From Luteibacter rhizovicinus DSM 16549 (lineage in GTDB: Bacteria > Pseudomonadota > Gammaproteobacteria > Xanthomonadales > Rhodanobacteraceae): 64,000 nucleotides of DNA. Below are positions 1 through 64,000 of this stretch, piece after piece. Under the pieces are notes generated by a model that made no database searches, had not been told where the DNA came from, and was given only the letters and a program-made list of their open reading frames with translations. The stretch is taken from contig NZ_CP017480.1 of NCBI RefSeq assembly GCF_001887595.1, forward strand, positions 496,001 through 560,000. The letters are read 5' to 3'. How positions within the stretch are numbered: the first letter of the stretch is position 1; every line of letters starts with the position of its first letter. The position numbers and the translations under genes were made by a program.

Positions 1-1
1 G

Positions 2-2134
2 ATCGATCGCGTGGATGGGCCGCTGAAGGTCCAGGGCAAGGTCGCCTATGCCGCGGAACATGGCGGGGTCGGCAACGTGGCATACGCGTTCCCCGTGCTG
101 GCGACCATCGCCCCGGGTCGGATCCTGCGCATCGACGACACGGCCGCGCGGCACGCTCCCGGTGTGATCGACGTCCTGACTGCGAAAAATGCGCCAAAGC
201 AGGACACGTCATCCGATGACGCGATCCCGCAACTCGTCGGCGACAAGGTCAGGCATTACGGCCAGCCGGTGGCGCTCGTGATCGCGCGCTCCTACGAGCA
301 GGCCCGCCACGCCGCCTCGCTGGTTCGCCCCGAATACGACGCCACACCGGGCCGCTTCGACCTCGCTGCCGGCAAGGCGGGCGCACGCAAGCCCGAGGAT
401 CTCTCCTTCGCCAAGGCGGATACGGAGAAAGGTGATTTCGACGACGCCTACGCGTCCGCGCCGCACCAGCTCGACGTGGTCTACACGACGCCTTTCCAGT
501 TTCACGCCGCCATGGAGCCCCACGCGACCGTCGCCGCCTGGAACGAAGACCGCCTGACCGTGGAGACGTCCAACCAGATGCCTACGCCGGGTCGCAAGGC
601 ACTCGCTGCCACGTTCGGGGTCGCGCCGGAAAAGGTTCGTCTTCTCTCCGCCTATATCGGCGGCGGCTTCGGCAGCAAGCTCGACGTCCAGCCGGATGCG
701 GTGCTGGCGGCGCTCGCCGCCAGGGCCACCGGCCTGAGGGTCAAGCTGGCACTCACCCGGCAACAGTTGTTCCACGTCGTCGGTCATCGCACCAATACCA
801 TCCAGCGCGTGCGCCTGGGCACCGATGCCCAGGGCCGCATCCTTGCGGAAGCGCATGAGGCCTGGTCGGGCAACGAACCGGGCAATGACGAGTTCGAACC
901 GACCGTCCTGGGGACCCGCTCGCGCTACGCGGGCGACAACCGCCTGAACACCCATCGGCAGGTCGATCTCGACCTGCCGCCGGCCATCTCCATGCGCGCA
1001 CCGGGCGAAGCGGTCGGCTTGCTTGCACTCGAAGGCGCGATGGATGAGCTGGCTGTTCAGCTGGACATCGATCCGATCGAGCTACGCATCCGCAACGAGC
1101 CCGCGGTCGACCCCGAACTGGGTGTGCCGTTTTCCTCGCGCCAGGTGGTGGAGTGCATGCGCGAAGGGGCACGACGCTTCGGCTGGGACAAGCGCATCGC
1201 CCAACCGCGTCAGGTGCGCGATGGACGCTGGTACATCGGGATCGGCATGTCGTCCGCCGTCCGCGGCAACATGCTGCAGGCGTCCAAGGCGAACGTACGC
1301 CTCGACCCGTCCGGCAGGCTCACCGCCCGCATGGCGATGACCGATATCGGTACGGGCTCCTATACGGTTTTCACACAGGTCGCCGCCGACCTCCTCGGCT
1401 TGCCGATGGGGCGCGTCACTATCCTCCTGGGTGATTCGGATTTTCCCGAGACCCCGGGGTCTGGCGGCTCGTTCGGCGCAGCGAGCGCGGGCTCGGGTCT
1501 CTACGATGCCTGCATGCAGCTGCGCAGCAAGCTTTGCCGGTCCGCCGGCATCGACCCGGCGCAGGCGCGCTTCGAGGATGGCCATGTCACCGATGGCCGC
1601 AAGCGCGTGAGCTACGTGGCCCTCGCCGGTGAGGATGGTGTGACGGCCGACGGCGCGATCGAACCGGGCAGCAATAGCACGAACTACAACCAGAACTCCT
1701 ACGGCGCTTTCTTCGCCGAGGTCGGCGTCGACATGGATACCGGCGAGATTCGCCTGCGCCGCATGCTCGGCGTGTTCGCTGCCGGCCGTATCCTCAATGC
1801 CAAGACGGCCCGCTCGCAGGCCCTGGGCGGCATGATCTTCGGTGTCGGTTCGGCCCTGTCGGAGGAAATGGTCCTGGATCCGCGTTACGGCGCGTTCGTC
1901 AACCACGATCTGGCCGAGTACCACGTGCCGGTGAATGCGGATATCGGCCCCATGGAGGCCGTCTTCCTCCCCGAGCTGGATGACAAGGCCAATCCGCTGA
2001 AGATCAAGGGACTGGGCGAAGTGGGCATTTCCGGCGCGGGGGCATCGATCGCCAATGCGGTGTACAACGCCTGCGGCGTAAGGATTCGCGACTACCCGCT
2101 GACACTGGACAAGGTGCTCGCCGGTATGGTGTAA
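2..2134 (+). CDS. Xanthine dehydrogenase/aldehyde oxidase family molybdopterin-binding subunit (5' truncated by window)
   Basis: This is the large Mo-cofactor subunit of a xanthine-dehydrogenase-type hydroxylase, which oxidises an aldehyde or N-heterocycle and normally partners with 2Fe-2S and FAD subunits. The reading frame is open to the first base of the window and starts with a typical N-terminal stretch (VDGPLKVQGKVAYAAE), so the true start lies just upstream. Family landmarks seen are EPHATVAAW (Mo-domain entry), NQMP, GGGFGSK, and near the C-terminus GLGEVGISG, where the Glu is at the position of the catalytic base, followed by the usual NAVYNACG...R...PLT ending. About 711 codons are visible, close to full length for the YagR-like family. 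The Fe-S and FAD partner genes would be expected upstream, outside the window. The substrate cannot be told. A membrane cytochrome b gene follows 8 bp later, which suggests electrons may go to the membrane. Confidence 0.93.
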   Translation: MDRVDGPLKVQGKVAYAAEHGGVGNVAYAFPVLATIAPGRILRIDDTAARHAPGVIDVLTAKNAPKQDTSSDDAIPQLVGDKVRHYGQPVALVIARSYEQARHAASLVRPEYDATPGRFDLAAGKAGARKPEDLSFAKADTEKGDFDDAYASAPHQLDVVYTTPFQFHAAMEPHATVAAWNEDRLTVETSNQMPTPGRKALAATFGVAPEKVRLLSAYIGGGFGSKLDVQPDAVLAALAARATGLRVKLALTRQQLFHVVGHRTNTIQRVRLGTDAQGRILAEAHEAWSGNEPGNDEFEPTVLGTRSRYAGDNRLNTHRQVDLDLPPAISMRAPGEAVGLLALEGAMDELAVQLDIDPIELRIRNEPAVDPELGVPFSSRQVVECMREGARRFGWDKRIAQPRQVRDGRWYIGIGMSSAVRGNMLQASKANVRLDPSGRLTARMAMTDIGTGSYTVFTQVAADLLGLPMGRVTILLGDSDFPETPGSGGSFGAASAGSGLYDACMQLRSKLCRSAGIDPAQARFEDGHVTDGRKRVSYVALAGEDGVTADGAIEPGSNSTNYNQNSYGAFFAEVGVDMDTGEIRLRRMLGVFAAGRILNAKTARSQALGGMIFGVGSALSEEMVLDPRYGAFVNHDLAEYHVPVNADIGPMEAVFLPELDDKANPLKIKGLGEVGISGAGASIANAVYNACGVRIRDYPLTLDKVLAGMV

Positions 2135-2142
2135 CGCATCTC

Positions 2143-2967
2143 ATGACTACGCGCCTCGTTTATCGACATCGCTGGCCGGTGCGCGTGATGCATTGGATCA
2201 ATGTCGTGTGCCTGTGCGTCCTGCTAGGTAGCGGACTGCAGATTTTCAACGCGCATCCGTCGCTCTACTGGGGAAACCGCTCCGATCCCGGCAAGGCGTG
2301 GCTATCGTTGCGCGGCGGCCAGGACGCCATGGGCAACGTGCGGGGCATGACCGTCCTGGGCGACCATGCGATCGATACCACCGGTGTCCTGGGCGCGTCG
2401 AAAGTGGATGGCCAATGGGCCGCGCGCGGCTTTCCCTCCTGGGCGACGATTCCCGGCGCGGGATGGCTTTCGATGGGCCGCCGCTGGCACTTCTTCTTTG
2501 CCTGGCTGTTCGTCCTCAATGGCCTCGCTTATGTCGGCTGGTCACTGGCCAGCCGACATCTCTCCCGCGATCTCGTGCCGGACCGACGCGACTGGCGAGG
2601 CCTGGGCCGATCGATCGTCGACCATCTGCGCCTCCGCCATCCCGAAGGCGAGGAGGCGCTGCGCTACAACATCCTCCAGCGCCTGGCTTACCTGGTGGCC
2701 ATTTTCGCCTTCGGCGGCGGCATCGTCCTGATGGGTATCCTGATGTCGCCGCGCATGGATGCCGTGCTCGACGGACTACTCGAGGCTGTCGGCGGCCGGC
2801 AGTCCGCACGCTCGATCCATTTCATCATCGCGATGGGATTCGTCCTCTTTGTCCTGGTCCATGTGATCGAGGTGCTGATCAGCGGCCCCCTCAACCAGCT
2901 TCGCGGCATGATTACCGGCTGGTATCGCATTCGTCACGATCGCCCGGGGAAACAGCCTCATGAATGA
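2143..2967 (+). CDS. Membrane cytochrome b (b561/hydrogenase-type, four-helix)
   Basis: A 274-residue integral membrane protein of the cytochrome b561/Ni-Fe-hydrogenase cytochrome b type, expected to carry b hemes and pass electrons between a periplasmic oxidoreductase and the quinone pool. Four hydrophobic segments are visible, each with a well-placed His: RVMHWINVVCLCVLL near residues 15-35, RRWHFFFAWLFVLNG near 110-130, a segment near 185-205, and RSIHFIIAMGFVLFVLVHVIEV near 220-245. The long region between helices 1 and 2 (about residues 40-105) is probably extracytoplasmic. The stop overlaps the start of the next gene (ATGAATGA), so it is translationally coupled to the sulfite-oxidase-like protein, its most likely redox partner; the upstream Mo subunit may share it. 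Confidence 0.85.
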   Translation: MTTRLVYRHRWPVRVMHWINVVCLCVLLGSGLQIFNAHPSLYWGNRSDPGKAWLSLRGGQDAMGNVRGMTVLGDHAIDTTGVLGASKVDGQWAARGFPSWATIPGAGWLSMGRRWHFFFAWLFVLNGLAYVGWSLASRHLSRDLVPDRRDWRGLGRSIVDHLRLRHPEGEEALRYNILQRLAYLVAIFAFGGGIVLMGILMSPRMDAVLDGLLEAVGGRQSARSIHFIIAMGFVLFVLVHVIEVLISGPLNQLRGMITGWYRIRHDRPGKQPHE

Positions 2968-3715
2968 CCGTCGCGGCTTCCTGCGCACGACGCTTCTTGC
3001 ACTGGGCGGCGCCGCGCTCGCCGGTTGTGACCGGATATCGCAGAGCGAAACCGGCTCCCGAATCCTGGAAAGCGCGGAGGTCGTGAACCGGCGCGTGCAA
3101 CGCTTCCTGTCGCCCTCCCAGGCCCTTGCTCGCGAGTACACCGAGGCAGACATATCCGCGGTGTTCAAGCCGAACGGCACGCTCATGCCCGATACGCCCC
3201 TTTACCAGGGGTTGATGAAAGGCGGATTCGCCGATTACCGCCTCGAGGTCGACGGACTGGTCGAAACACCTTCCCGCTTCTCCATTGACGAGCTCAAGGC
3301 CATGGCGGCGCGCACCCAGATCACGCGCCACGACTGTGTCGAGGGCTGGAGCGCCATCGGAAAGTGGACGGGCACGCCTCTTGCCGCCGTACTGGACCGC
3401 GTCAAGCCCGGATCCGAAGCGCGCTATGTGGTTTTCCATTGTTTCGACGACATGGAAGAGGACACGCCTTATTACGAGAGCGTGGACCTCGACGAGGCTC
3501 GTCATCCGCAGACGTTGCTTGCCTATGGCTTGAACGGCGCGGCCCTGCCCATCGCAAATGGCGCGCCGCTACGTCTGCGCGTCGAGCGCCAGCTAGGCTA
3601 CAAACAGGCGAAATACATCCGGCGCATCGAACTGGTCGCATCGTTCGCGGACATCGGCGACGGCAACGGCGGCTACTGGGAAGACAACGGTTACGAGTGG
3701 TATGCAGGCATCTGA
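2960..3715 (+). CDS. Sulfite-oxidase-like molybdopterin oxidoreductase, Tat-exported lipoprotein
   Basis: A 251-residue protein of the sulfite oxidase/MsrP molybdopterin fold. The N-terminus has a twin-arginine motif (DRRGFLRTTLLALGG) followed at once by a lipobox (LAGC, Cys at about residue 22), so the protein is probably folded with cofactor in the cytoplasm, exported by Tat and anchored as a lipoprotein. The molybdenum-ligand cysteine is in RHDCVEGWS (about residue 116). KQAKYIRRIEL and the closing GYWEDNGYEWYAGI are typical of the family. It overlaps the cytochrome b gene by 8 bp, and the pair resembles the two-component MsrPQ arrangement, although the cytochrome here is not MsrQ-like in sequence. 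Substrate unknown. Confidence 0.9.
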   Translation: MNDRRGFLRTTLLALGGAALAGCDRISQSETGSRILESAEVVNRRVQRFLSPSQALAREYTEADISAVFKPNGTLMPDTPLYQGLMKGGFADYRLEVDGLVETPSRFSIDELKAMAARTQITRHDCVEGWSAIGKWTGTPLAAVLDRVKPGSEARYVVFHCFDDMEEDTPYYESVDLDEARHPQTLLAYGLNGAALPIANGAPLRLRVERQLGYKQAKYIRRIELVASFADIGDGNGGYWEDNGYEWYAGI

Positions 3716-3792
3716 ACGGCCGTTTTTCCGCACTGCATCACCCGGACCCTGAAAAAAAGGCTCCCAAATGCAAAAAATCTTTGCAAACCCTA

Positions 3793-3821
3793 TTTTCAGC
3801 GGACCAAAGCAACGCTAGAGT
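3793..3821 (+). promoter_or_regulatory. Possible sigma70 promoter for the HU-like gene
   Basis: The 168-base gap before the HU-like gene is locally AT-richer than its surroundings and holds a TTTTCA hexamer, a 17-base spacer and TAGAGT. This would place the transcript start near 3828 and leave a leader of about 55 bases. The call rests on hexamer similarity only. Confidence 0.3.
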
Positions 3822-3883
3822 GAGTCGCCCGCTGGGCACCGGCCGGAAAGGCCGCCTCATTCGATTCAGTGACAAGGATAACC

Positions 3884-4288
3884 ATGGCCACGACCAAAAA
3901 AACGGCGGCGAAGAAGGCTGCCAAGGCTCCTGCCAAGGCTGCCGTGAAGGCTGCAAAGGCCCCGGCCGCGCTCAAGCCGATCAAGGATCCGCTTTCGAAG
4001 TCCACGCTCGTCTCGCACATCGTCGAGCAGAGCGGCATTGACAGCAAGAGCGTGAAGGCCGTGCTGGCTTCGCTCGAAGGCGCGATCTCCGCGTCGGTAC
4101 ACAAGAAGGGCGCCGGTACGTTCACGCTGCCCGGCCTGCTGAAGATCACCTCCGTTGCCGTCGCTGCCAAGCCGAAGCGCAAGGGCAAGGATCCGTTCAC
4201 GGGTGAAGAGCGCTGGTTCGCAGCCAAGCCCGCCTCGGTCAAGGTCAAGGTCCGTCCGCTCAAGAAGCTCAAGGACGCGGCCGCCTGA
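3884..4288 (+). CDS. HU-family DNA-binding protein with Lys/Ala-rich N-terminal tail
   Basis: A 134-residue nucleoid protein. Residues 1-35 are a low-complexity Ala/Lys/Pro tail (repeats such as AAKKAAKAPAKAA) like those of eukaryotic H1 or bacterial HU-tailed proteins. The HU/IHF-like fold follows (SKSTLVSHIVEQSGID...VKAVLASLEGAI), ending in a variant C-terminal arm (KPKRKGKDPFTGEERWFAAKP) in which the usual RNPxTGE is changed to KDPFTGEE. The start chosen is the ATG preceded by AAGGA at 6-9 bases; an in-frame GTG 15 bases earlier has no such site. It stands alone, with a strong terminator after it. Expected role is DNA compaction and bending through both tail and arm. Tailed HU proteins are known in several proteobacteria, so the assignment is firm, although the function of the tail is inferred. 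Confidence 0.9.
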   Translation: MATTKKTAAKKAAKAPAKAAVKAAKAPAALKPIKDPLSKSTLVSHIVEQSGIDSKSVKAVLASLEGAISASVHKKGAGTFTLPGLLKITSVAVAAKPKRKGKDPFTGEERWFAAKPASVKVKVRPLKKLKDAAA

Positions 4289-4333
4289 TCTTTCCGCGGT
4301 GGCTTGAGCCGCCGCGATCGACGAGGTACCCGA

Positions 4334-4363
4334 AAGCCCCTGCCGCAAGGCGGGGGCTTTTTT
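4334..4363 (+). terminator. Rho-independent terminator after HU-like gene
   Basis: A GC-rich hairpin (AGCCCC-TGCC, loop GCAA, GGC-GGGGGCT) is followed by a run of six T. It lies 45 bases after the HU-like stop codon and before the BlaI operators, so it isolates the two transcription units. Confidence 0.9.
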
Positions 4364-4388
4364 CATGCCCCTGCCGAAGGTCATGGTT

Positions 4389-4431
4389 GACTACAGCTGT
4401 CGTCAGGTGCACGCTGCCTACATGTGTAGTC
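4389..4431 (+). promoter_or_regulatory. Two tandem BlaI/MecI-type operators
   Basis: Two 16-bp dyads, GACTACAGCTGTCGTC (4389-4404) and GCCTACATGTGTAGTC (4416-4431), both fit the BlaI/MecI consensus GACTACAnnTGTAGTC with one or two mismatches in the outer arms. Their centres are 27 bp apart. The first overlaps a TTGACT hexamer (4387-4392) that could be the -35 element; the second ends next to the AGGAG ribosome site of the blaI-like gene. This is the expected place for autorepression of the blaI-blaR-like pair. Confidence 0.85.
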
Positions 4432-4444
4432 AGGAGTGCGCGGC

Positions 4445-4831
4445 ATGAGCAAGAAGACCATCGGCGACCAGGAACTCGCGCTACTGCAGTACATCGGCGA
4501 GTCGCCGAAAAGCACGGTGGCCGAGGTCTGCGCCGGCTATGGCGAAGCGCGCGGCCTGGCGCGGTCGACGGTATTGACGATGATGGAGCGACTCCGCGCG
4601 AAGGGCTATCTCGGACGCCGCAAGATCGACGGCATGTTTCGTTACAGCGCCACGAACGAGTCGGGCGAGGTCATGACGGGCGCGGTGGCGCGATTCGTCG
4701 AAAAAACCTTGCAGGGCTCCGTCTCGCCCTTCGTCGCCTGGATGTCCGAACGCGGCCAGGTGAGCGATACCGAACTCGCCGAGCTCGAGGCCTTGGTCGA
4801 TACGTTGCAGTCGCGCCGGAAGGGTCGCTGA
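4445..4831 (+). CDS. BlaI/MecI/CopY family transcriptional repressor
   Basis: A 128-residue winged-helix repressor. The N-terminal half has the family core (LALLQYIGESPKSTVAEVC...LARSTVLTMMERLRAKGYLGRRKIDGMFRYSA), in which STVLTMMERLRAKGYL is the recognition-helix region. The C-terminal half is the helical dimerisation part that is cut by the partner protease in known systems. The ATG chosen has AGGAG eight bases upstream; an in-frame GTG three codons earlier lies on that site and is unlikely. Two matching operators lie directly upstream. The M56 peptidase gene begins one base after its stop, so the two are a sensor/repressor pair. No beta-lactamase gene is nearby, so targets other than its own operon are unknown. 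Confidence 0.93.
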   Translation: MSKKTIGDQELALLQYIGESPKSTVAEVCAGYGEARGLARSTVLTMMERLRAKGYLGRRKIDGMFRYSATNESGEVMTGAVARFVEKTLQGSVSPFVAWMSERGQVSDTELAELEALVDTLQSRRKGR

Positions 4832-4832
4832 G

Positions 4833-6599
4833 ATGGACGCCTTTCTCGACACCCTGCTTTCCCGTCTTGCGCACGCCTCCGTGCAGGCACTCCTGCTTGC
4901 CACGCTTGTCTATCTTGCCTGCCGCGCCGTGCCTTCGCTCTCGGCCGCGGCACGCAGCACGCTGTGGTGGCTGCTCGGTGCACAGCTGATCGTCGGCATC
5001 GCCTGCCCCACCGTACTCGGCGTACCCCTGCTTCCCGCCACCGATCCGGCACCCGTGATGACCATGACGGCCCTGGGCGATACCGGCGCGGTCGCGGGTT
5101 CCGTGGACACGGGCTGGTCGTTCTCGTGGACGTACGCCCTGCTGGGACTCTGGCTGGTCGCCGTCCTCGCCCAGTGTGCCGTCGCCGCCATCCGTTGGCG
5201 TCGCCTCCACGGCGTAGCCCGCCGCGCCATGCCGCACGACGACGTACGCGTCGACACACTCTGCGCACGCCGCGCACGGGAGCTCGGCTTGCGTCGTTCG
5301 CCGCGCCTCGCCGTATCCGACGAAGTCGAATCGCCGCAAGTCATCGGTCTTTGGCGCCCGACCATCCTGTTGCCATTGGAAGATCGTCTCGGCGACGACG
5401 ACCTCGACATGGCCCTCATGCACGAGTTGGCGCACGTCCGCCGCGGCGATCTCGTGCTCGGCTGGATACCGGCCGTCGCACGCACGCTGTTCTTCTTTCA
5501 CCCACTGGTTCACTTCGCCGTCCGCGAGTACGCCCTGTGCCGGGAGGCGGCCTGCGATGCCCTGGTCCTATCGCGCGGCCGACAGGCGCCGAAGACGTAT
5601 GGACGCCTGCTGCTCCGTCTCGGTGTCGCACCGCATCCCCACCACGCCCTGCCCGGCGCCTCGCCCACCTTCCAGAACCTGAAAAGGAGACTCGACATGC
5701 TAGGTCAAGCCACTGAAGCGCCGCCGCGTGTACTCACCGTCTCACTCGTCCTCGCCATTGCCGCTATCGGCGTGATGCCATGGCGCGTGGTTGCCGCCGA
5801 TAACGGCAGCAAACGCCCGGTCGCCTACGCCTCGGTGACGCCCGCGGCACCCGCGGCACCTGCCGCACCGGTCGGGCCCGTAGCGCCTGCGGCGCCGCCG
5901 GCTCCCGCCTCGCCACCGCAGCCCGCCCCGCCGTCCACACCCGCGGAACCAGCGCTCGACGCGGCGGCGTACGCGGAACCGTTACCGCCTCCGCCCGTGC
6001 CGCCCACACCCGCCGTGGAAGCCGTCGACATCCGCGGGGGACAGCCGTCGCACGCCCTGGTCTTCTTCGGCGACGACGTCAGCGTGATCAATGGCAGCAA
6101 CCACGACATCCGCCGCGCCGAGCTGCAGCGCAACGGCTCGAAAGACTATGTGTGGTTCCGCAACGGCGACCAGGCATGGACGCTTCGCGATCCCGCCTAT
6201 GTGAAGCGCATCACCAGCGCCCTGGCCCGCAGTGCGCAGCCTGCCGACATGGCCGCCATGAGTGCGGACAAGCAGGCCACGCTCGATGGCCAGCAAGCCA
6301 TGCTCAACGAACAGATGGCCAAGCTCGGTGCCCGCCAGGCAGAACTCGCCGTCCGGGAGAGCGATCCTTCCCGGCCCCGCGACCCCGGCGCCTTCGCCGC
6401 GGGCCACGATGCCATTGCTCGCGAACAGTCGGCGATCGCGCAGAAGATGGCGCAGATCGGGCAACAGCGTGCCGAGCAAGGCAAGGTCCAGGCCGAGTGG
6501 GGCCGTCGCCAGGCCGAGGCTGCACGCAAGGCCACGAAGGAGGTGAACGACATCCTCGCCGAGTCCATTCGCAACCACGTCGCCCAGACCTCCCGCTGA
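4833..6599 (+). CDS. M56 family (BlaR1/MecR1-like) membrane metallopeptidase without a penicillin-sensor domain
   Basis: A 588-residue membrane protein pairing with the upstream repressor. Several hydrophobic helices fill the first ~320 residues, and the zinc-protease motif HELAH is at about residues 197-201, with the supporting FFFHPLVHFAVREYALCREAACDALVL segment after it. In BlaR1 the C-terminus is a penicillin-binding sensor domain. Here it is replaced by a long Pro/Ala-rich linker (about residues 335-395), a small globular stretch, and a Gln/Ala-rich predicted coiled coil (about 475-580, with repeats such as QQAMLNEQMAKLGARQAEL). The signal it senses is therefore unlikely to be a beta-lactam bound covalently in the usual way. 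On activation it would be expected to trigger cleavage of the BlaI-like repressor. Confidence 0.9.
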   Translation: MDAFLDTLLSRLAHASVQALLLATLVYLACRAVPSLSAAARSTLWWLLGAQLIVGIACPTVLGVPLLPATDPAPVMTMTALGDTGAVAGSVDTGWSFSWTYALLGLWLVAVLAQCAVAAIRWRRLHGVARRAMPHDDVRVDTLCARRARELGLRRSPRLAVSDEVESPQVIGLWRPTILLPLEDRLGDDDLDMALMHELAHVRRGDLVLGWIPAVARTLFFFHPLVHFAVREYALCREAACDALVLSRGRQAPKTYGRLLLRLGVAPHPHHALPGASPTFQNLKRRLDMLGQATEAPPRVLTVSLVLAIAAIGVMPWRVVAADNGSKRPVAYASVTPAAPAAPAAPVGPVAPAAPPAPASPPQPAPPSTPAEPALDAAAYAEPLPPPPVPPTPAVEAVDIRGGQPSHALVFFGDDVSVINGSNHDIRRAELQRNGSKDYVWFRNGDQAWTLRDPAYVKRITSALARSAQPADMAAMSADKQATLDGQQAMLNEQMAKLGARQAELAVRESDPSRPRDPGAFAAGHDAIAREQSAIAQKMAQIGQQRAEQGKVQAEWGRRQAEAARKATKEVNDILAESIRNHVAQTSR

Positions 6600-6676
6600 C
6601 GGGATCGACGCCCTCCGGTATGGTGAAGGCCTTCACACGTCCCCACGTGTCATGTCTTTCCCCTCCCGGAGGCGTC

Positions 6677-7342
6677 ATGCAACTTGAATCGGGCACGGTC
6701 ATCGAGGCCAGTGCACTACTGTTCGATATGGATGGCACGCTGATCGACTCGCGCGTCGTCGTCGAAAAGATCTGGAAACGCTGGTGCGACGAGAACGGCA
6801 TCGACTGGCACGTCGTGCTTCCGCGACTGCACGGCGTGCGCATGATGGACTCGGTGAAGATGTTCGCGAAGCCCGGCATGGACGTCGACGCGGTGTTCGA
6901 GCGTCTGTATCGCGAAGAGGTCGAGGACCTCGACGGTATCGTGCCGATTCCCGGCGCCCATGCCCTGCTCGCGGCGCTACCGCCTTCAGCGTGGACCATC
7001 GTCACCTCGGCCGACACGGTACTGGCGAAAGCACGCCTCGGCGCTGCTGGCATCGTCCCGCCGCCGCTCATGGTCACCGGTGAAATCGTCACCGACGGCA
7101 AGCCGGATCCCGAGGGCTATCTGCTCGGTGCGAAGCGCCTGCACGCCGATCCGAAAGACAGCCTGGTCTTCGAGGACGCCAAAGCCGGCATCGATGCCGG
7201 ACTCGCCGCCGGTGCGCGCGTCATCGCCATCGCGGGCGACCATCCGGAAGAGATTCCAGAGAACGTCGAGTGGGTGACGGATCTGACGGCGTTGCGTGTC
7301 GACGGGGTTTTCGGCGGGAAGGTGCGACTCGTCGTTGTTTGA
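6677..7342 (+). CDS. HAD-IA family phosphatase
   Basis: A 221-residue haloacid-dehalogenase-type hydrolase close to sugar-phosphatase/phosphoglucomutase-like members. Motif I is LFDMDGTLIDS with the nucleophile and acid/base Asp (residues about 16 and 18), motif II is IVTSAD, motif III is the Lys in GKPDPEGYLLGAKRL, and motif IV is VFEDAKAGIDAGLAAG. The cap lies between motifs I and II (about residues 30-95). The ATG chosen sits behind a GGAGG (6668-6672); longer open frame upstream belongs to another reading frame of the peptidase gene. It is separated by 77 bases from the peptidase gene and may have its own promoter. Substrate is probably a small sugar phosphate, which is family inference only. 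Confidence 0.9.
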   Translation: MQLESGTVIEASALLFDMDGTLIDSRVVVEKIWKRWCDENGIDWHVVLPRLHGVRMMDSVKMFAKPGMDVDAVFERLYREEVEDLDGIVPIPGAHALLAALPPSAWTIVTSADTVLAKARLGAAGIVPPPLMVTGEIVTDGKPDPEGYLLGAKRLHADPKDSLVFEDAKAGIDAGLAAGARVIAIAGDHPEEIPENVEWVTDLTALRVDGVFGGKVRLVVV

Positions 7343-7365
7343 CGGCATCTCCGCTTCGTTGGCTT

Positions 7366-7390
7366 TTCGCCGCTGAAGCGGCTCCCACAG
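7366..7390. repeat. REP-like palindrome, type B, single copy
   Basis: One copy of the window's type B palindrome (stem GCCGCT-TC-AGCGGC read on the minus strand, followed by TCCCAC on the plus strand). It lies between the convergent HAD phosphatase and flavoreductase genes. Confidence 0.8.
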
Positions 7391-7406
7391 GTCTTCCTGC
7401 CCGGTT

Positions 7407-8860
7407 TCAGTACACGTCGCGACGATAGCGACCCGCCGCGGCGAGTTCGTCCACGCGCGTGTCGCCGAGGATGTGGCGCAAGGCGGCATCCACGCCCGGT
7501 GCCATGCCGGCGAGGCTGCCGCAGACGTAGACGCTTGCACCGTCGGCTACATAGCGGCGCACGTCATCGGCCACGGCGCGCAGGCGATCCTGCACGTACC
7601 GCGAGCCTCGTGACTGCCGTGACCAGACGAGGTCGATGCGCTCGATGCCACCGGTCTGCTGCCACTGAAGGAGCTCGTCCACGTGCAGGCGATCGGCCTC
7701 GGCGTGACGTTCGCCGAAGACGAGCCAGTTGCGCATGTGAGCCTGCGCCATGCGTGCCTTGATCAGCGCGCGCAGGCCGGCAATGCCGGTACCGTTGCCG
7801 ATGAAAAGGACGGGACGATCGTCGATAGGCGCGTGGAAATTCTCGTTGCGGCGCACACGCACATCGATCGTGCCGCCGACGGCGGCGTACTCCGTCAGCC
7901 AGCCGGAACCGAGCCCGAGCGTGCCATCCTCCGCACGCATCTGGCGCACGACGAGATGCAAGGCACCGTCGGAGGGCAAGGAGGCGATCGAGTATTCGCG
8001 GTGCGGCAACGTCGCGGCTTCACCATTCGCGGGACGCGGACCGATCTCGACGATATCGCCGGCCTGCCAGTTCAGTGGCGCCGCGTCCTCCGGCGCGAGC
8101 GCCAGATGGAAACACGGACCGCCCACGCTACCGGGATTGAGCAGCCGACGTTCGAGCAATCGCCAGGGCTGGTAGGCGGGGCGCGACCAGTCCGGCTGCG
8201 TCTTCACGCCCGATAGTTGGGCGACGTGATGCTGCCAGTGCCGCAGCGCCCCCTCGTCGCCATTGTCCACTTCGACCAGATCGAACAACGGCGAGGCGCC
8301 ACTGGCGTGGAGCCAGCGTTCCAGGTCGTGCCCGAAGGCGCAGAAATCCTCGTAGTCGCGATCGCCCAGGGCGAGCACACCGTAGGCCAGCCCACGAAGG
8401 GTCAACGGCGAGACCATCGTCGCGCGGCGAAAACCCGTGGCCATGTCGGGCGCGTCACCCTCGCCCGTCGTGCTGACGATGAACAGCGCACGCGTGGCCT
8501 TGGTCAGCATGGCTGATGTCAACGCACCTATGTCGCGCAGATCGACGACACGACCGCCGCTGGCAGCAGTTCGGCGGTGCGCACGGCGACGTCGCTGGCG
8601 AATCCCGTCTGCGATGCATGGATGACCAGGATCGCGTCCGGCGGCGTCGCGACTGCCGCGTCGGCTGTCGCGACGCTGTCACGCTTATCCCGCGCCAGCA
8701 ACGCGGTCATCGCCACCCACGCCACGCCGAGCGCACCTGCCCAGCCGGCGCGCGGCAGCGAACTGGGATGCACACCGGAAAAGTCGTGCATCCTGGCGAA
8801 CCACACGACGGCGGCGAACAGGAGTCCGCCGATGATCATCTGGCCGACGGTCGCCTTCAC
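7407..8860 (-). pseudogene. Membrane-anchored flavodoxin/FAD-NAD(P)H reductase (CysJ-like), split by a one-base frameshift
   Basis: Two reading frames together make one protein of about 484 residues. The first part (8860 down to the TAG at 8528-8530) starts with GTG overlapping the apbE stop (GTGA). It has two hydrophobic helices and then the start of a flavodoxin domain (DAILVIHASQTGFASDVAVRTAELLPAAV). The second frame continues the same domain (VVDLRDIGALTSAMLTKATRALFIVSTTGEGDAPD) and ends with a full FAD/NAD(P)H reductase module (HREYSIASLP, FIGNGTGIAGLRALI, VYVCGSLAGMAPGVD, terminal GRYRRDVY). The frames meet in GTCGTGTCGTCG near 8545-8560, where loss of one base explains the break. No slippery heptamer is visible. 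It could be a true mutation or a sequence error; all catalytic motifs downstream are intact. The protein would move NAD(P)H electrons to the membrane partners of this operon. Confidence 0.8.
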
Positions 8861-9885
8861 GGCTCGAGCGCCGCCGTGAATGCCGGCGACACCAGCTCGC
8901 TGAACGTGCCATCGTCGTTGTACAGGATGAAGAGCGCGGCGATGCCGTGCTGCTTCGCGTATGCCATGCCTTCGTCAGGGCCGAGCACGGTGAGCGTGGT
9001 ACCGAGCGGATCGGCGAGCATGCAGTCCACCGCGATCACGCTGACCGAGGCGACACGATGGGACACCGGGTAGCCCGTGCGGGGATCGATGTGGTGCGAG
9101 AAGAACGTTCCGCCACTTTCGAAGAAATGACGGTAGTCACCCGAGGTGGCGATGGCCCGGTCGGTCAGCGACACGATCCGTTCGACTTCGTCCGGATTGT
9201 CGACCGCCCCCGCCGCTGCACCGGGACGCTCGATCCCGACATGCCAGGGCGAACCGTCGGGCTTGTGTCCGCGACCGCGAAGCTCGCCACCGACCTCCAC
9301 CAGATAAGCATGCACGCCGGCGCGATCGAGGTAATGGGCCACCTGGTCCACGCCGAACCCCTTGGCCACGGACGAGAGATCGAGATACACGCCGCCGGGC
9401 TGGAACGCCCGGTGACCGGCATCGTCGAGACGAATCTTCGCCCAGCCGACGCGCGCCCTGGCGGCGGCGATCGCCGCCGCATCGGGTGCCTCGCGCGGTC
9501 GCTTGTCCGGTCCGAATCCCCAGAGATTCACCAGCGGCCCGACCGTCGGGTCGTAGGCACCGCCGGAGGATTTCGCCAGGTCCAGCGCATAGCGCAGGAC
9601 GCTGTAGAACTCCGGCGGCAGGGACTGCCACGTACCCGCCGGTGCGCGGTTGAACCGGCTCAGCTCCGAGTCCACGTCGTAAGTGCTCATCTGCGCGACG
9701 ACACGATCGACCTCGGCCTGGATGCCGGTCTCGATGGCCCGGTCATCCGAACCATCAGGCATCACGGCATTGACCGACCAGGTCGTGCCCATCGTCTCGC
9801 CTTCGAAGCGGCGGACGTCCTTGCCGGACGCCGTCCCCGAAACCAGGAGCACGACGAGCAACCATCCTTTCGCGGTGCGATGCAT
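8857..9885 (-). CDS. ApbE-type FAD:protein FMN transferase
   Basis: A 342-residue exported flavin transferase that attaches FMN covalently to Thr/Ser of target flavoproteins. It has an N-terminal hydrophobic signal segment (WLLVVLLVSGTASG) and family motifs GETMGTTWSV, YDPTVGPLVNLWGFG, VYLDLSSVAKGFGVDQVA, LVEVGGELRGRG, and the C-terminal metal/FAD site ATSGDYRHFF...SHHIDPRTGYPV. It lies 5 bases after the DUF4198 gene and its stop overlaps the start of the flavoreductase. Genes of this kind often accompany PepSY/flavoreductase systems, where a periplasmic domain carries bound FMN. No clear flavinylated target (FMN-binding domain) is visible nearby. Confidence 0.93.
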   Translation of the reverse strand: MHRTAKGWLLVVLLVSGTASGKDVRRFEGETMGTTWSVNAVMPDGSDDRAIETGIQAEVDRVVAQMSTYDVDSELSRFNRAPAGTWQSLPPEFYSVLRYALDLAKSSGGAYDPTVGPLVNLWGFGPDKRPREAPDAAAIAAARARVGWAKIRLDDAGHRAFQPGGVYLDLSSVAKGFGVDQVAHYLDRAGVHAYLVEVGGELRGRGHKPDGSPWHVGIERPGAAAGAVDNPDEVERIVSLTDRAIATSGDYRHFFESGGTFFSHHIDPRTGYPVSHRVASVSVIAVDCMLADPLGTTLTVLGPDEGMAYAKQHGIAALFILYNDDGTFSELVSPAFTAALEP

Positions 9886-9890
9886 GCGGC

Positions 9891-10700
9891 TTACTGCGGC
9901 AGCACTTCGAGCGTCGCCGTGTAGCCCAGCCGGCGCTGCTTGGCTTCCTTCACCGAGGCCTTGTCGTCTTCGCTGGACGCATTGACCCAGTACATGCCGG
10001 CGGTCGGCCAGGTGAAGGAGAACTTGCCGTCCTTGTCGGTGTTCGTGTCCATCTCGTCCTGCGCATTGCGGTAGCGCGTCGCACCGTTGATCGCGACGAC
10101 CTTGACGTTAGCGGCCGGCTTACCGTCGAGCAGGAGCTGGAAGGTCGCCTTCTCGCCAGCCATGAGGTCGTTCGGCTTCGTCACCGGAACGAGTTCGAGG
10201 CCCTTGTTGGTCGGCTTCAACGCACCATCGCTGGGCGTGCCCTGGGTGACGAAGGTTTCCACGCGCGACGACATCTCGCTGACCTGCACGTTCTTCGCAT
10301 TCGCAGGAATGGCGGTCTTCAGTTCATCCGCCTTGCCGCGCCAGCGCTTCTTCTGGCCATCGACTTCGTAGTTCGCGAACAGGCCCTGGTTGACCAGCGC
10401 CAGTCGATACGTGCCCTTCTGCGGTACAGCCAGATCGAAGGTGCTGCGGTACTTGCCGGTAGCGGCGTTCTCGGGCTTCACCGTCGTGCCGTCCGGCGCG
10501 GTGATGACGAGTTGGTCGAGCTGGGCCGGGAAATGATCCGGGTAGTAGAGGTCGTTGGACACGGCGGCATCCACGGTCACCCAGGCGTCATCGCCCGAGA
10601 TGACGGTAGCCGACGGCACCATCCACATCTTGTGGGCATGGGCGGCGAACGGCAGGACCAGGGCGGCGCAGAGTACGGCGCGAACGAATGCGTGCTTCAT
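9891..10700 (-). CDS. DUF4198 domain-containing exported protein
   Basis: A 269-residue protein with a clear signal peptide (cleavage likely after AAHA, about residue 23) and a DUF4198 body, the family related to CbiK/NikK-like periplasmic metal-binding carriers. The mature protein begins HKMWMVPS, an N-terminal His typical for the family. Two beta-sandwich halves can be read: residues ~25-120, and ~170-265 with LMAGEKATFQLLLDGKPAANVKV and TDKDGKFSFTWPTAGMYWVNAS. An SD sequence (GGAG) precedes the ATG by 8 bases. It is third in the Fur-box operon, between DUF2271 and apbE. A role in periplasmic iron or other metal handling is inferred from context. Confidence 0.88.
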   Translation of the reverse strand: MKHAFVRAVLCAALVLPFAAHAHKMWMVPSATVISGDDAWVTVDAAVSNDLYYPDHFPAQLDQLVITAPDGTTVKPENAATGKYRSTFDLAVPQKGTYRLALVNQGLFANYEVDGQKKRWRGKADELKTAIPANAKNVQVSEMSSRVETFVTQGTPSDGALKPTNKGLELVPVTKPNDLMAGEKATFQLLLDGKPAANVKVVAINGATRYRNAQDEMDTNTDKDGKFSFTWPTAGMYWVNASSEDDKASVKEAKQRRLGYTATLEVLPQ

Positions 10701-10712
10701 GGATGACTCCGG

Positions 10713-11225
10713 TTACGGATTGAGGTCGAGCGTGATCTGGCCGAGTTCGTCACTGCCCTTGGCGGACAGGTGCGTTGGGGTTTTCGCCGGCCAGTCGAAG
10801 GCGATGCGCTGCGCCTCGCGGCCGCCGACCTCGCGCGCGGCTTCAACGACCAGTTCGTAATGGCCCGGTGCAAGCGCGCCCAGCGGCGGCTTGCCGTCGG
10901 TGAAACGCAGCTGGTGCTGGCCAGCCGGACGCGTTGCACCCGACACACCGTCGATCGGCATGGTCTGGTCGCGGCCACTGCGGCGCCACCACTGGCGCAT
11001 GTCCTTCAGCCATTTGCTGCCTTCGCCATCGGCTTTCTTCATGTCGTACCAGACCGCCAGATTGGCGGCGACGCTGTGGTCGTCGCGTTCGACCCACACG
11101 GCCACATAGGGGCGGTGGTATTCGGCCACCTTCAGCGCGGGAATTTCCACGGTGAGGTTCAGGTCGGCGGCAGCGGCGGGAAGTGTCGCGGCAAGGCAAA
11201 GGGCGAGCGGAACGAGACGACGCAT
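10713..11225 (-). CDS. DUF2271 domain-containing exported protein
   Basis: A 170-residue protein with a signal peptide (MRRLVPLALCLAATLPAAAA, cleavage about residue 20) and a DUF2271 beta-sandwich (HRPYVAVWVERDDHSVAANLAVWYD, WLKDMRQWWRRSG, DGVSGATRPAGQH, LAPGHYELVVEAAREVGG). The ATG chosen gives the signal peptide directly; upstream in-frame codons overlap the preceding PepSY gene. It lies 10 bases after the PepSY gene and 12 before DUF4198. Members of this family are regularly found with PepSY proteins and ApbE; a role as a periplasmic redox or metal partner is inferred only. Confidence 0.88.
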   Translation of the reverse strand: MRRLVPLALCLAATLPAAAADLNLTVEIPALKVAEYHRPYVAVWVERDDHSVAANLAVWYDMKKADGEGSKWLKDMRQWWRRSGRDQTMPIDGVSGATRPAGQHQLRFTDGKPPLGALAPGHYELVVEAAREVGGREAQRIAFDWPAKTPTHLSAKGSDELGQITLDLNP

Positions 11226-11235
11226 GGCGGATCCG

Positions 11236-11859
11236 TCAGTGGATGAAAAGGAGGGCGACGACGACCGGGAGCACAAGACCGAGGGCGACCATCGGCCAGG
11301 TCATGCGGCGCTGGCCGGCGTGCATCTGAAGCAGCAGCAGGCCGGTGAGCGCGAAGACGACGCAGGCCAGGGCGAACACATCGATGAACCAGCTCCACAC
11401 CGGGCCGGTGTTGCGGCCCTTGTGCAGGTCGTTCACGTAAGCGAGCCAGCCGCGGTCGGTGGTTTCGTATTGGATCTCGCCGGTTTCCCGGTCGATGCTC
11501 ACCCAGCCGTCGCCACCGGGCCGCGGTAGCGACACGGCCACCTCGTCGTCGCTCCAGTCGCCTGCGCGGCCGTCGACCGGCGCGCCGGTCTGCGTGGTGA
11601 TGAAGGTCGCGACCGCTGGCGGCAAGGGCGCCGACTTGGGTCGTTGCGCAACGAGTTGCCCGAGCAAGTCGGGTGGCAGGGTTGCGGCATGCCTCTCCAC
11701 ACGGGGCGATGCTTCGATGCGGGCCGCGTGATTGAGGGTGAAACCGGTGACCGAAAACAGCAGCAACACCACCAGCGAGATGGCGGAACTGATCCAGTGC
11801 CAGCGATGCAGGTGTTTGAGCCAGAACGCGCGGCGTTGCCGGTCGACGGTGTCGCGCAT
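11236..11859 (-). CDS. PepSY-associated transmembrane protein
   Basis: A 207-residue membrane protein and first gene of the five-gene operon. It has a transmembrane helix near residues 22-45 (HWISSAISLVVLLLFSVTGFTLNHAA), a periplasmic PepSY-like domain (about 50-140, with GWVSIDRETGEIQYE and LAYVNDLHKGRNTG), and two further helices near 140-165 and 180-205. HWISS, LNHA and NDLHKG carry the His residues that bind heme in the PepSY_TM family, so it may pass electrons across the membrane. The ATG at MRDTVDRQ is chosen because the longer frame would run through the Fur-like operator and promoter. The cytoplasmic electron donor is probably the flavoreductase at the end of the operon. Confidence 0.88.
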   Translation of the reverse strand: MRDTVDRQRRAFWLKHLHRWHWISSAISLVVLLLFSVTGFTLNHAARIEASPRVERHAATLPPDLLGQLVAQRPKSAPLPPAVATFITTQTGAPVDGRAGDWSDDEVAVSLPRPGGDGWVSIDRETGEIQYETTDRGWLAYVNDLHKGRNTGPVWSWFIDVFALACVVFALTGLLLLQMHAGQRRMTWPMVALGLVLPVVVALLFIH

Positions 11860-11913
11860 GCGATTGAAGGCCCCTGCAGCCAATGGTCGGGAAAGCCCCG
11901 CAAGGCTAACAGC

Positions 11914-11933
11914 AATGCGAATCGTTCGCAATT
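11914..11933 (-). promoter_or_regulatory. Fur-box-like palindrome upstream of the PepSY operon
   Basis: The sequence AATGCGAATCGTTCGCAATT is an almost perfect dyad (TGCGAA-TCG-TTCGCA) of the shape and base pattern of Fur boxes in GC-rich gammaproteobacteria. It lies about 55 bases upstream of the chosen PepSY start, on the promoter side. It suggests iron-dependent repression of the operon. It also lies about 80 bases upstream of the divergent response regulator. Confidence 0.6.
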
Positions 11934-12011
11934 GGAGCAAGGTGAACGAAGCCGAAAATCCTGTCGTGGCAGCATGCGTCTGCCCGCCCTCAAAGCGTAT
12001 CCTTGCCCACC

Positions 12012-12686
12012 ATGCGCATTCTCCTAGCCGAAGACGACGCCGCCATCGCCGCGGCCGTCCGCTCCTCCCTCGAACAAGGGGGGCACGCCGTCGACCACGT
12101 CGCCGATGGCGCCAGTGCAGACAACGCCCTGCGCGATCACGACTACGACCTGTTGGTACTCGACCTGGGCCTGCCCATGCTCGATGGCAGCGAAGTCCTG
12201 TTGCGGGCGCGAAAGCGCGGGGCCGGGCTGCCGGTGCTGGTAGTCACCGCACGCGAGGGCCTGAAGGAACGCGTACGCGTGCTCGACCTCGGCGCCGACG
12301 ACTACCTGGTGAAGCCCTTCGCGCTGGCCGAGTTCGATGCCCGCGTGCGTGCCCTGCTCCGCCGTCGCACCAGCCACGGCACGCCGGAATTTCGCATCGG
12401 TCGTCTGCGTCTGGACATCCCGGGACATCGCGCGTGGATCGGCGAAACACCGCTCGACCTGACCGCGCGCGAATTCGGACTGATCGAGGCACTGGCCATT
12501 CGCGCCGACAAGGTCACCAGTCGCGCCCAGCTGGTCGAGGCCCTGTGCAACTGGGACGAAGATCTCACCGACAACGGCCTGGACATCGCCCTGCACCGCC
12601 TGCGTCGCAAGCTCGGCGGATCGGGTACCAGCGTGCGTACGATCCGCGGCCTGGGCTATCTGCTCGAAGAATCCACGGATGCCTGA
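12012..12686 (+). CDS. OmpR-family response regulator
   Basis: A 224-residue two-component response regulator. The receiver domain (residues 1-115) has the acidic pocket LLAEDD, the phospho-acceptor Asp in LLVLDLGLPMLDG, the Thr of VTAREG and the Lys of YLVKPF. The OmpR-type winged helix (about 125-220) includes LTAREFGLIEAL and DNGLDIALHRLRRKL...IRGLGYLLEE. The ATG chosen follows an in-frame TTG three codons earlier. It overlaps the kinase gene by 8 bp (ATGCCTGA), so the two are made together. It is closest to TctD/QseB/PmrA-like regulators. It is divergent from the iron-linked PepSY operon, which may be a target. Confidence 0.95.
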   Translation: MRILLAEDDAAIAAAVRSSLEQGGHAVDHVADGASADNALRDHDYDLLVLDLGLPMLDGSEVLLRARKRGAGLPVLVVTAREGLKERVRVLDLGADDYLVKPFALAEFDARVRALLRRRTSHGTPEFRIGRLRLDIPGHRAWIGETPLDLTAREFGLIEALAIRADKVTSRAQLVEALCNWDEDLTDNGLDIALHRLRRKLGGSGTSVRTIRGLGYLLEESTDA

Positions 12687-14106
12687 GCGTCGCCATGCGG
12701 GGCACCGCCCGTCCCGCCCCAGCCTGCGCCGTCGCCTGCTTACCTTTCTGCTGGTACCCGTCCTCGGGGTGCTGCTGCTCGACGCGGTGCTCGGCTATTT
12801 CGTTGCGCTTGCCTACTCCAACCGGGTGCACGACTCGGACCTTTCCGACTCGGCCCTGACCCTGTCCGAGATGATCGGTAACGATGCGCTGCGCGGCGAG
12901 CTCACTGCGCAAGCGCGGTTCCTGCTCGAGTACGACCCCGACGGGCGTAACTACTACACGGTGTTCAGCGACCGGCACGGCCGCCTGATCGGCAATGCCG
13001 AGCTACCCGGCGCCGAAGGCGGCGTGCCCACCGATGGTCCACCGCGACTCTACGACACGGCCCTGGGTCGCAAGCCCCTGCGTGCCGCGGTCATGCGCGT
13101 GAGCAGCCGCCATGAACCGGGCGACGTCCTGACCATCACCGTGGCCGAGAGCCTGCGCGACCGGCACACCCGCGCGCGCGAAATCCTCTTTCTCACCTTG
13201 CCGATGCAGGCCCTGCTGATCGCGGCCGTGCTGTGCCTGGTCTGGTTCGGCGTGAGCCACGGCCTGCGCGTACTGGACCCGTTGACGGCGCGCCTGAGCC
13301 GCCGGGAACACGATCTGGGCCCGATCGGCGAGGAAGACGTGCCGATCGAGATCCTCCCGCTGACCCGTACCATCGACGACCTCTTCGCCCGCATGCGCAA
13401 CATGCTCGGTCTGCAGGAGCGTTTCATCGCCGATGCCGCGCACCAGTTGCGCACACCGCTGGCCGGCATCCAGCTGCATGTGGAATCGCTGGACAACGCG
13501 GCGGACGCCACCCAACGCAGCGAGGCCCTCGGCCACGTGCATCGGCTGGCCGCCCGTGCGGCGCGGACCTCGGCGCAACTTCTTGCGCTCACGCGCACCC
13601 AGGCGCCCGATCTGCCCGACCACGACGGCATGGCGGTGATCGACCTGTCCACCGTGGTCCCCGAGGCGGTATCCATGCGCGTCCATCAGGCGCTGGCGCT
13701 GAGCGTGGACCTGGGATACGAAGGCCTCGACGGCGCTTGCCTGGTGCGTGGCGATGCGCTGCAGATCCAGGAGATCATCGACAACCTCGTCGACAACGCC
13801 TTCCACTACGCCGGCCGGGGCTGCACCGTGACGGTGTCGGTCTCCCGCGACGTCGACGAGTTCGTGCTCGCCGTGGAGGACGACGGCCCCGGCGTCGCCG
13901 ACGCCTTCCTCACCCTGCTGGGCGAGCGCTTCTTCCGCGTGCCTGGCGGTGATGAGGACGGGACCGGTCTGGGCCTGGCCATCGTCGAAAGCATCGCCGA
14001 GCGTCACGCCGCCCAGGTCGCCTTCCTGCACGCGGCCGCGGGCGGGTTGCGGGTGGAGGTACGGTTCCCCGCGATGACAGGAAAGCCAACTGAAACCACG
14101 CACTGA
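12679..14106 (+). CDS. TctE/QseC-type sensor histidine kinase
   Basis: A 475-residue membrane kinase partnering with the upstream regulator. It has a short cytoplasmic N-terminus, a first helix near residues 20-45 (LLVPVLGVLLLDAVLGYFVAL), and a periplasmic sensor of the 2CSK_N type (about 46-170, with ARFLLEYDPDGRNYYTVFSDRHG). A second helix near 173-195 is followed by HAMP-like sequence, the phospho-His in ADAAHQLRTPLAGIQLHVE (about residue 255), and the ATPase boxes DNLVDNAFHYAG (N), VEDDGPGV (G1) and GTGLGLAIVESIAERH (G2). The signal is not identifiable. Confidence 0.94.
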   Translation: MPERRHAGHRPSRPSLRRRLLTFLLVPVLGVLLLDAVLGYFVALAYSNRVHDSDLSDSALTLSEMIGNDALRGELTAQARFLLEYDPDGRNYYTVFSDRHGRLIGNAELPGAEGGVPTDGPPRLYDTALGRKPLRAAVMRVSSRHEPGDVLTITVAESLRDRHTRAREILFLTLPMQALLIAAVLCLVWFGVSHGLRVLDPLTARLSRREHDLGPIGEEDVPIEILPLTRTIDDLFARMRNMLGLQERFIADAAHQLRTPLAGIQLHVESLDNAADATQRSEALGHVHRLAARAARTSAQLLALTRTQAPDLPDHDGMAVIDLSTVVPEAVSMRVHQALALSVDLGYEGLDGACLVRGDALQIQEIIDNLVDNAFHYAGRGCTVTVSVSRDVDEFVLAVEDDGPGVADAFLTLLGERFFRVPGGDEDGTGLGLAIVESIAERHAAQVAFLHAAAGGLRVEVRFPAMTGKPTETTH

Positions 14107-14148
14107 GACCATGCTCTCCATGAGCAATCCAGGATACGAGGCCTCGGC

Positions 14149-14985
14149 GTGAGCAACCCGACAGAATTCCGGTTTGAAGGAGGGCGCGATGGCGTCCTGC
14201 TGATCCACGGTCTGACGGGCACGCCGACCGAAATGCGCATCCTCGGCAAGGGGCTCAACCGCGCCGGCTTCACCGTGGTCGGCGTACGCCTGGCCGGTCA
14301 TTGCGGCACCGAGGAAGACCTCCTCGCCACGACGTGGGAAGACTGGTACGCCAGCGTCGAGGCGGCCGCTGAAGAGCTTCGCGGCCGGGTGGACCGGGTC
14401 TTCGTCGCCGGCCTCTCGATGGGCGCCCTGCTCGCCCTGCGCCTGGCCGCGGTTCGCCCCGACTGGGTCGACGGCGTCGGCGTCTTCGGCGCCACCTTCC
14501 GCTATGACGGTTGGTCGATTCCGTGGACGGGAGTGTTTTCATTCATGCTGCCGCTGTTCAAGCGACTCGGCATTGGCAAGAATCGCGTTTTCATCGAGCA
14601 ACCGCCCTACGGCATCCGCGATGAGCGCCTCCGCGCACAGGTGAGCGCTGCCATGTTTTCGGGCGATAGCGAGGCGGCCGGCCTTCCGGGCAACCCCTGG
14701 GATGCGCTGGCCGAAATGGTCAAACTGTCGCGCGATGTGCGTCGCCGCCTGCCCGATGTGGTGGCGCCGTGTTTCGTGGCCCATGCGGCCGACGACGATG
14801 TCGCCAGCGTCGCCAATGCGGACCTCGTCGCACGCCGCGTGAGCGGACCGATCGAGATGCTCCTGCTGGGCGACAGCTATCACATGATCACGATCGATCG
14901 CGAACGCCGCATGCTGATCGAGCGCACCGCCGACTTCTTCAGCCGCGTCGCCCGCGACGCGCGACCTGCACGCATGGCTGCCTGA
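14149..14985 (+). CDS. Alpha/beta hydrolase, Est30-like carboxylesterase
   Basis: A 278-residue soluble hydrolase. The oxyanion-hole segment is VLLIHGLTGTP (about residue 18-28), the nucleophile elbow is GLSMG (Ser about residue 87), and the acid and base are probably in AHAADDDVAS and the late His of GDSYHMIT. These follow the order of Geobacillus Est30 and related short-chain carboxylesterases or monoacylglycerol lipases. The start is GTG with GAGG upstream; the GTG overlaps the TGA of a 13-codon open frame (14111-14152). It lies 42 bases after the kinase gene and 5 bases before the transporter pair, so it may share their transcript. Confidence 0.88.
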   Translation: MSNPTEFRFEGGRDGVLLIHGLTGTPTEMRILGKGLNRAGFTVVGVRLAGHCGTEEDLLATTWEDWYASVEAAAEELRGRVDRVFVAGLSMGALLALRLAAVRPDWVDGVGVFGATFRYDGWSIPWTGVFSFMLPLFKRLGIGKNRVFIEQPPYGIRDERLRAQVSAAMFSGDSEAAGLPGNPWDALAEMVKLSRDVRRRLPDVVAPCFVAHAADDDVASVANADLVARRVSGPIEMLLLGDSYHMITIDRERRMLIERTADFFSRVARDARPARMAA

Positions 14986-14990
14986 TCCGG

Positions 14991-15350
14991 ATGCACGGCC
15001 TGGCCCTGGCGCTGTGGATCGCTTACGTCCTGCTCGATACCGGTGGCCAGCTGGCCTTCAAGGCAGCTGCCGGGGACGAGCGCGCCGGGGACGGGCTGGC
15101 GCGATGGCGTTACATGCTCGCACGGCCCTGGATCTGGGTTGGCATCGCCTGCTATGTCGCCGTGTTCGTCGACTGGATCGCTTTTCTTTCGCTGGTGCCG
15201 CTGTCCGAAGGCGTCCTTCTCGCGGCAATCAATATTGTCGCGATCATGGTCGCGGGGCGCATCCTCTTCCGCGAACGGCTGACGCCGTTGCGAGTCACCG
15301 GCATCCTGTTGGTGGCGGCGGGTGTCGCTATCGTCGGCGTCGGCTCATGA
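14991..15350 (+). CDS. Small DMT/EamA-like transporter subunit A
   Basis: A 119-residue, four-helix membrane protein of the drug/metabolite transporter type, of SMR or ArnE-like size. Hydrophobic segments are near residues 2-20, 40-62, 68-90 and 98-118. The PLSEGVLLAAINIVAIMVAGRILFRERLTPLRVTGILLVAAGV ending is the characteristic second half of an EamA repeat. Its stop overlaps the next start (ATGA), and the next gene encodes a similar-sized homologue, so the two probably form a heterodimeric permease like ArnE/ArnF or EbrA/EbrB. Substrate unknown. Confidence 0.85.
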   Translation: MHGLALALWIAYVLLDTGGQLAFKAAAGDERAGDGLARWRYMLARPWIWVGIACYVAVFVDWIAFLSLVPLSEGVLLAAINIVAIMVAGRILFRERLTPLRVTGILLVAAGVAIVGVGS

Positions 15351-15754
15351 AGCGTTTCTACCTCATCGGCTTCACGCTGCTGCTGGCCTTCGACACGCTG
15401 AACCTGCTCTGCTTCAAGGCGGCCGGCGCACATGCCTTACCGCTGGAGATGAGCACGGCATGGCTCGCTCGCGTGTTTTCGCATCCATGGGTCTACGGCG
15501 CGATCGCCGGTTACATCGGCGCGTTCGTGACCTGGATGAGCCTGCTCAAGCACGCGCCGATCGGGCCGGCCTTCGCCGCCTCCCATCTCGAAGTGGTCAC
15601 TGCCATGGCGCTTTCGTGGTGGGTCTTCGCCGAACCGGTGACGACGACACAGGTCGTCGGAGCGCTGGTTATCGTCACCGGTATCGTGTGCCTTGCGTTC
15701 GCCGAGGGTAGTGGCGAGGCAGCCAAGAATCATCTTGCTCCCCACGAGGTATAG
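15347..15754 (+). CDS. Small DMT/EamA-like transporter subunit B
   Basis: A 135-residue four-helix partner of the upstream subunit, joined by an ATGA overlap. Segments: FYLIGFTLLLAFDTLNLLCFKAAG, HPWVYGAIAGYIGAFVTWMSLL, APIGPAFAASHLEVVTAMALSWWVFAEPV and VVGALVIVTGIVCLAFA. It has a short charged cytoplasmic tail. Its last 25 bases overlap the end of the convergent delta-60 repeat gene. A heterodimer is inferred from the gene overlap and size. Confidence 0.85.
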   Translation: MKRFYLIGFTLLLAFDTLNLLCFKAAGAHALPLEMSTAWLARVFSHPWVYGAIAGYIGAFVTWMSLLKHAPIGPAFAASHLEVVTAMALSWWVFAEPVTTTQVVGALVIVTGIVCLAFAEGSGEAAKNHLAPHEV

Positions 15755-17031
15755 CGCTGCACCAGCACTCGCTCGGGGGGTGTTCCGCCAGCGCCGTTAC
15801 CCGTCAGGATTTCAAAGGTCAGGTGAGCGTCCGTCACATCGATGCCGAAGAACAGGAAGTTCAGACCTTTGAGGTCGACATCGATGATGAAAAAGCCGTT
15901 GTCATCACTGAACGACGGATCCAGCGCGCCCGTTCGATCGTGGCGCCCCACGATGACGCGCTTGATCAGCGTTCCATCGTAGTCGGCACGCCCCACCAGC
16001 GTGACTCCCTGGCCCGAGGCTTCGATGTGCATCGGGTACGCGAATATGCCTCCGTCATCGGCCCCACCGTAATTGAGTTCGAGGTACCGTCCACCGTTGA
16101 AGCCGACGGGGATCGTTCCGTCGTCATCCAGCGTAAGGAGCAAGCCGGCGGCAGGTGGGCGGCTCATGATCGTACCTGCCGCCCAGATGCCAGCTTCTTC
16201 CGACCAGAACAGTCGTTCAATCTCGTTGCGATGAGCGCCGTCGCTCTCTACCACGAACGCTCCATTCGTCCCGAAGGCAGGGTCAGGTTCACCGGTGGGA
16301 AGAAGGCGCACGATGCGAGAATTACCGGCGACGGTTGCCGTGCTGAGGAGAATCTTTCCGTCATCCTGGACGACCGCATCGGTGATCCTCCCCCTCGCTC
16401 CGAGCGGGACATCAACCAGCGCGTACCCCTTCCCGGCAAAGGCGGGACTCAGATGACCGGACGCATCGAAGCGCAACACGATGCCACCGTATCGTTGTTC
16501 GGCGTTTTGCGTCGTTCCGACGAAGAAAAATTCACCACCACCTGCAGGGATGACGAAACCCTTGACGACCCCCGGCTCGCCGGGGGGCCGAATGCCGTCC
16601 AGGTTCACGTAGCCATCGATGCCGAACGACGTATCGATCGCACCCGCACCATCCCGGCGCGTCAGCATCCATGTATCGCTTCCTTGCGACCTGAGCACCA
16701 GGACCGTCGCGTTCCCGTCGACCGGAAACGGTTGCGCACCCTGCAAGGTTTCCCCCGACAACGGCGGTTCGACGACGACTCCCTGATTTCCGAAGGAGGG
16801 GTCGAACTGCCCGTCGCGGGTGATCTTCGCCAGACCGTATCGCCATCCGCCCTCGGGAGGACTGCAACCCATGGCGAGCATGATGCTGCCGTCGTCGGCC
16901 CGTGCCAGCGCGCGCAGGCGCTCATTCGCGCCAGGCTCGATGACATAGCCTTCTACTTTGAGCTCGAACGTGCCATCGATACCGAAGGAAGTGTCGATAT
17001 CGCCCTGCTTGTGCGTGCCGAGTCCGCTCAT
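15730..17031 (-). CDS. Delta-60 repeat (beta-propeller-like) protein
   Basis: A 433-residue protein made almost wholly of delta-60 repeats, recognised by the recurring D-x-S/A-F-G-x-x-G pattern: IDTSFGIDGTF, FDPSFGNQGVV, IDTSFGIDGYV, LSPAFAGKGYA, PDPAFGTNGAF and LDPSFSDDNGF, with DDGSIMLA/DDGKILLS strands between. The family is thought to fold as a beta-propeller-like domain. No signal peptide is obvious after the chosen ATG (MSGLGTHKQ), which has AAGGAA seven bases upstream. Function unknown; related proteins are often surface or exported. The gene appears monocistronic and converges on the small transporter pair. Confidence 0.85.
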   Translation of the reverse strand: MSGLGTHKQGDIDTSFGIDGTFELKVEGYVIEPGANERLRALARADDGSIMLAMGCSPPEGGWRYGLAKITRDGQFDPSFGNQGVVVEPPLSGETLQGAQPFPVDGNATVLVLRSQGSDTWMLTRRDGAGAIDTSFGIDGYVNLDGIRPPGEPGVVKGFVIPAGGGEFFFVGTTQNAEQRYGGIVLRFDASGHLSPAFAGKGYALVDVPLGARGRITDAVVQDDGKILLSTATVAGNSRIVRLLPTGEPDPAFGTNGAFVVESDGAHRNEIERLFWSEEAGIWAAGTIMSRPPAAGLLLTLDDDGTIPVGFNGGRYLELNYGGADDGGIFAYPMHIEASGQGVTLVGRADYDGTLIKRVIVGRHDRTGALDPSFSDDNGFFIIDVDLKGLNFLFFGIDVTDAHLTFEILTGNGAGGTPPERVLVQRYTSWGAR

Positions 17032-17172
17032 GACCGATTCCTTTCGTCGAATAACTGTCCATGTCATCCGGCAGCGATCCGTTCGCCCCGGGATTCCGCC
17101 TGACCTGGGACGGATTGAAACCGTAGATCCCGCGAGCAACGTGCGCCATACGTCAAAGGTTGTAGGGGCGAG

Positions 17173-17862
17173 CTAGGCCCGCCCTTGCTCCACCAGCGTG
17201 AGCGCCACCTTGTCACGCAGGTAGACGGGCAGCGCGAGTTCCGGCGCCACCGCCAGACCGTCACGAAAACGCCGCGCCGCCACTTCTGCGACGTGTCTGG
17301 CCTGAGGGAAACGTGCACCATCCGCCGAGCGGATGGATCCGCGTATGCGTTGCCGGAGAATGGCCTCGTAGGTCGCCCATCCGGTGCCGACAACGTGCCA
17401 TGCGGCGGCGTCAGGAAGCTCCAGCGCCGCTGCCGTATCGACGCGCTCGCGATCGATCAGCGTGATGCTGCCGTCGTCCTCGCGACGCCACGCGGCCACG
17501 TAGATCTCGCCCATCCGCGCGTCGATCACCGACAGGATCGCTCCATCATCCTCGGGCGCTTCCAGTGCCAGTGCTTCGAGCGAGGAGACCGTGACCACCG
17601 GCACGTCCAGCGCCATCGCCATGCCCTGCGCCAGCGACACACCCAGGCGCACGCCGGTGAAGGCACCCGGGCCGCGACCGACCGCGATGCCATGGAGCGC
17701 TTCGCGACTGAGACCCGCCTCGGCGAGCAAGGCGTCCGCCATCGGCAGCACGAGTTCGGCATGCCGGCGCGGTGCGATTTCACTGCGCTCGATCACTTCG
17801 TCGCCGTGGACGAGGGCGACCGAGCAGGCTTCCGTGGAGGTTTCGATAGCGAGGAAGTTCAT
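17173..17862 (-). CDS. tsaB: TsaB, tRNA N6-threonylcarbamoyladenosine synthesis scaffold
   Basis: A 229-residue member of the TsaB/TsaD ASKHA fold. TsaB binds TsaD and TsaE to transfer threonylcarbamoyl to A37 of ANN-decoding tRNAs. Landmarks are MNFLAIETSTEACSVAL at the start, the H-x-E segment RRHAELVLPMADALL, GRGPGAFTGVRLGVSLAQGMA and VIDARMGEIYVAAW. The length is normal for the family. Its ATG overlaps the stop of the creD-like gene by 4 bp, so both are co-translated; this pairing has no obvious functional reason. Confidence 0.96.
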   Translation of the reverse strand: MNFLAIETSTEACSVALVHGDEVIERSEIAPRRHAELVLPMADALLAEAGLSREALHGIAVGRGPGAFTGVRLGVSLAQGMAMALDVPVVTVSSLEALALEAPEDDGAILSVIDARMGEIYVAAWRREDDGSITLIDRERVDTAAALELPDAAAWHVVGTGWATYEAILRQRIRGSIRSADGARFPQARHVAEVAARRFRDGLAVAPELALPVYLRDKVALTLVEQGRA

Positions 17863-19196
17863 GGCGTTTCCGACGTGGTGTTGAGCGGCACGCCCTGGGC
17901 GTACCAGTCGATCCGGCGGGTCAGGTACATCAGCAGCGCGATCACTGCCACGAGGACGACCGACCCGATCAGCAGCGCGTACTGTTCCGCGCCGATCAGG
18001 CCATACAGTATGGCGTAAACCAGGGTGAGCACGCCGCCAAGCGCCAGGCCGGCCGTGCGCGCCCGAAGCGCCGCCATGGCGTAACCACCCACGATGAGCA
18101 CGACCGCGGCAGCGGCGACGGCGTAGGCCGGGCCGAAGCCGATCTGTTCGGACAGGGCGAGCAGGAGCACGTAGAAGCTGGTCATCGCGGCGCCGACCAG
18201 CAGGTATTGCACCGGATGCAGGCGCAGGCCTTTCAGCACCTCGAACAGGAAGAATGCGACGAAGGTCAGCGCGATGAACAGCAGGCCGTACTTACCCGCG
18301 CGATCGTTCTGCTGGTACACGCCGCCGGGCTGGTAGAGCTTCACGCCGAAGGACGAAGGTGCGAGGCGTTCGGCAACATCCTGACTGGTCGCATCCCAGT
18401 GCTGGCCATAGGCGCGATTGAGGTCGAGGATCTTCCAGGACGCATCGAAACCTGCCGGCGTCACGCTGCGCCTTGTCGGCAACAGCGAACCGGTGAAGCT
18501 GGGGTCGGGCCACGACGAGCGCATCTGCACGCTGTTCGTACGCGCCAGCGGCAGCGATGAGAACGATTCCGTGCCGGCGACACTGAGCTTGAGTTCGAAT
18601 TCGATCGGCGCCTCGCGATCCGGCTCGATGATGATGGGTGCCGACAGCACCGTGTACGGACCCATGCGTGCGGTGGACGAGGACAGGCGCACCGCATGAC
18701 CGTCGACCATGGCCGAGGTGATCCCTTGCAGTCCGCGCGTATCGGCGATCAGCACGCGAACCTCCGCTTTGCCGATGAACCAGGTCGCCCCTGTCTCGGT
18801 CGCGAAACGGCGCAGGTCGGCAGGAAGGAAGTGACCATGAACGGTGACTTCGCCGGTATAGGTCGGCACCACGTACATCCCTGACGACCGCTTGTCGACG
18901 GTGAGGTCGGCCACGGTATCCAGGTCATCGGCCAGGACGATCTCCGTACCGTCGATCACCTTGGCTACGGCACCCGCGGCATCGTGGCTCTCCCGTTGCG
19001 TCGGCACGGCGAGCACCAGGCCGCCGATCACTTGCGGTCCACCCCAGCCATCCGCCACGCGGGCCACGGCGGTGTCGCGCATGGCCTGACGCTCGCGCAC
19101 GAGGCCATCGGCCTGTGTCAGCGGAATGAGCATGAGCAGGGCCAGCAGCCCGATGCCGAGCACCTTGGCGGTTATCGATTGCATCCAGCGAAACAT
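17859..19196 (-). CDS. creD: CreD-like inner-membrane protein
   Basis: A 445-residue homologue of CreD, the inner-membrane product of the CreBC regulon, linked in other bacteria to envelope integrity and colicin or beta-lactam response. It has an N-terminal helix (ITAKVLGIGLLALLMLIPL), a large extracytoplasmic domain (residues about 40-310, starting with LVRERQAMRDTAVARVADGWGGPQVIGG), and a C-terminal cluster of five or more helices from KYGLLFIALTFVAFFLFEVLKGLRLHPVQYLLVG to the end. The ATG chosen has a purine-rich GGGAGAG just upstream. No creBC pair is adjacent. It overlaps tsaB. Confidence 0.92.
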   Translation of the reverse strand: MFRWMQSITAKVLGIGLLALLMLIPLTQADGLVRERQAMRDTAVARVADGWGGPQVIGGLVLAVPTQRESHDAAGAVAKVIDGTEIVLADDLDTVADLTVDKRSSGMYVVPTYTGEVTVHGHFLPADLRRFATETGATWFIGKAEVRVLIADTRGLQGITSAMVDGHAVRLSSSTARMGPYTVLSAPIIIEPDREAPIEFELKLSVAGTESFSSLPLARTNSVQMRSSWPDPSFTGSLLPTRRSVTPAGFDASWKILDLNRAYGQHWDATSQDVAERLAPSSFGVKLYQPGGVYQQNDRAGKYGLLFIALTFVAFFLFEVLKGLRLHPVQYLLVGAAMTSFYVLLLALSEQIGFGPAYAVAAAAVVLIVGGYAMAALRARTAGLALGGVLTLVYAILYGLIGAEQYALLIGSVVLVAVIALLMYLTRRIDWYAQGVPLNTTSETP

Positions 19197-19318
19197 CGGT
19201 CTCTCCCTTCCTGATAGATGGGAACGATGCTCGGTGCCCGATGGGTGCGCCAGCGGCGCCCACCAGGGCGAAGTGCGGGCAAGGAGGGGCGAAACGCGGC
19301 CCAGTCCCAAGGAAAGGA

Positions 19319-21244
19319 TCAGGTCGGGGAGGACACCGGCGCGAAGAAGGCCGTGACATCGGCGAGCTCGCGCGTGCGCGGCATCGGCGGCAGGCTGGCC
19401 AGGAACAGCCGCCCGTAGCCCTTGGTACTGAGCCGCGGATCGCACAGGACCAGGACACCGCGATCGTGCACGTCACGGATCAGGCGTCCCGCGCCCTGCT
19501 TGAGGGCGATGACGGCCGTGGGCACCTGCCAGCCCATGAAGGGATTGATGCCGGCTTCTTCGAGCGCTTCCAGCCGCGCCTGGAGCACCGGATCGTCCGG
19601 CATGGCGAAGGGCAGCTTGTCGATGACGACCACGCTCAACGCTTCGCCGGCCACGTCGACGCCTTCCCAGAAACTCGCGGCACCGAGAAGCACGCCGCGC
19701 CCGCTGGCACGGAATTCCTCGAGCAGGCGATGCCGTGGCGCGGTGCCCTGGACGAACAACGGCCACGGCACACGACCTTCGAGCAACTCGGCGGCACGCC
19801 GCAGCGCGCGATGCGAGGTGAAGAGCAGGAAGGCCCGGCCGTCGGATGCATCGAGCACGGGACGGATCGCCGCGACAACGCGATCGGTGTAATCGCGCGC
19901 CGCCGGATCCGGGAGATCCTTCGGCAGATAGGCGAGTGCCTGACGCGGGTAGTCGAACGGACTTTCGACATGCAGCGTCTGCGGGTCCTCGATGCCGAGC
20001 TGGCGAGCGAAGTGGGCGAAGTCGCCGGCGATCGACAAGGTCGCCGAGGTGTGGATCCAGGCGGCATCGGTCGCCATGCGCATCGCGCGCAGTGGTGTGG
20101 CGAGGTCCAGCGGCGTGGCGTGCAAGGCGAACCCGCGTGGCCAGGTTTCGTACCAGCGCACGTCGGCGGCCGAATGTTCCTCGGCAATCCGGTCCAGGCG
20201 CAGGCTGAGCATCTGCGCCCGCTCGAAGACGTTGGCCAATCCGCGCGAGCGCTCGCCCAGCGAGGAAAGCAGGTCGGAGAGCGCGGCCATGACATCGCGC
20301 AGTTCGCCGAGCAGCTCATGGACCGTCTCGTCGCGATCGAGCGCGCCGAACGGACCACGGGCGGGCAGCGGGTCCATGGCCAGGCGCAGGCGCTTGATCA
20401 GGTCCTGCACCACTTCCACCGGCTCGAGAAGCTGGCTGGTCGCGCCGGTCACCCCCTGGGCTTCGGCCAGCGCGTCCTGGGCAAGATCGGTCATCTGCCG
20501 CGCGCTGACGCTCTGCGAGAAGAACTGGCCGGCCAGCTCGGGAATCTGATGCGCCTCGTCGAGAATGAAGGCGTCCGCGCACGGAAGAATCTCCCCAAAG
20601 CCTTCTTGCTTCAGCGCAAGGTCGGCCATGAGAAGGTGGTGATTTACCACGACGATATCGGCCTCCATCGCCTCGCGACGCGCCTTGACCACATGACAGT
20701 CATCGAAGAACGGGCACTCCGTGCCCAGGCAATTCTCAGGCGTGGAGGTGACGCGTGGCCAGACCGGGGAATCCTCCGGGATATCGATCATTTCCATGCG
20801 GTCGCCGCGACGCGTTCGCGCCGACCAGGCACGGATCGCCGAAAGCTGGCTGGCCAGCTGGCGATCGGGGTTGCCCTCGCGAACCGCCTGGTCCAGCCGG
20901 TAGAGGCACAGGTAGTTGGCCCGGCCCTTGAGCAGGCTGGTCTTCGCCCGGCTGCCCAGCACGGCGTGCACGCGCGGCAGGTCGCGGAAAAACAGCTGGT
21001 CCTGCAGGGCCTTGGTGCCCGTGGAGATGATCACTTTGCGCCCCGACATCAGGGCGGGGACAAGGTAGGCGAACGTCTTGCCGGTACCGGTGCCGGCCTC
21101 GGCAATCAGGACATCGCGGTCCTCGATGGCGGTAGCCACCGCCCCCGCCATGCGCTCCTGCGCCTCGCGGGGCGCGAATCCGGGTACTTCACGGGCAAAC
21201 GGGCCCTCCGCGCCGAGGATCGCGGCCACATCGGATGCAGTCAT
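19319..21244 (-). CDS. DinG/YoaA-type ATP-dependent DNA helicase
   Basis: A 641-residue XPD-like superfamily 2 helicase with 5'-3' activity expected in repair or R-loop/G4 processing. Walker A is AGTGTGKT (residues 50-57). The four Fe-S cysteines are visible at C113, C172, C177 and C183, Walker B is DEAH (229-232), and the late motifs include [33 protein letters not shown] and [22 protein letters not shown]. The iron-sulfur cysteines and the length favour YoaA over the longer DinG. It is divergent from valS, with 79 bases between the starts. In E. coli YoaA works with the chi subunit of polymerase III; the holC gene for chi is about 3 kb away here. Confidence 0.93.
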
Positions 21245-21323
21245 CCCTCAAGTATCGCCTACAATGGCGGTCTTTTCGTCTTCCAAAGCGCGCCCCTTCG
21301 CGGCGCGAGCCGAGAGCCCACGC

Positions 21324-24083
21324 ATGGATAAGAGTTTCGAGCCCAGCCAGATCGAGTCGAAGTGGTACGCCCAGTGGGAGTCCAGCGGCTATTTCAAGCC
21401 GTCGGGCAAGGGCACGCCCTACACGATCATGCTGCCGCCGCCCAACGTCACGGGCACGCTGCACATGGGCCATGCGTTCCAGCACACGATCATGGACACC
21501 CTGGTCCGCTATCACCGCATGCGTGGCTACGACACGCTGTGGCAGCTCGGCACCGATCACGCCGGCATCGCCACCGAAATGGTCGTCACCCGGCAGCTCA
21601 ACGCCGAAGGCAAGCAGCGCTCGGATCTCGACCGCGATGCCTTCATCAGCCGTGTCTGGGAATGGAAAGCCGAGTCCGGCGACACCATCGGCCGGCAGAT
21701 GCGCCGCATGGGCGTATCGGGCGACTGGAGCCGCGAAGTCTTCACCATGGACCCGGGCCCGTCGAAGGCCGTGGTCGAAACCTTCGTGCGCCTGCATGAG
21801 GAAGGCCTGATCTACCGTGGTCAGAAGCTGGTCAACTGGGACCCCGTGCTGAAGACCGCCATCTCCGACCTCGAAGTGGTCAGCGAGGAGGAAGACGGTT
21901 CCATGTGGTCGATCCGCTACCCGCTGGCCGACGGCTCGGGTGAACTGGTCGTCGCCACCACGCGCCCGGAAACCATGCTGGGCGACGTCGCCGTCGCCGT
22001 GCATCCCGACGACGAGCGCTACGCCCACCTGATCGGCAAGCTGCTCAACCTGCCGCTGTCCGATCGCCAGATCCCGATCATCGGCGACGAGTACGTCGAA
22101 AAGGATTTCGGCACCGGCTGCGTGAAGATCACCCCGGCCCACGACTTCAACGACTACGCCATCGGCCAGCGCCACAACCTGCCGATGATCAACATCCTCA
22201 CCGACGACGCGAAGATCAACGACGCGGCGCCTGAGAAGTATCGCGGCCTGGACCGCTACGTCGCGCGCAAGGCCGTGCTGGCCGATCTGGAAGCCGCCGA
22301 GCTGCTGGTCGAGACGAAGAAGCACAAGCTGCAGGTGCCGCGCGGCGATCGCACCGGCCAGGTCATCGAGCCGTATCTCACCTGGCAGTGGTTCGTGAAG
22401 ATGGACACGCTCGCCGCCCGCGGCCTGCAGCTGGTCGAACAGGGCGACGTGAAGTTCGTCCCCGAGAACTGGATCAATACCTATCGCCACTGGCTGGCCA
22501 ACATCCAGGATTGGTGCATCAGCCGTCAGCTGACCTGGGGCCACCAGATCCCGGCCTGGTACACCGCCGACGGCAACATCGTCGTCGCGCATGACGAGAC
22601 CGAGGCGAAGGCGAAGGCCGCCGCGCTCGGTTACACCGGTGCACTGCGTCGTGACCTCGATGTCCTCGAGACCTGGTTCTCGTCGTCGCTGTGGAGCCAC
22701 TCCACCCTCGGCTGGCCCGATCCGCAGGCGCAGGCCGAGCGCGGCTTCGATCGTTACCTGCCGACGAACGTCCTGGTGACCGGTTTCGACATCATCTTCT
22801 TCTGGGTCGCCCGGATGATCATGATGACCGACCACTTCACCGGCGAAGTCCCGTTCAAGGACGTCTATGTCACGGGCCTCATCCGCGACAAGGATGGCCA
22901 GAAGATGTCGAAGTCCAAAGGCAACGTGCTCGACCCGCTCGACCTCATCGATGGCATCACGCTGGACGAGCTGCTGGCCAAGCGCACGCGCGGATTGATG
23001 CAGCCGAAGATGGCCGAGAAGATCGAGAAAGCGACGCGCAAGGAATTCGCCGAAGGCATCCCCGCGTTCGGTGCCGACGCGCTGCGCTTCACGTTCGCCT
23101 CGCTGGCCACGCACGGTCGCGACATCAAGTTCGATCTCGAGCGCGCAGCCGGCTACAAGGCCTTCGTCAACAAGCTCTGGAACGCCTCGCGTTTCGTGCT
23201 GATGAACCTTGGCGAGGACGCGAAGCTCGCGCCGACGAAACCGACGACCGAAGCCGAGCGCTGGATCCTCACCCGCCTGCATGACACGCTGGGCACGGTG
23301 AAGGAGCAGCTGGCGGGTTATCGCTTCGACCTCGCCGCGCAGGCGCTGTACGAGTTCACCTGGAACGAGTTCTGCGACTGGTTCCTCGAGCTGTCCAAGC
23401 CGGCGCTGAACGGTGACGACGCGGTTGCGGCAGCGTCCACGCGGTACACACTCGTGCACGTGCTGGAAACCTTGCTGCGCGCGCTGCATCCGATCGTTCC
23501 GTTCGTCACCGAAGAGATCTGGCAGAACGTGCGCCCGGTGCTCGGCATCGAAGGCGACACGATCATGCTGCGTCCCTACCCCGAGGCCACGGACGTCGAA
23601 AGCGACGCCACGGCCACGGCCGAGATCGAATGGGTCAAGGATGTGCTCACGGGAGTGCGCCGCATCCGTGCCGAGATGAGCATCGCACCGGGCAAGGTCA
23701 TTCCGCTGCTGTTCGCCGATGGCGATGATGCCGATCGGGGACGCGCCAGCAAGTTCGCCGCGCAGATCGCCTTCCTCGGCCGGGTGGAAAGCCCGGTCTG
23801 GGTCAACGGTGATGAGCCGGCCTCGGCCGTCGCCGTGGTCGGCGCCATGCGCGTGCTGATTCCGCTGGAAGGCCTGATCGACCTGGGCGCGGAGAAGGCT
23901 CGCCTGGCCAAGGAAATCGCCCGCGTGGAAGGCGAAGTCCGCAAGTGCGAGGCCAAGCTGGGCAACGCCAACTTCGTCGCGAACGCACCGGCCGAGGTGG
24001 TGGCGCAGGAGCGCCAGCGCATCGCCGACTGGAACCAGCAGGCCCAGGCCATGCGCGAGCAGGCACTCAAGCTGGGCGGCTGA
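21324..24083 (+). CDS. valS: Valyl-tRNA synthetase
   Basis: A 919-residue class I synthetase charging tRNA-Val. The ATP site shows the HIGH signature as HMGH (residues 47-50, in [13 protein letters not shown]) and KMSKS at about 527-531. The editing (CP1) domain lies between (about 190-345, with [17 protein letters not shown] and [19 protein letters not shown]). A C-terminal coiled-coil tRNA-binding arm (about 855-919) ends the protein. The chosen ATG ([15 protein letters not shown]) gives the usual start; the open frame upstream runs through the divergent promoter, where a TACAAT -10-like element is near 21258. Confidence 0.97.
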
Positions 24084-24101
24084 AGCCCAAGCGCGCCTTG
24101 G

Positions 24102-24180
24102 GTAGGAGCCGATTCATCGGCGATTGGGTGCTTGCGGCACCCTGGCCCGCTGCCGCGGGTTCGCCGATGAATCGGCTCCT
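24102..24180. repeat. REP-like inverted pair, type A
   Basis: Two type A palindromes in inverted orientation, GTAGGAGCCGATTCATCGGC at 24102 and its reverse complement ending at 24180, enclose a 36-base spacer. The spacer is nearly identical to that of the copy near 45,670, so the whole ~80-base unit is the repeated element. It follows valS. Confidence 0.9.
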
Positions 24181-24187
24181 TCCAGGC

Positions 24188-24221
24188 AAAAAAAAATCCC
24201 GCCAGATGGCGGGATTTTTTT
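24188..24221. terminator. Bidirectional rho-independent terminator between valS and holC
   Basis: A perfect ATCCCGCCA-GA-TGGCGGGAT stem is flanked by a long run of A on the left and T on the right. It can end both the valS transcript (plus) and the pepA-holC transcript (minus). Confidence 0.93.
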
Positions 24222-24237
24222 GTGCGAGACGCAGGCC

Positions 24238-24660
24238 TCACATATCGTGCTTGTTCACCTCGAAGCCGTTCTTCTTGTACTCGGTCCAGCGGCTACGCGA
24301 ACCCACGCGCTCCGCCGGATCCGCCGCGACCACTTCGAGCACCCGATCGAAGCGGCCGGGTGCACAAACCTCGCGGAGGTTGATCACCATCGGCCGGTCC
24401 GCCACCTCGACGCCCGGCGGCACGATCAGCACCGCCGTGTTCGCATCATCGTCGTCACCGGCGAGTTGGTGCGGGATGAAGCTGTCCTCGTCGAAGGACC
24501 ACAGGTATTCGTCGATCGCCTCGGCCTGCTCGAAGTCGCGGGTGAGGATCAGGGTCGGCTTCTGGGCTCCGAAGGCGCGCTTGGCCAGTTCGCAGACCAG
24601 CAACAGGGGATCCTCGCGAAACCGCGGCTTGTCGATCAGGTAGAAGTCGGCGCGAGGCAT
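24238..24660 (-). CDS. holC: DNA polymerase III chi subunit
   Basis: A 140-residue chi subunit, which links the clamp loader to SSB. The family pattern is clear: ADFYLIDKPRF at the start, CELAKRAFGAQKPTLILTRDFEQAEAIDEYLWSFDEDSFIPHQL, VLIVPPGVEVADRPMVINL, and a C-terminal YKKNGFEVNKHDM in place of the usual WRYYREAG-type ending. It lies 10 bases after pepA, the arrangement seen throughout gammaproteobacteria. Confidence 0.95.
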   Translation of the reverse strand: MPRADFYLIDKPRFREDPLLLVCELAKRAFGAQKPTLILTRDFEQAEAIDEYLWSFDEDSFIPHQLAGDDDDANTAVLIVPPGVEVADRPMVINLREVCAPGRFDRVLEVVAADPAERVGSRSRWTEYKKNGFEVNKHDM

Positions 24661-24670
24661 ACGGGCCGGA

Positions 24671-26161
24671 TCAGCCAGCGGCGACGCGGTCGAGCAGCCA
24701 CTGCGTCAGCAGGGGCACCGGACGACCCGTGGCCATACCCTTGCGACCCTCGTCCCACGCCGTGCCGGCGATGTCGAGGTGAGCCCAGCGACGACCTTCG
24801 GTGAAGCGCGAAAGGAAGCAGCCCGCCGTGATGGCGCCGGCATACTTGCCGCCGAGGTTTGCCACGTCGGCGAAGCCCGAGTCGAGCTGGCTCTGGTAGT
24901 CGTCCCAGAGAGGCAGGCGCCAGGCGCGATCCAGCGTGGCTTCGCCGGCGGCGAGCAGCTCGGCCGACAGCGACTCGTCCTTGGTCATCAGGCCGCTGGC
25001 ATGCTTGCCAAGGGCGACGACGCAGGCACCGGTCAGGGTGGCGGCGTCGATCATGGTGTGCGGATCGAAGCGCTTGCCGGTGTAGGTCAGTGCGTCGCAA
25101 AGGATCAGGCGACCCTCGGCATCGGTGTTGAGCACTTCGATGGTGATCCCCGACAGGCTCGTCAGGACGTCGCCGGGACGGTAGCTGTCGCCGTCCGGCA
25201 TGTTTTCCACGGCAGGGACCACGCAGACGAGGTTGACCGCCAGCTTGAGCTTCACGGCCGCGACGAAGGCACCGAGCACGCCGGCGGCGCCGCACATGTC
25301 GAACTTCATCTCCTCCATGCCCGGACCCGGCTTCAGGCTGATGCCCCCGGTGTCGAAGGTGATGCCCTTGCCGACGAAGGCGTAGGGACGTTCACCGTCC
25401 TTGCCGCCGTTCCACTGCAGGATGACCAGGCGCGGCGCGTTGGCCGAGCCGCGGGCCACGGCCAGCAGCGAGCCGAAACCCTCGCGCTCCATATCGGCGC
25501 GGTCGAGGGACTCGAAGGTCACGCCTTCGTGGGCATCGGCGAAAGCCTTGGCCTGGTCGGCGATGTAGTCGGGGTTGCAGATGTTCGGCGGCAGGTTGCC
25601 GAGTTCCTTCGCATAGCGGACGCCTTCGGCGATCGCCCGGGCTTCGGCCAGACCGGCCTCGCCATCGGCCGGGCCGACCAGGGTCATCGTGGCCAGTTCC
25701 GGCAGGGACTTGTCGCGCGGCTTCACCGTGGCGGTGTAGCGGTAGGCGGCATGGTCCGTGGCCAGGGCCGCGACGCGCAGGCGCCAGGCGGCATCGCGGC
25801 CGGGGACCTCGACCTCAGGCAGCCAGTTGACGGCTTCCGTTACCGGCAACCGGCCCACGGCGCGCGCGGCTTCCAGGGTCACGCGCTGGTAGCGGGCAGC
25901 GTCGAAGGTCTTCTGCGCGCCGAGGCCGACCACCAGTACGCGGGCGGCGGCGACGCCGGCCGGGTGCAGCAGGGTGACGACGTTGCCGACCTTGCCGGTG
26001 ATATCGCCCGCCTCGACAAGGCGCTTGATCGCCCCGCCGGCGGCGGTGTCGATCCGCGCGGCGGCGCTGGTCAGGACACCGTTCTCATAGACACCGACCA
26101 CCGCGACCGGGGTCGTGGTGGATTCGGGAGCGTTGGAACCGAGGCTGAACTGAACCGTCAT
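24671..26161 (-). CDS. pepA: Leucyl aminopeptidase (cytosol aminopeptidase, M17)
   Basis: A 496-residue dimetal M17 peptidase that removes N-terminal residues; in E. coli PepA also binds DNA in Xer recombination and carAB control. The catalytic and metal motifs are VGKGITFDTGGISLKP, KFDMCGAAGVLG, MPDGDSYRPGDVL and the signature NTDAEGRLILCDALTY. The start chosen (MTVQFSLGSNAPES) is the usual N-terminus; the frame open upstream overlaps the divergent lptF promoter region. The gene is divergent from lptF with 97 bases between and is followed by holC. Confidence 0.96.
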   Translation of the reverse strand: MTVQFSLGSNAPESTTTPVAVVGVYENGVLTSAAARIDTAAGGAIKRLVEAGDITGKVGNVVTLLHPAGVAAARVLVVGLGAQKTFDAARYQRVTLEAARAVGRLPVTEAVNWLPEVEVPGRDAAWRLRVAALATDHAAYRYTATVKPRDKSLPELATMTLVGPADGEAGLAEARAIAEGVRYAKELGNLPPNICNPDYIADQAKAFADAHEGVTFESLDRADMEREGFGSLLAVARGSANAPRLVILQWNGGKDGERPYAFVGKGITFDTGGISLKPGPGMEEMKFDMCGAAGVLGAFVAAVKLKLAVNLVCVVPAVENMPDGDSYRPGDVLTSLSGITIEVLNTDAEGRLILCDALTYTGKRFDPHTMIDAATLTGACVVALGKHASGLMTKDESLSAELLAAGEATLDRAWRLPLWDDYQSQLDSGFADVANLGGKYAGAITAGCFLSRFTEGRRWAHLDIAGTAWDEGRKGMATGRPVPLLTQWLLDRVAAG

Positions 26162-26258
26162 AGCTAACTGTCCTGCAAAAGCCCGCCGGGGCCCGGACAG
26201 GCTAGACTTGTGGTTTGCCGGCCAGGACTGACGCGGCACGAACCGCCAATTCTACCAA

Positions 26259-27362
26259 ATGCTCAGCATCCTCGACCGATACTTCCTGCGCGAACTTGCC
26301 TACGGTGTCATTGCGACCGCCGTGGTCCTGCTCGTCATCTTCGCGGGCGGCGCCTTTGCCACGGTGCTGCAGAAGGTGGCCAATGGCAGTATCCAGCCCA
26401 GCGTGATGTTCGAGGTGCTCGGCCTGCAGATGGTCGACCTGCTCTCCACGCTGCTGCCCATGTCGGTCTTCCTGGGCACGCTCACCGCCCTCGGCCGGAT
26501 GTACCGCGAAAGCGAGATGCACGTGCTGGCCTCGTCCGGCATGGGCCCGCGGGGCCTGCTGCGCCCGGTCACCCTGCTCGCCGTGATCGCCACGATCGTG
26601 GTCGGTCTGGTCTCGCTCTGGCTCGGGCCACTCTCCGCCCGCTCGGCCGATACGATCATCGCGACGGCGAACAAGTCCGTGATCGCCGCCGGCCTGGACG
26701 CCGGGCGCTTCACCGAGCTGCCGGGTAAAGGCGGCATCATCTTCGTCGACACGCTCAGCCGCGACGGTACCGTCCTGGGCAAGACCTTCATCGCCACCGA
26801 CCGCGTGGATAGCGACAATCGGCCGCAGGTGCGCGTGGTCAACGCCAAGAGCGGCCGCATGTACCAGGAAAGCGACGGCGTGAACCGCTTCCTCGCCCTG
26901 TACGACGGCTGGCAGTTCGAAATCCCGCTGGGCATGGATAACTGGCGGCGGATGAAATACGAACGTAACGACGTGTCGCTGTCGAACATCTCCGACGACG
27001 ACGACGATTCGGATCCGGCGCATGAATCGACCACCAGCGACCTGTTCAGGACGCCCACGGCCGAAGGCCTGGGCGAACTGGTCTCCCGCTTCGCCGCCCC
27101 GGTCAGCACCCTGGTACTGATGATGATGGTCCTGCCGATGTCCCGGCAGGCACCCCGCGACGCGCGCTATGGCCGCCTGCTGATCGCCGTGCTGGCCTAC
27201 TTCCTCTACGTGATCTGGCAGCTGATCGCGCGCACCCAGATCATCAAGAGCAACCTGCATACCTCGGTGCCGATCTGGCTCCTCCACATCATCGTCTTCG
27301 GCGTGGCGGCCTGGTTCTTCTGGCGCCAGAATTCGCCACGGCAAGTGAAGGGAACCGCGTAA
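26259..27362 (+). CDS. lptF: LPS export permease LptF
   Basis: A 367-residue inner-membrane permease of the LptB2FG ABC exporter, which moves lipopolysaccharide out of the inner membrane. It has three N-terminal helices (first LREL AYGVIATAVVLLVIFAGGAFATVL), a periplasmic beta-jellyroll (about residues 130-265) and three C-terminal helices ending with a charged tail. The start MLSILDRYFLREL is typical of the family. An acidic stretch SDDDDDSDPAHE lies at the end of the jellyroll. The stop overlaps the lptG start by one base (TAATG). Confidence 0.96.
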   Translation: MLSILDRYFLRELAYGVIATAVVLLVIFAGGAFATVLQKVANGSIQPSVMFEVLGLQMVDLLSTLLPMSVFLGTLTALGRMYRESEMHVLASSGMGPRGLLRPVTLLAVIATIVVGLVSLWLGPLSARSADTIIATANKSVIAAGLDAGRFTELPGKGGIIFVDTLSRDGTVLGKTFIATDRVDSDNRPQVRVVNAKSGRMYQESDGVNRFLALYDGWQFEIPLGMDNWRRMKYERNDVSLSNISDDDDDSDPAHESTTSDLFRTPTAEGLGELVSRFAAPVSTLVLMMMVLPMSRQAPRDARYGRLLIAVLAYFLYVIWQLIARTQIIKSNLHTSVPIWLLHIIVFGVAAWFFWRQNSPRQVKGTA

Positions 27363-28459
27363 TGGCCACGCTGACCGTCAAGCGGGCCGACCGTCTCATC
27401 GGCATGACCGTCCTCGGCACCCTGCTGCTGGTCTGGCTGGTCCTGACCGGCTTCGATGCCCTGACCCAGTTCGTCCGCCAGCTCGGCAACATCGGCAAGA
27501 GCGGTTTCACGCTCTACGACGCCATCGCCTACATCATGCTGACGGTGCCGCGGCGCCTCTACCAGATGTTCAGCAATGCAGCCCTTATCGGCGGCCTGCT
27601 CGGCCTCGGCAGCCTGGCCGCCACCGGCGAGCTCACCGCACTGCGGGCAGCGGGCATGTCGAAACTGCGCATCGCCGCGTCGGCGGCCGGCGTCATCGCC
27701 GTCCTCACCCTCGGCGTGGTGGTGATGGGCGAGACCGTGGCGCCTTATGGCGACCAGCACGCGCAGGCCATCCAGGTGCGCATGCGCTCGAGCAACCTGG
27801 GCGCGACCGCCAGTGGCCTGTGGGCACGCGACGGCGGCAAGATCATCAATGCCAAGTCGGCCATCGCCTTGCAGGAAGACGATCGCACCACGGTGAAGCT
27901 GGTGGACGTGCGCGTCTACACGTTCACCGCCGACGGCCAGGTGCTGGAGTTTTCGCACGGTGACAGTGCCATCCACGACGGCAACCGCTGGGTGATGACC
28001 AACGTCCGCACCACCACGCTGGACGCCAAGGGCACGCATGCCACCGAGCAGGCGACGCAGACCTGGGCCTCGCATCTCAACCCGCACGTGCTCGAGCAGT
28101 CGGTCATTCACCCCGAATACCTGTCGATGGCCGACCTGCGCCGAAACATGCGCTACCTCCAGGCCAACGGACAGAATCCCGGGGCCTACGCGGTCGCCTT
28201 CTGGGGTCGCGCGCTGTTCGCGGCAAATACGCTGATCCTGGTGTTGTGCGCGATGCCCTTCGCCTTCGGCTCGCTGCGCTCGGGCGGTTTTGGCAAGCGC
28301 CTGTTCCTCGGCGTGATCATGGCGATCGGCTGGTACTTCCTGCAGGGTGCCATGGTCAACTTCGGCACCGTGTACGGACTGCCACCGCTTTTGGCGAACC
28401 TGCTACCGACAAGCTTGCTGGTGGTCGGTGCGCTCACTTATTTCAGGCGATTCGGCTAG
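27362..28459 (+). CDS. lptG: LPS export permease LptG
   Basis: A 365-residue partner of LptF in the LPS exporter. It has the family start (KRADRLIGMTVLGTLLLVWLVL), helices 2-3 (FQ-rich loop with NAALIGGLLGLGSLAATGELTALRAAGMS, the coupling helix to LptB), a jellyroll domain (about 125-265) and three C-terminal helices (FAANTLILVLCAMPFAFGSLRSGGFGKRLFLGVI). Its last 17 bases overlap the convergent hybrid-kinase gene. Confidence 0.96.
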   Translation: MATLTVKRADRLIGMTVLGTLLLVWLVLTGFDALTQFVRQLGNIGKSGFTLYDAIAYIMLTVPRRLYQMFSNAALIGGLLGLGSLAATGELTALRAAGMSKLRIAASAAGVIAVLTLGVVVMGETVAPYGDQHAQAIQVRMRSSNLGATASGLWARDGGKIINAKSAIALQEDDRTTVKLVDVRVYTFTADGQVLEFSHGDSAIHDGNRWVMTNVRTTTLDAKGTHATEQATQTWASHLNPHVLEQSVIHPEYLSMADLRRNMRYLQANGQNPGAYAVAFWGRALFAANTLILVLCAMPFAFGSLRSGGFGKRLFLGVIMAIGWYFLQGAMVNFGTVYGLPPLLANLLPTSLLVVGALTYFRRFG

Positions 28460-31400
28460 CCCGCTCCGGCATCGTCACCGCTTCGAGTACCGCGTCCAGT
28501 TGCTCGCCGGTCATCGGCTTGCGCAACAGCGCATTCATGCCGGCATCGCGGATCGCCTTCGCCTCGTCACCTGCCGACCGCGCGGTGACGGCGACGATGG
28601 GAAGGCTGGAGAAGCGCTCCATGCGACGCAGCATGCGCGCCACCTGAAAGCCGTCGACCAGCGGCAGGTCGAGATCGAGCAGGACGACGTCGTAGTCGTG
28701 CCTGGACACTTCGGCCATCGCCGCGAGCCCGTCGCCCACCGCCGTGACGGCATGTCCACGCTGGTCGAGCAAGGCCGTCATGACGGCGGCGATGACCGCA
28801 TCGTCCTCGACAAGAAGCAGGCGACGGCTGGCAGGTCGCCGCACCGTCGACGCCGCCACCGCGCACGAGCGCCCTTCACAGCCGCAGGCGCGAAGCGGAA
28901 GCCTCACGATGAAGGTGGTGCCTGCGTTCACAGCGCTCTCGACATCGATGCTGCCACCCATGAGCGTGCATAGCTCATGGCAGATGGCCAGCCCCAGTCC
29001 ACAGCCCTGGGCACGCTCCGGTGAGCCACCCTGTTCGAAGCGTGCGAAGAGGCGACCACGCAGTTCCTCGGAAATACCCGGGCCCGTGTCGGTTACCGAC
29101 ATCGACAGGGTTTCGTCGTCGCAGCGCAGGTGAACGCTCACCGAGCCGGCGCGGGTGAATTTCACCGCATTGTTGACCAGGTTCTGCAAGATCTGCCGCA
29201 GGCGGATGGCGTCCCCGCGAATCGTCGCAGGCACATCGGGTTCGACGTGCACGGAAAGCGCCAGCCTCTTTTCCCGTGCGCTGCCCGAGGCCAGGGCGAT
29301 GACTTCATCGGCCAGCGGACGCACCATCACGCATTCGACTTCCAGCAGCAGACGGCGTGACTCGATCCGTGCGAGGTCGAGCGCGTCGTTGACCAGACGC
29401 AGCAGCGTCGTCCCCGAGCGACGTACCGCGTCGACATAGCTGCGTTGCGTGTCGTCCAACCGCGTCTGCGCCATCAGCTCGGCCATGCCCAGCACACCGG
29501 TCATGGGAGTACGGATCTCGTGACCCAGTGTCGCCATGAATTCGGTCTTCGCGGCATTGGCTTCTTCGGCAAGGCGCTTCTGCTGCTCGGCCAGCCGAAG
29601 ACGCAGCGCCTGCCGCACGCGACGCCGCGCGGCAACGATGCCGCCGCACACGAGCACGACGAGACCCACGACGTAGAACATCCACGCCCACCAACGCAGC
29701 CACGGCGGGGCATCCACGACAAGGATCAGCGACAACGGACCACTCTCCAGGTCGTGTCCCGCGCCCGAGATCGTCAGGCGGTGTGTCCCCGGACTGAGCG
29801 GACCGAACGTCCGCTCACCTTGCTTGCCCGTTCGCAGCACGGCAATCGTGCCTTCGTGGTCGAGGGCGAAGTCGATATCGTTCCGCTCGGGATTCACATA
29901 GGACAGCGCACGCGTACGCACGATCAGATCACGGTCGTTCCAGCCCAGGTGCAGCGTGTTGCCGATGACAGGCAGGGAGCGCCGCGTACCGGCGCGCGAC
30001 ACACTGGCGCCGAGCAGGACGATGAAAGGCCGGCGGGGGCGATCACGCTGCTGGTCCGGCCGGAATCCGACCAACCCACCGAGGGTGGCGCCATACATCG
30101 TGCCGTCGGACAACAAGACGGTCGTCGCGTTGGTGAATTCGCCATTCGCGAGCCCATCGGCAAGCCCGAATGGACGAAAGTTTCCCGGCACGGGGTCGAA
30201 TCGCCAAACGCCGGTCTGTCCGTACAGCCATAGCCGCCCCATCAGGTCCTTGCGTACGTTGAGGATGTCCGCCGAGGGAAAACCCTGCGCGCCGCCAAGA
30301 CTTCGTTCCAACCGGGCGCGGCTGCCGTCCCACCGGTAATGCTCCAACGCGGCGGGACGGACGATCCAGAAGCCGTCGCCTTCGGGCTCGAACGCACTGA
30401 CACGGCCAGGTGCGACCCCTTCGACGTAACGCATGCTGCCGGACGCGCGATCGAGACGCGCCAGGCCCGCGACGCTCGCCTGCCAGAGATGGCCATCGAC
30501 CATTTCGATTTGCCGCGTATCGGACGCACCACGTCGCGCCTCCGCGAAAGGCACGGCGACGGCCTCAGCGAGTGCCGGGTCGAGTGAAAACAGGCCTTGA
30601 CCGACCGCCGCGACATACACGGTGCCGTCCGCCGCAGCGGCCATCTCCGTGACGGGGTGATCGATGGTGTCGCGAAACAGGGGATGGGCGATGCGACCGG
30701 ATGCGATGGTGAGACCGTCCACGCCACCCGCGAGAAGGCGGCCATCCGCCATTTCCAGCAGGCTCTGCACGCGTGACGGCCCGAGGTCGAATCCGCCGGA
30801 GGCACGGCCGGTCGACGGATCGAACCGACGGATCCAACCGCGGAAACCGCCTACCCACAACTCGCGATCGCCGCGCGCCGCGACCGCCGTCACGGCACGG
30901 CCGGGGAAGCTCCAGGGATCGGTCGCCACGTGCGCGAAGCGCGTGAAGTCTTCCCAACCGGGTCCGAGATACGCCAATCCGCCATCACTGAGGGCGAACC
31001 ACAGTCCGTGTTCGCGATCCTCGATCATGTCGCTCACGGTGCGCCCGGGAAGACCGCCCGGCGCGGTCCACGAGTCGGCGATGGCGTGGCGTCGTCCGAG
31101 ACGATCGATCATCGACAGCCCATCGAGCGCTGCGATCCAGAGACTGCCGTGACTGTCGGCCAGCGAACCGCGGATGTGCTGCGGCGCCACCCGCGGATCG
31201 CGCGCGATGCGCCCGTCAGCGGTAAGACGGTACAGCCCGGCGTCGGTCGCGAAGTGCAACTCGCCACCGACGCCGGCAATCCGCGTGACCCGTGGTGTCG
31301 CGCCGTCGGCGAACGGAACAGCGTGCGGCTGCCCATCGCGGTCGATCACGTCCACGCCGGCGTCCCCCGCGACCCAGACGCGCCCATCGTCCGTTGCATG

Positions 31401-31955
31401 CAGTGCCCGGATCGTCGTGGAAGACACGCCACCACGATGGATCGACCGATGTTCGAACCCGCTACCGTCCGGCCGCATGCGGTCGAGACCCTTCGACGTG
31501 CCCACCCAGATCGATCCGTCGCCCGCCTGCGTCACCGCACGCACGTCGTCATCCGACAGACCATCGCGCCATTGCACGAAGCCGCCGGTCACGGGGTCGT
31601 AGCGTGCAAGGCCGATGTCGGGGCCACCGATCCAGATGCGATCGTCGCGATCGATGTAGAGCGCGGACAGCGCACCGGCCGGCATCGCGTGGTCGCGTTC
31701 GGCACCGATCCCTGGCACGGTGAACTCCACGCCGTCGAAGCGGGCGAGGCCGATGGCGGTCGCCACCCAGATGAAGCCATGGGCGTCCTGGGCGACTGCC
31801 TTGACCTTGCTGCTGGGCAGGCCTTCGTGCAGTCCGAAGCCGCGGAACTGGGGCGTGGGAACCGGCGGCATGGCCGTACTGGCTATCACCGGCGTGACCG
31901 CGGCCAGAAAGACCGTGGTCACGAGAATCCATCTCGTGAAGAGCGTGTGGCGCAT
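28443..31955 (-). CDS. Two-component beta-propeller hybrid histidine kinase with C-terminal receiver
   Basis: A 1170-residue one-piece sensor of the BaeS/HTCS-like propeller type. It has a signal segment (WILVTTVFLAAVTPVIAS), about fourteen Reg_prop propeller blades (from QDAHGFIWVATAIGLARFDG to ILNVRKDLMGRLWLYGQTGVWRFD, residues ~45-620), and a Y_Y_Y domain (~665-745). A helix near 755-777 is followed by HisKA with ATLGHEIRTPMTGVLGM (His about 812), an ATPase domain (NLVNNAVKFT, TDTGPGI, GCGLGLAICHEL) and a receiver from ~1042 (LLVEDD, VLLDLDLPLVDG, LLRKP). No DNA-binding output domain is present, so a separate regulator is needed. The ATG chosen has AAGGA nine bases upstream; an ATG ten codons earlier has none. 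Periplasmic ligand unknown; such propellers often sense glycans. Confidence 0.92.
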   Translation of the reverse strand: MRHTLFTRWILVTTVFLAAVTPVIASTAMPPVPTPQFRGFGLHEGLPSSKVKAVAQDAHGFIWVATAIGLARFDGVEFTVPGIGAERDHAMPAGALSALYIDRDDRIWIGGPDIGLARYDPVTGGFVQWRDGLSDDDVRAVTQAGDGSIWVGTSKGLDRMRPDGSGFEHRSIHRGGVSSTTIRALHATDDGRVWVAGDAGVDVIDRDGQPHAVPFADGATPRVTRIAGVGGELHFATDAGLYRLTADGRIARDPRVAPQHIRGSLADSHGSLWIAALDGLSMIDRLGRRHAIADSWTAPGGLPGRTVSDMIEDREHGLWFALSDGGLAYLGPGWEDFTRFAHVATDPWSFPGRAVTAVAARGDRELWVGGFRGWIRRFDPSTGRASGGFDLGPSRVQSLLEMADGRLLAGGVDGLTIASGRIAHPLFRDTIDHPVTEMAAAADGTVYVAAVGQGLFSLDPALAEAVAVPFAEARRGASDTRQIEMVDGHLWQASVAGLARLDRASGSMRYVEGVAPGRVSAFEPEGDGFWIVRPAALEHYRWDGSRARLERSLGGAQGFPSADILNVRKDLMGRLWLYGQTGVWRFDPVPGNFRPFGLADGLANGEFTNATTVLLSDGTMYGATLGGLVGFRPDQQRDRPRRPFIVLLGASVSRAGTRRSLPVIGNTLHLGWNDRDLIVRTRALSYVNPERNDIDFALDHEGTIAVLRTGKQGERTFGPLSPGTHRLTISGAGHDLESGPLSLILVVDAPPWLRWWAWMFYVVGLVVLVCGGIVAARRRVRQALRLRLAEQQKRLAEEANAAKTEFMATLGHEIRTPMTGVLGMAELMAQTRLDDTQRSYVDAVRRSGTTLLRLVNDALDLARIESRRLLLEVECVMVRPLADEVIALASGSAREKRLALSVHVEPDVPATIRGDAIRLRQILQNLVNNAVKFTRAGSVSVHLRCDDETLSMSVTDTGPGISEELRGRLFARFEQGGSPERAQGCGLGLAICHELCTLMGGSIDVESAVNAGTTFIVRLPLRACGCEGRSCAVAASTVRRPASRRLLLVEDDAVIAAVMTALLDQRGHAVTAVGDGLAAMAEVSRHDYDVVLLDLDLPLVDGFQVARMLRRMERFSSLPIVAVTARSAGDEAKAIRDAGMNALLRKPMTGEQLDAVLEAVTMPERASRIA

Positions 31956-32071
31956 ACGCTTTATTCCTTGTTCGATCCCGATCATGCCATACCGTCGTCG
32001 GGGCGGAACAGGCGCGACGCGCCGGCCTTGCGTAGGCATTCGTCGGGGGCGGTTACGTCTAGAATGCAGGC

Positions 32072-33526
32072 ATGTCACGCCGACTTCGTACCCTGGCCGC
32101 GGCCATCGGCATCGCCGCCCTCGCCTGGCTGCTCTTTGCCACGCTCGAGCGCGCGCTAGCCTTGGCGCAGCGCTTCATGAGCCTGCCGGAAGGTCTGCGC
32201 TGGCTGATTGGCGGCCTCCTGGCCGTCGTGGTCGTCGCCGGTGCGGGATCGGCCGTGTGGTTGCTGCGCCCACGCAAACGGCGTGCACCGGTCACCGCGC
32301 CCGATCGCGCCTCGCTCGAATCGCGCCTTGCCGCGCTCCGCGATTCGGACACTGGGGTTGAGGAACTTCGTAACGAACTCGACGAACTGGATCGCCGGCG
32401 CGCGTCCGCTTCGCTTTATCTGGCCGTCTTCGGCGAGATTTCGACGGGCAAGTCCACGCTTATCGCCGCGCTCGTGCCAGGGTCCGCACCGGTAAGCGAT
32501 GTACGCGGCGGGACGACACGGCAGGTCACCCACTACGAAGGCCATACCCCGGCGGGCGAGCACTGGACCGTGGCGGATGTGCCGGGCTCCGCCGAGGCGG
32601 GCGGCGACGACCGCGAACGCGTGGCACGCGAAGAAGCGCTGCGCGCGCATGCGGTGCTCTACGTCTGCGCCGGCGACCTCACCCGGACGCAGGCCACGGA
32701 GCTTCATTGGCTCGGCGATTTCGGCAAACCCCTGGTGCTTGTCGTGAACAAGGCGGACCAGTGGACGGACGAGGAACGCGAGCACCTGGTCGCGCGCCTG
32801 CGCGAACGCAGCGAAGGCATACCCGATGCGATCGTGCTGGTCAGCGCGGGTGGGGAAGAACGATTTACACGCGTCCTTGCCGACGGCTCCCGCGAGGAGG
32901 TGCGGCGAACACGGCGGACCGACCTGGGCCAGCTGCCCGACGCCCTCCGTCGCCTGATCGCGCCGGGCGCGGTGGCGCTCGAAGGCCAGCGTGAAAATGC
33001 GGTGCTAGCCAGTCTGCACGAGCGCACCAGCGAGAAAGAAGTCGCCTGGCGCGCGGCGGAGGCCGAGCGCATCGTGCGCCGTTACGCGCGGCGCGCCATC
33101 GTCGGCGCGATGGCCGCCGTGGCGCCGGGGACGGACCTGGTCATCCAGGGCGCCCTGGCGGCTGGTCTCGTCCGCGCCCTGGCGGGGCTGTACGGCGTTC
33201 GCGTCACCGATGTAGAAATCGAGGGGCTGCTACGGCAGGCGCGACTGACCCTGCGCACGGGAACCTCCGTGGTGCTGGCGGTGGCCGGCAACGCGCTAAA
33301 AGCTTTCCCCGGGCTGGGCACCCTGGGCGGGGGCGTACTGCACGCCTTCGCCTACGCGCTGATCTTCGACAGTCTTGGTCGGGCCCTCGCCGCGAGCCTC
33401 GCGGAACGCCAGGCACTGGACCAGACCGACGCGGGCGCGCGCATGCGCGATCTCCTCGCGGACGCCGGCAGCTCCCGCCTGCGCCAGTTGGCCGAACTGA
33501 CCGGCGAGGCGCTACGGGATCGCTGA
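32072..33526 (+). CDS. Membrane-anchored GTPase with DUF697-like C-terminus
   Basis: A 484-residue protein with two N-terminal hydrophobic helices (residues ~8-28 and ~45-67), then a dynamin/Era-like G domain: G1 GEISTGKSTL, a G3-like DVPGSAEAGG (Val in place of the usual Thr of DTPG), and G4 NKAD. A C-terminal region of amphipathic and hydrophobic helices (IVGAMAAVAPGTDLVIQGALAAGLVRALAGLYGV...) resembles DUF697. It is a paralogue of the GTPase at 35.4-36.7 kb; together they bracket a YceI-cytochrome b-YceI cassette. A TAGAAT -10-like element is just upstream. No specific function is known; membrane stress or remodelling is a guess from the family. Confidence 0.85.
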   Translation: MSRRLRTLAAAIGIAALAWLLFATLERALALAQRFMSLPEGLRWLIGGLLAVVVVAGAGSAVWLLRPRKRRAPVTAPDRASLESRLAALRDSDTGVEELRNELDELDRRRASASLYLAVFGEISTGKSTLIAALVPGSAPVSDVRGGTTRQVTHYEGHTPAGEHWTVADVPGSAEAGGDDRERVAREEALRAHAVLYVCAGDLTRTQATELHWLGDFGKPLVLVVNKADQWTDEEREHLVARLRERSEGIPDAIVLVSAGGEERFTRVLADGSREEVRRTRRTDLGQLPDALRRLIAPGAVALEGQRENAVLASLHERTSEKEVAWRAAEAERIVRRYARRAIVGAMAAVAPGTDLVIQGALAAGLVRALAGLYGVRVTDVEIEGLLRQARLTLRTGTSVVLAVAGNALKAFPGLGTLGGGVLHAFAYALIFDSLGRALAASLAERQALDQTDAGARMRDLLADAGSSRLRQLAELTGEALRDR

Positions 33527-33629
33527 GTGAACGATGCGTTCCCCGCAGACGGGCTGACAAGGCGCCCGCCGTCGGCCACACTGCTCGTCATTGGCGGCCT
33601 CACGGCCCCGTTGGAACAGGCCTTTACGC

Positions 33630-34256
33630 ATGCGTCCCGCCGGCTTCCTTCTCCTGTTCGGCATGGCTGTCGCGCCGGTCGCGGCCAGCGCCGAAGCGCT
33701 CAGCTATCACATCGACCCCGTACACACCCAGGTCGTCTTCAACGTCGAGCACAACGGTTTCTCGCGCTCATTCGGCCGACTACGTGTCACCGACGGCACG
33801 ATCCGCTTCGATCGTGACGACTGGTCGAAATCCTCCGTCGACGCGACGATCGACCTGACCTCGGTCGACATGGGCGACGCCGACTGGGACAAGGTCGTCC
33901 AGGGTCGCGATCTGCTCGACGCCGGCCGCGCACGCACGGCGCATTACGTCAGCGATAGCGTGGAAAAGAAGAACGACGACGAGGGCATCGTGCACGGCAA
34001 GCTGACCCTCCGCGGCGTGACCCTGCCCCTCGACATTCCGTTCCGGGTCAACCGGGTCGGCAAGACCATCTATGGCCTGCACACCGTCGCCGGCTTTTCC
34101 GCCCAGGTATCGATCGACCGGACGACTTACGGCATGACATCCAATCGCAACTCGATCGGCACTAACGTATCCGTCTGGCTCGAAATCGAGGCCATCCGTG
34201 GCGGCGAACGCACACCCTCCACCGACAAGGAAACCCCCGATGCCCCTGCGCAGTGA
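33630..34256 (+). CDS. YceI family periplasmic lipid-binding protein (first copy)
   Basis: A 208-residue exported lipocalin-like protein; the family binds polyisoprenoids in a long hydrophobic barrel. It has a signal peptide (FLLLFGMAVAPVAASAEA, cleavage about residue 23), then the YceI core: YHIDPVHTQVVFNVEHNGFSRSFGRL, SVDATIDLTSVDMGD, GRDLLDAGRARTAHYVSDSV, VHGKLTLRGVTLPLDIPF, and the ending YGMTSNRNSIGTNVSVWLEIEA. The charged tail after it is unusual. The ATG chosen gives a proper signal peptide. It overlaps the cytochrome b gene by 17 bases. Confidence 0.92.
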   Translation: MRPAGFLLLFGMAVAPVAASAEALSYHIDPVHTQVVFNVEHNGFSRSFGRLRVTDGTIRFDRDDWSKSSVDATIDLTSVDMGDADWDKVVQGRDLLDAGRARTAHYVSDSVEKKNDDEGIVHGKLTLRGVTLPLDIPFRVNRVGKTIYGLHTVAGFSAQVSIDRTTYGMTSNRNSIGTNVSVWLEIEAIRGGERTPSTDKETPDAPAQ

Positions 34257-34824
34257 CCACACCCGCTGGAGCACGGCCGCCAAGACCTTCCATTGGCTCA
34301 TGGCGCTGTTGATCCTGGGTAACGGTGCGTTCGCATTCTGGATGGATGGTCTCAAGCCTTCGCTGGCGAAGATCAACATGTTCGCCCTGCACAAGTCGAT
34401 CGGCCTCACCGTGCTCGCCCTGTTCCTCCTGCGCGTGCTCTGGCGAGCCATCGACCGGCGGCCACCGGACGTGCCCGCACCGCGCTGGCAGCACCTCGCC
34501 GCAAAGTCCGTCCACGGCTTTCTCTATCTACTGATCGCCGCGATCCCGCTGTCGGGCTGGGCGTTCAACTCCGCGCACGGCTTCCCGCTTCAGTATTTCA
34601 AGCAGTTCAATCTTCCGGCACTGGTGGAAAAGAACCCTGGGTTGTCCGATACGCTGAGCATGGTCCACGTCTACCTGTTCTGGTTCCTGCTGCTGGTCCT
34701 CGTCGCCCATGTCGGCGGCGCGCTCAAGCATCACTTCATCGATCGCGACGACACGCTCCGACGCATGCTGCCGTTCGGCCGTGCGAAGCGGATGCCCCCC
34801 ACCTCTTCCGGAGACACGCCATGA
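34240..34824 (+). CDS. Cytochrome b561-like membrane protein
   Basis: A 194-residue four-helix cytochrome b561, homologous to E. coli CybB/YceJ. The His ligands appear in FHWLMALLILGNG (helix 1), ALHKSIGLTVLALFLLRVLW (helix 2), VHGFLYLLIAAIPLSGWAFNSA (helix 3) and HVYLFWFLLLVLVAHVGGALKHHFIDRD (helix 4). The ATG has AAGGA nine bases upstream. It overlaps both neighbours (17 bp upstream, ATGA downstream). In E. coli yceI and yceJ are also adjacent; here the cytochrome is between two YceI copies. It probably carries electrons between quinol and a periplasmic acceptor. Confidence 0.93.
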   Translation: MPLRSDHTRWSTAAKTFHWLMALLILGNGAFAFWMDGLKPSLAKINMFALHKSIGLTVLALFLLRVLWRAIDRRPPDVPAPRWQHLAAKSVHGFLYLLIAAIPLSGWAFNSAHGFPLQYFKQFNLPALVEKNPGLSDTLSMVHVYLFWFLLLVLVAHVGGALKHHFIDRDDTLRRMLPFGRAKRMPPTSSGDTP

Positions 34825-35381
34825 CCCCGACCTTCCGCCGCCTTTCCGCACTCGCTTTTGCCCTCGCCCTTCCCCTGGCCGCTTCCGCCGCGGACTACAA
34901 GGTCGGCCCGGGCAGCACGCTGGGCTTCAGTGGCAAGTTCCAGGGCCAGCAGTTCGACGGTACGTTCGGCAAGTTCGACGCCGCGATCAGCTACGACGCC
35001 GCTAACCTGGCCGCCTCGAAGTTCGATGTCACCGTGGACACGTCGACGGCGAAAACCGGTGACGGCGACCGTGACAATGCCCTGCCCGGCTCCGACTTCT
35101 TCGATACGAAGAAGTTCGCCACCGCGCACTACGTCACGACCGGTTTCAGCAAGGACGCCAAGGGCAACGTGATCGCCAACGGCAACCTCACCCTGCATGG
35201 CGTGACCAAGCCCGTCGCGCTCAAGGTGGTCTTCTCGCCGAACGCCGGCGGTGCCCGTCTCTCCGTGACGGGCACCCTGAAGCGTCTCGACTTCGGCGTC
35301 GGCAGCGGCGAGTACAAGGACACCTCGACCATTGCCGACGAGGTTCTGGTGAATGGCTCGCTGAACCTGCTGCCGAAGTAA
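34821..35381 (+). CDS. YceI family periplasmic protein (second copy)
   Basis: A 186-residue exported YceI protein, shorter than the first copy and without its tail. It has a signal peptide (LSALAFALALPLAASAA, cleavage about residue 23), then YKVGPGSTLGFSGKFQGQQFDGTFGKFDAAISYD, LPGSDFFDTKKFATAHYVTTGF, ANGNLTLHGVTKPVALKVVF and VGSGEYKDTSTIADEVLVNGSLNLLP. This is the canonical E. coli-like form. It overlaps the cytochrome b561 gene (ATGA) and is followed 8 bases later by the second GTPase. Confidence 0.94.
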   Translation: MTPTFRRLSALAFALALPLAASAADYKVGPGSTLGFSGKFQGQQFDGTFGKFDAAISYDAANLAASKFDVTVDTSTAKTGDGDRDNALPGSDFFDTKKFATAHYVTTGFSKDAKGNVIANGNLTLHGVTKPVALKVVFSPNAGGARLSVTGTLKRLDFGVGSGEYKDTSTIADEVLVNGSLNLLPK

Positions 35382-35389
35382 TTGCCACC

Positions 35390-36733
35390 GTGGCGGGTTT
35401 CCGCGAACGCTTTCGCGGTCTCGCCGACCGCTTCCGTCGCAGTGCGCCCCGCGCACCTGCAACGGATGCGCGTGGCGGCCCTGTGGCCGCGAGCCTGCGC
35501 GGCTTGCTCGACGACCCCACCATTCCCGGCAGCGTGCGCGAAGCCATGGCCGCGGATTTCCGCCGCGTCGAAACCATGCTCGACCGTCTCGAGCGCGAAG
35601 AACTCCACATTGCCGTGTTCGGTCGCGTCTCCGCCGGCAAGTCGGCACTAGGCAATGCCCTGCTGGGACGCGATGCCTTCGCCGTAGGCGTGCTCCACGG
35701 CACGACCACCGAAGCGGACGCGGCGCGACTGGACGAGGCGAGCAGTGCGGGCCTGGTGCTCATCGACACCCCCGGCATCAACGAACTCGGCGGCGAAGCG
35801 CGCGAAAAACTCGCCTTCGAGGTGGCCGAAGTCAGCGACCTGATCGTGTTCGTTGCCGACGGCGACCTCACGCGCGAAGAACGCGATGCCTTGCGCACGC
35901 TGGCAGCGACGCGACGCCCCCTGCTGCTCGTACTCAACAAGGCGGACCGCTATTCCGATGAGGAGCGCGAGGGCCTGCTCGAGCAGTTGCGCCAGCATGC
36001 CGCCGGCCTGGTCCGCCGCGAAGACGTGCTTGCTGTCGCAGCACGACCCAGCGCACGCGAGGTCATCGAGATCGATGCGCACGAGCGCGAAAAACGGACC
36101 TCCGAGGCCGCGCCTGCTGACGTCCTGGCGCTGAAGACGCGACTGCTCGCGATCGCCGAGCGCGAAGGCAAGACCTTGTCGGCCATCAACGCCGGCTTGT
36201 TCGCCGGACGCCTCACCGACCAGGTGACCGGGCGGGTCGCCGCCACGCGCCGCGACGTAGCCTCGGGCGTGATACGTCAGTACTGCATTGCCAAGTCGGT
36301 CGCGGTGGCGCTCAACCCTGTTCCTGTTGCCGATCTGCTGCTGGCGGGCGGGCTCGATGCGGCTATGGTCGTCCAGTTGGGCCGCGTGTACGGGCTACCA
36401 CTGACCCGCGGCGAATCCGGCCGGCTCGTCGCCGTCATCACCACCCAGCTCGCTGCCCTGATGGGTGCGGTCTGGGGCGTGCAACTGGTGGCGTCCGCCC
36501 TGAAGGGGCTCAGCGGCGGCCTATCCGTTGTCGTCACGGCGGCGGCGCAGGGCGCACTGGGCTGGTATGCCACGGTACTGATTGGACGCGCGGCGGAGCA
36601 TTACCTCATCACGGGTAAGTCCTGGGGCGAGCACGGCGCCAAGCGCGCCGTCGCCGACATCGTGGCCAGCCTGGACCGCGATTCCATCCTCCGCGAAGCA
36701 CGCGAGGAGATCCTCCGCCTCCTCCGCAAATAA
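35390..36733 (+). CDS. GTPase with hydrophobic helical C-terminus (paralogue of the 32-kb GTPase)
   Basis: A 447-residue Era/dynamin-like GTPase. The N-terminus is basic (FRERFRGLADRFRRSAPRAP), the G domain starts near residue 75: G1 GRVSAGKSALGNALLG, G2 Thr in LHGTTTEAD, G3 DTPGINELGG and G4 NKAD. The C-terminal third has long hydrophobic helices (VAVALNPVPVADLLLAGGLDAAMVVQLGRVYGLPLT, then two further helices) like DUF697 proteins. Unlike its paralogue it lacks the N-terminal membrane pair. The start is GTG, 8 bases after the YceI stop. It is probably membrane-associated and co-expressed with the YceI/cytochrome cassette. Confidence 0.85.
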   Translation: MAGFRERFRGLADRFRRSAPRAPATDARGGPVAASLRGLLDDPTIPGSVREAMAADFRRVETMLDRLEREELHIAVFGRVSAGKSALGNALLGRDAFAVGVLHGTTTEADAARLDEASSAGLVLIDTPGINELGGEAREKLAFEVAEVSDLIVFVADGDLTREERDALRTLAATRRPLLLVLNKADRYSDEEREGLLEQLRQHAAGLVRREDVLAVAARPSAREVIEIDAHEREKRTSEAAPADVLALKTRLLAIAEREGKTLSAINAGLFAGRLTDQVTGRVAATRRDVASGVIRQYCIAKSVAVALNPVPVADLLLAGGLDAAMVVQLGRVYGLPLTRGESGRLVAVITTQLAALMGAVWGVQLVASALKGLSGGLSVVVTAAAQGALGWYATVLIGRAAEHYLITGKSWGEHGAKRAVADIVASLDRDSILREAREEILRLLRK

Positions 36734-36741
36734 ATCGGCTC

Positions 36742-36981
36742 TTACAGCGAGCGGTCCGCGCCTGCGAATGCCCTCACCGCCTCGGCATCGAACGGCCAGT
36801 CCAGCTCCGCCCCGTCGCCGCGCCGTAACACCGGGACCCGCGCTCCATAGCGCGCCTCGAGCCCATCGTCCTCATCGATCCAGACGGACGTTAACTCCGG
36901 AAGCCGCGCCTGCGCCAGGACATCCAGCGCAAGGTCGCAAAGGTGGCAATCGTCGCGCTGGAACAGGGTGAACTCAGACAT
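36742..36981 (-). CDS. Glutaredoxin-like small thiol protein
   Basis: A 79-residue protein of the glutaredoxin-like DUF836 type. A CHLC redox motif lies at residues 12-15 (LFQRDDCHLCDLALDVL), followed by DEDDGLEARYGARVPVLRRGDGAELDWPFD, where the cis-Pro of the thioredoxin fold is in RVPVL. It lies between the GTPase and sdaA, transcribed opposite to both. Expected role is disulfide or glutathione chemistry in the cytoplasm; partner unknown. Confidence 0.88.
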   Translation of the reverse strand: MSEFTLFQRDDCHLCDLALDVLAQARLPELTSVWIDEDDGLEARYGARVPVLRRGDGAELDWPFDAEAVRAFAGADRSL

Positions 36982-37054
36982 GCGCAGGTGTATGGGGTCA
37001 GTGGCAGGCAGGCGTAGAATAACCGGCTACTCCCCGTAGCCAACTCCCCAAGCC

Positions 37055-38437
37055 ATGGCAGTCAGCGTTTTCGACCTCTTCAAGATCGGTATCGGTCCGT
37101 CTTCCTCCCATACCGTCGGGCCGATGCGCGCAGGCGCGCGTTTCGCCGAGCACTGGCTGGCCGAGAAAGGCGTGCTCGAGCGCGTCGCGCGCGTGCGCTG
37201 CGAACTGTTCGGCTCGTTGGCGATGACCGGTCGCGGCCACGGCACGGATAAAGCCGTGCTGCTGGGCTTCGAAGGCGAGTGGCCCGACAAGGTCGACCCG
37301 GACGCCATCCCGGCCACGCTGGAGCGCATACGCTCGAGCAAGCGCATCCGCATCCTCGGCCGTCACGAGATCACCTTCGATGAGAAGGCCGACCTGGTCT
37401 TCAACAAGCGCCAGAAGCTTCCGTTCCATACCAACGGCATGCGGTTTTCAGCCTACGATGCGGACGGTAACGAGCTGGCCACGCGCGACTATTACTCGGT
37501 CGGCGGTGGTTTCGTGGTCAATCCCGACGAGGCGGCCGAAGACCGTATCGTGGCGGACACCAGTGAGCAGCCGTTCCCCTTCAGCAGCGGCGACCAGATG
37601 CTCTCGCTATGCGAAGAGCACGGCCTGACCATCGCGCAACTGATGATGCGCAACGAAAGCATCTGGCGCCCCGAGGCCGAAACCCGGGCTGGGTTGCTGG
37701 TCATCTGGAAGGCCATGCAGGACTGCGTGTCGCGGGGCCTGCGCTCGCCGGGCACGCTGCCGGGCGGCCTCAAGGTCCAGCGCCGCGCGCCGTCGATGGT
37801 CGCCGAACTGCGTTCGCAGCCGGAAGCCGCCCTGCGCGACCCGCTTACGATCCTCGACTGGGTGAACCTCTATGCCCTGGCGGTGAATGAAGAGAACGCG
37901 GCAGGCGGCAGCGTGGTCACCGCACCGACCAACGGCGCCGCAGGCATCGTTCCCGCCGTACTCCACTACTACCGTCACTTCTGCCCGAACGCCTCGGAAG
38001 ACGGCGTGATTGAGTTTCTTCTCACGGCAGGCGCCATCGGCATCCTCTACAAGGAGAACGCCTCCATTTCCGGCGCCGAGGTCGGCTGCCAGGGTGAAGT
38101 GGGCGTCGCGTGTTCGATGGCTGCCGGCGGCCTCACCGCCGCGCTCGGCGGCAGTGTTCGCCAGGTGGAGAATGCCGCCGAGATCGGCATGGAACACAAC
38201 CTCGGTCTCACCTGCGACCCGATCGGCGGCCTGGTGCAGATTCCCTGCATCGAGCGCAACGCGATGGGCGCCGTCAAGGCGATCAATGCCAGCCGCATGT
38301 CGCTCAAGAGCGACGGCAAGCATCACGTGTCGCTCGACAAGGTCATCGCCACCATGCGCGACACCGGCCGCGACATGAAGGACAAGTACAAGGAAACCTC
38401 GCGCGGGGGATTGGCCGTCAACGTCATCGAGTGCTGA
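37055..38437 (+). CDS. sdaA: L-serine ammonia-lyase (iron-sulfur L-serine dehydratase)
   Basis: A 460-residue single-chain L-serine dehydratase making pyruvate and ammonia. The beta domain opens with [25 protein letters not shown], the substrate-binding signature. The alpha domain (from about residue 180) has the catalytic loop [20 protein letters not shown] and the 4Fe-4S cysteines in [35 protein letters not shown] and the terminal VIEC, whose last Cys acts as the tail ligand in known structures. The length matches the E. coli type. A TAGAAT -10-like element lies 35 bases before the start. Confidence 0.96.
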
Positions 38438-38460
38438 TAGGTAGCGGCGAATCCGGCGGT

Positions 38461-38594
38461 TGTGGGAGCCGATTCATCGGCGAATGGCAAGTAACCCCGC
38501 TGCGCAGCAGCGCTCCTCGCTGGTTGCTGGCCTCAGTCCCCGTCGAAGCGCACTCCCGACCCACGAAAGAGCTCGCCGATGAATCGGCTCCTAC
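38461..38594. repeat. REP-like inverted pair, type A, long spacer
   Basis: Two type A palindromes in inverted orientation (TGTGGGAGCCGATTCATCGG at 38461, its reverse complement ending near 38594) with about 90 bases between. The interior differs from the other copies. It fills the gap between convergent sdaA and the small exported protein gene, which has no other recognisable feature. Confidence 0.85.
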
Positions 38595-38610
38595 CCAAGG
38601 CGAGGCACTT

Positions 38611-38991
38611 TCAGCGCGTCGGGCACATCCGGGGTAGCCGGTCGACGGTCTCGACACGCACCGGCTCGTCCTGTCCCCACCAGTTCGCGACCGCCGTGTA
38701 GCAGATACGCAGCTTGCCCCGGCGAGTGTCGAAGCGCTGCTTGCTGGTATAGGCGAAGCACGAAACCGAGGCCAGATGGCCCATCTCGCGCATCGTAATG
38801 GCGCAGCGCCGCACGGATTGGACCGGGTCTTCGCCAGGGTAGAGAGTGAAGTAAAAACCCTTGGCAGTACGGTCGTAGGACTCTGAATCGATCAGCCGGC
38901 CTTTGTCGTTCCATTGCTCATCGGCTGCGGCAACGCCGCATACCGAAATCGCAATGAACAACACGCCGCTGGCGACCACCTTCGAACGCAT
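38611..38991 (-). CDS. Small exported protein of unknown function
   Basis: A 126-residue protein with a signal peptide (VVASGVLFIAISVCGVAAA, cleavage about residue 24). The mature part has four Cys (CAITM, CFAYT, CYTAV, CPTR), which could form two disulfides in the periplasm, and an aromatic-rich segment (YDRTAKGFYFTLYPGEDPV). No family is recognised. The ATG chosen has AAGGGG six bases upstream and places the signal peptide at the N-terminus. It stands alone between REP repeats and the divergent permease gene. Confidence 0.75.
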   Translation of the reverse strand: MRSKVVASGVLFIAISVCGVAAADEQWNDKGRLIDSESYDRTAKGFYFTLYPGEDPVQSVRRCAITMREMGHLASVSCFAYTSKQRFDTRRGKLRICYTAVANWWGQDEPVRVETVDRLPRMCPTR

Positions 38992-39150
38992 CCGAACCCC
39001 TTTAGCCCTACCGCGTCGGCCAGTGTATATCGACGCGAGCCCGGTTGGGCGACGGCGCGCGCTGGCTGACATGCGCGGCCGGGGCTGTCATGATCCCGCC
39101 CTTGTGCCGCCATGGGCCGGGTTCCCCCGTCCCGTCCGACCGGAGTCATC

Positions 39151-40821
39151 ATGTCCCACCACGCTATCCGCCGCGACGTCGGCGCTTTCGCCCTGATGCT
39201 GACCGGCCTGGGCTCGATCATCGGCTCAGGCTGGCTGTTCGGCGCCTGGCACGCCGCCCAGCTCGCTGGTCCCGGCGCCGTCTACGCCTGGATCATCGGC
39301 GCCGTCATCATCCTCTTCATCGCCCTGACCTACGCGGAACTGGGTGCGATGTTCCCCGAGTCCGGCGGCATGGTGCGCTATGGCCACTACTCCCACGGGT
39401 CGCTGGTCGGCTTCATCGCCGGCTGGGCCAACTGGATCGCCATCGTCTCGGTGATCCCCGTCGAGGCCGAAGCCTCCGTCCAGTACATGGCCTCCTGGCC
39501 GTGGGAATGGGCGCAGTGGACCAAGGGCCTCTACGTGGTGACCGCCGGCCACGGCGAGCTGACGCCGCCGGGTCTGGCGATCGCCGCCGTGCTGGTGATG
39601 GTCTACTTCTTCCTGAACTTCTGGAGTGTGAAGCTGTTCGCCAAGAGCAATACGGCGATCACCGTCTTCAAGCTCGTCGTTCCGGCCGCCACGGGTATCG
39701 CGCTTATCTGCACGAGCTATAACCCGGGCAACTTCCACATCGGCGCCACCGGCGGCACCCACGCGATCGACATCTCGTCGATCCTCACCGCCGTCGCGAT
39801 CTCGGGCATCGTCTTCAGCTTCAACGGTTTCCAGAGTCCGGTGAACCTGGCCGGCGAAGCACGCAATCCCGGGCGCAGCGTGCCCTTTGCGGTGATCGGC
39901 TCGATCCTGCTGGCGACCGTGGTCTACGTGTTGCTGCAGATCGCCTTTATCGGCGCGGTCCCGCCCGACCAGCTCGGCAAGGGCTGGGCCGGCCTCGAGT
40001 ACGCCTCGCCGTTCGCCCAGCTGGCCACGGCCCTGATGATCAACTGGATGGCGATCCTGCTGTACGCGGATGCCTTCGTCAGCCCCAGTGGCACCGGCGC
40101 CACCTACACGGCCACCACCGCGCGCATGATTTACGCCATGGAGCGCAACGGCCAGCTGCCGAAGATCTTCGGCCATATCCACCCGCGCTTCGGCATTCCG
40201 CGCCCGGCCATGTGGCTGAACCTGGTGGTGAGCTTCCTGTTCCTGTTCTTCTTCCGTGGCTGGGGCACCCTGGCAGCGGTGATCTCGGTGTCGACGATCA
40301 TTTCGTATCTCACCGGCCCGGTCAGCGTCATGACCCTGCGTCGCACGGCACCGGAGATGAAGCGTCCGTTGCGCATCCCCGGCCTGCCGTTGCTCGCCGC
40401 GCTCGCCTTCATCTTCGCCACCGAACTGCTGTACTGGGCGAAGTGGCCGCTCACCGGCGAGATCATCCTGCTGATGGTCATCGCCTTGCCCTTGTACTTC
40501 TACTACACCGCCAAGAGTGGCTGGGACGACTTCCGCCGTCACCTCGCCGGCGCCTGGTGGCTGATCGCCTACCTGCCGACGATTGCACTCGTGTCGTACG
40601 CGGGCAGCTCGACCTTCGGCGGCCACAACTACATTCCGTACGGCTACGACCTGGCCGTCGTCGCGGTGATCGGCATCGTCTTCTATTTCTGGGGCATTTC
40701 CGCCGGCTGGCGGACGCCGATGGTCGAAGCAGCGCGCTTCAACCACGACGAGATGCACGGGGATGAGCCGGTGGTGCCGCCTAGTGCGGACGAAGCGGCC
40801 AGGGTCACTGGCCAGCGCTGA
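39151..40821 (+). CDS. APC-superfamily amino-acid permease
   Basis: A 556-residue permease with about twelve to fourteen hydrophobic segments. The first helix carries the APC glycine motif GLGSIIGSGWLFGAWHAAQLAGPGAV, followed by YAELGAMFPESGGMVRYGHYSHG, both typical of the amino acid-polyamine-organocation family. Helix 6 contains GIVFSFNGFQSPVNLAGEARNPGRSVPFAVIGSI. The start has CGGAG six bases upstream. A strong terminator follows. Substrate is probably an amino acid; the aspartate/proton-symporter-like group is closest by impression. The gene is divergent from the small exported protein. Confidence 0.92.
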   Translation: MSHHAIRRDVGAFALMLTGLGSIIGSGWLFGAWHAAQLAGPGAVYAWIIGAVIILFIALTYAELGAMFPESGGMVRYGHYSHGSLVGFIAGWANWIAIVSVIPVEAEASVQYMASWPWEWAQWTKGLYVVTAGHGELTPPGLAIAAVLVMVYFFLNFWSVKLFAKSNTAITVFKLVVPAATGIALICTSYNPGNFHIGATGGTHAIDISSILTAVAISGIVFSFNGFQSPVNLAGEARNPGRSVPFAVIGSILLATVVYVLLQIAFIGAVPPDQLGKGWAGLEYASPFAQLATALMINWMAILLYADAFVSPSGTGATYTATTARMIYAMERNGQLPKIFGHIHPRFGIPRPAMWLNLVVSFLFLFFFRGWGTLAAVISVSTIISYLTGPVSVMTLRRTAPEMKRPLRIPGLPLLAALAFIFATELLYWAKWPLTGEIILLMVIALPLYFYYTAKSGWDDFRRHLAGAWWLIAYLPTIALVSYAGSSTFGGHNYIPYGYDLAVVAVIGIVFYFWGISAGWRTPMVEAARFNHDEMHGDEPVVPPSADEAARVTGQR

Positions 40822-40829
40822 TCGAATCG

Positions 40830-40853
40830 ACCGCCCTTCGGGGCGGTTTTTTT
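40830..40853 (+). terminator. Rho-independent terminator after the permease gene
   Basis: A compact ACCGCC-CTTCG-GGGCGGT hairpin with a stable C(UUCG)G-type loop is followed by seven T. It sits just before the convergent hom gene end. Confidence 0.93.
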
Positions 40854-40868
40854 GTGGGAGCCGTCGCG

Positions 40869-41936
40869 CTAGATAGCCAGCACGTCGCCGAGCAGTGCTT
40901 GCGCCGTGATCTCCGGCCCGGCGCCTGGACCCTGGATGACGAGCGGCGTCGCGTGATAGCGCGTGGTCGTGAGAGCAAACTGGTTATCCGTGCCAGACAG
41001 ACGCGATGCGGGATGCTCTGGGCCAACTTCGAACAGGCCGACGCGGGCGCGACCGCGCTGATTCAGTCGCGCGAGATAGCGAAGCACCTTGCCGTTCGCG
41101 CTCGCCGCCTCCTGCCGTTGAAGCAGCGGTTTGTCGAGTTCTTCGAGGCGTTCAAGGAAAGACTTCGTATCCAATGCGCGCAGTGCCTCCGGCACCAGAC
41201 TCTCGATTTCCACTTCCTCGCTACCGAGCGAAAAACCCGCGTTGCGAGCAATGATCAGCAGCTTGCGTGCCACGTCTTCGCCAGAAAGATCTGAGCGAGG
41301 ATCGGGCTCGGTGAAACCGAGGCGACGGGCATCGCGCAGCAAGGCCGAGAACGGGCGGCTGCCGTCGTACTGGTTGAACAACCAGGACAACGACCCGGAG
41401 AAAACGCCTTCGAGAGTCAACAGGCTGTCGCCGCACTGGCGCAGGCGACGCAGGGTGGACAGGACCGGCAGGCCGGCTCCGACAGTGGCGGCGTCGCCGT
41501 ACACACTACCGTTAGCCGATGCTGCCTGAAGCGCACGCCAGCCGGAAAGCTGGCCACCGGCAAGCGCCTTGTTTGCCGTCACGACGTGATATCCCGCCGA
41601 AAGCCATTCGGCATGACGGCTCGCCTCGATCGCGCAGGCCGTGGCGTCGATCACCACTTTACGTTCGGCACCCGTCTCGTCCAGCGCGGCGAGCAGCGAC
41701 GCATTCTCGCGCCCATCCCTGCCCTTGCTCAGCCGCTCGGCGATTTCACCCGCGACAACACCGCCGGCGAACGCGTGCTGCCGCTTCGAATTGGCGGCAC
41801 CGACGAGCCGTAGCGAGCGTGCCGCTGGTGTGGCCAACAGCGTCAGCAGCGCGCGGCCCACGACACCCGTGCCCAGCAGTACGACAGCCGTGCGCGGCGG
41901 CACATCGACGATAGGAGCCACGACCACCGCGCTCAT
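40869..41936 (-). CDS. hom: Homoserine dehydrogenase
   Basis: A 355-residue enzyme reducing aspartate semialdehyde to homoserine. The nucleotide site is VVLLGTGVVGRALLTLLAT (about residue 18-36). Substrate and catalytic residues lie in VTANKALAGG, VYGDAATVGAGLPVLSTLRRL and GFTEPDPRSDLSGEDVARKLLIIAR, where the Lys of RKLLI is the catalytic position. It is close to the homoserine dehydrogenase half of MetL/ThrA but stands alone, with no aspartokinase and no ACT domain, so it lacks visible feedback sites. It is last in the metX-metB-hom unit and overlaps metB by 4 bp. It supplies homoserine to metX. Confidence 0.94.
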   Translation of the reverse strand: MSAVVVAPIVDVPPRTAVVLLGTGVVGRALLTLLATPAARSLRLVGAANSKRQHAFAGGVVAGEIAERLSKGRDGRENASLLAALDETGAERKVVIDATACAIEASRHAEWLSAGYHVVTANKALAGGQLSGWRALQAASANGSVYGDAATVGAGLPVLSTLRRLRQCGDSLLTLEGVFSGSLSWLFNQYDGSRPFSALLRDARRLGFTEPDPRSDLSGEDVARKLLIIARNAGFSLGSEEVEIESLVPEALRALDTKSFLERLEELDKPLLQRQEAASANGKVLRYLARLNQRGRARVGLFEVGPEHPASRLSGTDNQFALTTTRYHATPLVIQGPGAGPEITAQALLGDVLAI

Positions 41937-43126
41937 GCGCCGACCTTGCGTTTCGAGGTAACGGAGGCGACCGCTGCGGCACGGGCCAGTGCCGCGTCGA
42001 GGTCGGCCAGCAGGTCATCACCGTCTTCGATGCCAACCGACAGACGCAGAAGACTGTCCGAAATGCCCGCTACCGCGCGAGCCTCGGGAGCCATCGATGC
42101 GTGCGTCATCGTTGCCGGATGAGCGACAAGGCTTTCCACGCCGCCGAGCGACTCGGCCAGCGAAAAATAGCGCAGGCCGTCGACGAAGGCTTCGATCGCG
42201 TCGTTACCGCCGGCGATCTCGAAACTCAGCATCGCGCCGAAGCCCTTCTGCTGACGTTGAGCCAAGGCGTGACCGGGATGCGAGGCAAGACCAGGATAGT
42301 AAATGCGCGAGACCGCATCGTGTTTGTCCAGGCGCTCGGCGATGCGATGGGCATTCTCTTCATGCGCACGCAGGCGGACGGCCAACGTACGCACGCCACG
42401 CAGCGTGAGGAAACTGTCGAACGGTGAACCGGTCAGTCCGTTGCAGTTGCCCCACCACTTCAGCTGTTCGGCGACAGCCTGGTCCGCCGCGATCACGGCA
42501 CCGCCGACGACATCGCTGTGGCCGTTGATGTACTTCGTGGTCGAGTGCACGACGATATCGGCGCCCAGTTTCAGCGGCTGCTGCAGGGCGGGCGAGAGGA
42601 ACGTGTTGTCGACGACGACGAGCGCACCGACCGCATGAGCCGCCTGCGAGACGTGGCGCACGTCGGTGATCCGCAGCAGCGGATTGGACGGCGTTTCGAT
42701 CCAGACCAGCGCCGGCCGGGCAGCCAGGCCATCGGCGAGCGCCGTGGGGTCGGTGAAGTCGACGAAGCGAACGCTGAAACGACCCTTCTTCGCCCAGGCG
42801 TCGAGCAGGCGCCATGTGCCGCCGTAGCAGTCGTGGGCGGCGAGCACGAGGGCTCCGGCCGGAACGAGCTCGAGGGCGAGCGCCACGGCCGACATGCCGC
42901 TACCGGTCACCACCGCACCGGCGCCCTCCTCGAGCTCGGCCAGTGCTTCGCCAAGGAGGTCGCGCGTGGGATTTCCGCTGCGCGAATAATCATAAGCACG
43001 CTTGCGACCGAAACCCTCGAACGCGTAGTTCGTGGACAGGTGCAACGGCGGCACGACGGCGCCGTGCTGCGTGTCGGATTCAATACCGGCGCGCACGGCG
43101 CGGGTACAAAGGCGGGAATCGGTCAT
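41933..43126 (-). CDS. metB: Cystathionine gamma-synthase / trans-sulfuration PLP enzyme
   Basis: A 397-residue Cys/Met-metabolism PLP enzyme. Landmarks are YDYSRSGNPTRDLLGEALAELE, SGMSAVALAL, the PLP-stacking Tyr in HDCYGGT, DNTFLSPALQQPL, and the catalytic Lys in IVVHSTTKYINGHSDVVGG. The C-terminal SLGGVESLVAHPATMTHASM and DSLLRLSVGIEDGDDLLADL are typical of the cystathionine synthases. Context between metX and hom supports condensation of acylated homoserine with cysteine or sulfide in methionine synthesis; direct sulfhydrylation cannot be excluded by sequence. It starts 3 bases after metX. Confidence 0.92.
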   Translation of the reverse strand: MTDSRLCTRAVRAGIESDTQHGAVVPPLHLSTNYAFEGFGRKRAYDYSRSGNPTRDLLGEALAELEEGAGAVVTGSGMSAVALALELVPAGALVLAAHDCYGGTWRLLDAWAKKGRFSVRFVDFTDPTALADGLAARPALVWIETPSNPLLRITDVRHVSQAAHAVGALVVVDNTFLSPALQQPLKLGADIVVHSTTKYINGHSDVVGGAVIAADQAVAEQLKWWGNCNGLTGSPFDSFLTLRGVRTLAVRLRAHEENAHRIAERLDKHDAVSRIYYPGLASHPGHALAQRQQKGFGAMLSFEIAGGNDAIEAFVDGLRYFSLAESLGGVESLVAHPATMTHASMAPEARAVAGISDSLLRLSVGIEDGDDLLADLDAALARAAAVASVTSKRKVGA

Positions 43127-43129
43127 GAC

Positions 43130-44167
43130 TTAGTGGTCTCCGCGACAGTCGTTGAGTGCGTGACGCAGCACGGGAGCGAGCTGCACGGTTTCTTTCAGGA
43201 AGGCGTCGTGGCCATAGGGCGATTCCACGACTTCGAGGGTGGCGGTGCCAGCGAGGCGACGCTGCAGCTCGCACAGGTCGGCCAGGGGAACGAGTCGATC
43301 GGACGGGAAACCGACCAGGGTCGTCGGTGCGGCGACACGCTCCGGCGCCACGTCGTGCAGGTCGATCGATTCGGACAGGGCGAGGAAACGCTCCGCCTCG
43401 AAACGCTCGACGAAACGGCGCCCGGCGTGCTCGAGGTAATCCTCCACCGGGAAGTGGAAGCGACCGTCGCGCAGCTCCGGACCGGCAGCGAAACGACGCG
43501 AGAACTCTTCGCTGCCCCGGTACGTCGTCATGGCCAGCTGCCGTGCGAGGGCGAGTGCCTCGTCCGTGCGGCCTGACTCCACGCCGAGCCGGACGATGCT
43601 GCGCTGGATCGAGCGCTGTGCGGTGGAGAGCGGATGCGGACGGTGGGCGCCTGCAAGAAGGACGAGCGACCTGAGCTTGTCCGGGTGATTCGCCGCGAAC
43701 GCGAGACCGGTCATCGCGCCGTAGGACGAGCCAACGAAGGCGTGCACGCGACCGATGCCCAACTCGTCGACGAGTGCCGCCAGCGCCGCCGCCTGGTCTT
43801 CGCTCGAGACCGAGTCGGCGCCGCCGAGGTCGGCCGGCACCAGCCAGTCGATCGACAGCACGCGGTAATGATCGAGGTCGAGGGCAGCGCCACGACCGAC
43901 CAGCTCTTGCCACCAGCCGCTGGACCGCTCCCGACCGGTGCAGACATCGCGGTCGGCGGAGATACCGCCCTGCACGATGATCGTCGGTGCGTGCGCCGCG
44001 CCACACCACAGGTAGTGGACGTCCACCTGGACCGCGTCGCTGCCGTACTTCGGCGTGAACGAGACCTGGCGGGTGCCGCGCTGCTCGGTGAGATCGGCCG
44101 CGGTGCGCGGCGCGGGAGAGACGACCGCTTCGGTGAGGGAGATCACGATGTGTGGCTCTGCTGACAT
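43130..44167 (-). CDS. metX: MetX-type homoserine O-acyltransferase
   Basis: A 345-residue alpha/beta hydrolase-fold acyltransferase that activates homoserine, with succinyl-CoA or acetyl-CoA. The first GG motif is VQGGISADRDV (about residue 66), the nucleophile elbow is GSSYG (Ser148) instead of the more usual GGSMGG, and the acid and His are expected in GFPSDRLVPL and ESPYGHDAFLKE (His about 320). Xanthomonadales MetX proteins of this short type prefer succinyl-CoA, so this may be a homoserine O-succinyltransferase; that is inference. SD is AGGAA about 8 bases before the ATG. It is the first gene of the operon under the SAM-I riboswitch. Confidence 0.92.
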   Translation of the reverse strand: MSAEPHIVISLTEAVVSPAPRTAADLTEQRGTRQVSFTPKYGSDAVQVDVHYLWCGAAHAPTIIVQGGISADRDVCTGRERSSGWWQELVGRGAALDLDHYRVLSIDWLVPADLGGADSVSSEDQAAALAALVDELGIGRVHAFVGSSYGAMTGLAFAANHPDKLRSLVLLAGAHRPHPLSTAQRSIQRSIVRLGVESGRTDEALALARQLAMTTYRGSEEFSRRFAAGPELRDGRFHFPVEDYLEHAGRRFVERFEAERFLALSESIDLHDVAPERVAAPTTLVGFPSDRLVPLADLCELQRRLAGTATLEVVESPYGHDAFLKETVQLAPVLRHALNDCRGDH

Positions 44168-44172
44168 GTCCG

Positions 44173-44208
44173 GGTTCCTGCGTTCGGGATCGAGCCCCGC
44201 GGGGAACC
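44173..44208 (-). promoter_or_regulatory. Possible hairpin covering the metX ribosome-binding site
   Basis: On the minus strand GGTTCC (44208-44203) is complementary to GGAACC (44178-44173), which contains the metX SD. Inner CGGG/CCCG pairing extends the fold. It could be the expression platform of the riboswitch, acting on translation. No terminator with a U-run is seen between riboswitch and metX; a separate GCGG..ATGCG-TTCG-CGCAT-CCGC hairpin lies at 44230-44253. Prediction by eye only. Confidence 0.35.
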
Positions 44209-44262
44209 GTCAGTCGGAGGTGCCCTGCAGCGGATGCGCGAACGCATGCCCGCTTAGGACAT

Positions 44263-44372
44263 CCCATCTATCGGCTGACGTGAAGACACGCCCCGCAGGA
44301 GTTGGCACCGTCGCGGAAATCCGCAGGTTGCCCCGGCTTCAAAGGGCCTGTCCCTCAGCCGGTCTCGATGAG
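44263..44372 (-). promoter_or_regulatory. SAM-I (S-box) riboswitch upstream of metX
   Basis: The minus-strand leader matches the S-box consensus in order. P1 is CTCATC (44372-44367) paired with GATGGG (44268-44263). Then come GAGACCGGCTGAGGGACAGG, CCCTTTGAAGCCGGGGCAACC split over the P2/P3 core, the conserved GGTGCCAACTCCTGC, and a P4 hairpin CGTG-TCTT-CACG. These are the SAM-contacting positions of the family. It lies 95 bases before the metX ATG and should turn the metX-metB-hom unit off when S-adenosylmethionine is plentiful. Confidence 0.95.
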
Positions 44373-44380
44373 TGAAACCG

Positions 44381-44409
44381 ACGATACGCCCGGACCCGAG
44401 ACCTGTCAA
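44381..44409 (-). promoter_or_regulatory. Sigma70 promoter of the metX operon
   Basis: Minus strand TTGACA (44409-44404), a spacer of exactly 17 bases, then TATCGT (44386-44381). Initiation about seven bases on would fall near 44374, right at the first base of riboswitch helix P1, which supports the assignment. Confidence 0.75.
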
Positions 44410-44410
44410 C

Positions 44411-44442
44411 AGCCGTTTAGACGTCCAGATGTCCAGAAGGCT
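44411..44442. promoter_or_regulatory. Four tandem MetJ-type met boxes
   Basis: Read on the plus strand the 32 bases divide into four contiguous octamers, AGCCGTTT / AGACGTCC / AGATGTCC / AGAAGGCT. Against the met box AGACGTCT they match 6, 7, 6 and 6 of 8. MetJ binds arrays of such octamers cooperatively with SAM as corepressor. The array ends one base from the -35 hexamer of the metX promoter. A metJ gene is not in this window, so the regulator is inferred. Confidence 0.65.
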
Positions 44443-44480
44443 GTTCGCATGAACACTGCGAGTAGGCCGCAGAAGCCCTT

Positions 44481-44552
44481 GTAGGAGCCGATTCATCGGC
44501 GATAGGGCGTGGCTACGTAGACGGGCCTTATCGCCGATGAATCGGCTCCTAC
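44481..44552. repeat. REP-like inverted pair, type A, short spacer
   Basis: GTAGGAGCCGATTCATCGGC at 44481 and its exact reverse complement ending at 44552 enclose about 27 bases. This forms a long imperfect hairpin just upstream of cysK, between the divergent metX promoter and the cysK start. Confidence 0.9.
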
Positions 44553-44603
44553 ATAGAGCGCGACCCACCGACAACGACCCCCGGAAGGCGCTAGCATTGG
44601 CCT

Positions 44604-45632
44604 ATGACCACCTACGCCAGCTTCGCCGCCGCCGTCGGCAACACGCCCCTCCTCCGCCTGCGGCATGCCTCGGAGGCCACCGGCTGCGAGATCCTGGGCA
44701 AGGCCGAATTCCTGAATCCGGGCGGCTCGGTCAAGGACCGCACGGCGCTCGGCCTGCTCGAGGATGCCGAGCGGCAGGGCCTGCTGCGCCCCGGCGCCAC
44801 CCTGGTCGAGGGCACGGCTGGCAATACCGGCATCGGCCTGGCCCTGCTGGGTGCCAGCCGCGGATACCGCACCCTGGTGGTCATGCCTGACACCCAGAGC
44901 CGGGAAAAGATCGACGCGCTTCACGTCGCCGGTGCCCAGGTCCGCCTCGTCCCCGTGGTTCCGTTCACGGATCCCGGCCACTACGCGCGGACCGCCCGCC
45001 GGCTGGCCGAGGAAATGAACGCGACGGACCCCGGCAGCGCCTGGTTCGCCAATCAGTTCGACAACACCGCCAATCGCGACTGGCACGAGGCCCATACCGG
45101 CCGGGAGATCTGGGAGCAGACCAGCGGCCAGATCGACGGCTTCGTCTGCGCCGCCGGCACCGGGGGCACCATTGCCGGCGTGGGCCGGGCCCTGAAGCGC
45201 CACCGCCCCGATATCCGGATCGCGCTGGCCGATCCCGCGGGCTCGATCTTCGCCCGCTACGTTCAAACGGGCGAGCTGGTCGGTGAAGGCAGCTCGATCA
45301 GCGAGGGCATCGGCAACAGCCGTATCACCGCCAATTTCGAGGGAGCGCCGATCGACGTCGCTTACTCCATCCCGGACGACGAGTCGGTCCCCGTGCTCCA
45401 CGACCTGCTCCGCCGCGAGGGTTACTGCGTCGGCGGCTCCAGCGGCGTGAACGTGGCCGGCGCCCTGCGGCTGGCCCGCGAACTGGGCCCCGGCCACACC
45501 ATCGTCACCGTCCTTTGCGACGGCGGCATGCGCTACCAGGCCAAGCTGTTCAATCCGGACTTCCTGCGCAGCAAGGGCATCCCCGTGCCGACGTGGCTGG
45601 ACGAGGCCTTTCCGGCCGCCGCGGACCGATAG
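44604..45632 (+). CDS. cysK: Cysteine synthase (O-acetylserine sulfhydrylase family)
   Basis: A 342-residue PLP enzyme making cysteine from O-acetylserine and sulfide. The catalytic Lys is in LNPGGSVKDRTAL (about residue 40), the phosphate loop is GTAGNTGIGLAL, and the second signature is AGTGGTIAGVGRALK. The C-terminal half includes EGIGNSR and GYCVGGSSGVNVAGALRLAREL. It is slightly longer than E. coli CysK and has inserts (NQFDNTANRDWHEAHTGREIWEQ) that resemble CysK/CBS-like proteins of GC-rich bacteria. It is divergent from the metX operon and shares the same short REP-filled intergenic stretch. Cystathionine beta-synthase activity cannot be excluded. Confidence 0.9.
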   Translation: MTTYASFAAAVGNTPLLRLRHASEATGCEILGKAEFLNPGGSVKDRTALGLLEDAERQGLLRPGATLVEGTAGNTGIGLALLGASRGYRTLVVMPDTQSREKIDALHVAGAQVRLVPVVPFTDPGHYARTARRLAEEMNATDPGSAWFANQFDNTANRDWHEAHTGREIWEQTSGQIDGFVCAAGTGGTIAGVGRALKRHRPDIRIALADPAGSIFARYVQTGELVGEGSSISEGIGNSRITANFEGAPIDVAYSIPDDESVPVLHDLLRREGYCVGGSSGVNVAGALRLARELGPGHTIVTVLCDGGMRYQAKLFNPDFLRSKGIPVPTWLDEAFPAAADR

Positions 45633-45727
45633 GAGCCGATTCATGTGGGAGCCGCTTCAGCGGCGAATGGGTGCATGCCACACCCTGGCCCGCTGCCGCG
45701 GGATCGCCGATGAATCGGCTCCCACAG
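45630..45727. repeat. REP-like mosaic: truncated type A, complete type B, inverted type A
   Basis: Begins with 15 bases of a type A palindrome (TAGGAGCCGATTCAT). A full type B copy (GTGGGAGCCGCTTCAGCGGC at 45645) interrupts it, and an inverted type A ends it (to 45727). The spacer is nearly the same as in the element after valS. It overlaps the last codon of cysK and lies before prfC. Confidence 0.88.
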
Positions 45728-45778
45728 GCCAATTCGCTGATAGAATAAGCGGTTAGCCTATCCATTCCGGCCCAGACC

Positions 45779-47380
45779 ATGTCCTCACACCTCACCGAAA
45801 CCCGCCGCCGGCGCAGCTTCGCCATCGTCAGCCATCCTGACGCCGGCAAGACGACGCTGACCGAAAAGCTGCTGCTGTTCGGCGGCGCGATCCAGATGGC
45901 CGGCTCGGTGAAGAGCCGCAAGGCGGCGCGCCACGCCACCTCCGACTGGATGGCACTGGAAAAGGAACGCGGCATCTCGGTGACCTCGTCGGTCATGCAG
46001 TTCCCGTACGACGACGCCATCGTGAACCTGCTCGACACCCCGGGCCACGCGGACTTCTCGGAAGATACCTATCGTGTGCTCACCGCGGTCGACTCGGCCC
46101 TGATGGTGATCGACTGCGCGAAGGGCGTCGAGGAACGCACCATCAAGCTGATGGAAGTCTGCCGGTTGCGTGACACGCCGATCATGACCTTCATCAACAA
46201 GCTCGATCGCGAAGGCCGTTCACCGATCGAACTGCTCGATGAAGTCGAGTCCGTGCTCGGCATCGCCTGCGCACCACTCACCTGGCCGATCGGCATGGGT
46301 TCGCGCCTGAAGGGTGTCTACCACGTGCTTCTCGACGAAGTGCATGTCTTCGAACCGGGCAAGAACGCCACCCGCCAGGATTCGACCATCTTCAAGGGTC
46401 TCGACCATCCGGATCTCGCCGCGCGCATCGGCCAGGCCGCGCTGGACGAACTGCGCGAGGAACTCGAACTGGTGATCGGCGCATCGAATCCGTTCGACAT
46501 CGACGCCTACCTCGCAGGCAAGCAGACGCCTGTCTTCTTCGGCTCGGCGGTGAACAATTTCGGCGTGCAGCTGCTGCTCGACTTCTTCGTCGAACATGCC
46601 CCGTCGCCGCGCTCGCGCGACACGCTCACGCGCGAAGTGAAGCCCGACGAAGAGAAGCTCACCGGCTTCGTCTTCAAGATCCAGGCGAACATGGATCCGG
46701 CGCATCGCGACCGCGTTGCCTTCATGCGCGTGTGCTCAGGCACGTATACCGCGGGCATGAAGATGCAGCAGACGCGCACGGGCAAGGAAGTGCGCATCGC
46801 CAATGCACTGACCTTCATGGCCTCCGATCGCGAGATCGTCGAGCGCGCCTACCCCGGTGACGTGATCGGCCTGCACAACCACGGCAGCATCACCATCGGC
46901 GACACCTTCACCGAAGGCGAGCCACTCTCGTTCACCGGCATCCCCAATTTCGCGCCGGAGCTGTTCCGTCGTGCACGCCTGCGCGACCCGATGAAGATGA
47001 AGGCCCTGCAAAAGGGTCTCGCGCAGCTGTCCGAAGAAGGCGCCACGCAGTTCTTCCGCCCGCTGATGTCGAACGATCTCATCCTGGGCGCCGTCGGCGT
47101 GCTGCAGTTCGACGTCGTCGCCTATCGGTTGAAGGACGAATACAACGTGGATTCGGCGTTCGAACAGGTGGGGGTCTCCACCGCGCGATGGATCCACTGC
47201 GACGACCCGAAAAAGCTCGAGGAATTCCGCGAGAAGAACGCCGGCAACCTGGCGATCGACGGCGCGGGCGAGCTGGTTTACCTGGCTCCGACACGCGTGA
47301 ACCTGCAGCTCGCCCAGGAACGCTGGCCGACCGTGCGCTTCGCCGCCACCCGCGAACACGCCGCCTCAGTCGACGTGTAA
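45779..47380 (+). CDS. prfC: Peptide chain release factor 3
   Basis: A 533-residue class II release factor GTPase that recycles RF1/RF2 after peptide release. G motifs: [15 protein letters not shown] (residues 18-32), the switch I region [45 protein letters not shown] and NKLDREGR. Domain II and III follow, with the family-specific [25 protein letters not shown] and [19 protein letters not shown]. The length is normal. A TAGAAT -10-like element is at 45741-45746. Confidence 0.97.
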
Positions 47381-47386
47381 CACCGA

Positions 47387-49045
47387 TTAAAGAGGTGGGT
47401 TGAGGAACCGGTGGATGGCCTGGACGACCACCGAGCCCTCGCCCACACCGGACGCCACGCGCTTGACCGAGCCCGAGCGCACGTCACCGACGGCGAAGAC
47501 ACCACGTAGCGTCGTCGCATAAGGCGACGGCGTGGCGTAACCGTCCGCATCGCGACCGGTCAGTACGAAGCCCTTCTTGTCCAGGTCCAGACAGCCCTGC
47601 AACCACGAGGTATTCGGCTCGGCGCCGATCATCACGAACAACGCACCGATTTTCTTGCGCTCCTGCGCACCACCGGCGCTGCACGACCAGCCCACTTCAC
47701 GCAGGTAGGCATCGCCATCGAGGTGATCGATCTGGCAGTGCGTGTGCAGGGTGATACGCGGGGACTGCAGGATGCGCTGCACGAGATAGTCCGACATGGT
47801 CGCGGCCAGTCCGTTGCCGCGAACCAGGATATGCACGTGGGCGACCGTGCGTGCGAGGAACATCGCCGCCTGGCCCGCACTGTTGCCACCGCCGACCACG
47901 GCCACCTCTTCTCCCGCGCACAGCTGCGCTTCCATCGCGGTGGCCGCGTAGTGGATACCCTGGCCCTCGAAACGTTCGTAGTCGACGTGCTCGAGCTTGC
48001 GATAGCGCGCCCCTGTGGCGATCACGATGGCGCGGGCCGATGCGACGCTGCCGTCGTCCAGGGTGAGCCGGTAAGGGTGACCACCGCAATCGACGCTTTC
48101 CACGGTGCGCGCGATCGCCATATGCGCGCCGAACTTCATCGCCTGCACCTGGGCACGACCCGACAGTGCCTGACCCGAAATGCCGGTCGGGAAGCCCAGA
48201 TAGTTTTCGATCTTCGAACTGGTACCGGCCTGCCCGCCGGGCGCGAGCGACTCGATGACCAGGGTGTCGAGCCCTTCGGAGGCCGCGTAGACGGCGGCGG
48301 CCAGTCCAGCCGGACCGGCTCCGACCACCACGACGTCGTGGACGTGGTCCTTGTCCAGTTCGATGCTGATGCCAAGGTCGTCAGCGAGTTCGCCATTGGT
48401 CGGGCAGCGCAGCACGCGCCGGTCCGGCATGATCACCACGGGGCACTCGCTCGGATCGAGTCCGAAGCCGTCGAGCAGGTGCCGGGCGTCCTCGTCGATA
48501 TCCGTATCGAGCAGGCGGTACGGGTAGCCATTGCGGATCAGGAAGCTGCGCAGCCGGGCGGTGTCCGCAGCGTGCGCCGAGCCCGCCAGGATCACCCCGC
48601 CCTGGCCGCTCTGGATCAACCCCACGCGCCGCAGGATGAAGGCGCGCATGATGATTTCGCCGATGTCCGGCTCGCCCGAAACCAGCTTGCGGAAACTGGC
48701 CGGATTCATGCGCACCAGGCGGGTCTCCGTGCCCGCCCGCCCGTTGACCATGATCTTGCGTTCGCTGAAGAGGTCCACTTCACCGGTGAACTGGTTGGGA
48801 CCGTGCACGACGAAGATGTTCGGCGTGCCGTCCTCGGCCGTGTCGTAAACCTCGATGGAGCCCTCGATCACGAAAAAATAGTCGACGCGGCGCTCACCGC
48901 GACGGAACAGCATCGTGCCGGCGGGCACGACCTCCTCCACCCCGTATTTCACCAGCCGAGCGGACATCTCCTCGTTGAGGTGCGGGAAGGTCTGCTCACG
49001 GCGATTCATCGGGCTCGACGGATCGTTTTCGGACGGTATGGCCAT
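47387..49045 (-). CDS. cNMP-binding / glutaredoxin-like / thioredoxin-reductase-like fusion lacking the redox CxxC
   Basis: A 552-residue three-part protein. Residues ~20-145 are a cyclic-nucleotide-binding (CRP-like) domain (GTMLFRRGERRVDYFFVIEGSIEVYD, FTGEVDLFSERKIMVNGRA). Residues ~150-225 look like a glutaredoxin/thioredoxin fold (LRSFLIRNGYPYRLLDTD...PVVIMPDRRVLR) with no CxxC. Residues ~236-552 are a thioredoxin-reductase-like FAD/NAD(P)H module with VVGAGPAGLAAA (242-), GGQAGTSSKIENYLGFP, VVGGGNSAGQAAMFLA and GVFAVGDVRSGSVKRVASGVGEGS. The position of the CATC disulfide is AATA (367-370), so it cannot work as a normal thioredoxin reductase. Such fusions are known, but the substrate is not. 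Regulation by a bound nucleotide is inferred. Confidence 0.9.
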   Translation of the reverse strand: MAIPSENDPSSPMNRREQTFPHLNEEMSARLVKYGVEEVVPAGTMLFRRGERRVDYFFVIEGSIEVYDTAEDGTPNIFVVHGPNQFTGEVDLFSERKIMVNGRAGTETRLVRMNPASFRKLVSGEPDIGEIIMRAFILRRVGLIQSGQGGVILAGSAHAADTARLRSFLIRNGYPYRLLDTDIDEDARHLLDGFGLDPSECPVVIMPDRRVLRCPTNGELADDLGISIELDKDHVHDVVVVGAGPAGLAAAVYAASEGLDTLVIESLAPGGQAGTSSKIENYLGFPTGISGQALSGRAQVQAMKFGAHMAIARTVESVDCGGHPYRLTLDDGSVASARAIVIATGARYRKLEHVDYERFEGQGIHYAATAMEAQLCAGEEVAVVGGGNSAGQAAMFLARTVAHVHILVRGNGLAATMSDYLVQRILQSPRITLHTHCQIDHLDGDAYLREVGWSCSAGGAQERKKIGALFVMIGAEPNTSWLQGCLDLDKKGFVLTGRDADGYATPSPYATTLRGVFAVGDVRSGSVKRVASGVGEGSVVVQAIHRFLNPPL

Positions 49046-49178
49046 CGTGCAATTCCAGTGGGTATCGGGCGCGACAGCCCGCGGCTGTCACGTTAGCGGA
49101 CGTGCCGCCGGCCTTCTTGTATCGGAGCACCATCATGCCTGCGTAGACTGCGGCCGCAAGTCCCACGCCGAGAGATCC

Positions 49179-50084
49179 ATGTTCGCTGCCGAGACCGTCG
49201 TCACACCACCGGGCCGCCCGGCCCGCCTGCTTCGATCGCCGATCGCCAGGCTGGTCGTTTTCTTCACCTTGCTGAAGCTGTTCCAATGGGTCGCCGGCGA
49301 GGCGTGGACCGCGCTGGGACTGCCCCCGGGATTCGTTCCCTTTCGCGACACCACGCTGGTGATGGAACTGCTGCGACTGGGGCCCATCGTGCTGGCCTAT
49401 GCCTTGCTGGTGGGGCTGCTGGAGCGGCGCCGGGTCGACGAACTCGCGCCGGCAAAGGCCGCGCCCCACCTGCTCCTCGGCCTGATGGGAGGCGCGCTGT
49501 GCTTCTCCCTGATCGTGGCGACCCTGTGGGCGCTGGGCGCCTTCGTCGTCGACGGCGTGAACCGCGACGTCGACTGGGTCGGACGCATCCTCGTCATGGG
49601 GGTCGGGGCGGGTATCGGCGAGGAAATCGTCAGTCGCGGCGTGATCTTCCGCATCATCGAGGAAGGCCTCGGCACCTGGGCCGCCTTGCTGGTCTCGGCC
49701 GCGGTCTTCGGCGGCCTGCACGCCTGGAACCCCAATGCGACCGCCTGGAGCGTCGTCGCCATCGCCCTCGAGGCAGGCCTGCTGTTCGGCCTCCTCTACC
49801 ACGTCACCCGCTCGCTCTGGGTTTGCATGGGCGCCCATGCCGCGTGGAACGTCGCCCAGGGCCCGTTCTACGGCATCCCCGTCTCGGGCTTCGAGCAACG
49901 TGGCCTGCTCGCCTCGCACATGCAGGGACCCACCTGGCTCACGGGGGGCGCCTTCGGCGCCGAAGCCTCCGTCGTCGCCCTGTGCATCTGTTCGCTCGCC
50001 ACCTCCGTATGTCTTGCCGTGGCGATCCGCCGCGGCAGCCTCGTCCCGCCGCCGTGGAGAAGACCCGGCACTCAACCTGGCTGA
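49179..50084 (+). CDS. CPBP family intramembrane glutamic endopeptidase
   Basis: A 301-residue polytopic protein of the CAAX/bacteriocin-processing (Abi) family. About eight hydrophobic segments are present. The catalytic EExxxR motif is GEEIVSRGVIFRIIEEG (Glu148-149), followed by FGGLHAWNP and the second His motif MGAHAAWNVAQG. The ATG chosen gives a usual start; it is divergent from the cNMP-reductase fusion. Substrate unknown; members include immunity and prenyl-protein proteases. Confidence 0.88.
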   Translation: MFAAETVVTPPGRPARLLRSPIARLVVFFTLLKLFQWVAGEAWTALGLPPGFVPFRDTTLVMELLRLGPIVLAYALLVGLLERRRVDELAPAKAAPHLLLGLMGGALCFSLIVATLWALGAFVVDGVNRDVDWVGRILVMGVGAGIGEEIVSRGVIFRIIEEGLGTWAALLVSAAVFGGLHAWNPNATAWSVVAIALEAGLLFGLLYHVTRSLWVCMGAHAAWNVAQGPFYGIPVSGFEQRGLLASHMQGPTWLTGGAFGAEASVVALCICSLATSVCLAVAIRRGSLVPPPWRRPGTQPG

Positions 50085-50158
50085 GCAAAGGCCGTTAAAG
50101 TGCAGAACGCCACGTAACGGTGGCATTGTTACCTCCTGAACCCCTGACCGGTCATCGC

Positions 50159-53812
<3,654 letters not shown>

Positions 53813-53813
53813 A

Positions 53814-54653
53814 GTGGATATCGAAGACATCGAGGTCCAGCTGTTCGTCCGCGCCATGCAACTGCGGCATGGCTACGACTTCAGTGAGTACGCGCCCGCC
53901 TCACTGAAGCGGCGCGTGCAGCAGCTGGTCCGCACCCACGGCGTCGCGTCGATCAGTGAGCTCAATAGCCGACTGCTCCACGAGGATGGCTTCGTCGCCC
54001 GCGTGATCGAGGGTCTGTCGGTACCGGTGTCGGAAATGTTCCGCGATCCGCCCGTGTTCCGCGCCCTGCGCGACAAGGTGTTCCCGGTGCTGGCCTCGTA
54101 CCCCGAGATCAACATCTGGCAGGCCGGCTGCGCACACGGCCAGGAGGTCTACTCGCTCGCTATCCTGCTCGAGGAAGCCGGGCTGTACGAACGTTCGCGC
54201 ATCTACGCCACCGACTTCAACGACGCCGCGCTGGCCATCGCCGCGGATGGCATCTACGCCACCCGCGAGGCGCGCGACTGGTCGCGCAACTACATGGAAG
54301 CTGGCGGCAGCCACTCGCTGAGCGACTACTACAGCGCACGCTACGACTTCATCAAACTCGACCAGCGTCTCCGTCGCAACGTCACCTTCTTCAACCACAA
54401 CCTGGTCACCGACGAGGTGTTCTGCGAGGCACATCTCATCCTGTGCCGGAACGTGCTCATCTACTTCAGCAACCCCTTGCAGGACCGGACGCTCGGCCTG
54501 TTCCGGAATAGCCTCGTCCGCGGCGGATTCCTTTGCCTGGGCACGCGCGAGAACATCGATTTCTCGCCGGCCGGCGCCGGCTTCACCGATGTGGAGCACG
54601 CGCTGCGCATCTACCAGGTCGGTGGTACCGGCGCGCGGGCACTCAGCCGATGA
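53814..54653 (+). CDS. CheR-type protein-glutamate O-methyltransferase
   Basis: A 279-residue methyltransferase. The N-terminal helical part (residues ~5-75, YDFSEYAPASLKRRVQQLVRTHGV) leads into the SAM domain: VSEMFRDPPVFRAL, WQAGCAHGQEVYSLAILLEEAG (motif I), IYATDFNDAALAIAADGIY, FFNHNLVTDEVFCEAHLILCRNVLIYF and GGFLCLGTREN. In chemotaxis CheR uses a GCSTGEE motif; here it is GCAHGQE, a noticeable change at the SAM loop. No receptor gene is adjacent. With CheB next to it, it probably modifies a sensor, perhaps the upstream kinase coiled coil. It starts with GTG. Confidence 0.9.
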   Translation: MDIEDIEVQLFVRAMQLRHGYDFSEYAPASLKRRVQQLVRTHGVASISELNSRLLHEDGFVARVIEGLSVPVSEMFRDPPVFRALRDKVFPVLASYPEINIWQAGCAHGQEVYSLAILLEEAGLYERSRIYATDFNDAALAIAADGIYATREARDWSRNYMEAGGSHSLSDYYSARYDFIKLDQRLRRNVTFFNHNLVTDEVFCEAHLILCRNVLIYFSNPLQDRTLGLFRNSLVRGGFLCLGTRENIDFSPAGAGFTDVEHALRIYQVGGTGARALSR

Positions 54654-55219
54654 AGGCGCGCCAGGCGATCGTGATCGGCTGTAGCGCCGGGGGGCTCACC
54701 GCCCTGCAACGCCTGCTGCCCGGTCTCGACACGCAGCTGGGTGTGCCGGTCGTGATCTGTTGTCATACCGCATCAGCCGACGTCACCATCCTGGTCGACT
54801 TGCTGGGCCGCTACGCGCGCCTGCCGGTCGTCGAGGCCAACGAGAGGGCTCCCGCCGATCCCGGCGTGATCCACGTCGCGCCGAGCGGCTATCACCTGAT
54901 GGTCGAACCAAACTTTCATTTCTCGCTCAGCGTCGATGCGAAAGTCGCTTACGCGCGACCATCGATCGACGTGCTTTTCGAAACCGCGGCGGATGCGTGG
55001 CGCGATGGACTCATCGCCGTGCTCCTGACCGGCGCCAACTCCGACGGCGCCCAGGGACTGGTCGCCGTCCGTCATGCCGGTGGATACGCCATCGTGCAGG
55101 ACCCCCTTACCGCGGAATCGGATGTCATGCCCCTTGCCGGCCTCGAGGCCGCGGGCGCCGATGCCTGCCTGCCACTGGAAGCCATTGCGGCCAAGCTCAA
55201 CGAACTATGCCTTTCATGA
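54650..55219 (+). CDS. CheB-type methylesterase domain protein, without receiver
   Basis: A 189-residue stand-alone CheB catalytic domain. The Ser is in IVIGCSAGGLTALQRLL, the His in VICCHTASADVTILVDLL, and the Asp in LLTGANSDGAQGLVAVRHAGG. The usual N-terminal receiver domain is missing, so activity must be controlled some other way, perhaps by the partner kinase. It overlaps the CheR gene (ATGA) and the GGDEF gene (ATGA), so all are co-translated. Confidence 0.9.
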   Translation: MKARQAIVIGCSAGGLTALQRLLPGLDTQLGVPVVICCHTASADVTILVDLLGRYARLPVVEANERAPADPGVIHVAPSGYHLMVEPNFHFSLSVDAKVAYARPSIDVLFETAADAWRDGLIAVLLTGANSDGAQGLVAVRHAGGYAIVQDPLTAESDVMPLAGLEAAGADACLPLEAIAAKLNELCLS

Positions 55220-56205
55220 ATACGAATCGCCCCAAGATCCTCGTCGTCGACGACACCCCCGCCAACCTCGTTGCCATGCGCCGCCTGCTCGCACGCGCGG
55301 ATGCCGACATCTTCGAAGCCGCCAGCGGCAATGAAGCGCTGGCCCTGTGCCTGGACCATCAGTTCGCACTCGTACTGCTGGACGTCAACATGCCGGAGAT
55401 GGACGGCTTCGAGGTGGCCCAGTTCATCTCCGAGACCGACCACCTCAGCGAGACGCCGATCATTTTCGTCACCGCGGCTTACGCCGATGACATCAACCGC
55501 ATCAAGGGCTATACGGCGGGCGCGGTCGACTACATCGCCAAGCCGATCAACGACGTCATCCTGCAGTCGAAGGTGAAAATCTTCCTGGAGCTCTACCGCG
55601 CCCGCGCCTTGCTGCAACAGGCGCTGGACGAGCTGTCGACGCGTAACGAGCAGCTCACTTCCGAAGTCGCCGAGCGCACGCGGATGGAACAGCTGGTTCG
55701 CCACCAGGCGACCCACGATGCACTGACCGGCCTGCCCAATCGCATTCTCTTCCGCGAGCGCCTGGAAGATGCCATCGTCGCCGGCGATGCGGATGGCGGT
55801 TCGTTCGCCCTGGCGTATATCGACATCGACGGCTTCAAGGGCGTCAACGACGGTCATGGCCACGCGGCCGGCGATGCCTTGCTGAGGGCGATCGCTGGGC
55901 GACTCGGTGGCCGCACACGCGATACGGATACCGTGGCGCGCCTGGGCGGTGACGAGTTCGCCGTACTCCTGAACGATGCAGCCGATGCGGACGCCGCCCT
56001 GGCCCGCTGCCAGACGCTATGCGATGCGATCGCCGAGCCATACACGCTCGACGTCAATGACTCACGACTGGGAGTCACGATCGGCGCCAGTATCGGCGTG
56101 ACACTCTTCCTTCCGGGTGACGCTTACGACCGCCTCGTGGTCGCCGCCGATACGGCCATGTACGACGCCAAGCGATCCGGCAAGAATCGCTGCGTGCTCG
56201 GCTGA
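55216..56205 (+). CDS. Response regulator with diguanylate cyclase (GGDEF) output
   Basis: A 329-residue receiver-GGDEF protein. The receiver (residues ~7-125) has LVVDDTPANL, LLDVNMPEMDG, TAAYA and AKPIN. A short coiled coil (~130-165) joins it to the cyclase (~170-329), with the active-site ARLGGDEFAVL (GGDEF 244-248) and the product-inhibition I-site RDTD five residues earlier, so it should make c-di-GMP and be feedback inhibited. Start is taken at the ATGA overlap with CheB; an ATG three codons upstream is also possible. It is the last gene of the hybrid kinase-CheR-CheB unit. Confidence 0.93.
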   Translation: MNTNRPKILVVDDTPANLVAMRRLLARADADIFEAASGNEALALCLDHQFALVLLDVNMPEMDGFEVAQFISETDHLSETPIIFVTAAYADDINRIKGYTAGAVDYIAKPINDVILQSKVKIFLELYRARALLQQALDELSTRNEQLTSEVAERTRMEQLVRHQATHDALTGLPNRILFRERLEDAIVAGDADGGSFALAYIDIDGFKGVNDGHGHAAGDALLRAIAGRLGGRTRDTDTVARLGGDEFAVLLNDAADADAALARCQTLCDAIAEPYTLDVNDSRLGVTIGASIGVTLFLPGDAYDRLVVAADTAMYDAKRSGKNRCVLG

Positions 56206-56206
56206 A

Positions 56207-57082
56207 TCAGAGGCTGGCCAGGAACGCTTCCAGTACCGCCCCGCGATAGCGCTGCCGATGCAAGAGGATCGACAGCGTTCGCTTCAGGTCGAGGAACGGC
56301 GTCGGCAGGACCACGAGCCGTTCCGTCTGCACGGCGTCCACGATCGCCACCTCGGGCAGGCACGCCAGGCCGAGGCCGGCGATCACGGCCTGCTTGATCG
56401 CTTCGGACTGATCCAGCTCCAGCACGACCTTGCCCTCGGGTAGCGCGGCCAGCGCCTGCTCGCTGAGTGCACGCGTCGCCGAGCCTCGTTCGCGCAGCAC
56501 CCAGCGCTCGCCCGCAAAATGTTCGCGCCTGAGCCGGGCCTTCCCGGCGAGCGGATGATCGGGACGGGCACATACGACGAGGCGATCCTCGCGCCATGGC
56601 CGGGCTTCGATCGATGGGTGATTGACGGGCCCTTCGACGCAGCCGATGTCGAAATCGTGATCGAGCACGCCCTGGGCGATGCGCGCCGTGTTGGCGACGC
56701 CAAGCCGCAACGCCACGCCGGGGTGCTCGGTAGCGAAGCGGCCGATGAGGTCGCCGACCAGATAATTCCCGACCGTGTTGCTTGCGCCGATGCCGATATC
56801 GCCGGTGAGCTCCGCCACCGAGCCCTCGGCCCGGCGACCGAACTCGGCGTGGCGTTCGACCAGCTCCCGCGTCAACGGCAGCAGCTCGCGTCCACGATCG
56901 TTCAGGCGGAGTCGCCCACGCTCACGCGCAAACAGCGGCGAACCGATTTGTCGTTCCAGTTCGGCGAGCGCCATGCTCGCCGCCGGCTGGCTGAGGAACA
57001 GTCGCTCACTGGCCGCGCGTACGCTTCCCAGCGTGGCGACGGCGACGAAGACTTCTAGCTGGCGAGGGCTGACGGCATGCAT
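56207..57082 (-). CDS. LysR-family regulator, YeiE-like
   Basis: A 291-residue LysR regulator. The helix-turn-helix is at the N-terminus (RQLEVFVAVATLGSVRAASERLFLSQPAASMALAELERQIGSPLF), then the co-inducer-binding domain from about residue 90 (GDIGIGASNTVGNYLVGDLIGRFATEHPGV) with the strand-switch region IKQAVIAGLGLACLPEVAI. It is closest in character to YeiE and CbbR/CysB-like members. It is divergent from a YeiH-type gene, the same pairing as in enterobacteria, so the transporter is the likely target. A dyad overlaps its own start codon. Confidence 0.92.
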   Translation of the reverse strand: MHAVSPRQLEVFVAVATLGSVRAASERLFLSQPAASMALAELERQIGSPLFARERGRLRLNDRGRELLPLTRELVERHAEFGRRAEGSVAELTGDIGIGASNTVGNYLVGDLIGRFATEHPGVALRLGVANTARIAQGVLDHDFDIGCVEGPVNHPSIEARPWREDRLVVCARPDHPLAGKARLRREHFAGERWVLRERGSATRALSEQALAALPEGKVVLELDQSEAIKQAVIAGLGLACLPEVAIVDAVQTERLVVLPTPFLDLKRTLSILLHRQRYRGAVLEAFLASL

Positions 57083-57095
57083 AAGTCTTTCTTAT
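57081..57095. promoter_or_regulatory. LysR-type T-N11-A dyad in the divergent intergenic region
   Basis: ATAAGTCTTTCTTAT is a perfect ATAAG-N5-CTTAT dyad with T-N11-A spacing, the basic form of LysR binding sites. It overlaps the LysR start codon and lies about 80 bases before the yeiH-like start. Repression of its own gene is implied. Confidence 0.5.
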
Positions 57096-57173
57096 ACACG
57101 TGATCAGGCATTCTCAATATCCTTATCTAACCAGGCGCCGGACAATGGCGTATCGCCTGAAGGAAACGCCGCC

Positions 57174-58187
57174 GTGTCCGCTGTCACCGTCCCGCCCCCC
57201 TCCGCACCCCGCCTTCCCGGCATCCTTCTGGCCCTGTCCGTCGCTGCCGTGGCCTTCGGGCTCGGCCGGCTGATGCCGCTGATCGGTGGCGCCGTCTGCG
57301 GCATCGTCCTGGGCATCCTCGTCCGCCACTTCGCCCCGCCGGAAGAACGCTTCCAGCCAGGCATCCGCTTTGCCTCGAAGCAGGTGCTGCAGTGGTCGAT
57401 CATCGCCCTGGGCTTCGGTCTCAGCCTCACCCAGGTCGCCCACACCGGCATGGAGTCGCTGTCAGTCACCCTGGCTACGGTGGCCGCAGCGGGCCTCGCG
57501 GCGTGGATCCTCGGTCGCGTACTCCGCGTGCACGACAAGTTGAAGCTACTGATCGGCGTGGGCACCGCCATCTGTGGTGGCTCGGCGATCGCCGCCGTGG
57601 TGCCGATCATCAAGCCGGACGAGCACGACACCGCCTTCGCCATCTCGACGATCTTCCTGTTCAACCTCGTCGCGGTACTGCTCTTTCCGGCCCTCGGCCA
57701 CTGGATGGGCCTGTCCGACCTAGGCTTCGGCCTCTGGGCGGGCACCGCGATCAACGACACCTCCTCGGTGGTCGCCGCCGGTTACAGCTACAGTCACGCC
57801 GCCGGTGACTTCGCGACGATCGTCAAGCTCACGCGGGCGACGCTGATCATCCCGATCAGCCTGGGCATCGCCCTCATCGTCGCCTGGCGCGAGAAGCGCA
57901 GCGGGGCGACCGACTTCAGCCTGGCGAAGATCTTTCCCTGGTTCATCCTCTGGTTTCTCGTCGCCTCGGGCATTCGTACGGCCGGCCTCGTTCCCGAAGT
58001 CGCCCTGCCCGTCATTCACTTCGTGGCGGAGTGCCTGATCATCGTGGCGTTGACGGCCATCGGCCTGTCGGCGGACCTGCGGCGCATGGCATCCACCGGG
58101 CCGCGGCCGATCCTGCTGGGCCTCGGCGTCTGGGCGGCTGTCGCCCTGACAAGCCTGCTGGTGCAGCACCTTATCGGGCGCTGGTAA
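57174..58187 (+). CDS. YeiH family putative sulfate/anion exporter
   Basis: A 337-residue membrane protein of the UPF0324/YeiH family with about ten helices. Features include a first helix PGILLALSVAAVAFGLGRLMPLIGGAV, the conserved FASKQVLQWSIIALGFGLSL, the GTAICGGSAIAAVVPIIKPDEHDTAFAIS segment and the mid-protein GLWAGTAINDTSSVVAAGY. The GTG start has AAGGA nine bases upstream; no ATG is available. The family is annotated as putative sulfate exporter, but transport is weakly proven. Divergent LysR is the likely regulator. Confidence 0.9.
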   Translation: MSAVTVPPPSAPRLPGILLALSVAAVAFGLGRLMPLIGGAVCGIVLGILVRHFAPPEERFQPGIRFASKQVLQWSIIALGFGLSLTQVAHTGMESLSVTLATVAAAGLAAWILGRVLRVHDKLKLLIGVGTAICGGSAIAAVVPIIKPDEHDTAFAISTIFLFNLVAVLLFPALGHWMGLSDLGFGLWAGTAINDTSSVVAAGYSYSHAAGDFATIVKLTRATLIIPISLGIALIVAWREKRSGATDFSLAKIFPWFILWFLVASGIRTAGLVPEVALPVIHFVAECLIIVALTAIGLSADLRRMASTGPRPILLGLGVWAAVALTSLLVQHLIGRW

Positions 58188-58194
58188 CAAAGAA

Positions 58195-58378
58195 ATGTGG
58201 GAGCCGCTTCAGCGGCGAATGAGGCACATGTGGGAGCCGCTTCAGCGGCGAATGAGGCACATGTGGGAGCCGCTTCAGCGGCGAAAAGCCAACAGGGCGG
58301 TGACGCCGCAAGGCTAATCGCCGATAAATCGGCTCCCACACAAACCATCAAGCATCGCCGATGAATCGGCTCCCACAT
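58195..58378. repeat. REP cluster: three type B copies in tandem plus two inverted type A
   Basis: Two full copies and most of a third of a 33-base unit, each starting ATGTGGGAGCCGCTTCAGCG (58195, 58228, 58261). Two inverted type A palindromes follow near 58320-58340 and 58358-58376. It fills the entire gap between convergent yeiH-like and aminotransferase genes. Confidence 0.92.
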
Positions 58379-58391
58379 GGACTGCCGGGTA

Positions 58392-59795
58392 TCAGCCCCG
58401 CTTGGCCAGCGTCAGCAGCTGGTCGAGCAACGCGATGGCCAGGTCGATTTCATCGTGCGAGATGTCGAGCGACGGGGCGAACGTGATCACGTTCTTGTAC
58501 CAGCCACCGACATCGAGCACGAGACCGATCTTCTTGCCGTTATGGGTGAGACCACCGGCCAGACCGATGTCGACCATGCGGTCGAGCAGGGCCTTGTTCG
58601 GCGTGAAGCCGTCGTCGGTGCAGATCTCGGCACGCAGCGCGAGGCCGAGGCCGTCGACGTCACCGATTTCCTTGTGGCGCTTCTGCAGGTCGCGCAGGCC
58701 GTCGAGGAAGTGCTTGCCCTTCTCCGCGACACGCGTGCCGTAGTCGAGCTCGTAGCCCATCTTGATCACTTCCAGGCCCAGCGCGGTGCCGAGCGGGTTG
58801 GAATTGAACGTGGAATGGGTCGAACCCGGCGGGAAGATCTCGGGGTTGATCAGCTCTTCGCGCGCCCAGATACCGGACAGCGGATTGAGGCCGTTGGTCA
58901 GCGCCTTGCCGAACACCAGCACGTCCGGATTCACGCCGAAATGCTCGATGGACCACAGCTTGCCGGTGCGCCAGAAACCCATCTGGATTTCGTCGACGAC
59001 CATCAGGATGCCGTACTTGTCCAGGACCTTCTTGAGGTCGATGAAGAAGTTCTTCGGCGGGATCACGTAACCGCCGGTACCCTGGATCGGCTCGACGTAG
59101 AATGCGGCGTATTCGGCCTCGCCGACCTTGGGGTCCCACACGCCGTTGTATTCGGTTTCGAACAGGCGCTCGAACTGACGCACGCAGGCATCGGAATATT
59201 CTTCCGGCGTCATGCCCTTCGGGCGACGGAACGGATACGGGAACGGGATGAACTGCGCGCGCTCGCCGAAGTGGCCGAAGCGACGACGGTAGCGGTAGCT
59301 GGAGGTGATCGAAGAGGCGCCGAGGGTACGACCGTGGTAGCCGCCTTCGAAGGCGAACATGAGGCTCTTGCCACCACGCGCGTTACGCACGATCTTCAGC
59401 GAGTCTTCCACGGCCTGTGCGCCGCCGACGTTGAAGTGGCAGCGACCGTCGAGACCGAACTTCTGCTTGGCGTCGACCGCGATGGTCTTGGCGAGCTCGA
59501 TCTTGCCCTGGTGCAGGTACTGGCTGGCCACCTGCGGCAGCAGGTCGATCTGCGCCTTCAGGGTGTCGTTGAGGCGCTTGTTGCCGTAACCGAAGTTCAC
59601 GGCCGAGTACCACATCTGCAGATCGAGGAACGGGATGTTCTCGCTGTCGTAGATGTAGCTTCCTTCAGCGTGACGGAAGATCTTCGGCGGGTCCACGTAA
59701 TGCACGGTATCGCCAAAGGAACAGTATTTCGCTTCGTCGGCGAGAAGGGTCGCGTCGTCGATGACGACCTGCGGGGTCTTGGAGAGGATGGTCAT
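58392..59795 (-). CDS. Class III (ornithine/DABA-type) PLP aminotransferase
   Basis: A 467-residue aminotransferase of fold type I, subgroup II. Landmarks are the PLP-phosphate loop GGAQAVEDSLKIVRNARG, FEGGYHGRTLGASSITSS, the Asp-containing VVDEIQMGFWRTGKLW, and the catalytic Lys in LVFGKALTNGLNPLSG. EPIQGTGGYVIPP is the usual gabT/argD-like segment. It differs from ArgD, GabT and EctB in the N-terminal 30 residues. The gene overlaps the HAD-IB phosphatase by 4 bp, so they act in one pathway. Substrate not identifiable. Confidence 0.9.
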   Translation of the reverse strand: MTILSKTPQVVIDDATLLADEAKYCSFGDTVHYVDPPKIFRHAEGSYIYDSENIPFLDLQMWYSAVNFGYGNKRLNDTLKAQIDLLPQVASQYLHQGKIELAKTIAVDAKQKFGLDGRCHFNVGGAQAVEDSLKIVRNARGGKSLMFAFEGGYHGRTLGASSITSSYRYRRRFGHFGERAQFIPFPYPFRRPKGMTPEEYSDACVRQFERLFETEYNGVWDPKVGEAEYAAFYVEPIQGTGGYVIPPKNFFIDLKKVLDKYGILMVVDEIQMGFWRTGKLWSIEHFGVNPDVLVFGKALTNGLNPLSGIWAREELINPEIFPPGSTHSTFNSNPLGTALGLEVIKMGYELDYGTRVAEKGKHFLDGLRDLQKRHKEIGDVDGLGLALRAEICTDDGFTPNKALLDRMVDIGLAGGLTHNGKKIGLVLDVGGWYKNVITFAPSLDISHDEIDLAIALLDQLLTLAKRG

Positions 59796-60508
59796 ACGGA
59801 AATTTCCTGGACGTTCGTCGCGGTCATGGGCATAGCGGTCTGCGGCAGCAGCGTGCCGTCAATCAGGGCGGGAAGCAGTTCGACGGCTTCGTCGAAGCTT
59901 GCAATCGGCACGTAAGGAATACCGGCGGCGCGGCAGTGCTCGATGAGGCGGTTCTTGGCGAAGACGAAGTCCACGCGATCGGCAGCGCAGAAATCCGATG
60001 CGCCATCACCGATCAGCAGGGTCTTGCCGCCACGCGCCTTCGCGACTTCGACGCGGGCGCACTTGCACGTACCACTGCGGCAACCGCTGGCACTGAAGGG
60101 CGAGGTGAGGTTCCACGCGCGCGTGTCGACCTGGTTCAGGTGATTGGCCACGGTCGGCAGGCTGTCGATGCCGTGATGGGCGAGAATGGCGTGAATCGCA
60201 TGGTCGAGGCCGTCGCTGACGATCTCCATGGGAATGCCGTATTCGATCGTCGCCTTCACGAACGCGGCAAAACCGTGGTCGATGTGCAGGCCGTCGAGGT
60301 GGCGATCCAGTTCGGCGCGGCTCATGTCCAACAGGGCGACCTGGCCGGCCATGCACACGGCCGAACCGATCACGCCGGCGCGCCAGTCGCGCTCGAGGAT
60401 TTCCCAGCCCGGACGACCGAAGCGGTCCAGTAATGAGTCGATGACGTCCTCGACGGCGATCGTGCCGTCGAAGTCGCAAAGGATGTTCCAGTCAGGTGAG
60501 CTCAGCAC
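59792..60508 (-). CDS. MtnX-like HAD-IB family phosphatase
   Basis: A 238-residue HAD phosphatase resembling MtnX and SerB. Motif I is ILCDFDGTIAVEDVIDSLL (Asp12 and Asp14), then a helical cap, motif II MEIVSDGLDHAIHAIL, and motif III/IV LLIGDGASDFCAADRVDFVFAKN. A Cys-rich loop SGCRSGTCKCARVEVA recalls the GMCK segment of the family. The start is taken as GTG at VLSSPDWNILCD because it gives a normal length; no strong SD is visible. The stop overlaps the aminotransferase start. Role: probably dephosphorylation of a phospho-amino or phospho-keto intermediate handled by the aminotransferase. Confidence 0.85.
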   Translation of the reverse strand: MLSSPDWNILCDFDGTIAVEDVIDSLLDRFGRPGWEILERDWRAGVIGSAVCMAGQVALLDMSRAELDRHLDGLHIDHGFAAFVKATIEYGIPMEIVSDGLDHAIHAILAHHGIDSLPTVANHLNQVDTRAWNLTSPFSASGCRSGTCKCARVEVAKARGGKTLLIGDGASDFCAADRVDFVFAKNRLIEHCRAAGIPYVPIASFDEAVELLPALIDGTLLPQTAMPMTATNVQEISV

Positions 60509-60638
60509 AACGTAAGCAGCCGTTTTTCGGGATGCTGCGCAGGCTACGTGGCCTCCCTTTCCCACCCCTTTCCCGTGACGACAGCGTGAGCTAAGGCGGT
60601 TGTGGCATCCTTCGCACCTCCCCATCCCGGCTTTTCGC

Positions 60639-61403
60639 ATGCGCCGTCCGTGTTTTGCCGCCCTGTTCCTGCTCGTGGCCTGCGCGGCCGTCCATGCCGA
60701 AGACGACACTGCACCGACGTATGCCTTCGGGGCGGGCGCACAGCGTCTGCCTGCCTGGCAGGGCTCGAAGGATCATCGCAATCAGGCCATCCCCTATGTC
60801 GACATCGAGATCCCCGGCGTGGGCGAGCTGTCGACCTCGGATGGCCTCAAGATCGATCTTCTCCACGGTGAACATTGGCACGGCGGCGCTTACGGCAGCT
60901 GGCTATGGGGCCGCACGCGCGATGCCCTGGGGCCGCTCGGCGGCAAGGTCGCCTCGCTTTCGCCGCGTTTCCAGGGGGGCGGCTACCTCGAATACGCGTT
61001 CACGAAGAAGTTCACCGTGGGTGGCCATGTCGCGCACGATACCGACGGTGCCGGTGCCTATGGCGCCCTTTACGCCGACTACCAGCTACCCGATGTCTGG
61101 TACATCCAGCACTCGCTCGAGCTGCAGGTGCAGGGAATGAATGGTCCGGCCATGCGTCGCTTCTTCGGCGTCACTCCCGCCGAGGCGGCCAATCTCGGCA
61201 CGCGCGCATGGAGCCCGGGGGCCGGCGGGCAGTCGGCGGATATCGAGTACGACGCGTTCATTCCGACGTCGCTGCAGACCGGCTTTGCCCTGGCCGTGAG
61301 CTACGGGAAACTCTATGGCGGAGCCGGATCGAGTCCGCTCGTCAGCCACTTTGGATCCACGCGTCAGGTCACCGAAACGCTCGCCTTCGTCTATCACTTC
61401 TGA
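60639..61403 (+). CDS. MipA/OmpV family outer-membrane protein
   Basis: A 254-residue outer-membrane beta-barrel protein. A signal peptide (FAALFLLVACAAVHA, cleavage about residue 20) is followed by YAFGAGAQRLPAWQGSKDHRNQAIPYVDIE, the typical MipA opening, alternating beta strands, and a terminal aromatic (ETLAFVYHF), as barrels need for BAM. MipA in E. coli scaffolds murein hydrolases with PBP1b; most homologues are of unknown role. The ATG chosen starts the signal peptide. It is divergent from the phosphatase gene. Confidence 0.9.
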   Translation: MRRPCFAALFLLVACAAVHAEDDTAPTYAFGAGAQRLPAWQGSKDHRNQAIPYVDIEIPGVGELSTSDGLKIDLLHGEHWHGGAYGSWLWGRTRDALGPLGGKVASLSPRFQGGGYLEYAFTKKFTVGGHVAHDTDGAGAYGALYADYQLPDVWYIQHSLELQVQGMNGPAMRRFFGVTPAEAANLGTRAWSPGAGGQSADIEYDAFIPTSLQTGFALAVSYGKLYGGAGSSPLVSHFGSTRQVTETLAFVYHF

Positions 61404-61412
61404 GCCGTTGCG

Positions 61413-62192
61413 TCAGGCCAGGTCGGCGTCCAGGCCATCCCGTTCGAAGGGCGAGGGAAGCGCGAACAGCACCGCCAGCATGACCAGGTGCGCCGCCGCG
61501 GAAAGGCACGGTGCCCACGTGGTGGAGAGCACATCGTGCGGCAGGATATCCCCGATCAGCACGTTGGCCAGGTTCCAGCCCCAATGCATACCGACCGCCA
61601 GCCAAAGCGAGCCTGTGCGCGCTACGGCGGTCGCGTACGCCAGGCCGAAAACAAACAGCGTCACCCATTCCGTCGGTCCGCGCTGCAGCCGGTAGATATG
61701 GTCGAGGACATACAGCACGCTCGACACGAGCACGAACACCCACGGCTGCCAGTGGATGCGGGCGGCACGATAGGGAAATCCACGCGTGATGATGTCTTCG
61801 GCCAGCGAGGGGATGAAGGTCACCAGGAGCGCCCAGGGAATCGACGACAGGAAGGACACCGCCGCGACAGGCGCCGCCTCGGGCGCCCGTGCCGCATAGA
61901 CGTTCAACGCCATGCCCACGCAGACCGCGACGTACTTCATCAGCAAAGCCAGCGCGAGACCGCCTGCCAGCAGGAGCGGCGCGGTGCGACGCCATTCGAG
62001 CGCGTACGCCTCGTAGCCGCGGAAACCAAGCCAGCGACCTAGCGGCCACGCGGCCCCGAGCATGGCGAGCAGGAAGGCCGCCTGGACGGCCACGCTACCG
62101 AGCAGGCGAGCACCGAACCCTTCGGCGGCCTGGTACAGGACGAACAGGAGCGCGAACGCGAGCGCAATGCGCCTACGGCCGTTCGATAACAT
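61413..62192 (-). CDS. CPBP family intramembrane protease-like protein (variant active site)
   Basis: A 259-residue polytopic protein with seven to eight hydrophobic segments. The CPBP active-site region reads SLAEDIITRGFPYRAARIHWQPW, where the usual EExxxR is AEDxxxR, so the first Glu is shifted or missing. The second motif VGMHWGWNLANVLIGDIL is normal. The start chosen (MLSNGRRRIALAFALL) begins the first helix. It may still be catalytic through the remaining Glu/Asp or serve a non-proteolytic role. It converges with the MipA-like gene. Confidence 0.82.
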   Translation of the reverse strand: MLSNGRRRIALAFALLFVLYQAAEGFGARLLGSVAVQAAFLLAMLGAAWPLGRWLGFRGYEAYALEWRRTAPLLLAGGLALALLMKYVAVCVGMALNVYAARAPEAAPVAAVSFLSSIPWALLVTFIPSLAEDIITRGFPYRAARIHWQPWVFVLVSSVLYVLDHIYRLQRGPTEWVTLFVFGLAYATAVARTGSLWLAVGMHWGWNLANVLIGDILPHDVLSTTWAPCLSAAAHLVMLAVLFALPSPFERDGLDADLA

Positions 62193-62281
62193 GGATTCCC
62201 CGGTACAAGTGTCGCCGGAGCCAAGCTTAGGGCGTGAACGCGTTGCGCGCCATAGCCTGTGGACAAGACTCGCCACGCAGC

Positions 62282-62596
62282 TCAGCGGTCGTCGCGGGTC
62301 CAGATGGCGTCGTCGCGCTCCTGGACCGGGAACACCGTGACCGGCTCGTACGCCGGTGGGCAGGTTACCTCGCCCGTGCGCAGGTCGAACCGCGCGCCAT
62401 GACGCACGCACTCCACTTCGAAACCGACGACGGGACCGCCGGCCAGTTCACCACCGTCGTGCGTGCAGACGTCTTCGATCGCATACAGGGCGCCGTCGAT
62501 GTTGTAGACGGCGATGGCCGTATCGCCATCCCAGACGACCCTGAACTCGCCCGGCAGGAGCTCGCTACGCGTGCCGACGCGAATCCAGTGGCTCAT
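62282..62596 (-). CDS. Rieske 2Fe-2S ferredoxin-like protein
   Basis: A 104-residue small Rieske protein. The cluster ligands are clear: C44-T-H46 in EDVCTHDGGEL and C63-V-R-H66 in VECVRHGARFDLRTG. The loop GEVTCPPAYEPVTVFPV is typical of the biphenyl-dioxygenase/NirD-like ferredoxins. It overlaps the GNAT gene by 4 bp (ATGA), and both lie downstream of sufS. In related bacteria a Rieske protein often closes the suf operon, suggesting a use in Fe-S assembly or as an electron carrier. Confidence 0.92.
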   Translation of the reverse strand: MSHWIRVGTRSELLPGEFRVVWDGDTAIAVYNIDGALYAIEDVCTHDGGELAGGPVVGFEVECVRHGARFDLRTGEVTCPPAYEPVTVFPVQERDDAIWTRDDR

Positions 62597-63126
62597 CGGC
62601 CCAGGTCCTTGACCAGGTACTCGAACCGAAGATCGTCGCGCTGCGGCAGGCCGAACCGCTCGTCGCCGTACGGAAAGGCTTTGGTGCGACCCGTGCGGAC
62701 ATAACCACGACGCTCGTACCAGGCGATCAATTCGGCGCGGATGTCGATCACGGTCATCTCGATCCTCTCGCTGCCCCATTCCTCGCGGGCGATGCGCTCG
62801 ACTTCCTCGATGACCAGACGCCCGATGCCTGCGCCCTGCAGTGGTGGGTGCACGGAGAACATGCCGAAATAGCAGACCGGCCCCTGGTGCTCGATGTAGC
62901 AGGAAGCGCCGATGACGCCATCGCGCTCGAACAGCACGAAGCGGCCGTTCTCGCCGGTCAGGAGCTCGTCGATCTCGGTGACATCGGTACGCCGGCCATG
63001 CAGGAAGTCGGCCTCGGTGGTCCAGCCGGCACGACTGGCGTCACCGCGATAAGCGGACTCGACCAGGGCGGCGATCCGCGGGGCATCGGCAGCGGTGGCG
63101 GTTCGGAACGTATGCGTCGGTGTCAT
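62593..63126 (-). CDS. GNAT family N-acetyltransferase
   Basis: A 177-residue acetyltransferase. The N-terminal part has FRTATAADAPRIAALVESAYRG, and the acetyl-CoA site is FGMFSVHPPLQGAGIGRLVIEEVERIAREEW (motif A, Q/RxxGxG/A as QGAGIG). The C-terminus has AWYERRGYVRTG, typical of the fold. Start chosen at MTPTHTF; an ATG seven codons earlier would overlap the REP-bearing spacer. Neither has a good SD. Substrate unknown. It lies between the sufS end and the Rieske gene. Confidence 0.88.
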   Translation of the reverse strand: MTPTHTFRTATAADAPRIAALVESAYRGDASRAGWTTEADFLHGRRTDVTEIDELLTGENGRFVLFERDGVIGASCYIEHQGPVCYFGMFSVHPPLQGAGIGRLVIEEVERIAREEWGSERIEMTVIDIRAELIAWYERRGYVRTGRTKAFPYGDERFGLPQRDDLRFEYLVKDLGR

Positions 63127-63163
63127 GGGCGGGCAGCAATGGCTCATGTGGGAACTGGCTTGT

Positions 63164-63250
63164 GTGGGAGCCGATTCATCGGCGATGGGGTGCTTGCGAT
63201 CATGGCGAAAATTCCGCTCCGCAGGAATCGCCGCTGAAGCGGCTCCCACA
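63164..63250. repeat. REP-like hybrid pair: type A left, inverted type B right
   Basis: GTGGGAGCCGATTCATCGGC at 63164 and an inverted type B (TCGCCGCTGAAGCGGCTCCC) ending at 63250, with about 40 bases between. It fills the gap between the sufS and GNAT genes, so the two may not be on one uninterrupted leader. Confidence 0.88.
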
Positions 63251-63266
63251 CAGAGCGAAGGCTGCC

Positions 63267-64000
63267 TCAAAGCAACAGCTTGCGCACCTTGCCGATCGCC
63301 TCGATGAAACCATCCACCTCGGCCTTCGTGTTGTAGAAGGCCAGCGACGCACGAAGGGTCGCGGGCACACCGAAGAAATGCATCAACGGGTGCGCACAGT
63401 GATGGCCCGAGCGTACAGCCACGCCCTGCAGGTCCAGAAGCGTCGCCATGTCGTTGGCGTGGGCGCCCTCGATCAGGAACGAGATAACGGGTTCCTTTTC
63501 TTTCGCACGACCGAAGATCCGCACGCCCGGCAGGTTCTCCACCGCGCTCGTCGCATACGCCAACAGGTCCTGTTCGTAGGCCTTGAGGCGATCGTAGCCA
63601 AGGTCTTCGATATAGCCGATGGCCGCCGCCATGCCCGCGAAGCCGGCGATATTCGGCGTGCCCGCTTCGAAGCGATGCGGCGGATCGGCGAACACCGTGC
63701 CCTCGAAGCGCACCTCGCGAATCATCTCGCCACCGCCGAAGAACGGCGGCATCGCCATCAGGTGTTCACGCCTGGCCCAGAGTGCGCCGGTACCGGTCGG
63801 CGCCAGCATCTTGTGCCCGGTAATCGCATAGAAGTCGCAGCCCAGGGCCTGTACGTCGATGCGACGATGCGGTGCCGCCTGCGAGCCGTCGACCAGCAGC
63901 GGAATGCCACGCTTGCGGCATTCGCGTGCGATCTCGCGGATCGGGTTGACCGTACCCAGCACGTTCGATACATGCCCGACGCAGGCGAGCTTGACCTCCG
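63267..64000 (-). CDS. sufS: SufS-type cysteine desulfurase (5' part beyond window)
   Basis: The C-terminal ~244 residues of a class V aminotransferase-fold cysteine desulfurase that gives sulfur from cysteine for Fe-S clusters. The frame is open to the window end (EVKLACVGHVSNVLGTVNP). Seen are the PLP motif IPLLVDGSQAAPH, the catalytic Lys in YAITGHKMLAPTGTGALW, FGGGEMIREV and FEAGTPNIAGFAGMAAAIGYI. The active-site Cys is in VAVRSGHHCAHPLM, typical of group II (SufS/CsdA) enzymes. sufBCD would be expected upstream, outside the window. Confidence 0.95.
   Translation of the reverse strand, partial: EVKLACVGHVSNVLGTVNPIREIARECRKRGIPLLVDGSQAAPHRRIDVQALGCDFYAITGHKMLAPTGTGALWARREHLMAMPPFFGGGEMIREVRFEGTVFADPPHRFEAGTPNIAGFAGMAAAIGYIEDLGYDRLKAYEQDLLAYATSAVENLPGVRIFGRAKEKEPVISFLIEGAHANDMATLLDLQGVAVRSGHHCAHPLMHFFGVPATLRASLAFYNTKAEVDGFIEAIGKVRKLLL

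Follow-up and report, generated by a model that had tools for sequence, protein, structure and literature searches.

Predicted stacking of an H1-tailed MetJ repressor and a SAM-I riboswitch on the metX-metB-hom operon of Luteibacter and other Rhodanobacteraceae

The metX-metB-hom operon of Luteibacter rhizovicinus is, judging from sequence comparison, very probably repressed at two successive steps, by MetJ-SAM at the promoter and by a SAM-I riboswitch in the transcript, with a MetJ that carries a histone-H1-like tail and an operator that appears to have taken the slot of a SamR-like site. Repressor proteins and riboswitches that sense SAM are commonly regarded as alternatives found in different lineages. 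The Rhodanobacteraceae would stack both SAM controls on one promoter and its transcript, and their relatives appear to hold the site of another protein in the same slot. This arrangement offers a natural comparison for asking why one metabolite is measured twice on one operon, be it for range, speed or noise, and how one transcriptional regulator gives way to another above an RNA control that is kept.

In the window, which is the whole 64-kb stretch of DNA that was analysed, the putative operator consists of four contiguous met boxes on the minus strand, AGCCTTCT GGACATCT GGACGTCT AAACGGCT, matching AGACGTCT at 6, 6, 7 and 6 of 8 positions. Read on the minus strand from 44442, the four boxes are followed by one G, the −35 element TTGACA (44404-44409), a 17-base spacer and the −10 element TATCGT (44381-44386). 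The first-pass annotation had described four octamers with 6-7 of 8 matches, in one phase, without gaps and one base from the −35 element, and reading from 44442 to 44411 confirmed this. Its coordinates, 44381-44442, cover the array plus the promoter, while the array alone occupies 44411-44442.

The array is the best four-octamer position in the window with 25/32 matches, and the next non-overlapping position has 18. A control octamer of the same composition reached 20/32 at its best position, which overlaps the operator array. In 200 simulations of a 64-kb sequence that kept the dinucleotide frequencies, the top score was 22/32, so that none reached the score of the array. We also applied the met-box matrix and thresholds given in section 21 of PMC3228920, which call for at least two adjacent in-phase 8-bp boxes, each with at least 1/4 and together with at least 1x the consensus score. 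The four boxes scored 5.5, 9.0, 10.4 and 7.6 bits, and the array passes with a total of 32.5 bits against the 12.58 needed. The rest of the window contains one further passing site (15.6 bits at 5593), and the control matrix found one site in the window (16.2 bits).

At the scale of the genome these thresholds are not strict: 7 of the 11 other two-box sites scored in the Luteibacter genome pass, with 15.6-25.6 bits, and none of the 11 equals the metX array. The search for other arrays, which the first-pass annotation had proposed as a check, returned 13 two-box sites at no more than 3 mismatches, two of them inside the metX array, and 5 sites for the reversed pattern. The genes beside the other two-box sites, when read, gave no clear regulon. 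None of these other sites has RTTGAC after the boxes; with RTTGAC added to the two boxes, again at no more than 3 mismatches, the metX array is the single occurrence in the 4.77-Mb genome and the reversed control has none. Across the family, two boxes plus RTTGAC were found at least once in 52 of 59 genomes, and the reversed control gave 0 across all 59. By its score, the presence of metJ and its conservation in the family, the prediction that the four boxes form a MetJ operator is well supported.

The aptamer of a SAM-I (S-box) riboswitch starts six bases after TATCGT and spans 44261-44374 on the minus strand (RF00162, 77.3 bits, gathering score 44.4, model positions 1-108). The same strand then encodes metX of the homoserine O-succinyltransferase type (43130-44167; NF006449, 378 bits, cut-off 296), a metB-like gene for a cystathionine gamma-synthase / O-succinylhomoserine (thiol)-lyase (41933-43126; TIGR02080, 605.9 bits, cut-off 504.55) and the homoserine dehydrogenase gene hom (40869-41936; PF00742, 144.1 bits, cut-off 22.9). 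The metB-like gene scored 638.1 bits against NF006450, which is under the cut-off of 730. The earlier claim that the metX transcript begins with a SAM-I riboswitch is therefore borne out by the RF00162 match at 44374-44261, ahead of metX-metB-hom. In a single-sequence fold of the leader alone, used to look for an expression platform in the form of a sequestered ribosome-binding site or a terminator, the z-score was −1.38, and 17 of 200 shuffles folded equally well.

Divergent from metX, a cysteine synthase gene lies on the plus strand (44604-45632; NF007989, 510.7 bits, cut-off 387). Between it and the operator we noticed a REP-like inverted repeat with TGTAGGAGCCGATTCATCGGCGA arms at 44480-44553 of the window, and a similar sequence occurs near a two-box site in another locus (L002). 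In one genome (G205) the array and promoter occur a second time (L407:1501-1522), ~1.2 kb from the metX copy and past the cysteine synthase gene, which looks like a partial duplication.

We propose that at high SAM, MetJ-SAM dimers would bind the neighbouring boxes cooperatively and occupy the DNA as far as the −35 element, which would lower initiation at the metX promoter. In the residual transcripts the SAM-I aptamer would bind SAM, most likely hiding the ribosome-binding site and thus preventing translation, and at low SAM both controls would be released. The regulator would be a MetJ whose C-terminus is replaced by an H1-like Lys/Ala tail. That MetJ binds here, responds to SAM and represses rather than activates metX is expected by analogy with E. 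coli MetJ, and the translational mode of the SAM-I control is presumed from Xanthomonas, for which it is described in PMC7270179.

The position of the array, upstream of the −35 element where activators also bind, counts against repression. MetJ on the array might instead activate or tune the promoter, perhaps with the H1-like tail altering the local DNA, and leave SAM repression to the riboswitch. The boxes would lie at about −37 to −68, upstream of the core promoter and not over it, if transcription starts near 44374, the presumed start. PMC6230763 describes the met operon of Xanthomonas as transcribed constitutively, with its regulation at translation. Against this stand the MetJ repression ratios in PMC3228920, which range from none or weak to strong and, in the part of that study considered here, include no activation, as well as the near-consensus TTGACA and 17-base spacer, which should have no obvious need of an activator. 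We consider activation or tuning improbable, and repression by MetJ-SAM remains the reading that we follow below.

The conservation of the array was examined in a family sample of 59 genomes from 26 genera (f1, taken as Rhodanobacteraceae), all 59 of which contain both SAM-I and MetJ. In every one of them an array at the SAM-I promoter exceeds the published thresholds, whereas the control matrix passes in 0/59. The passing run comprises four boxes in 14 genomes, three in 26 and two in 19, and TTGAC follows one base past the run in 51 genomes but not in the other 8. By plain matching over three boxes, 58/59 genomes reach at least 16/24 and one has 15, which is also the maximum of the control. 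Among the named loci, many of which belong to the same organisms as the genome sample, 76 of 78 reach at least 16/24 (L173 has 15 and L193 has 12) and the control 0; the 78 are the 80 loci minus L179 and L191, which were not evaluable. The comparison of upstream regions proposed with the first-pass annotation shows the 8-bp phase to be kept in relatives (59/59 genomes, 76/78 loci), while the number of four boxes does not hold and varies from 2 to 4. Of the two findings that would have refuted that annotation, a genome lacking metJ and a periodicity lost in relatives, neither was obtained.

Within the order sample, an array over SAM-I is seen in this family only. In this sample of 200 genomes, SAM-I was found in 127 and MetJ in 53; the filters of the riboswitch searches across the order were stricter and miss weak matches. 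From the 93 genomes with SAM-I outside the family came 98 regions, or 97 after one was dropped because its riboswitch lies at a contig end (G147). None of these 97 evaluable promoters passes the published thresholds, and their maximum in three-box matching is 14/24 for the met box and the same for the control. Met boxes as a general trait of SAM-I promoters in the order are rejected by this count. MetJ and SAM-I hardly meet outside the family in this sample, because only one of the 19 MetJ genomes outside it also has SAM-I (G113); both SAM-I promoters of that genome are without a met-box array. The MetJ array over SAM-I is, on these sequences, restricted to Rhodanobacteraceae within the sampled order. 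In one genus of another family (g37 of f9), MetJ occurs in 12 sampled genomes, SAM-I in 4 others and both in none.

The slot occupied by the array holds a different site in related families. In f2, probably the Xanthomonadaceae, a palindrome of the type ATCGCTTNATCCGNATNAAGNGAT occupies the 24 bases directly upstream of the −35 element in 33/33 promoters. PMC4239095 describes the SamR site of Xanthomonadales as a 24-bp palindrome with ATC-10 nt-GAT, which the f2 palindrome fits, and we regard it as a SamR-like site. A matrix was built from the 33 f2 promoters, which as the training set all score at least 25.6 bits, and a cut of >12 bits was applied. Above this cut, SamR-like sites are present in f3 (3/3), f4 (7/7), f5 (3/6), f6 (1/1) and f9 (1/12), and in none of the promoters of f8 (0/19), f10 (0/15) and f11 (0/1). 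The Rhodanobacteraceae also have none at their metX promoters (0/59), and a SamR-like site at the Luteibacter metX promoter is thereby rejected. Accordingly, where Luteibacter has the MetJ array, the probable Xanthomonadaceae have a SamR-like site. The simplest reading of this distribution is that the MetJ array displaced a SamR site at metX in the ancestor of the family and that the riboswitch was retained; the direction of the exchange, from SamR to MetJ, is what we infer from it.

The Luteibacter genome still contains a samR-like gene (ArsR-type HTH and methyltransferase domains) directly before metH, as in f2, with a SamR-like site of 29.1 bits just upstream of the gene itself. Its presence gives some room to the idea that another protein binds the array, or that the array is an upstream promoter element merely resembling met boxes. 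We consider this very unlikely, since the 8-bp phase fits the MetJ matrix in 59/59 MetJ-bearing genomes and in 0/97 SAM-I promoters of other families, and the family's metX promoters have no SamR-like site above the cut. The notion of a chance octamer run draws on the individual degeneracy of the boxes (6-7 of 8) and on the 7/11 other sites of the genome that pass the thresholds, but it is rejected as next to impossible by the 0/200 simulated windows that reach the score and by the conservation of the array across the family.

The operator reading presupposed that MetJ exists in this organism, a condition attached to the first-pass annotation, and the genome does contain a single metJ (L001:1492-2145) with an in-frame H1-like Lys/Ala tail. 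Its product exceeds the cut-offs of both PF01340 (130.8 and 128.4 bits, cut-off 25) and the NCBIfam MetJ equivalog NF003622 (134.2 bits, cut-off 110), and its MetJ domain aligns with E. coli MetJ at E 1.4e-32, with 55 of 74 residues identical. Unlike the usual MetJ of ~105 aa, the Luteibacter protein has 217 aa and lacks the usual C-terminal segment. The PF01340 match ends at residue 88, and in residues 79-217 Lys and Ala each make up about a third. Position 1 of the NCBIfam histone-H1-like model falls on MetJ residue 79, where the alignment starts, but its 24.1 bits are under the cut-off of 80, and Pfam at E 0.001 reports only MetJ on the 217-aa protein.

The Lys/Ala tail is present in all 29 extracted MetJ proteins of the family. 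Among the best 120 of 885 homologues, a list biased toward full-length relatives, most are pre-annotated with PF07382, an H1-like family, and the named ones are listed as Met regulators or MetJ. In all 120 of them, a Met separated from EEL by two or three residues precedes the Lys/Ala tail. The first Arg of RRQ in the motif DERTRRQ, which we take to be the SAM contact at position 42 of E. coli MetJ, is kept in Luteibacter, and it is H, Y or E in 6 of the 29 family sequences. In the loci L107-L112, from three genera, an H, Y or E at this Arg goes along with L at position 39, and the operator is kept there.

In the 29 metJ genes extracted from the 59 family genomes (L026, L292 and L293 were left out), the last 15 codons of the MetJ domain have a mean codon identity of 0.90, compared to 0.51 for the 42 others (p 3e-7, which is post hoc because the boundary of the block was picked after viewing the per-codon table). 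Within this block AGA is found in 28/28 genes and GAG GAG in 29/29, the latter 9-12 bases before the internal ATG. A scan of 33 loci, lying outside the family or containing other H1-like genes, showed no such internal block except in Luteibacter metJ itself. The synonymously constrained codons together with the ATG suggest ribosome binding within metJ and translation of a free H1-like protein from there, although the stretch may be some other constrained RNA or DNA element. A tentative, if quite possible, extension is that metJ of Rhodanobacteraceae makes two products: a full-length MetJ-histone chimera whose H1-like, DNA-compacting tail would be anchored at met operators, and, from the conserved internal start (Shine-Dalgarno-like GAGGAG plus ATG), a separate H1-like protein of the nucleoid, so that SAM sensing and nucleoid structure would derive from one gene whose regulator would have replaced SamR above the retained SAM-I riboswitch. 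An H1-tailed MetJ, perhaps with its tail also produced on its own, would tie a specific repressor of metabolism to nucleoid proteins.

The known MetJ regulons of other gammaproteobacterial orders, as described in PMC3228920 and PMC4239095, share with Luteibacter the in-phase 8-bp boxes, a MetJ-family protein and a methionine operon as target, and metJ itself is a target in part of their genera, as it appears to be in part of the Rhodanobacteraceae. The Rhodanobacteraceae differ in the operator over a SAM riboswitch, the H1-like tail and a probable TonB-receptor-like target. PMC4239095 lists MetJ in 0/4 Xanthomonadales. The met operon of Xanthomonas campestris (PMC6230763, PMC7270179) has the same aptamer family and a three-gene methionine operon as in Luteibacter; in contrast to Luteibacter with its metJ, metJ is reported missing there and the promoter unresponsive to methionine (PMC6230763). 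This unresponsive promoter fits a lineage without MetJ, but it is also a caution that a site in this slot may be of no consequence. According to the introduction of PMC7270179, many Gram-negatives, Xanthomonas among them, appear to have conserved the MetR/MetJ system of E. coli, so the passages considered in these two papers disagree on metJ in Xanthomonas.

Another parallel is btuB of Yersinia and others, where met boxes lie ahead of a cobalamin riboswitch (PMC3228920), much like the riboswitch leader at metX; btuB responds to two ligands, SAM and cobalamin, whereas both controls of Luteibacter metX should sense SAM. Among the genes of that study, it is suggested there, only btuB has met boxes plus a riboswitch. 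At E. coli mntP (PMC11647493) one ligand is sensed on a single gene by a protein, MntR, and an RNA, the Mn2+ riboswitch, as we propose for metX, although manganese activates mntP and SAM would repress metX. PMC9373788 describes SAM-II in an organism without MetJ. Among the best matches in the open-licence PMC literature, we found no report of a MetJ operator paired with a SAM riboswitch and none of a MetJ fused to an H1 tail, and in the same literature we found no text naming MetJ together with Luteibacter or with Dyella.

In addition to metX, a TonB-dependent receptor and, mostly outside Luteibacter, metJ itself are probable MetJ targets by their upstream sequences. A passing array with RTTGAC precedes a TonB-receptor-like gene in 13 genomes (loci L317, L320, L363, L368, L390, L402-L406 and L408-L410), and a fourteenth such locus, L366, has a longer gap. 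Of the 13, 11 have an aspS-like sequence in the same locus. Pfam confirmed the TonB plug domain in each of the three loci tested (L363, L368, L402), and aspS was confirmed in the one tested (L402); the other assignments are by reading. A site scoring 16/24 or more lies within the 500 bases upstream of the best receptor match in 6 of 8 Luteibacter genomes; in L. rhizovicinus this site has two boxes and 17.5 bits, and one genome (G120) shows the full array-RTTGAC geometry. Upstream of metJ, a passing array lies within 300 bases in 16 of 29 genes (control 0/29), with 15/20 outside Luteibacter, 1/9 inside and none at metJ of L. rhizovicinus. The arrays at the TonB-receptor loci and upstream of metJ would therefore point to a small MetJ regulon.

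Two other kinds of site were noticed. A three-box site of 25.6 bits in the L. rhizovicinus genome (L007:1493-1516) precedes a 2-isopropylmalate synthase gene (NF002086, 596.8 bits), whose start is ~310 bases away. In five genera (L002:1501-1516, L304, L362, L367 and L411), a small lipoprotein operon has a two-box met site at its 3′ end, where the site adjoins a terminator-like hairpin and not a promoter.
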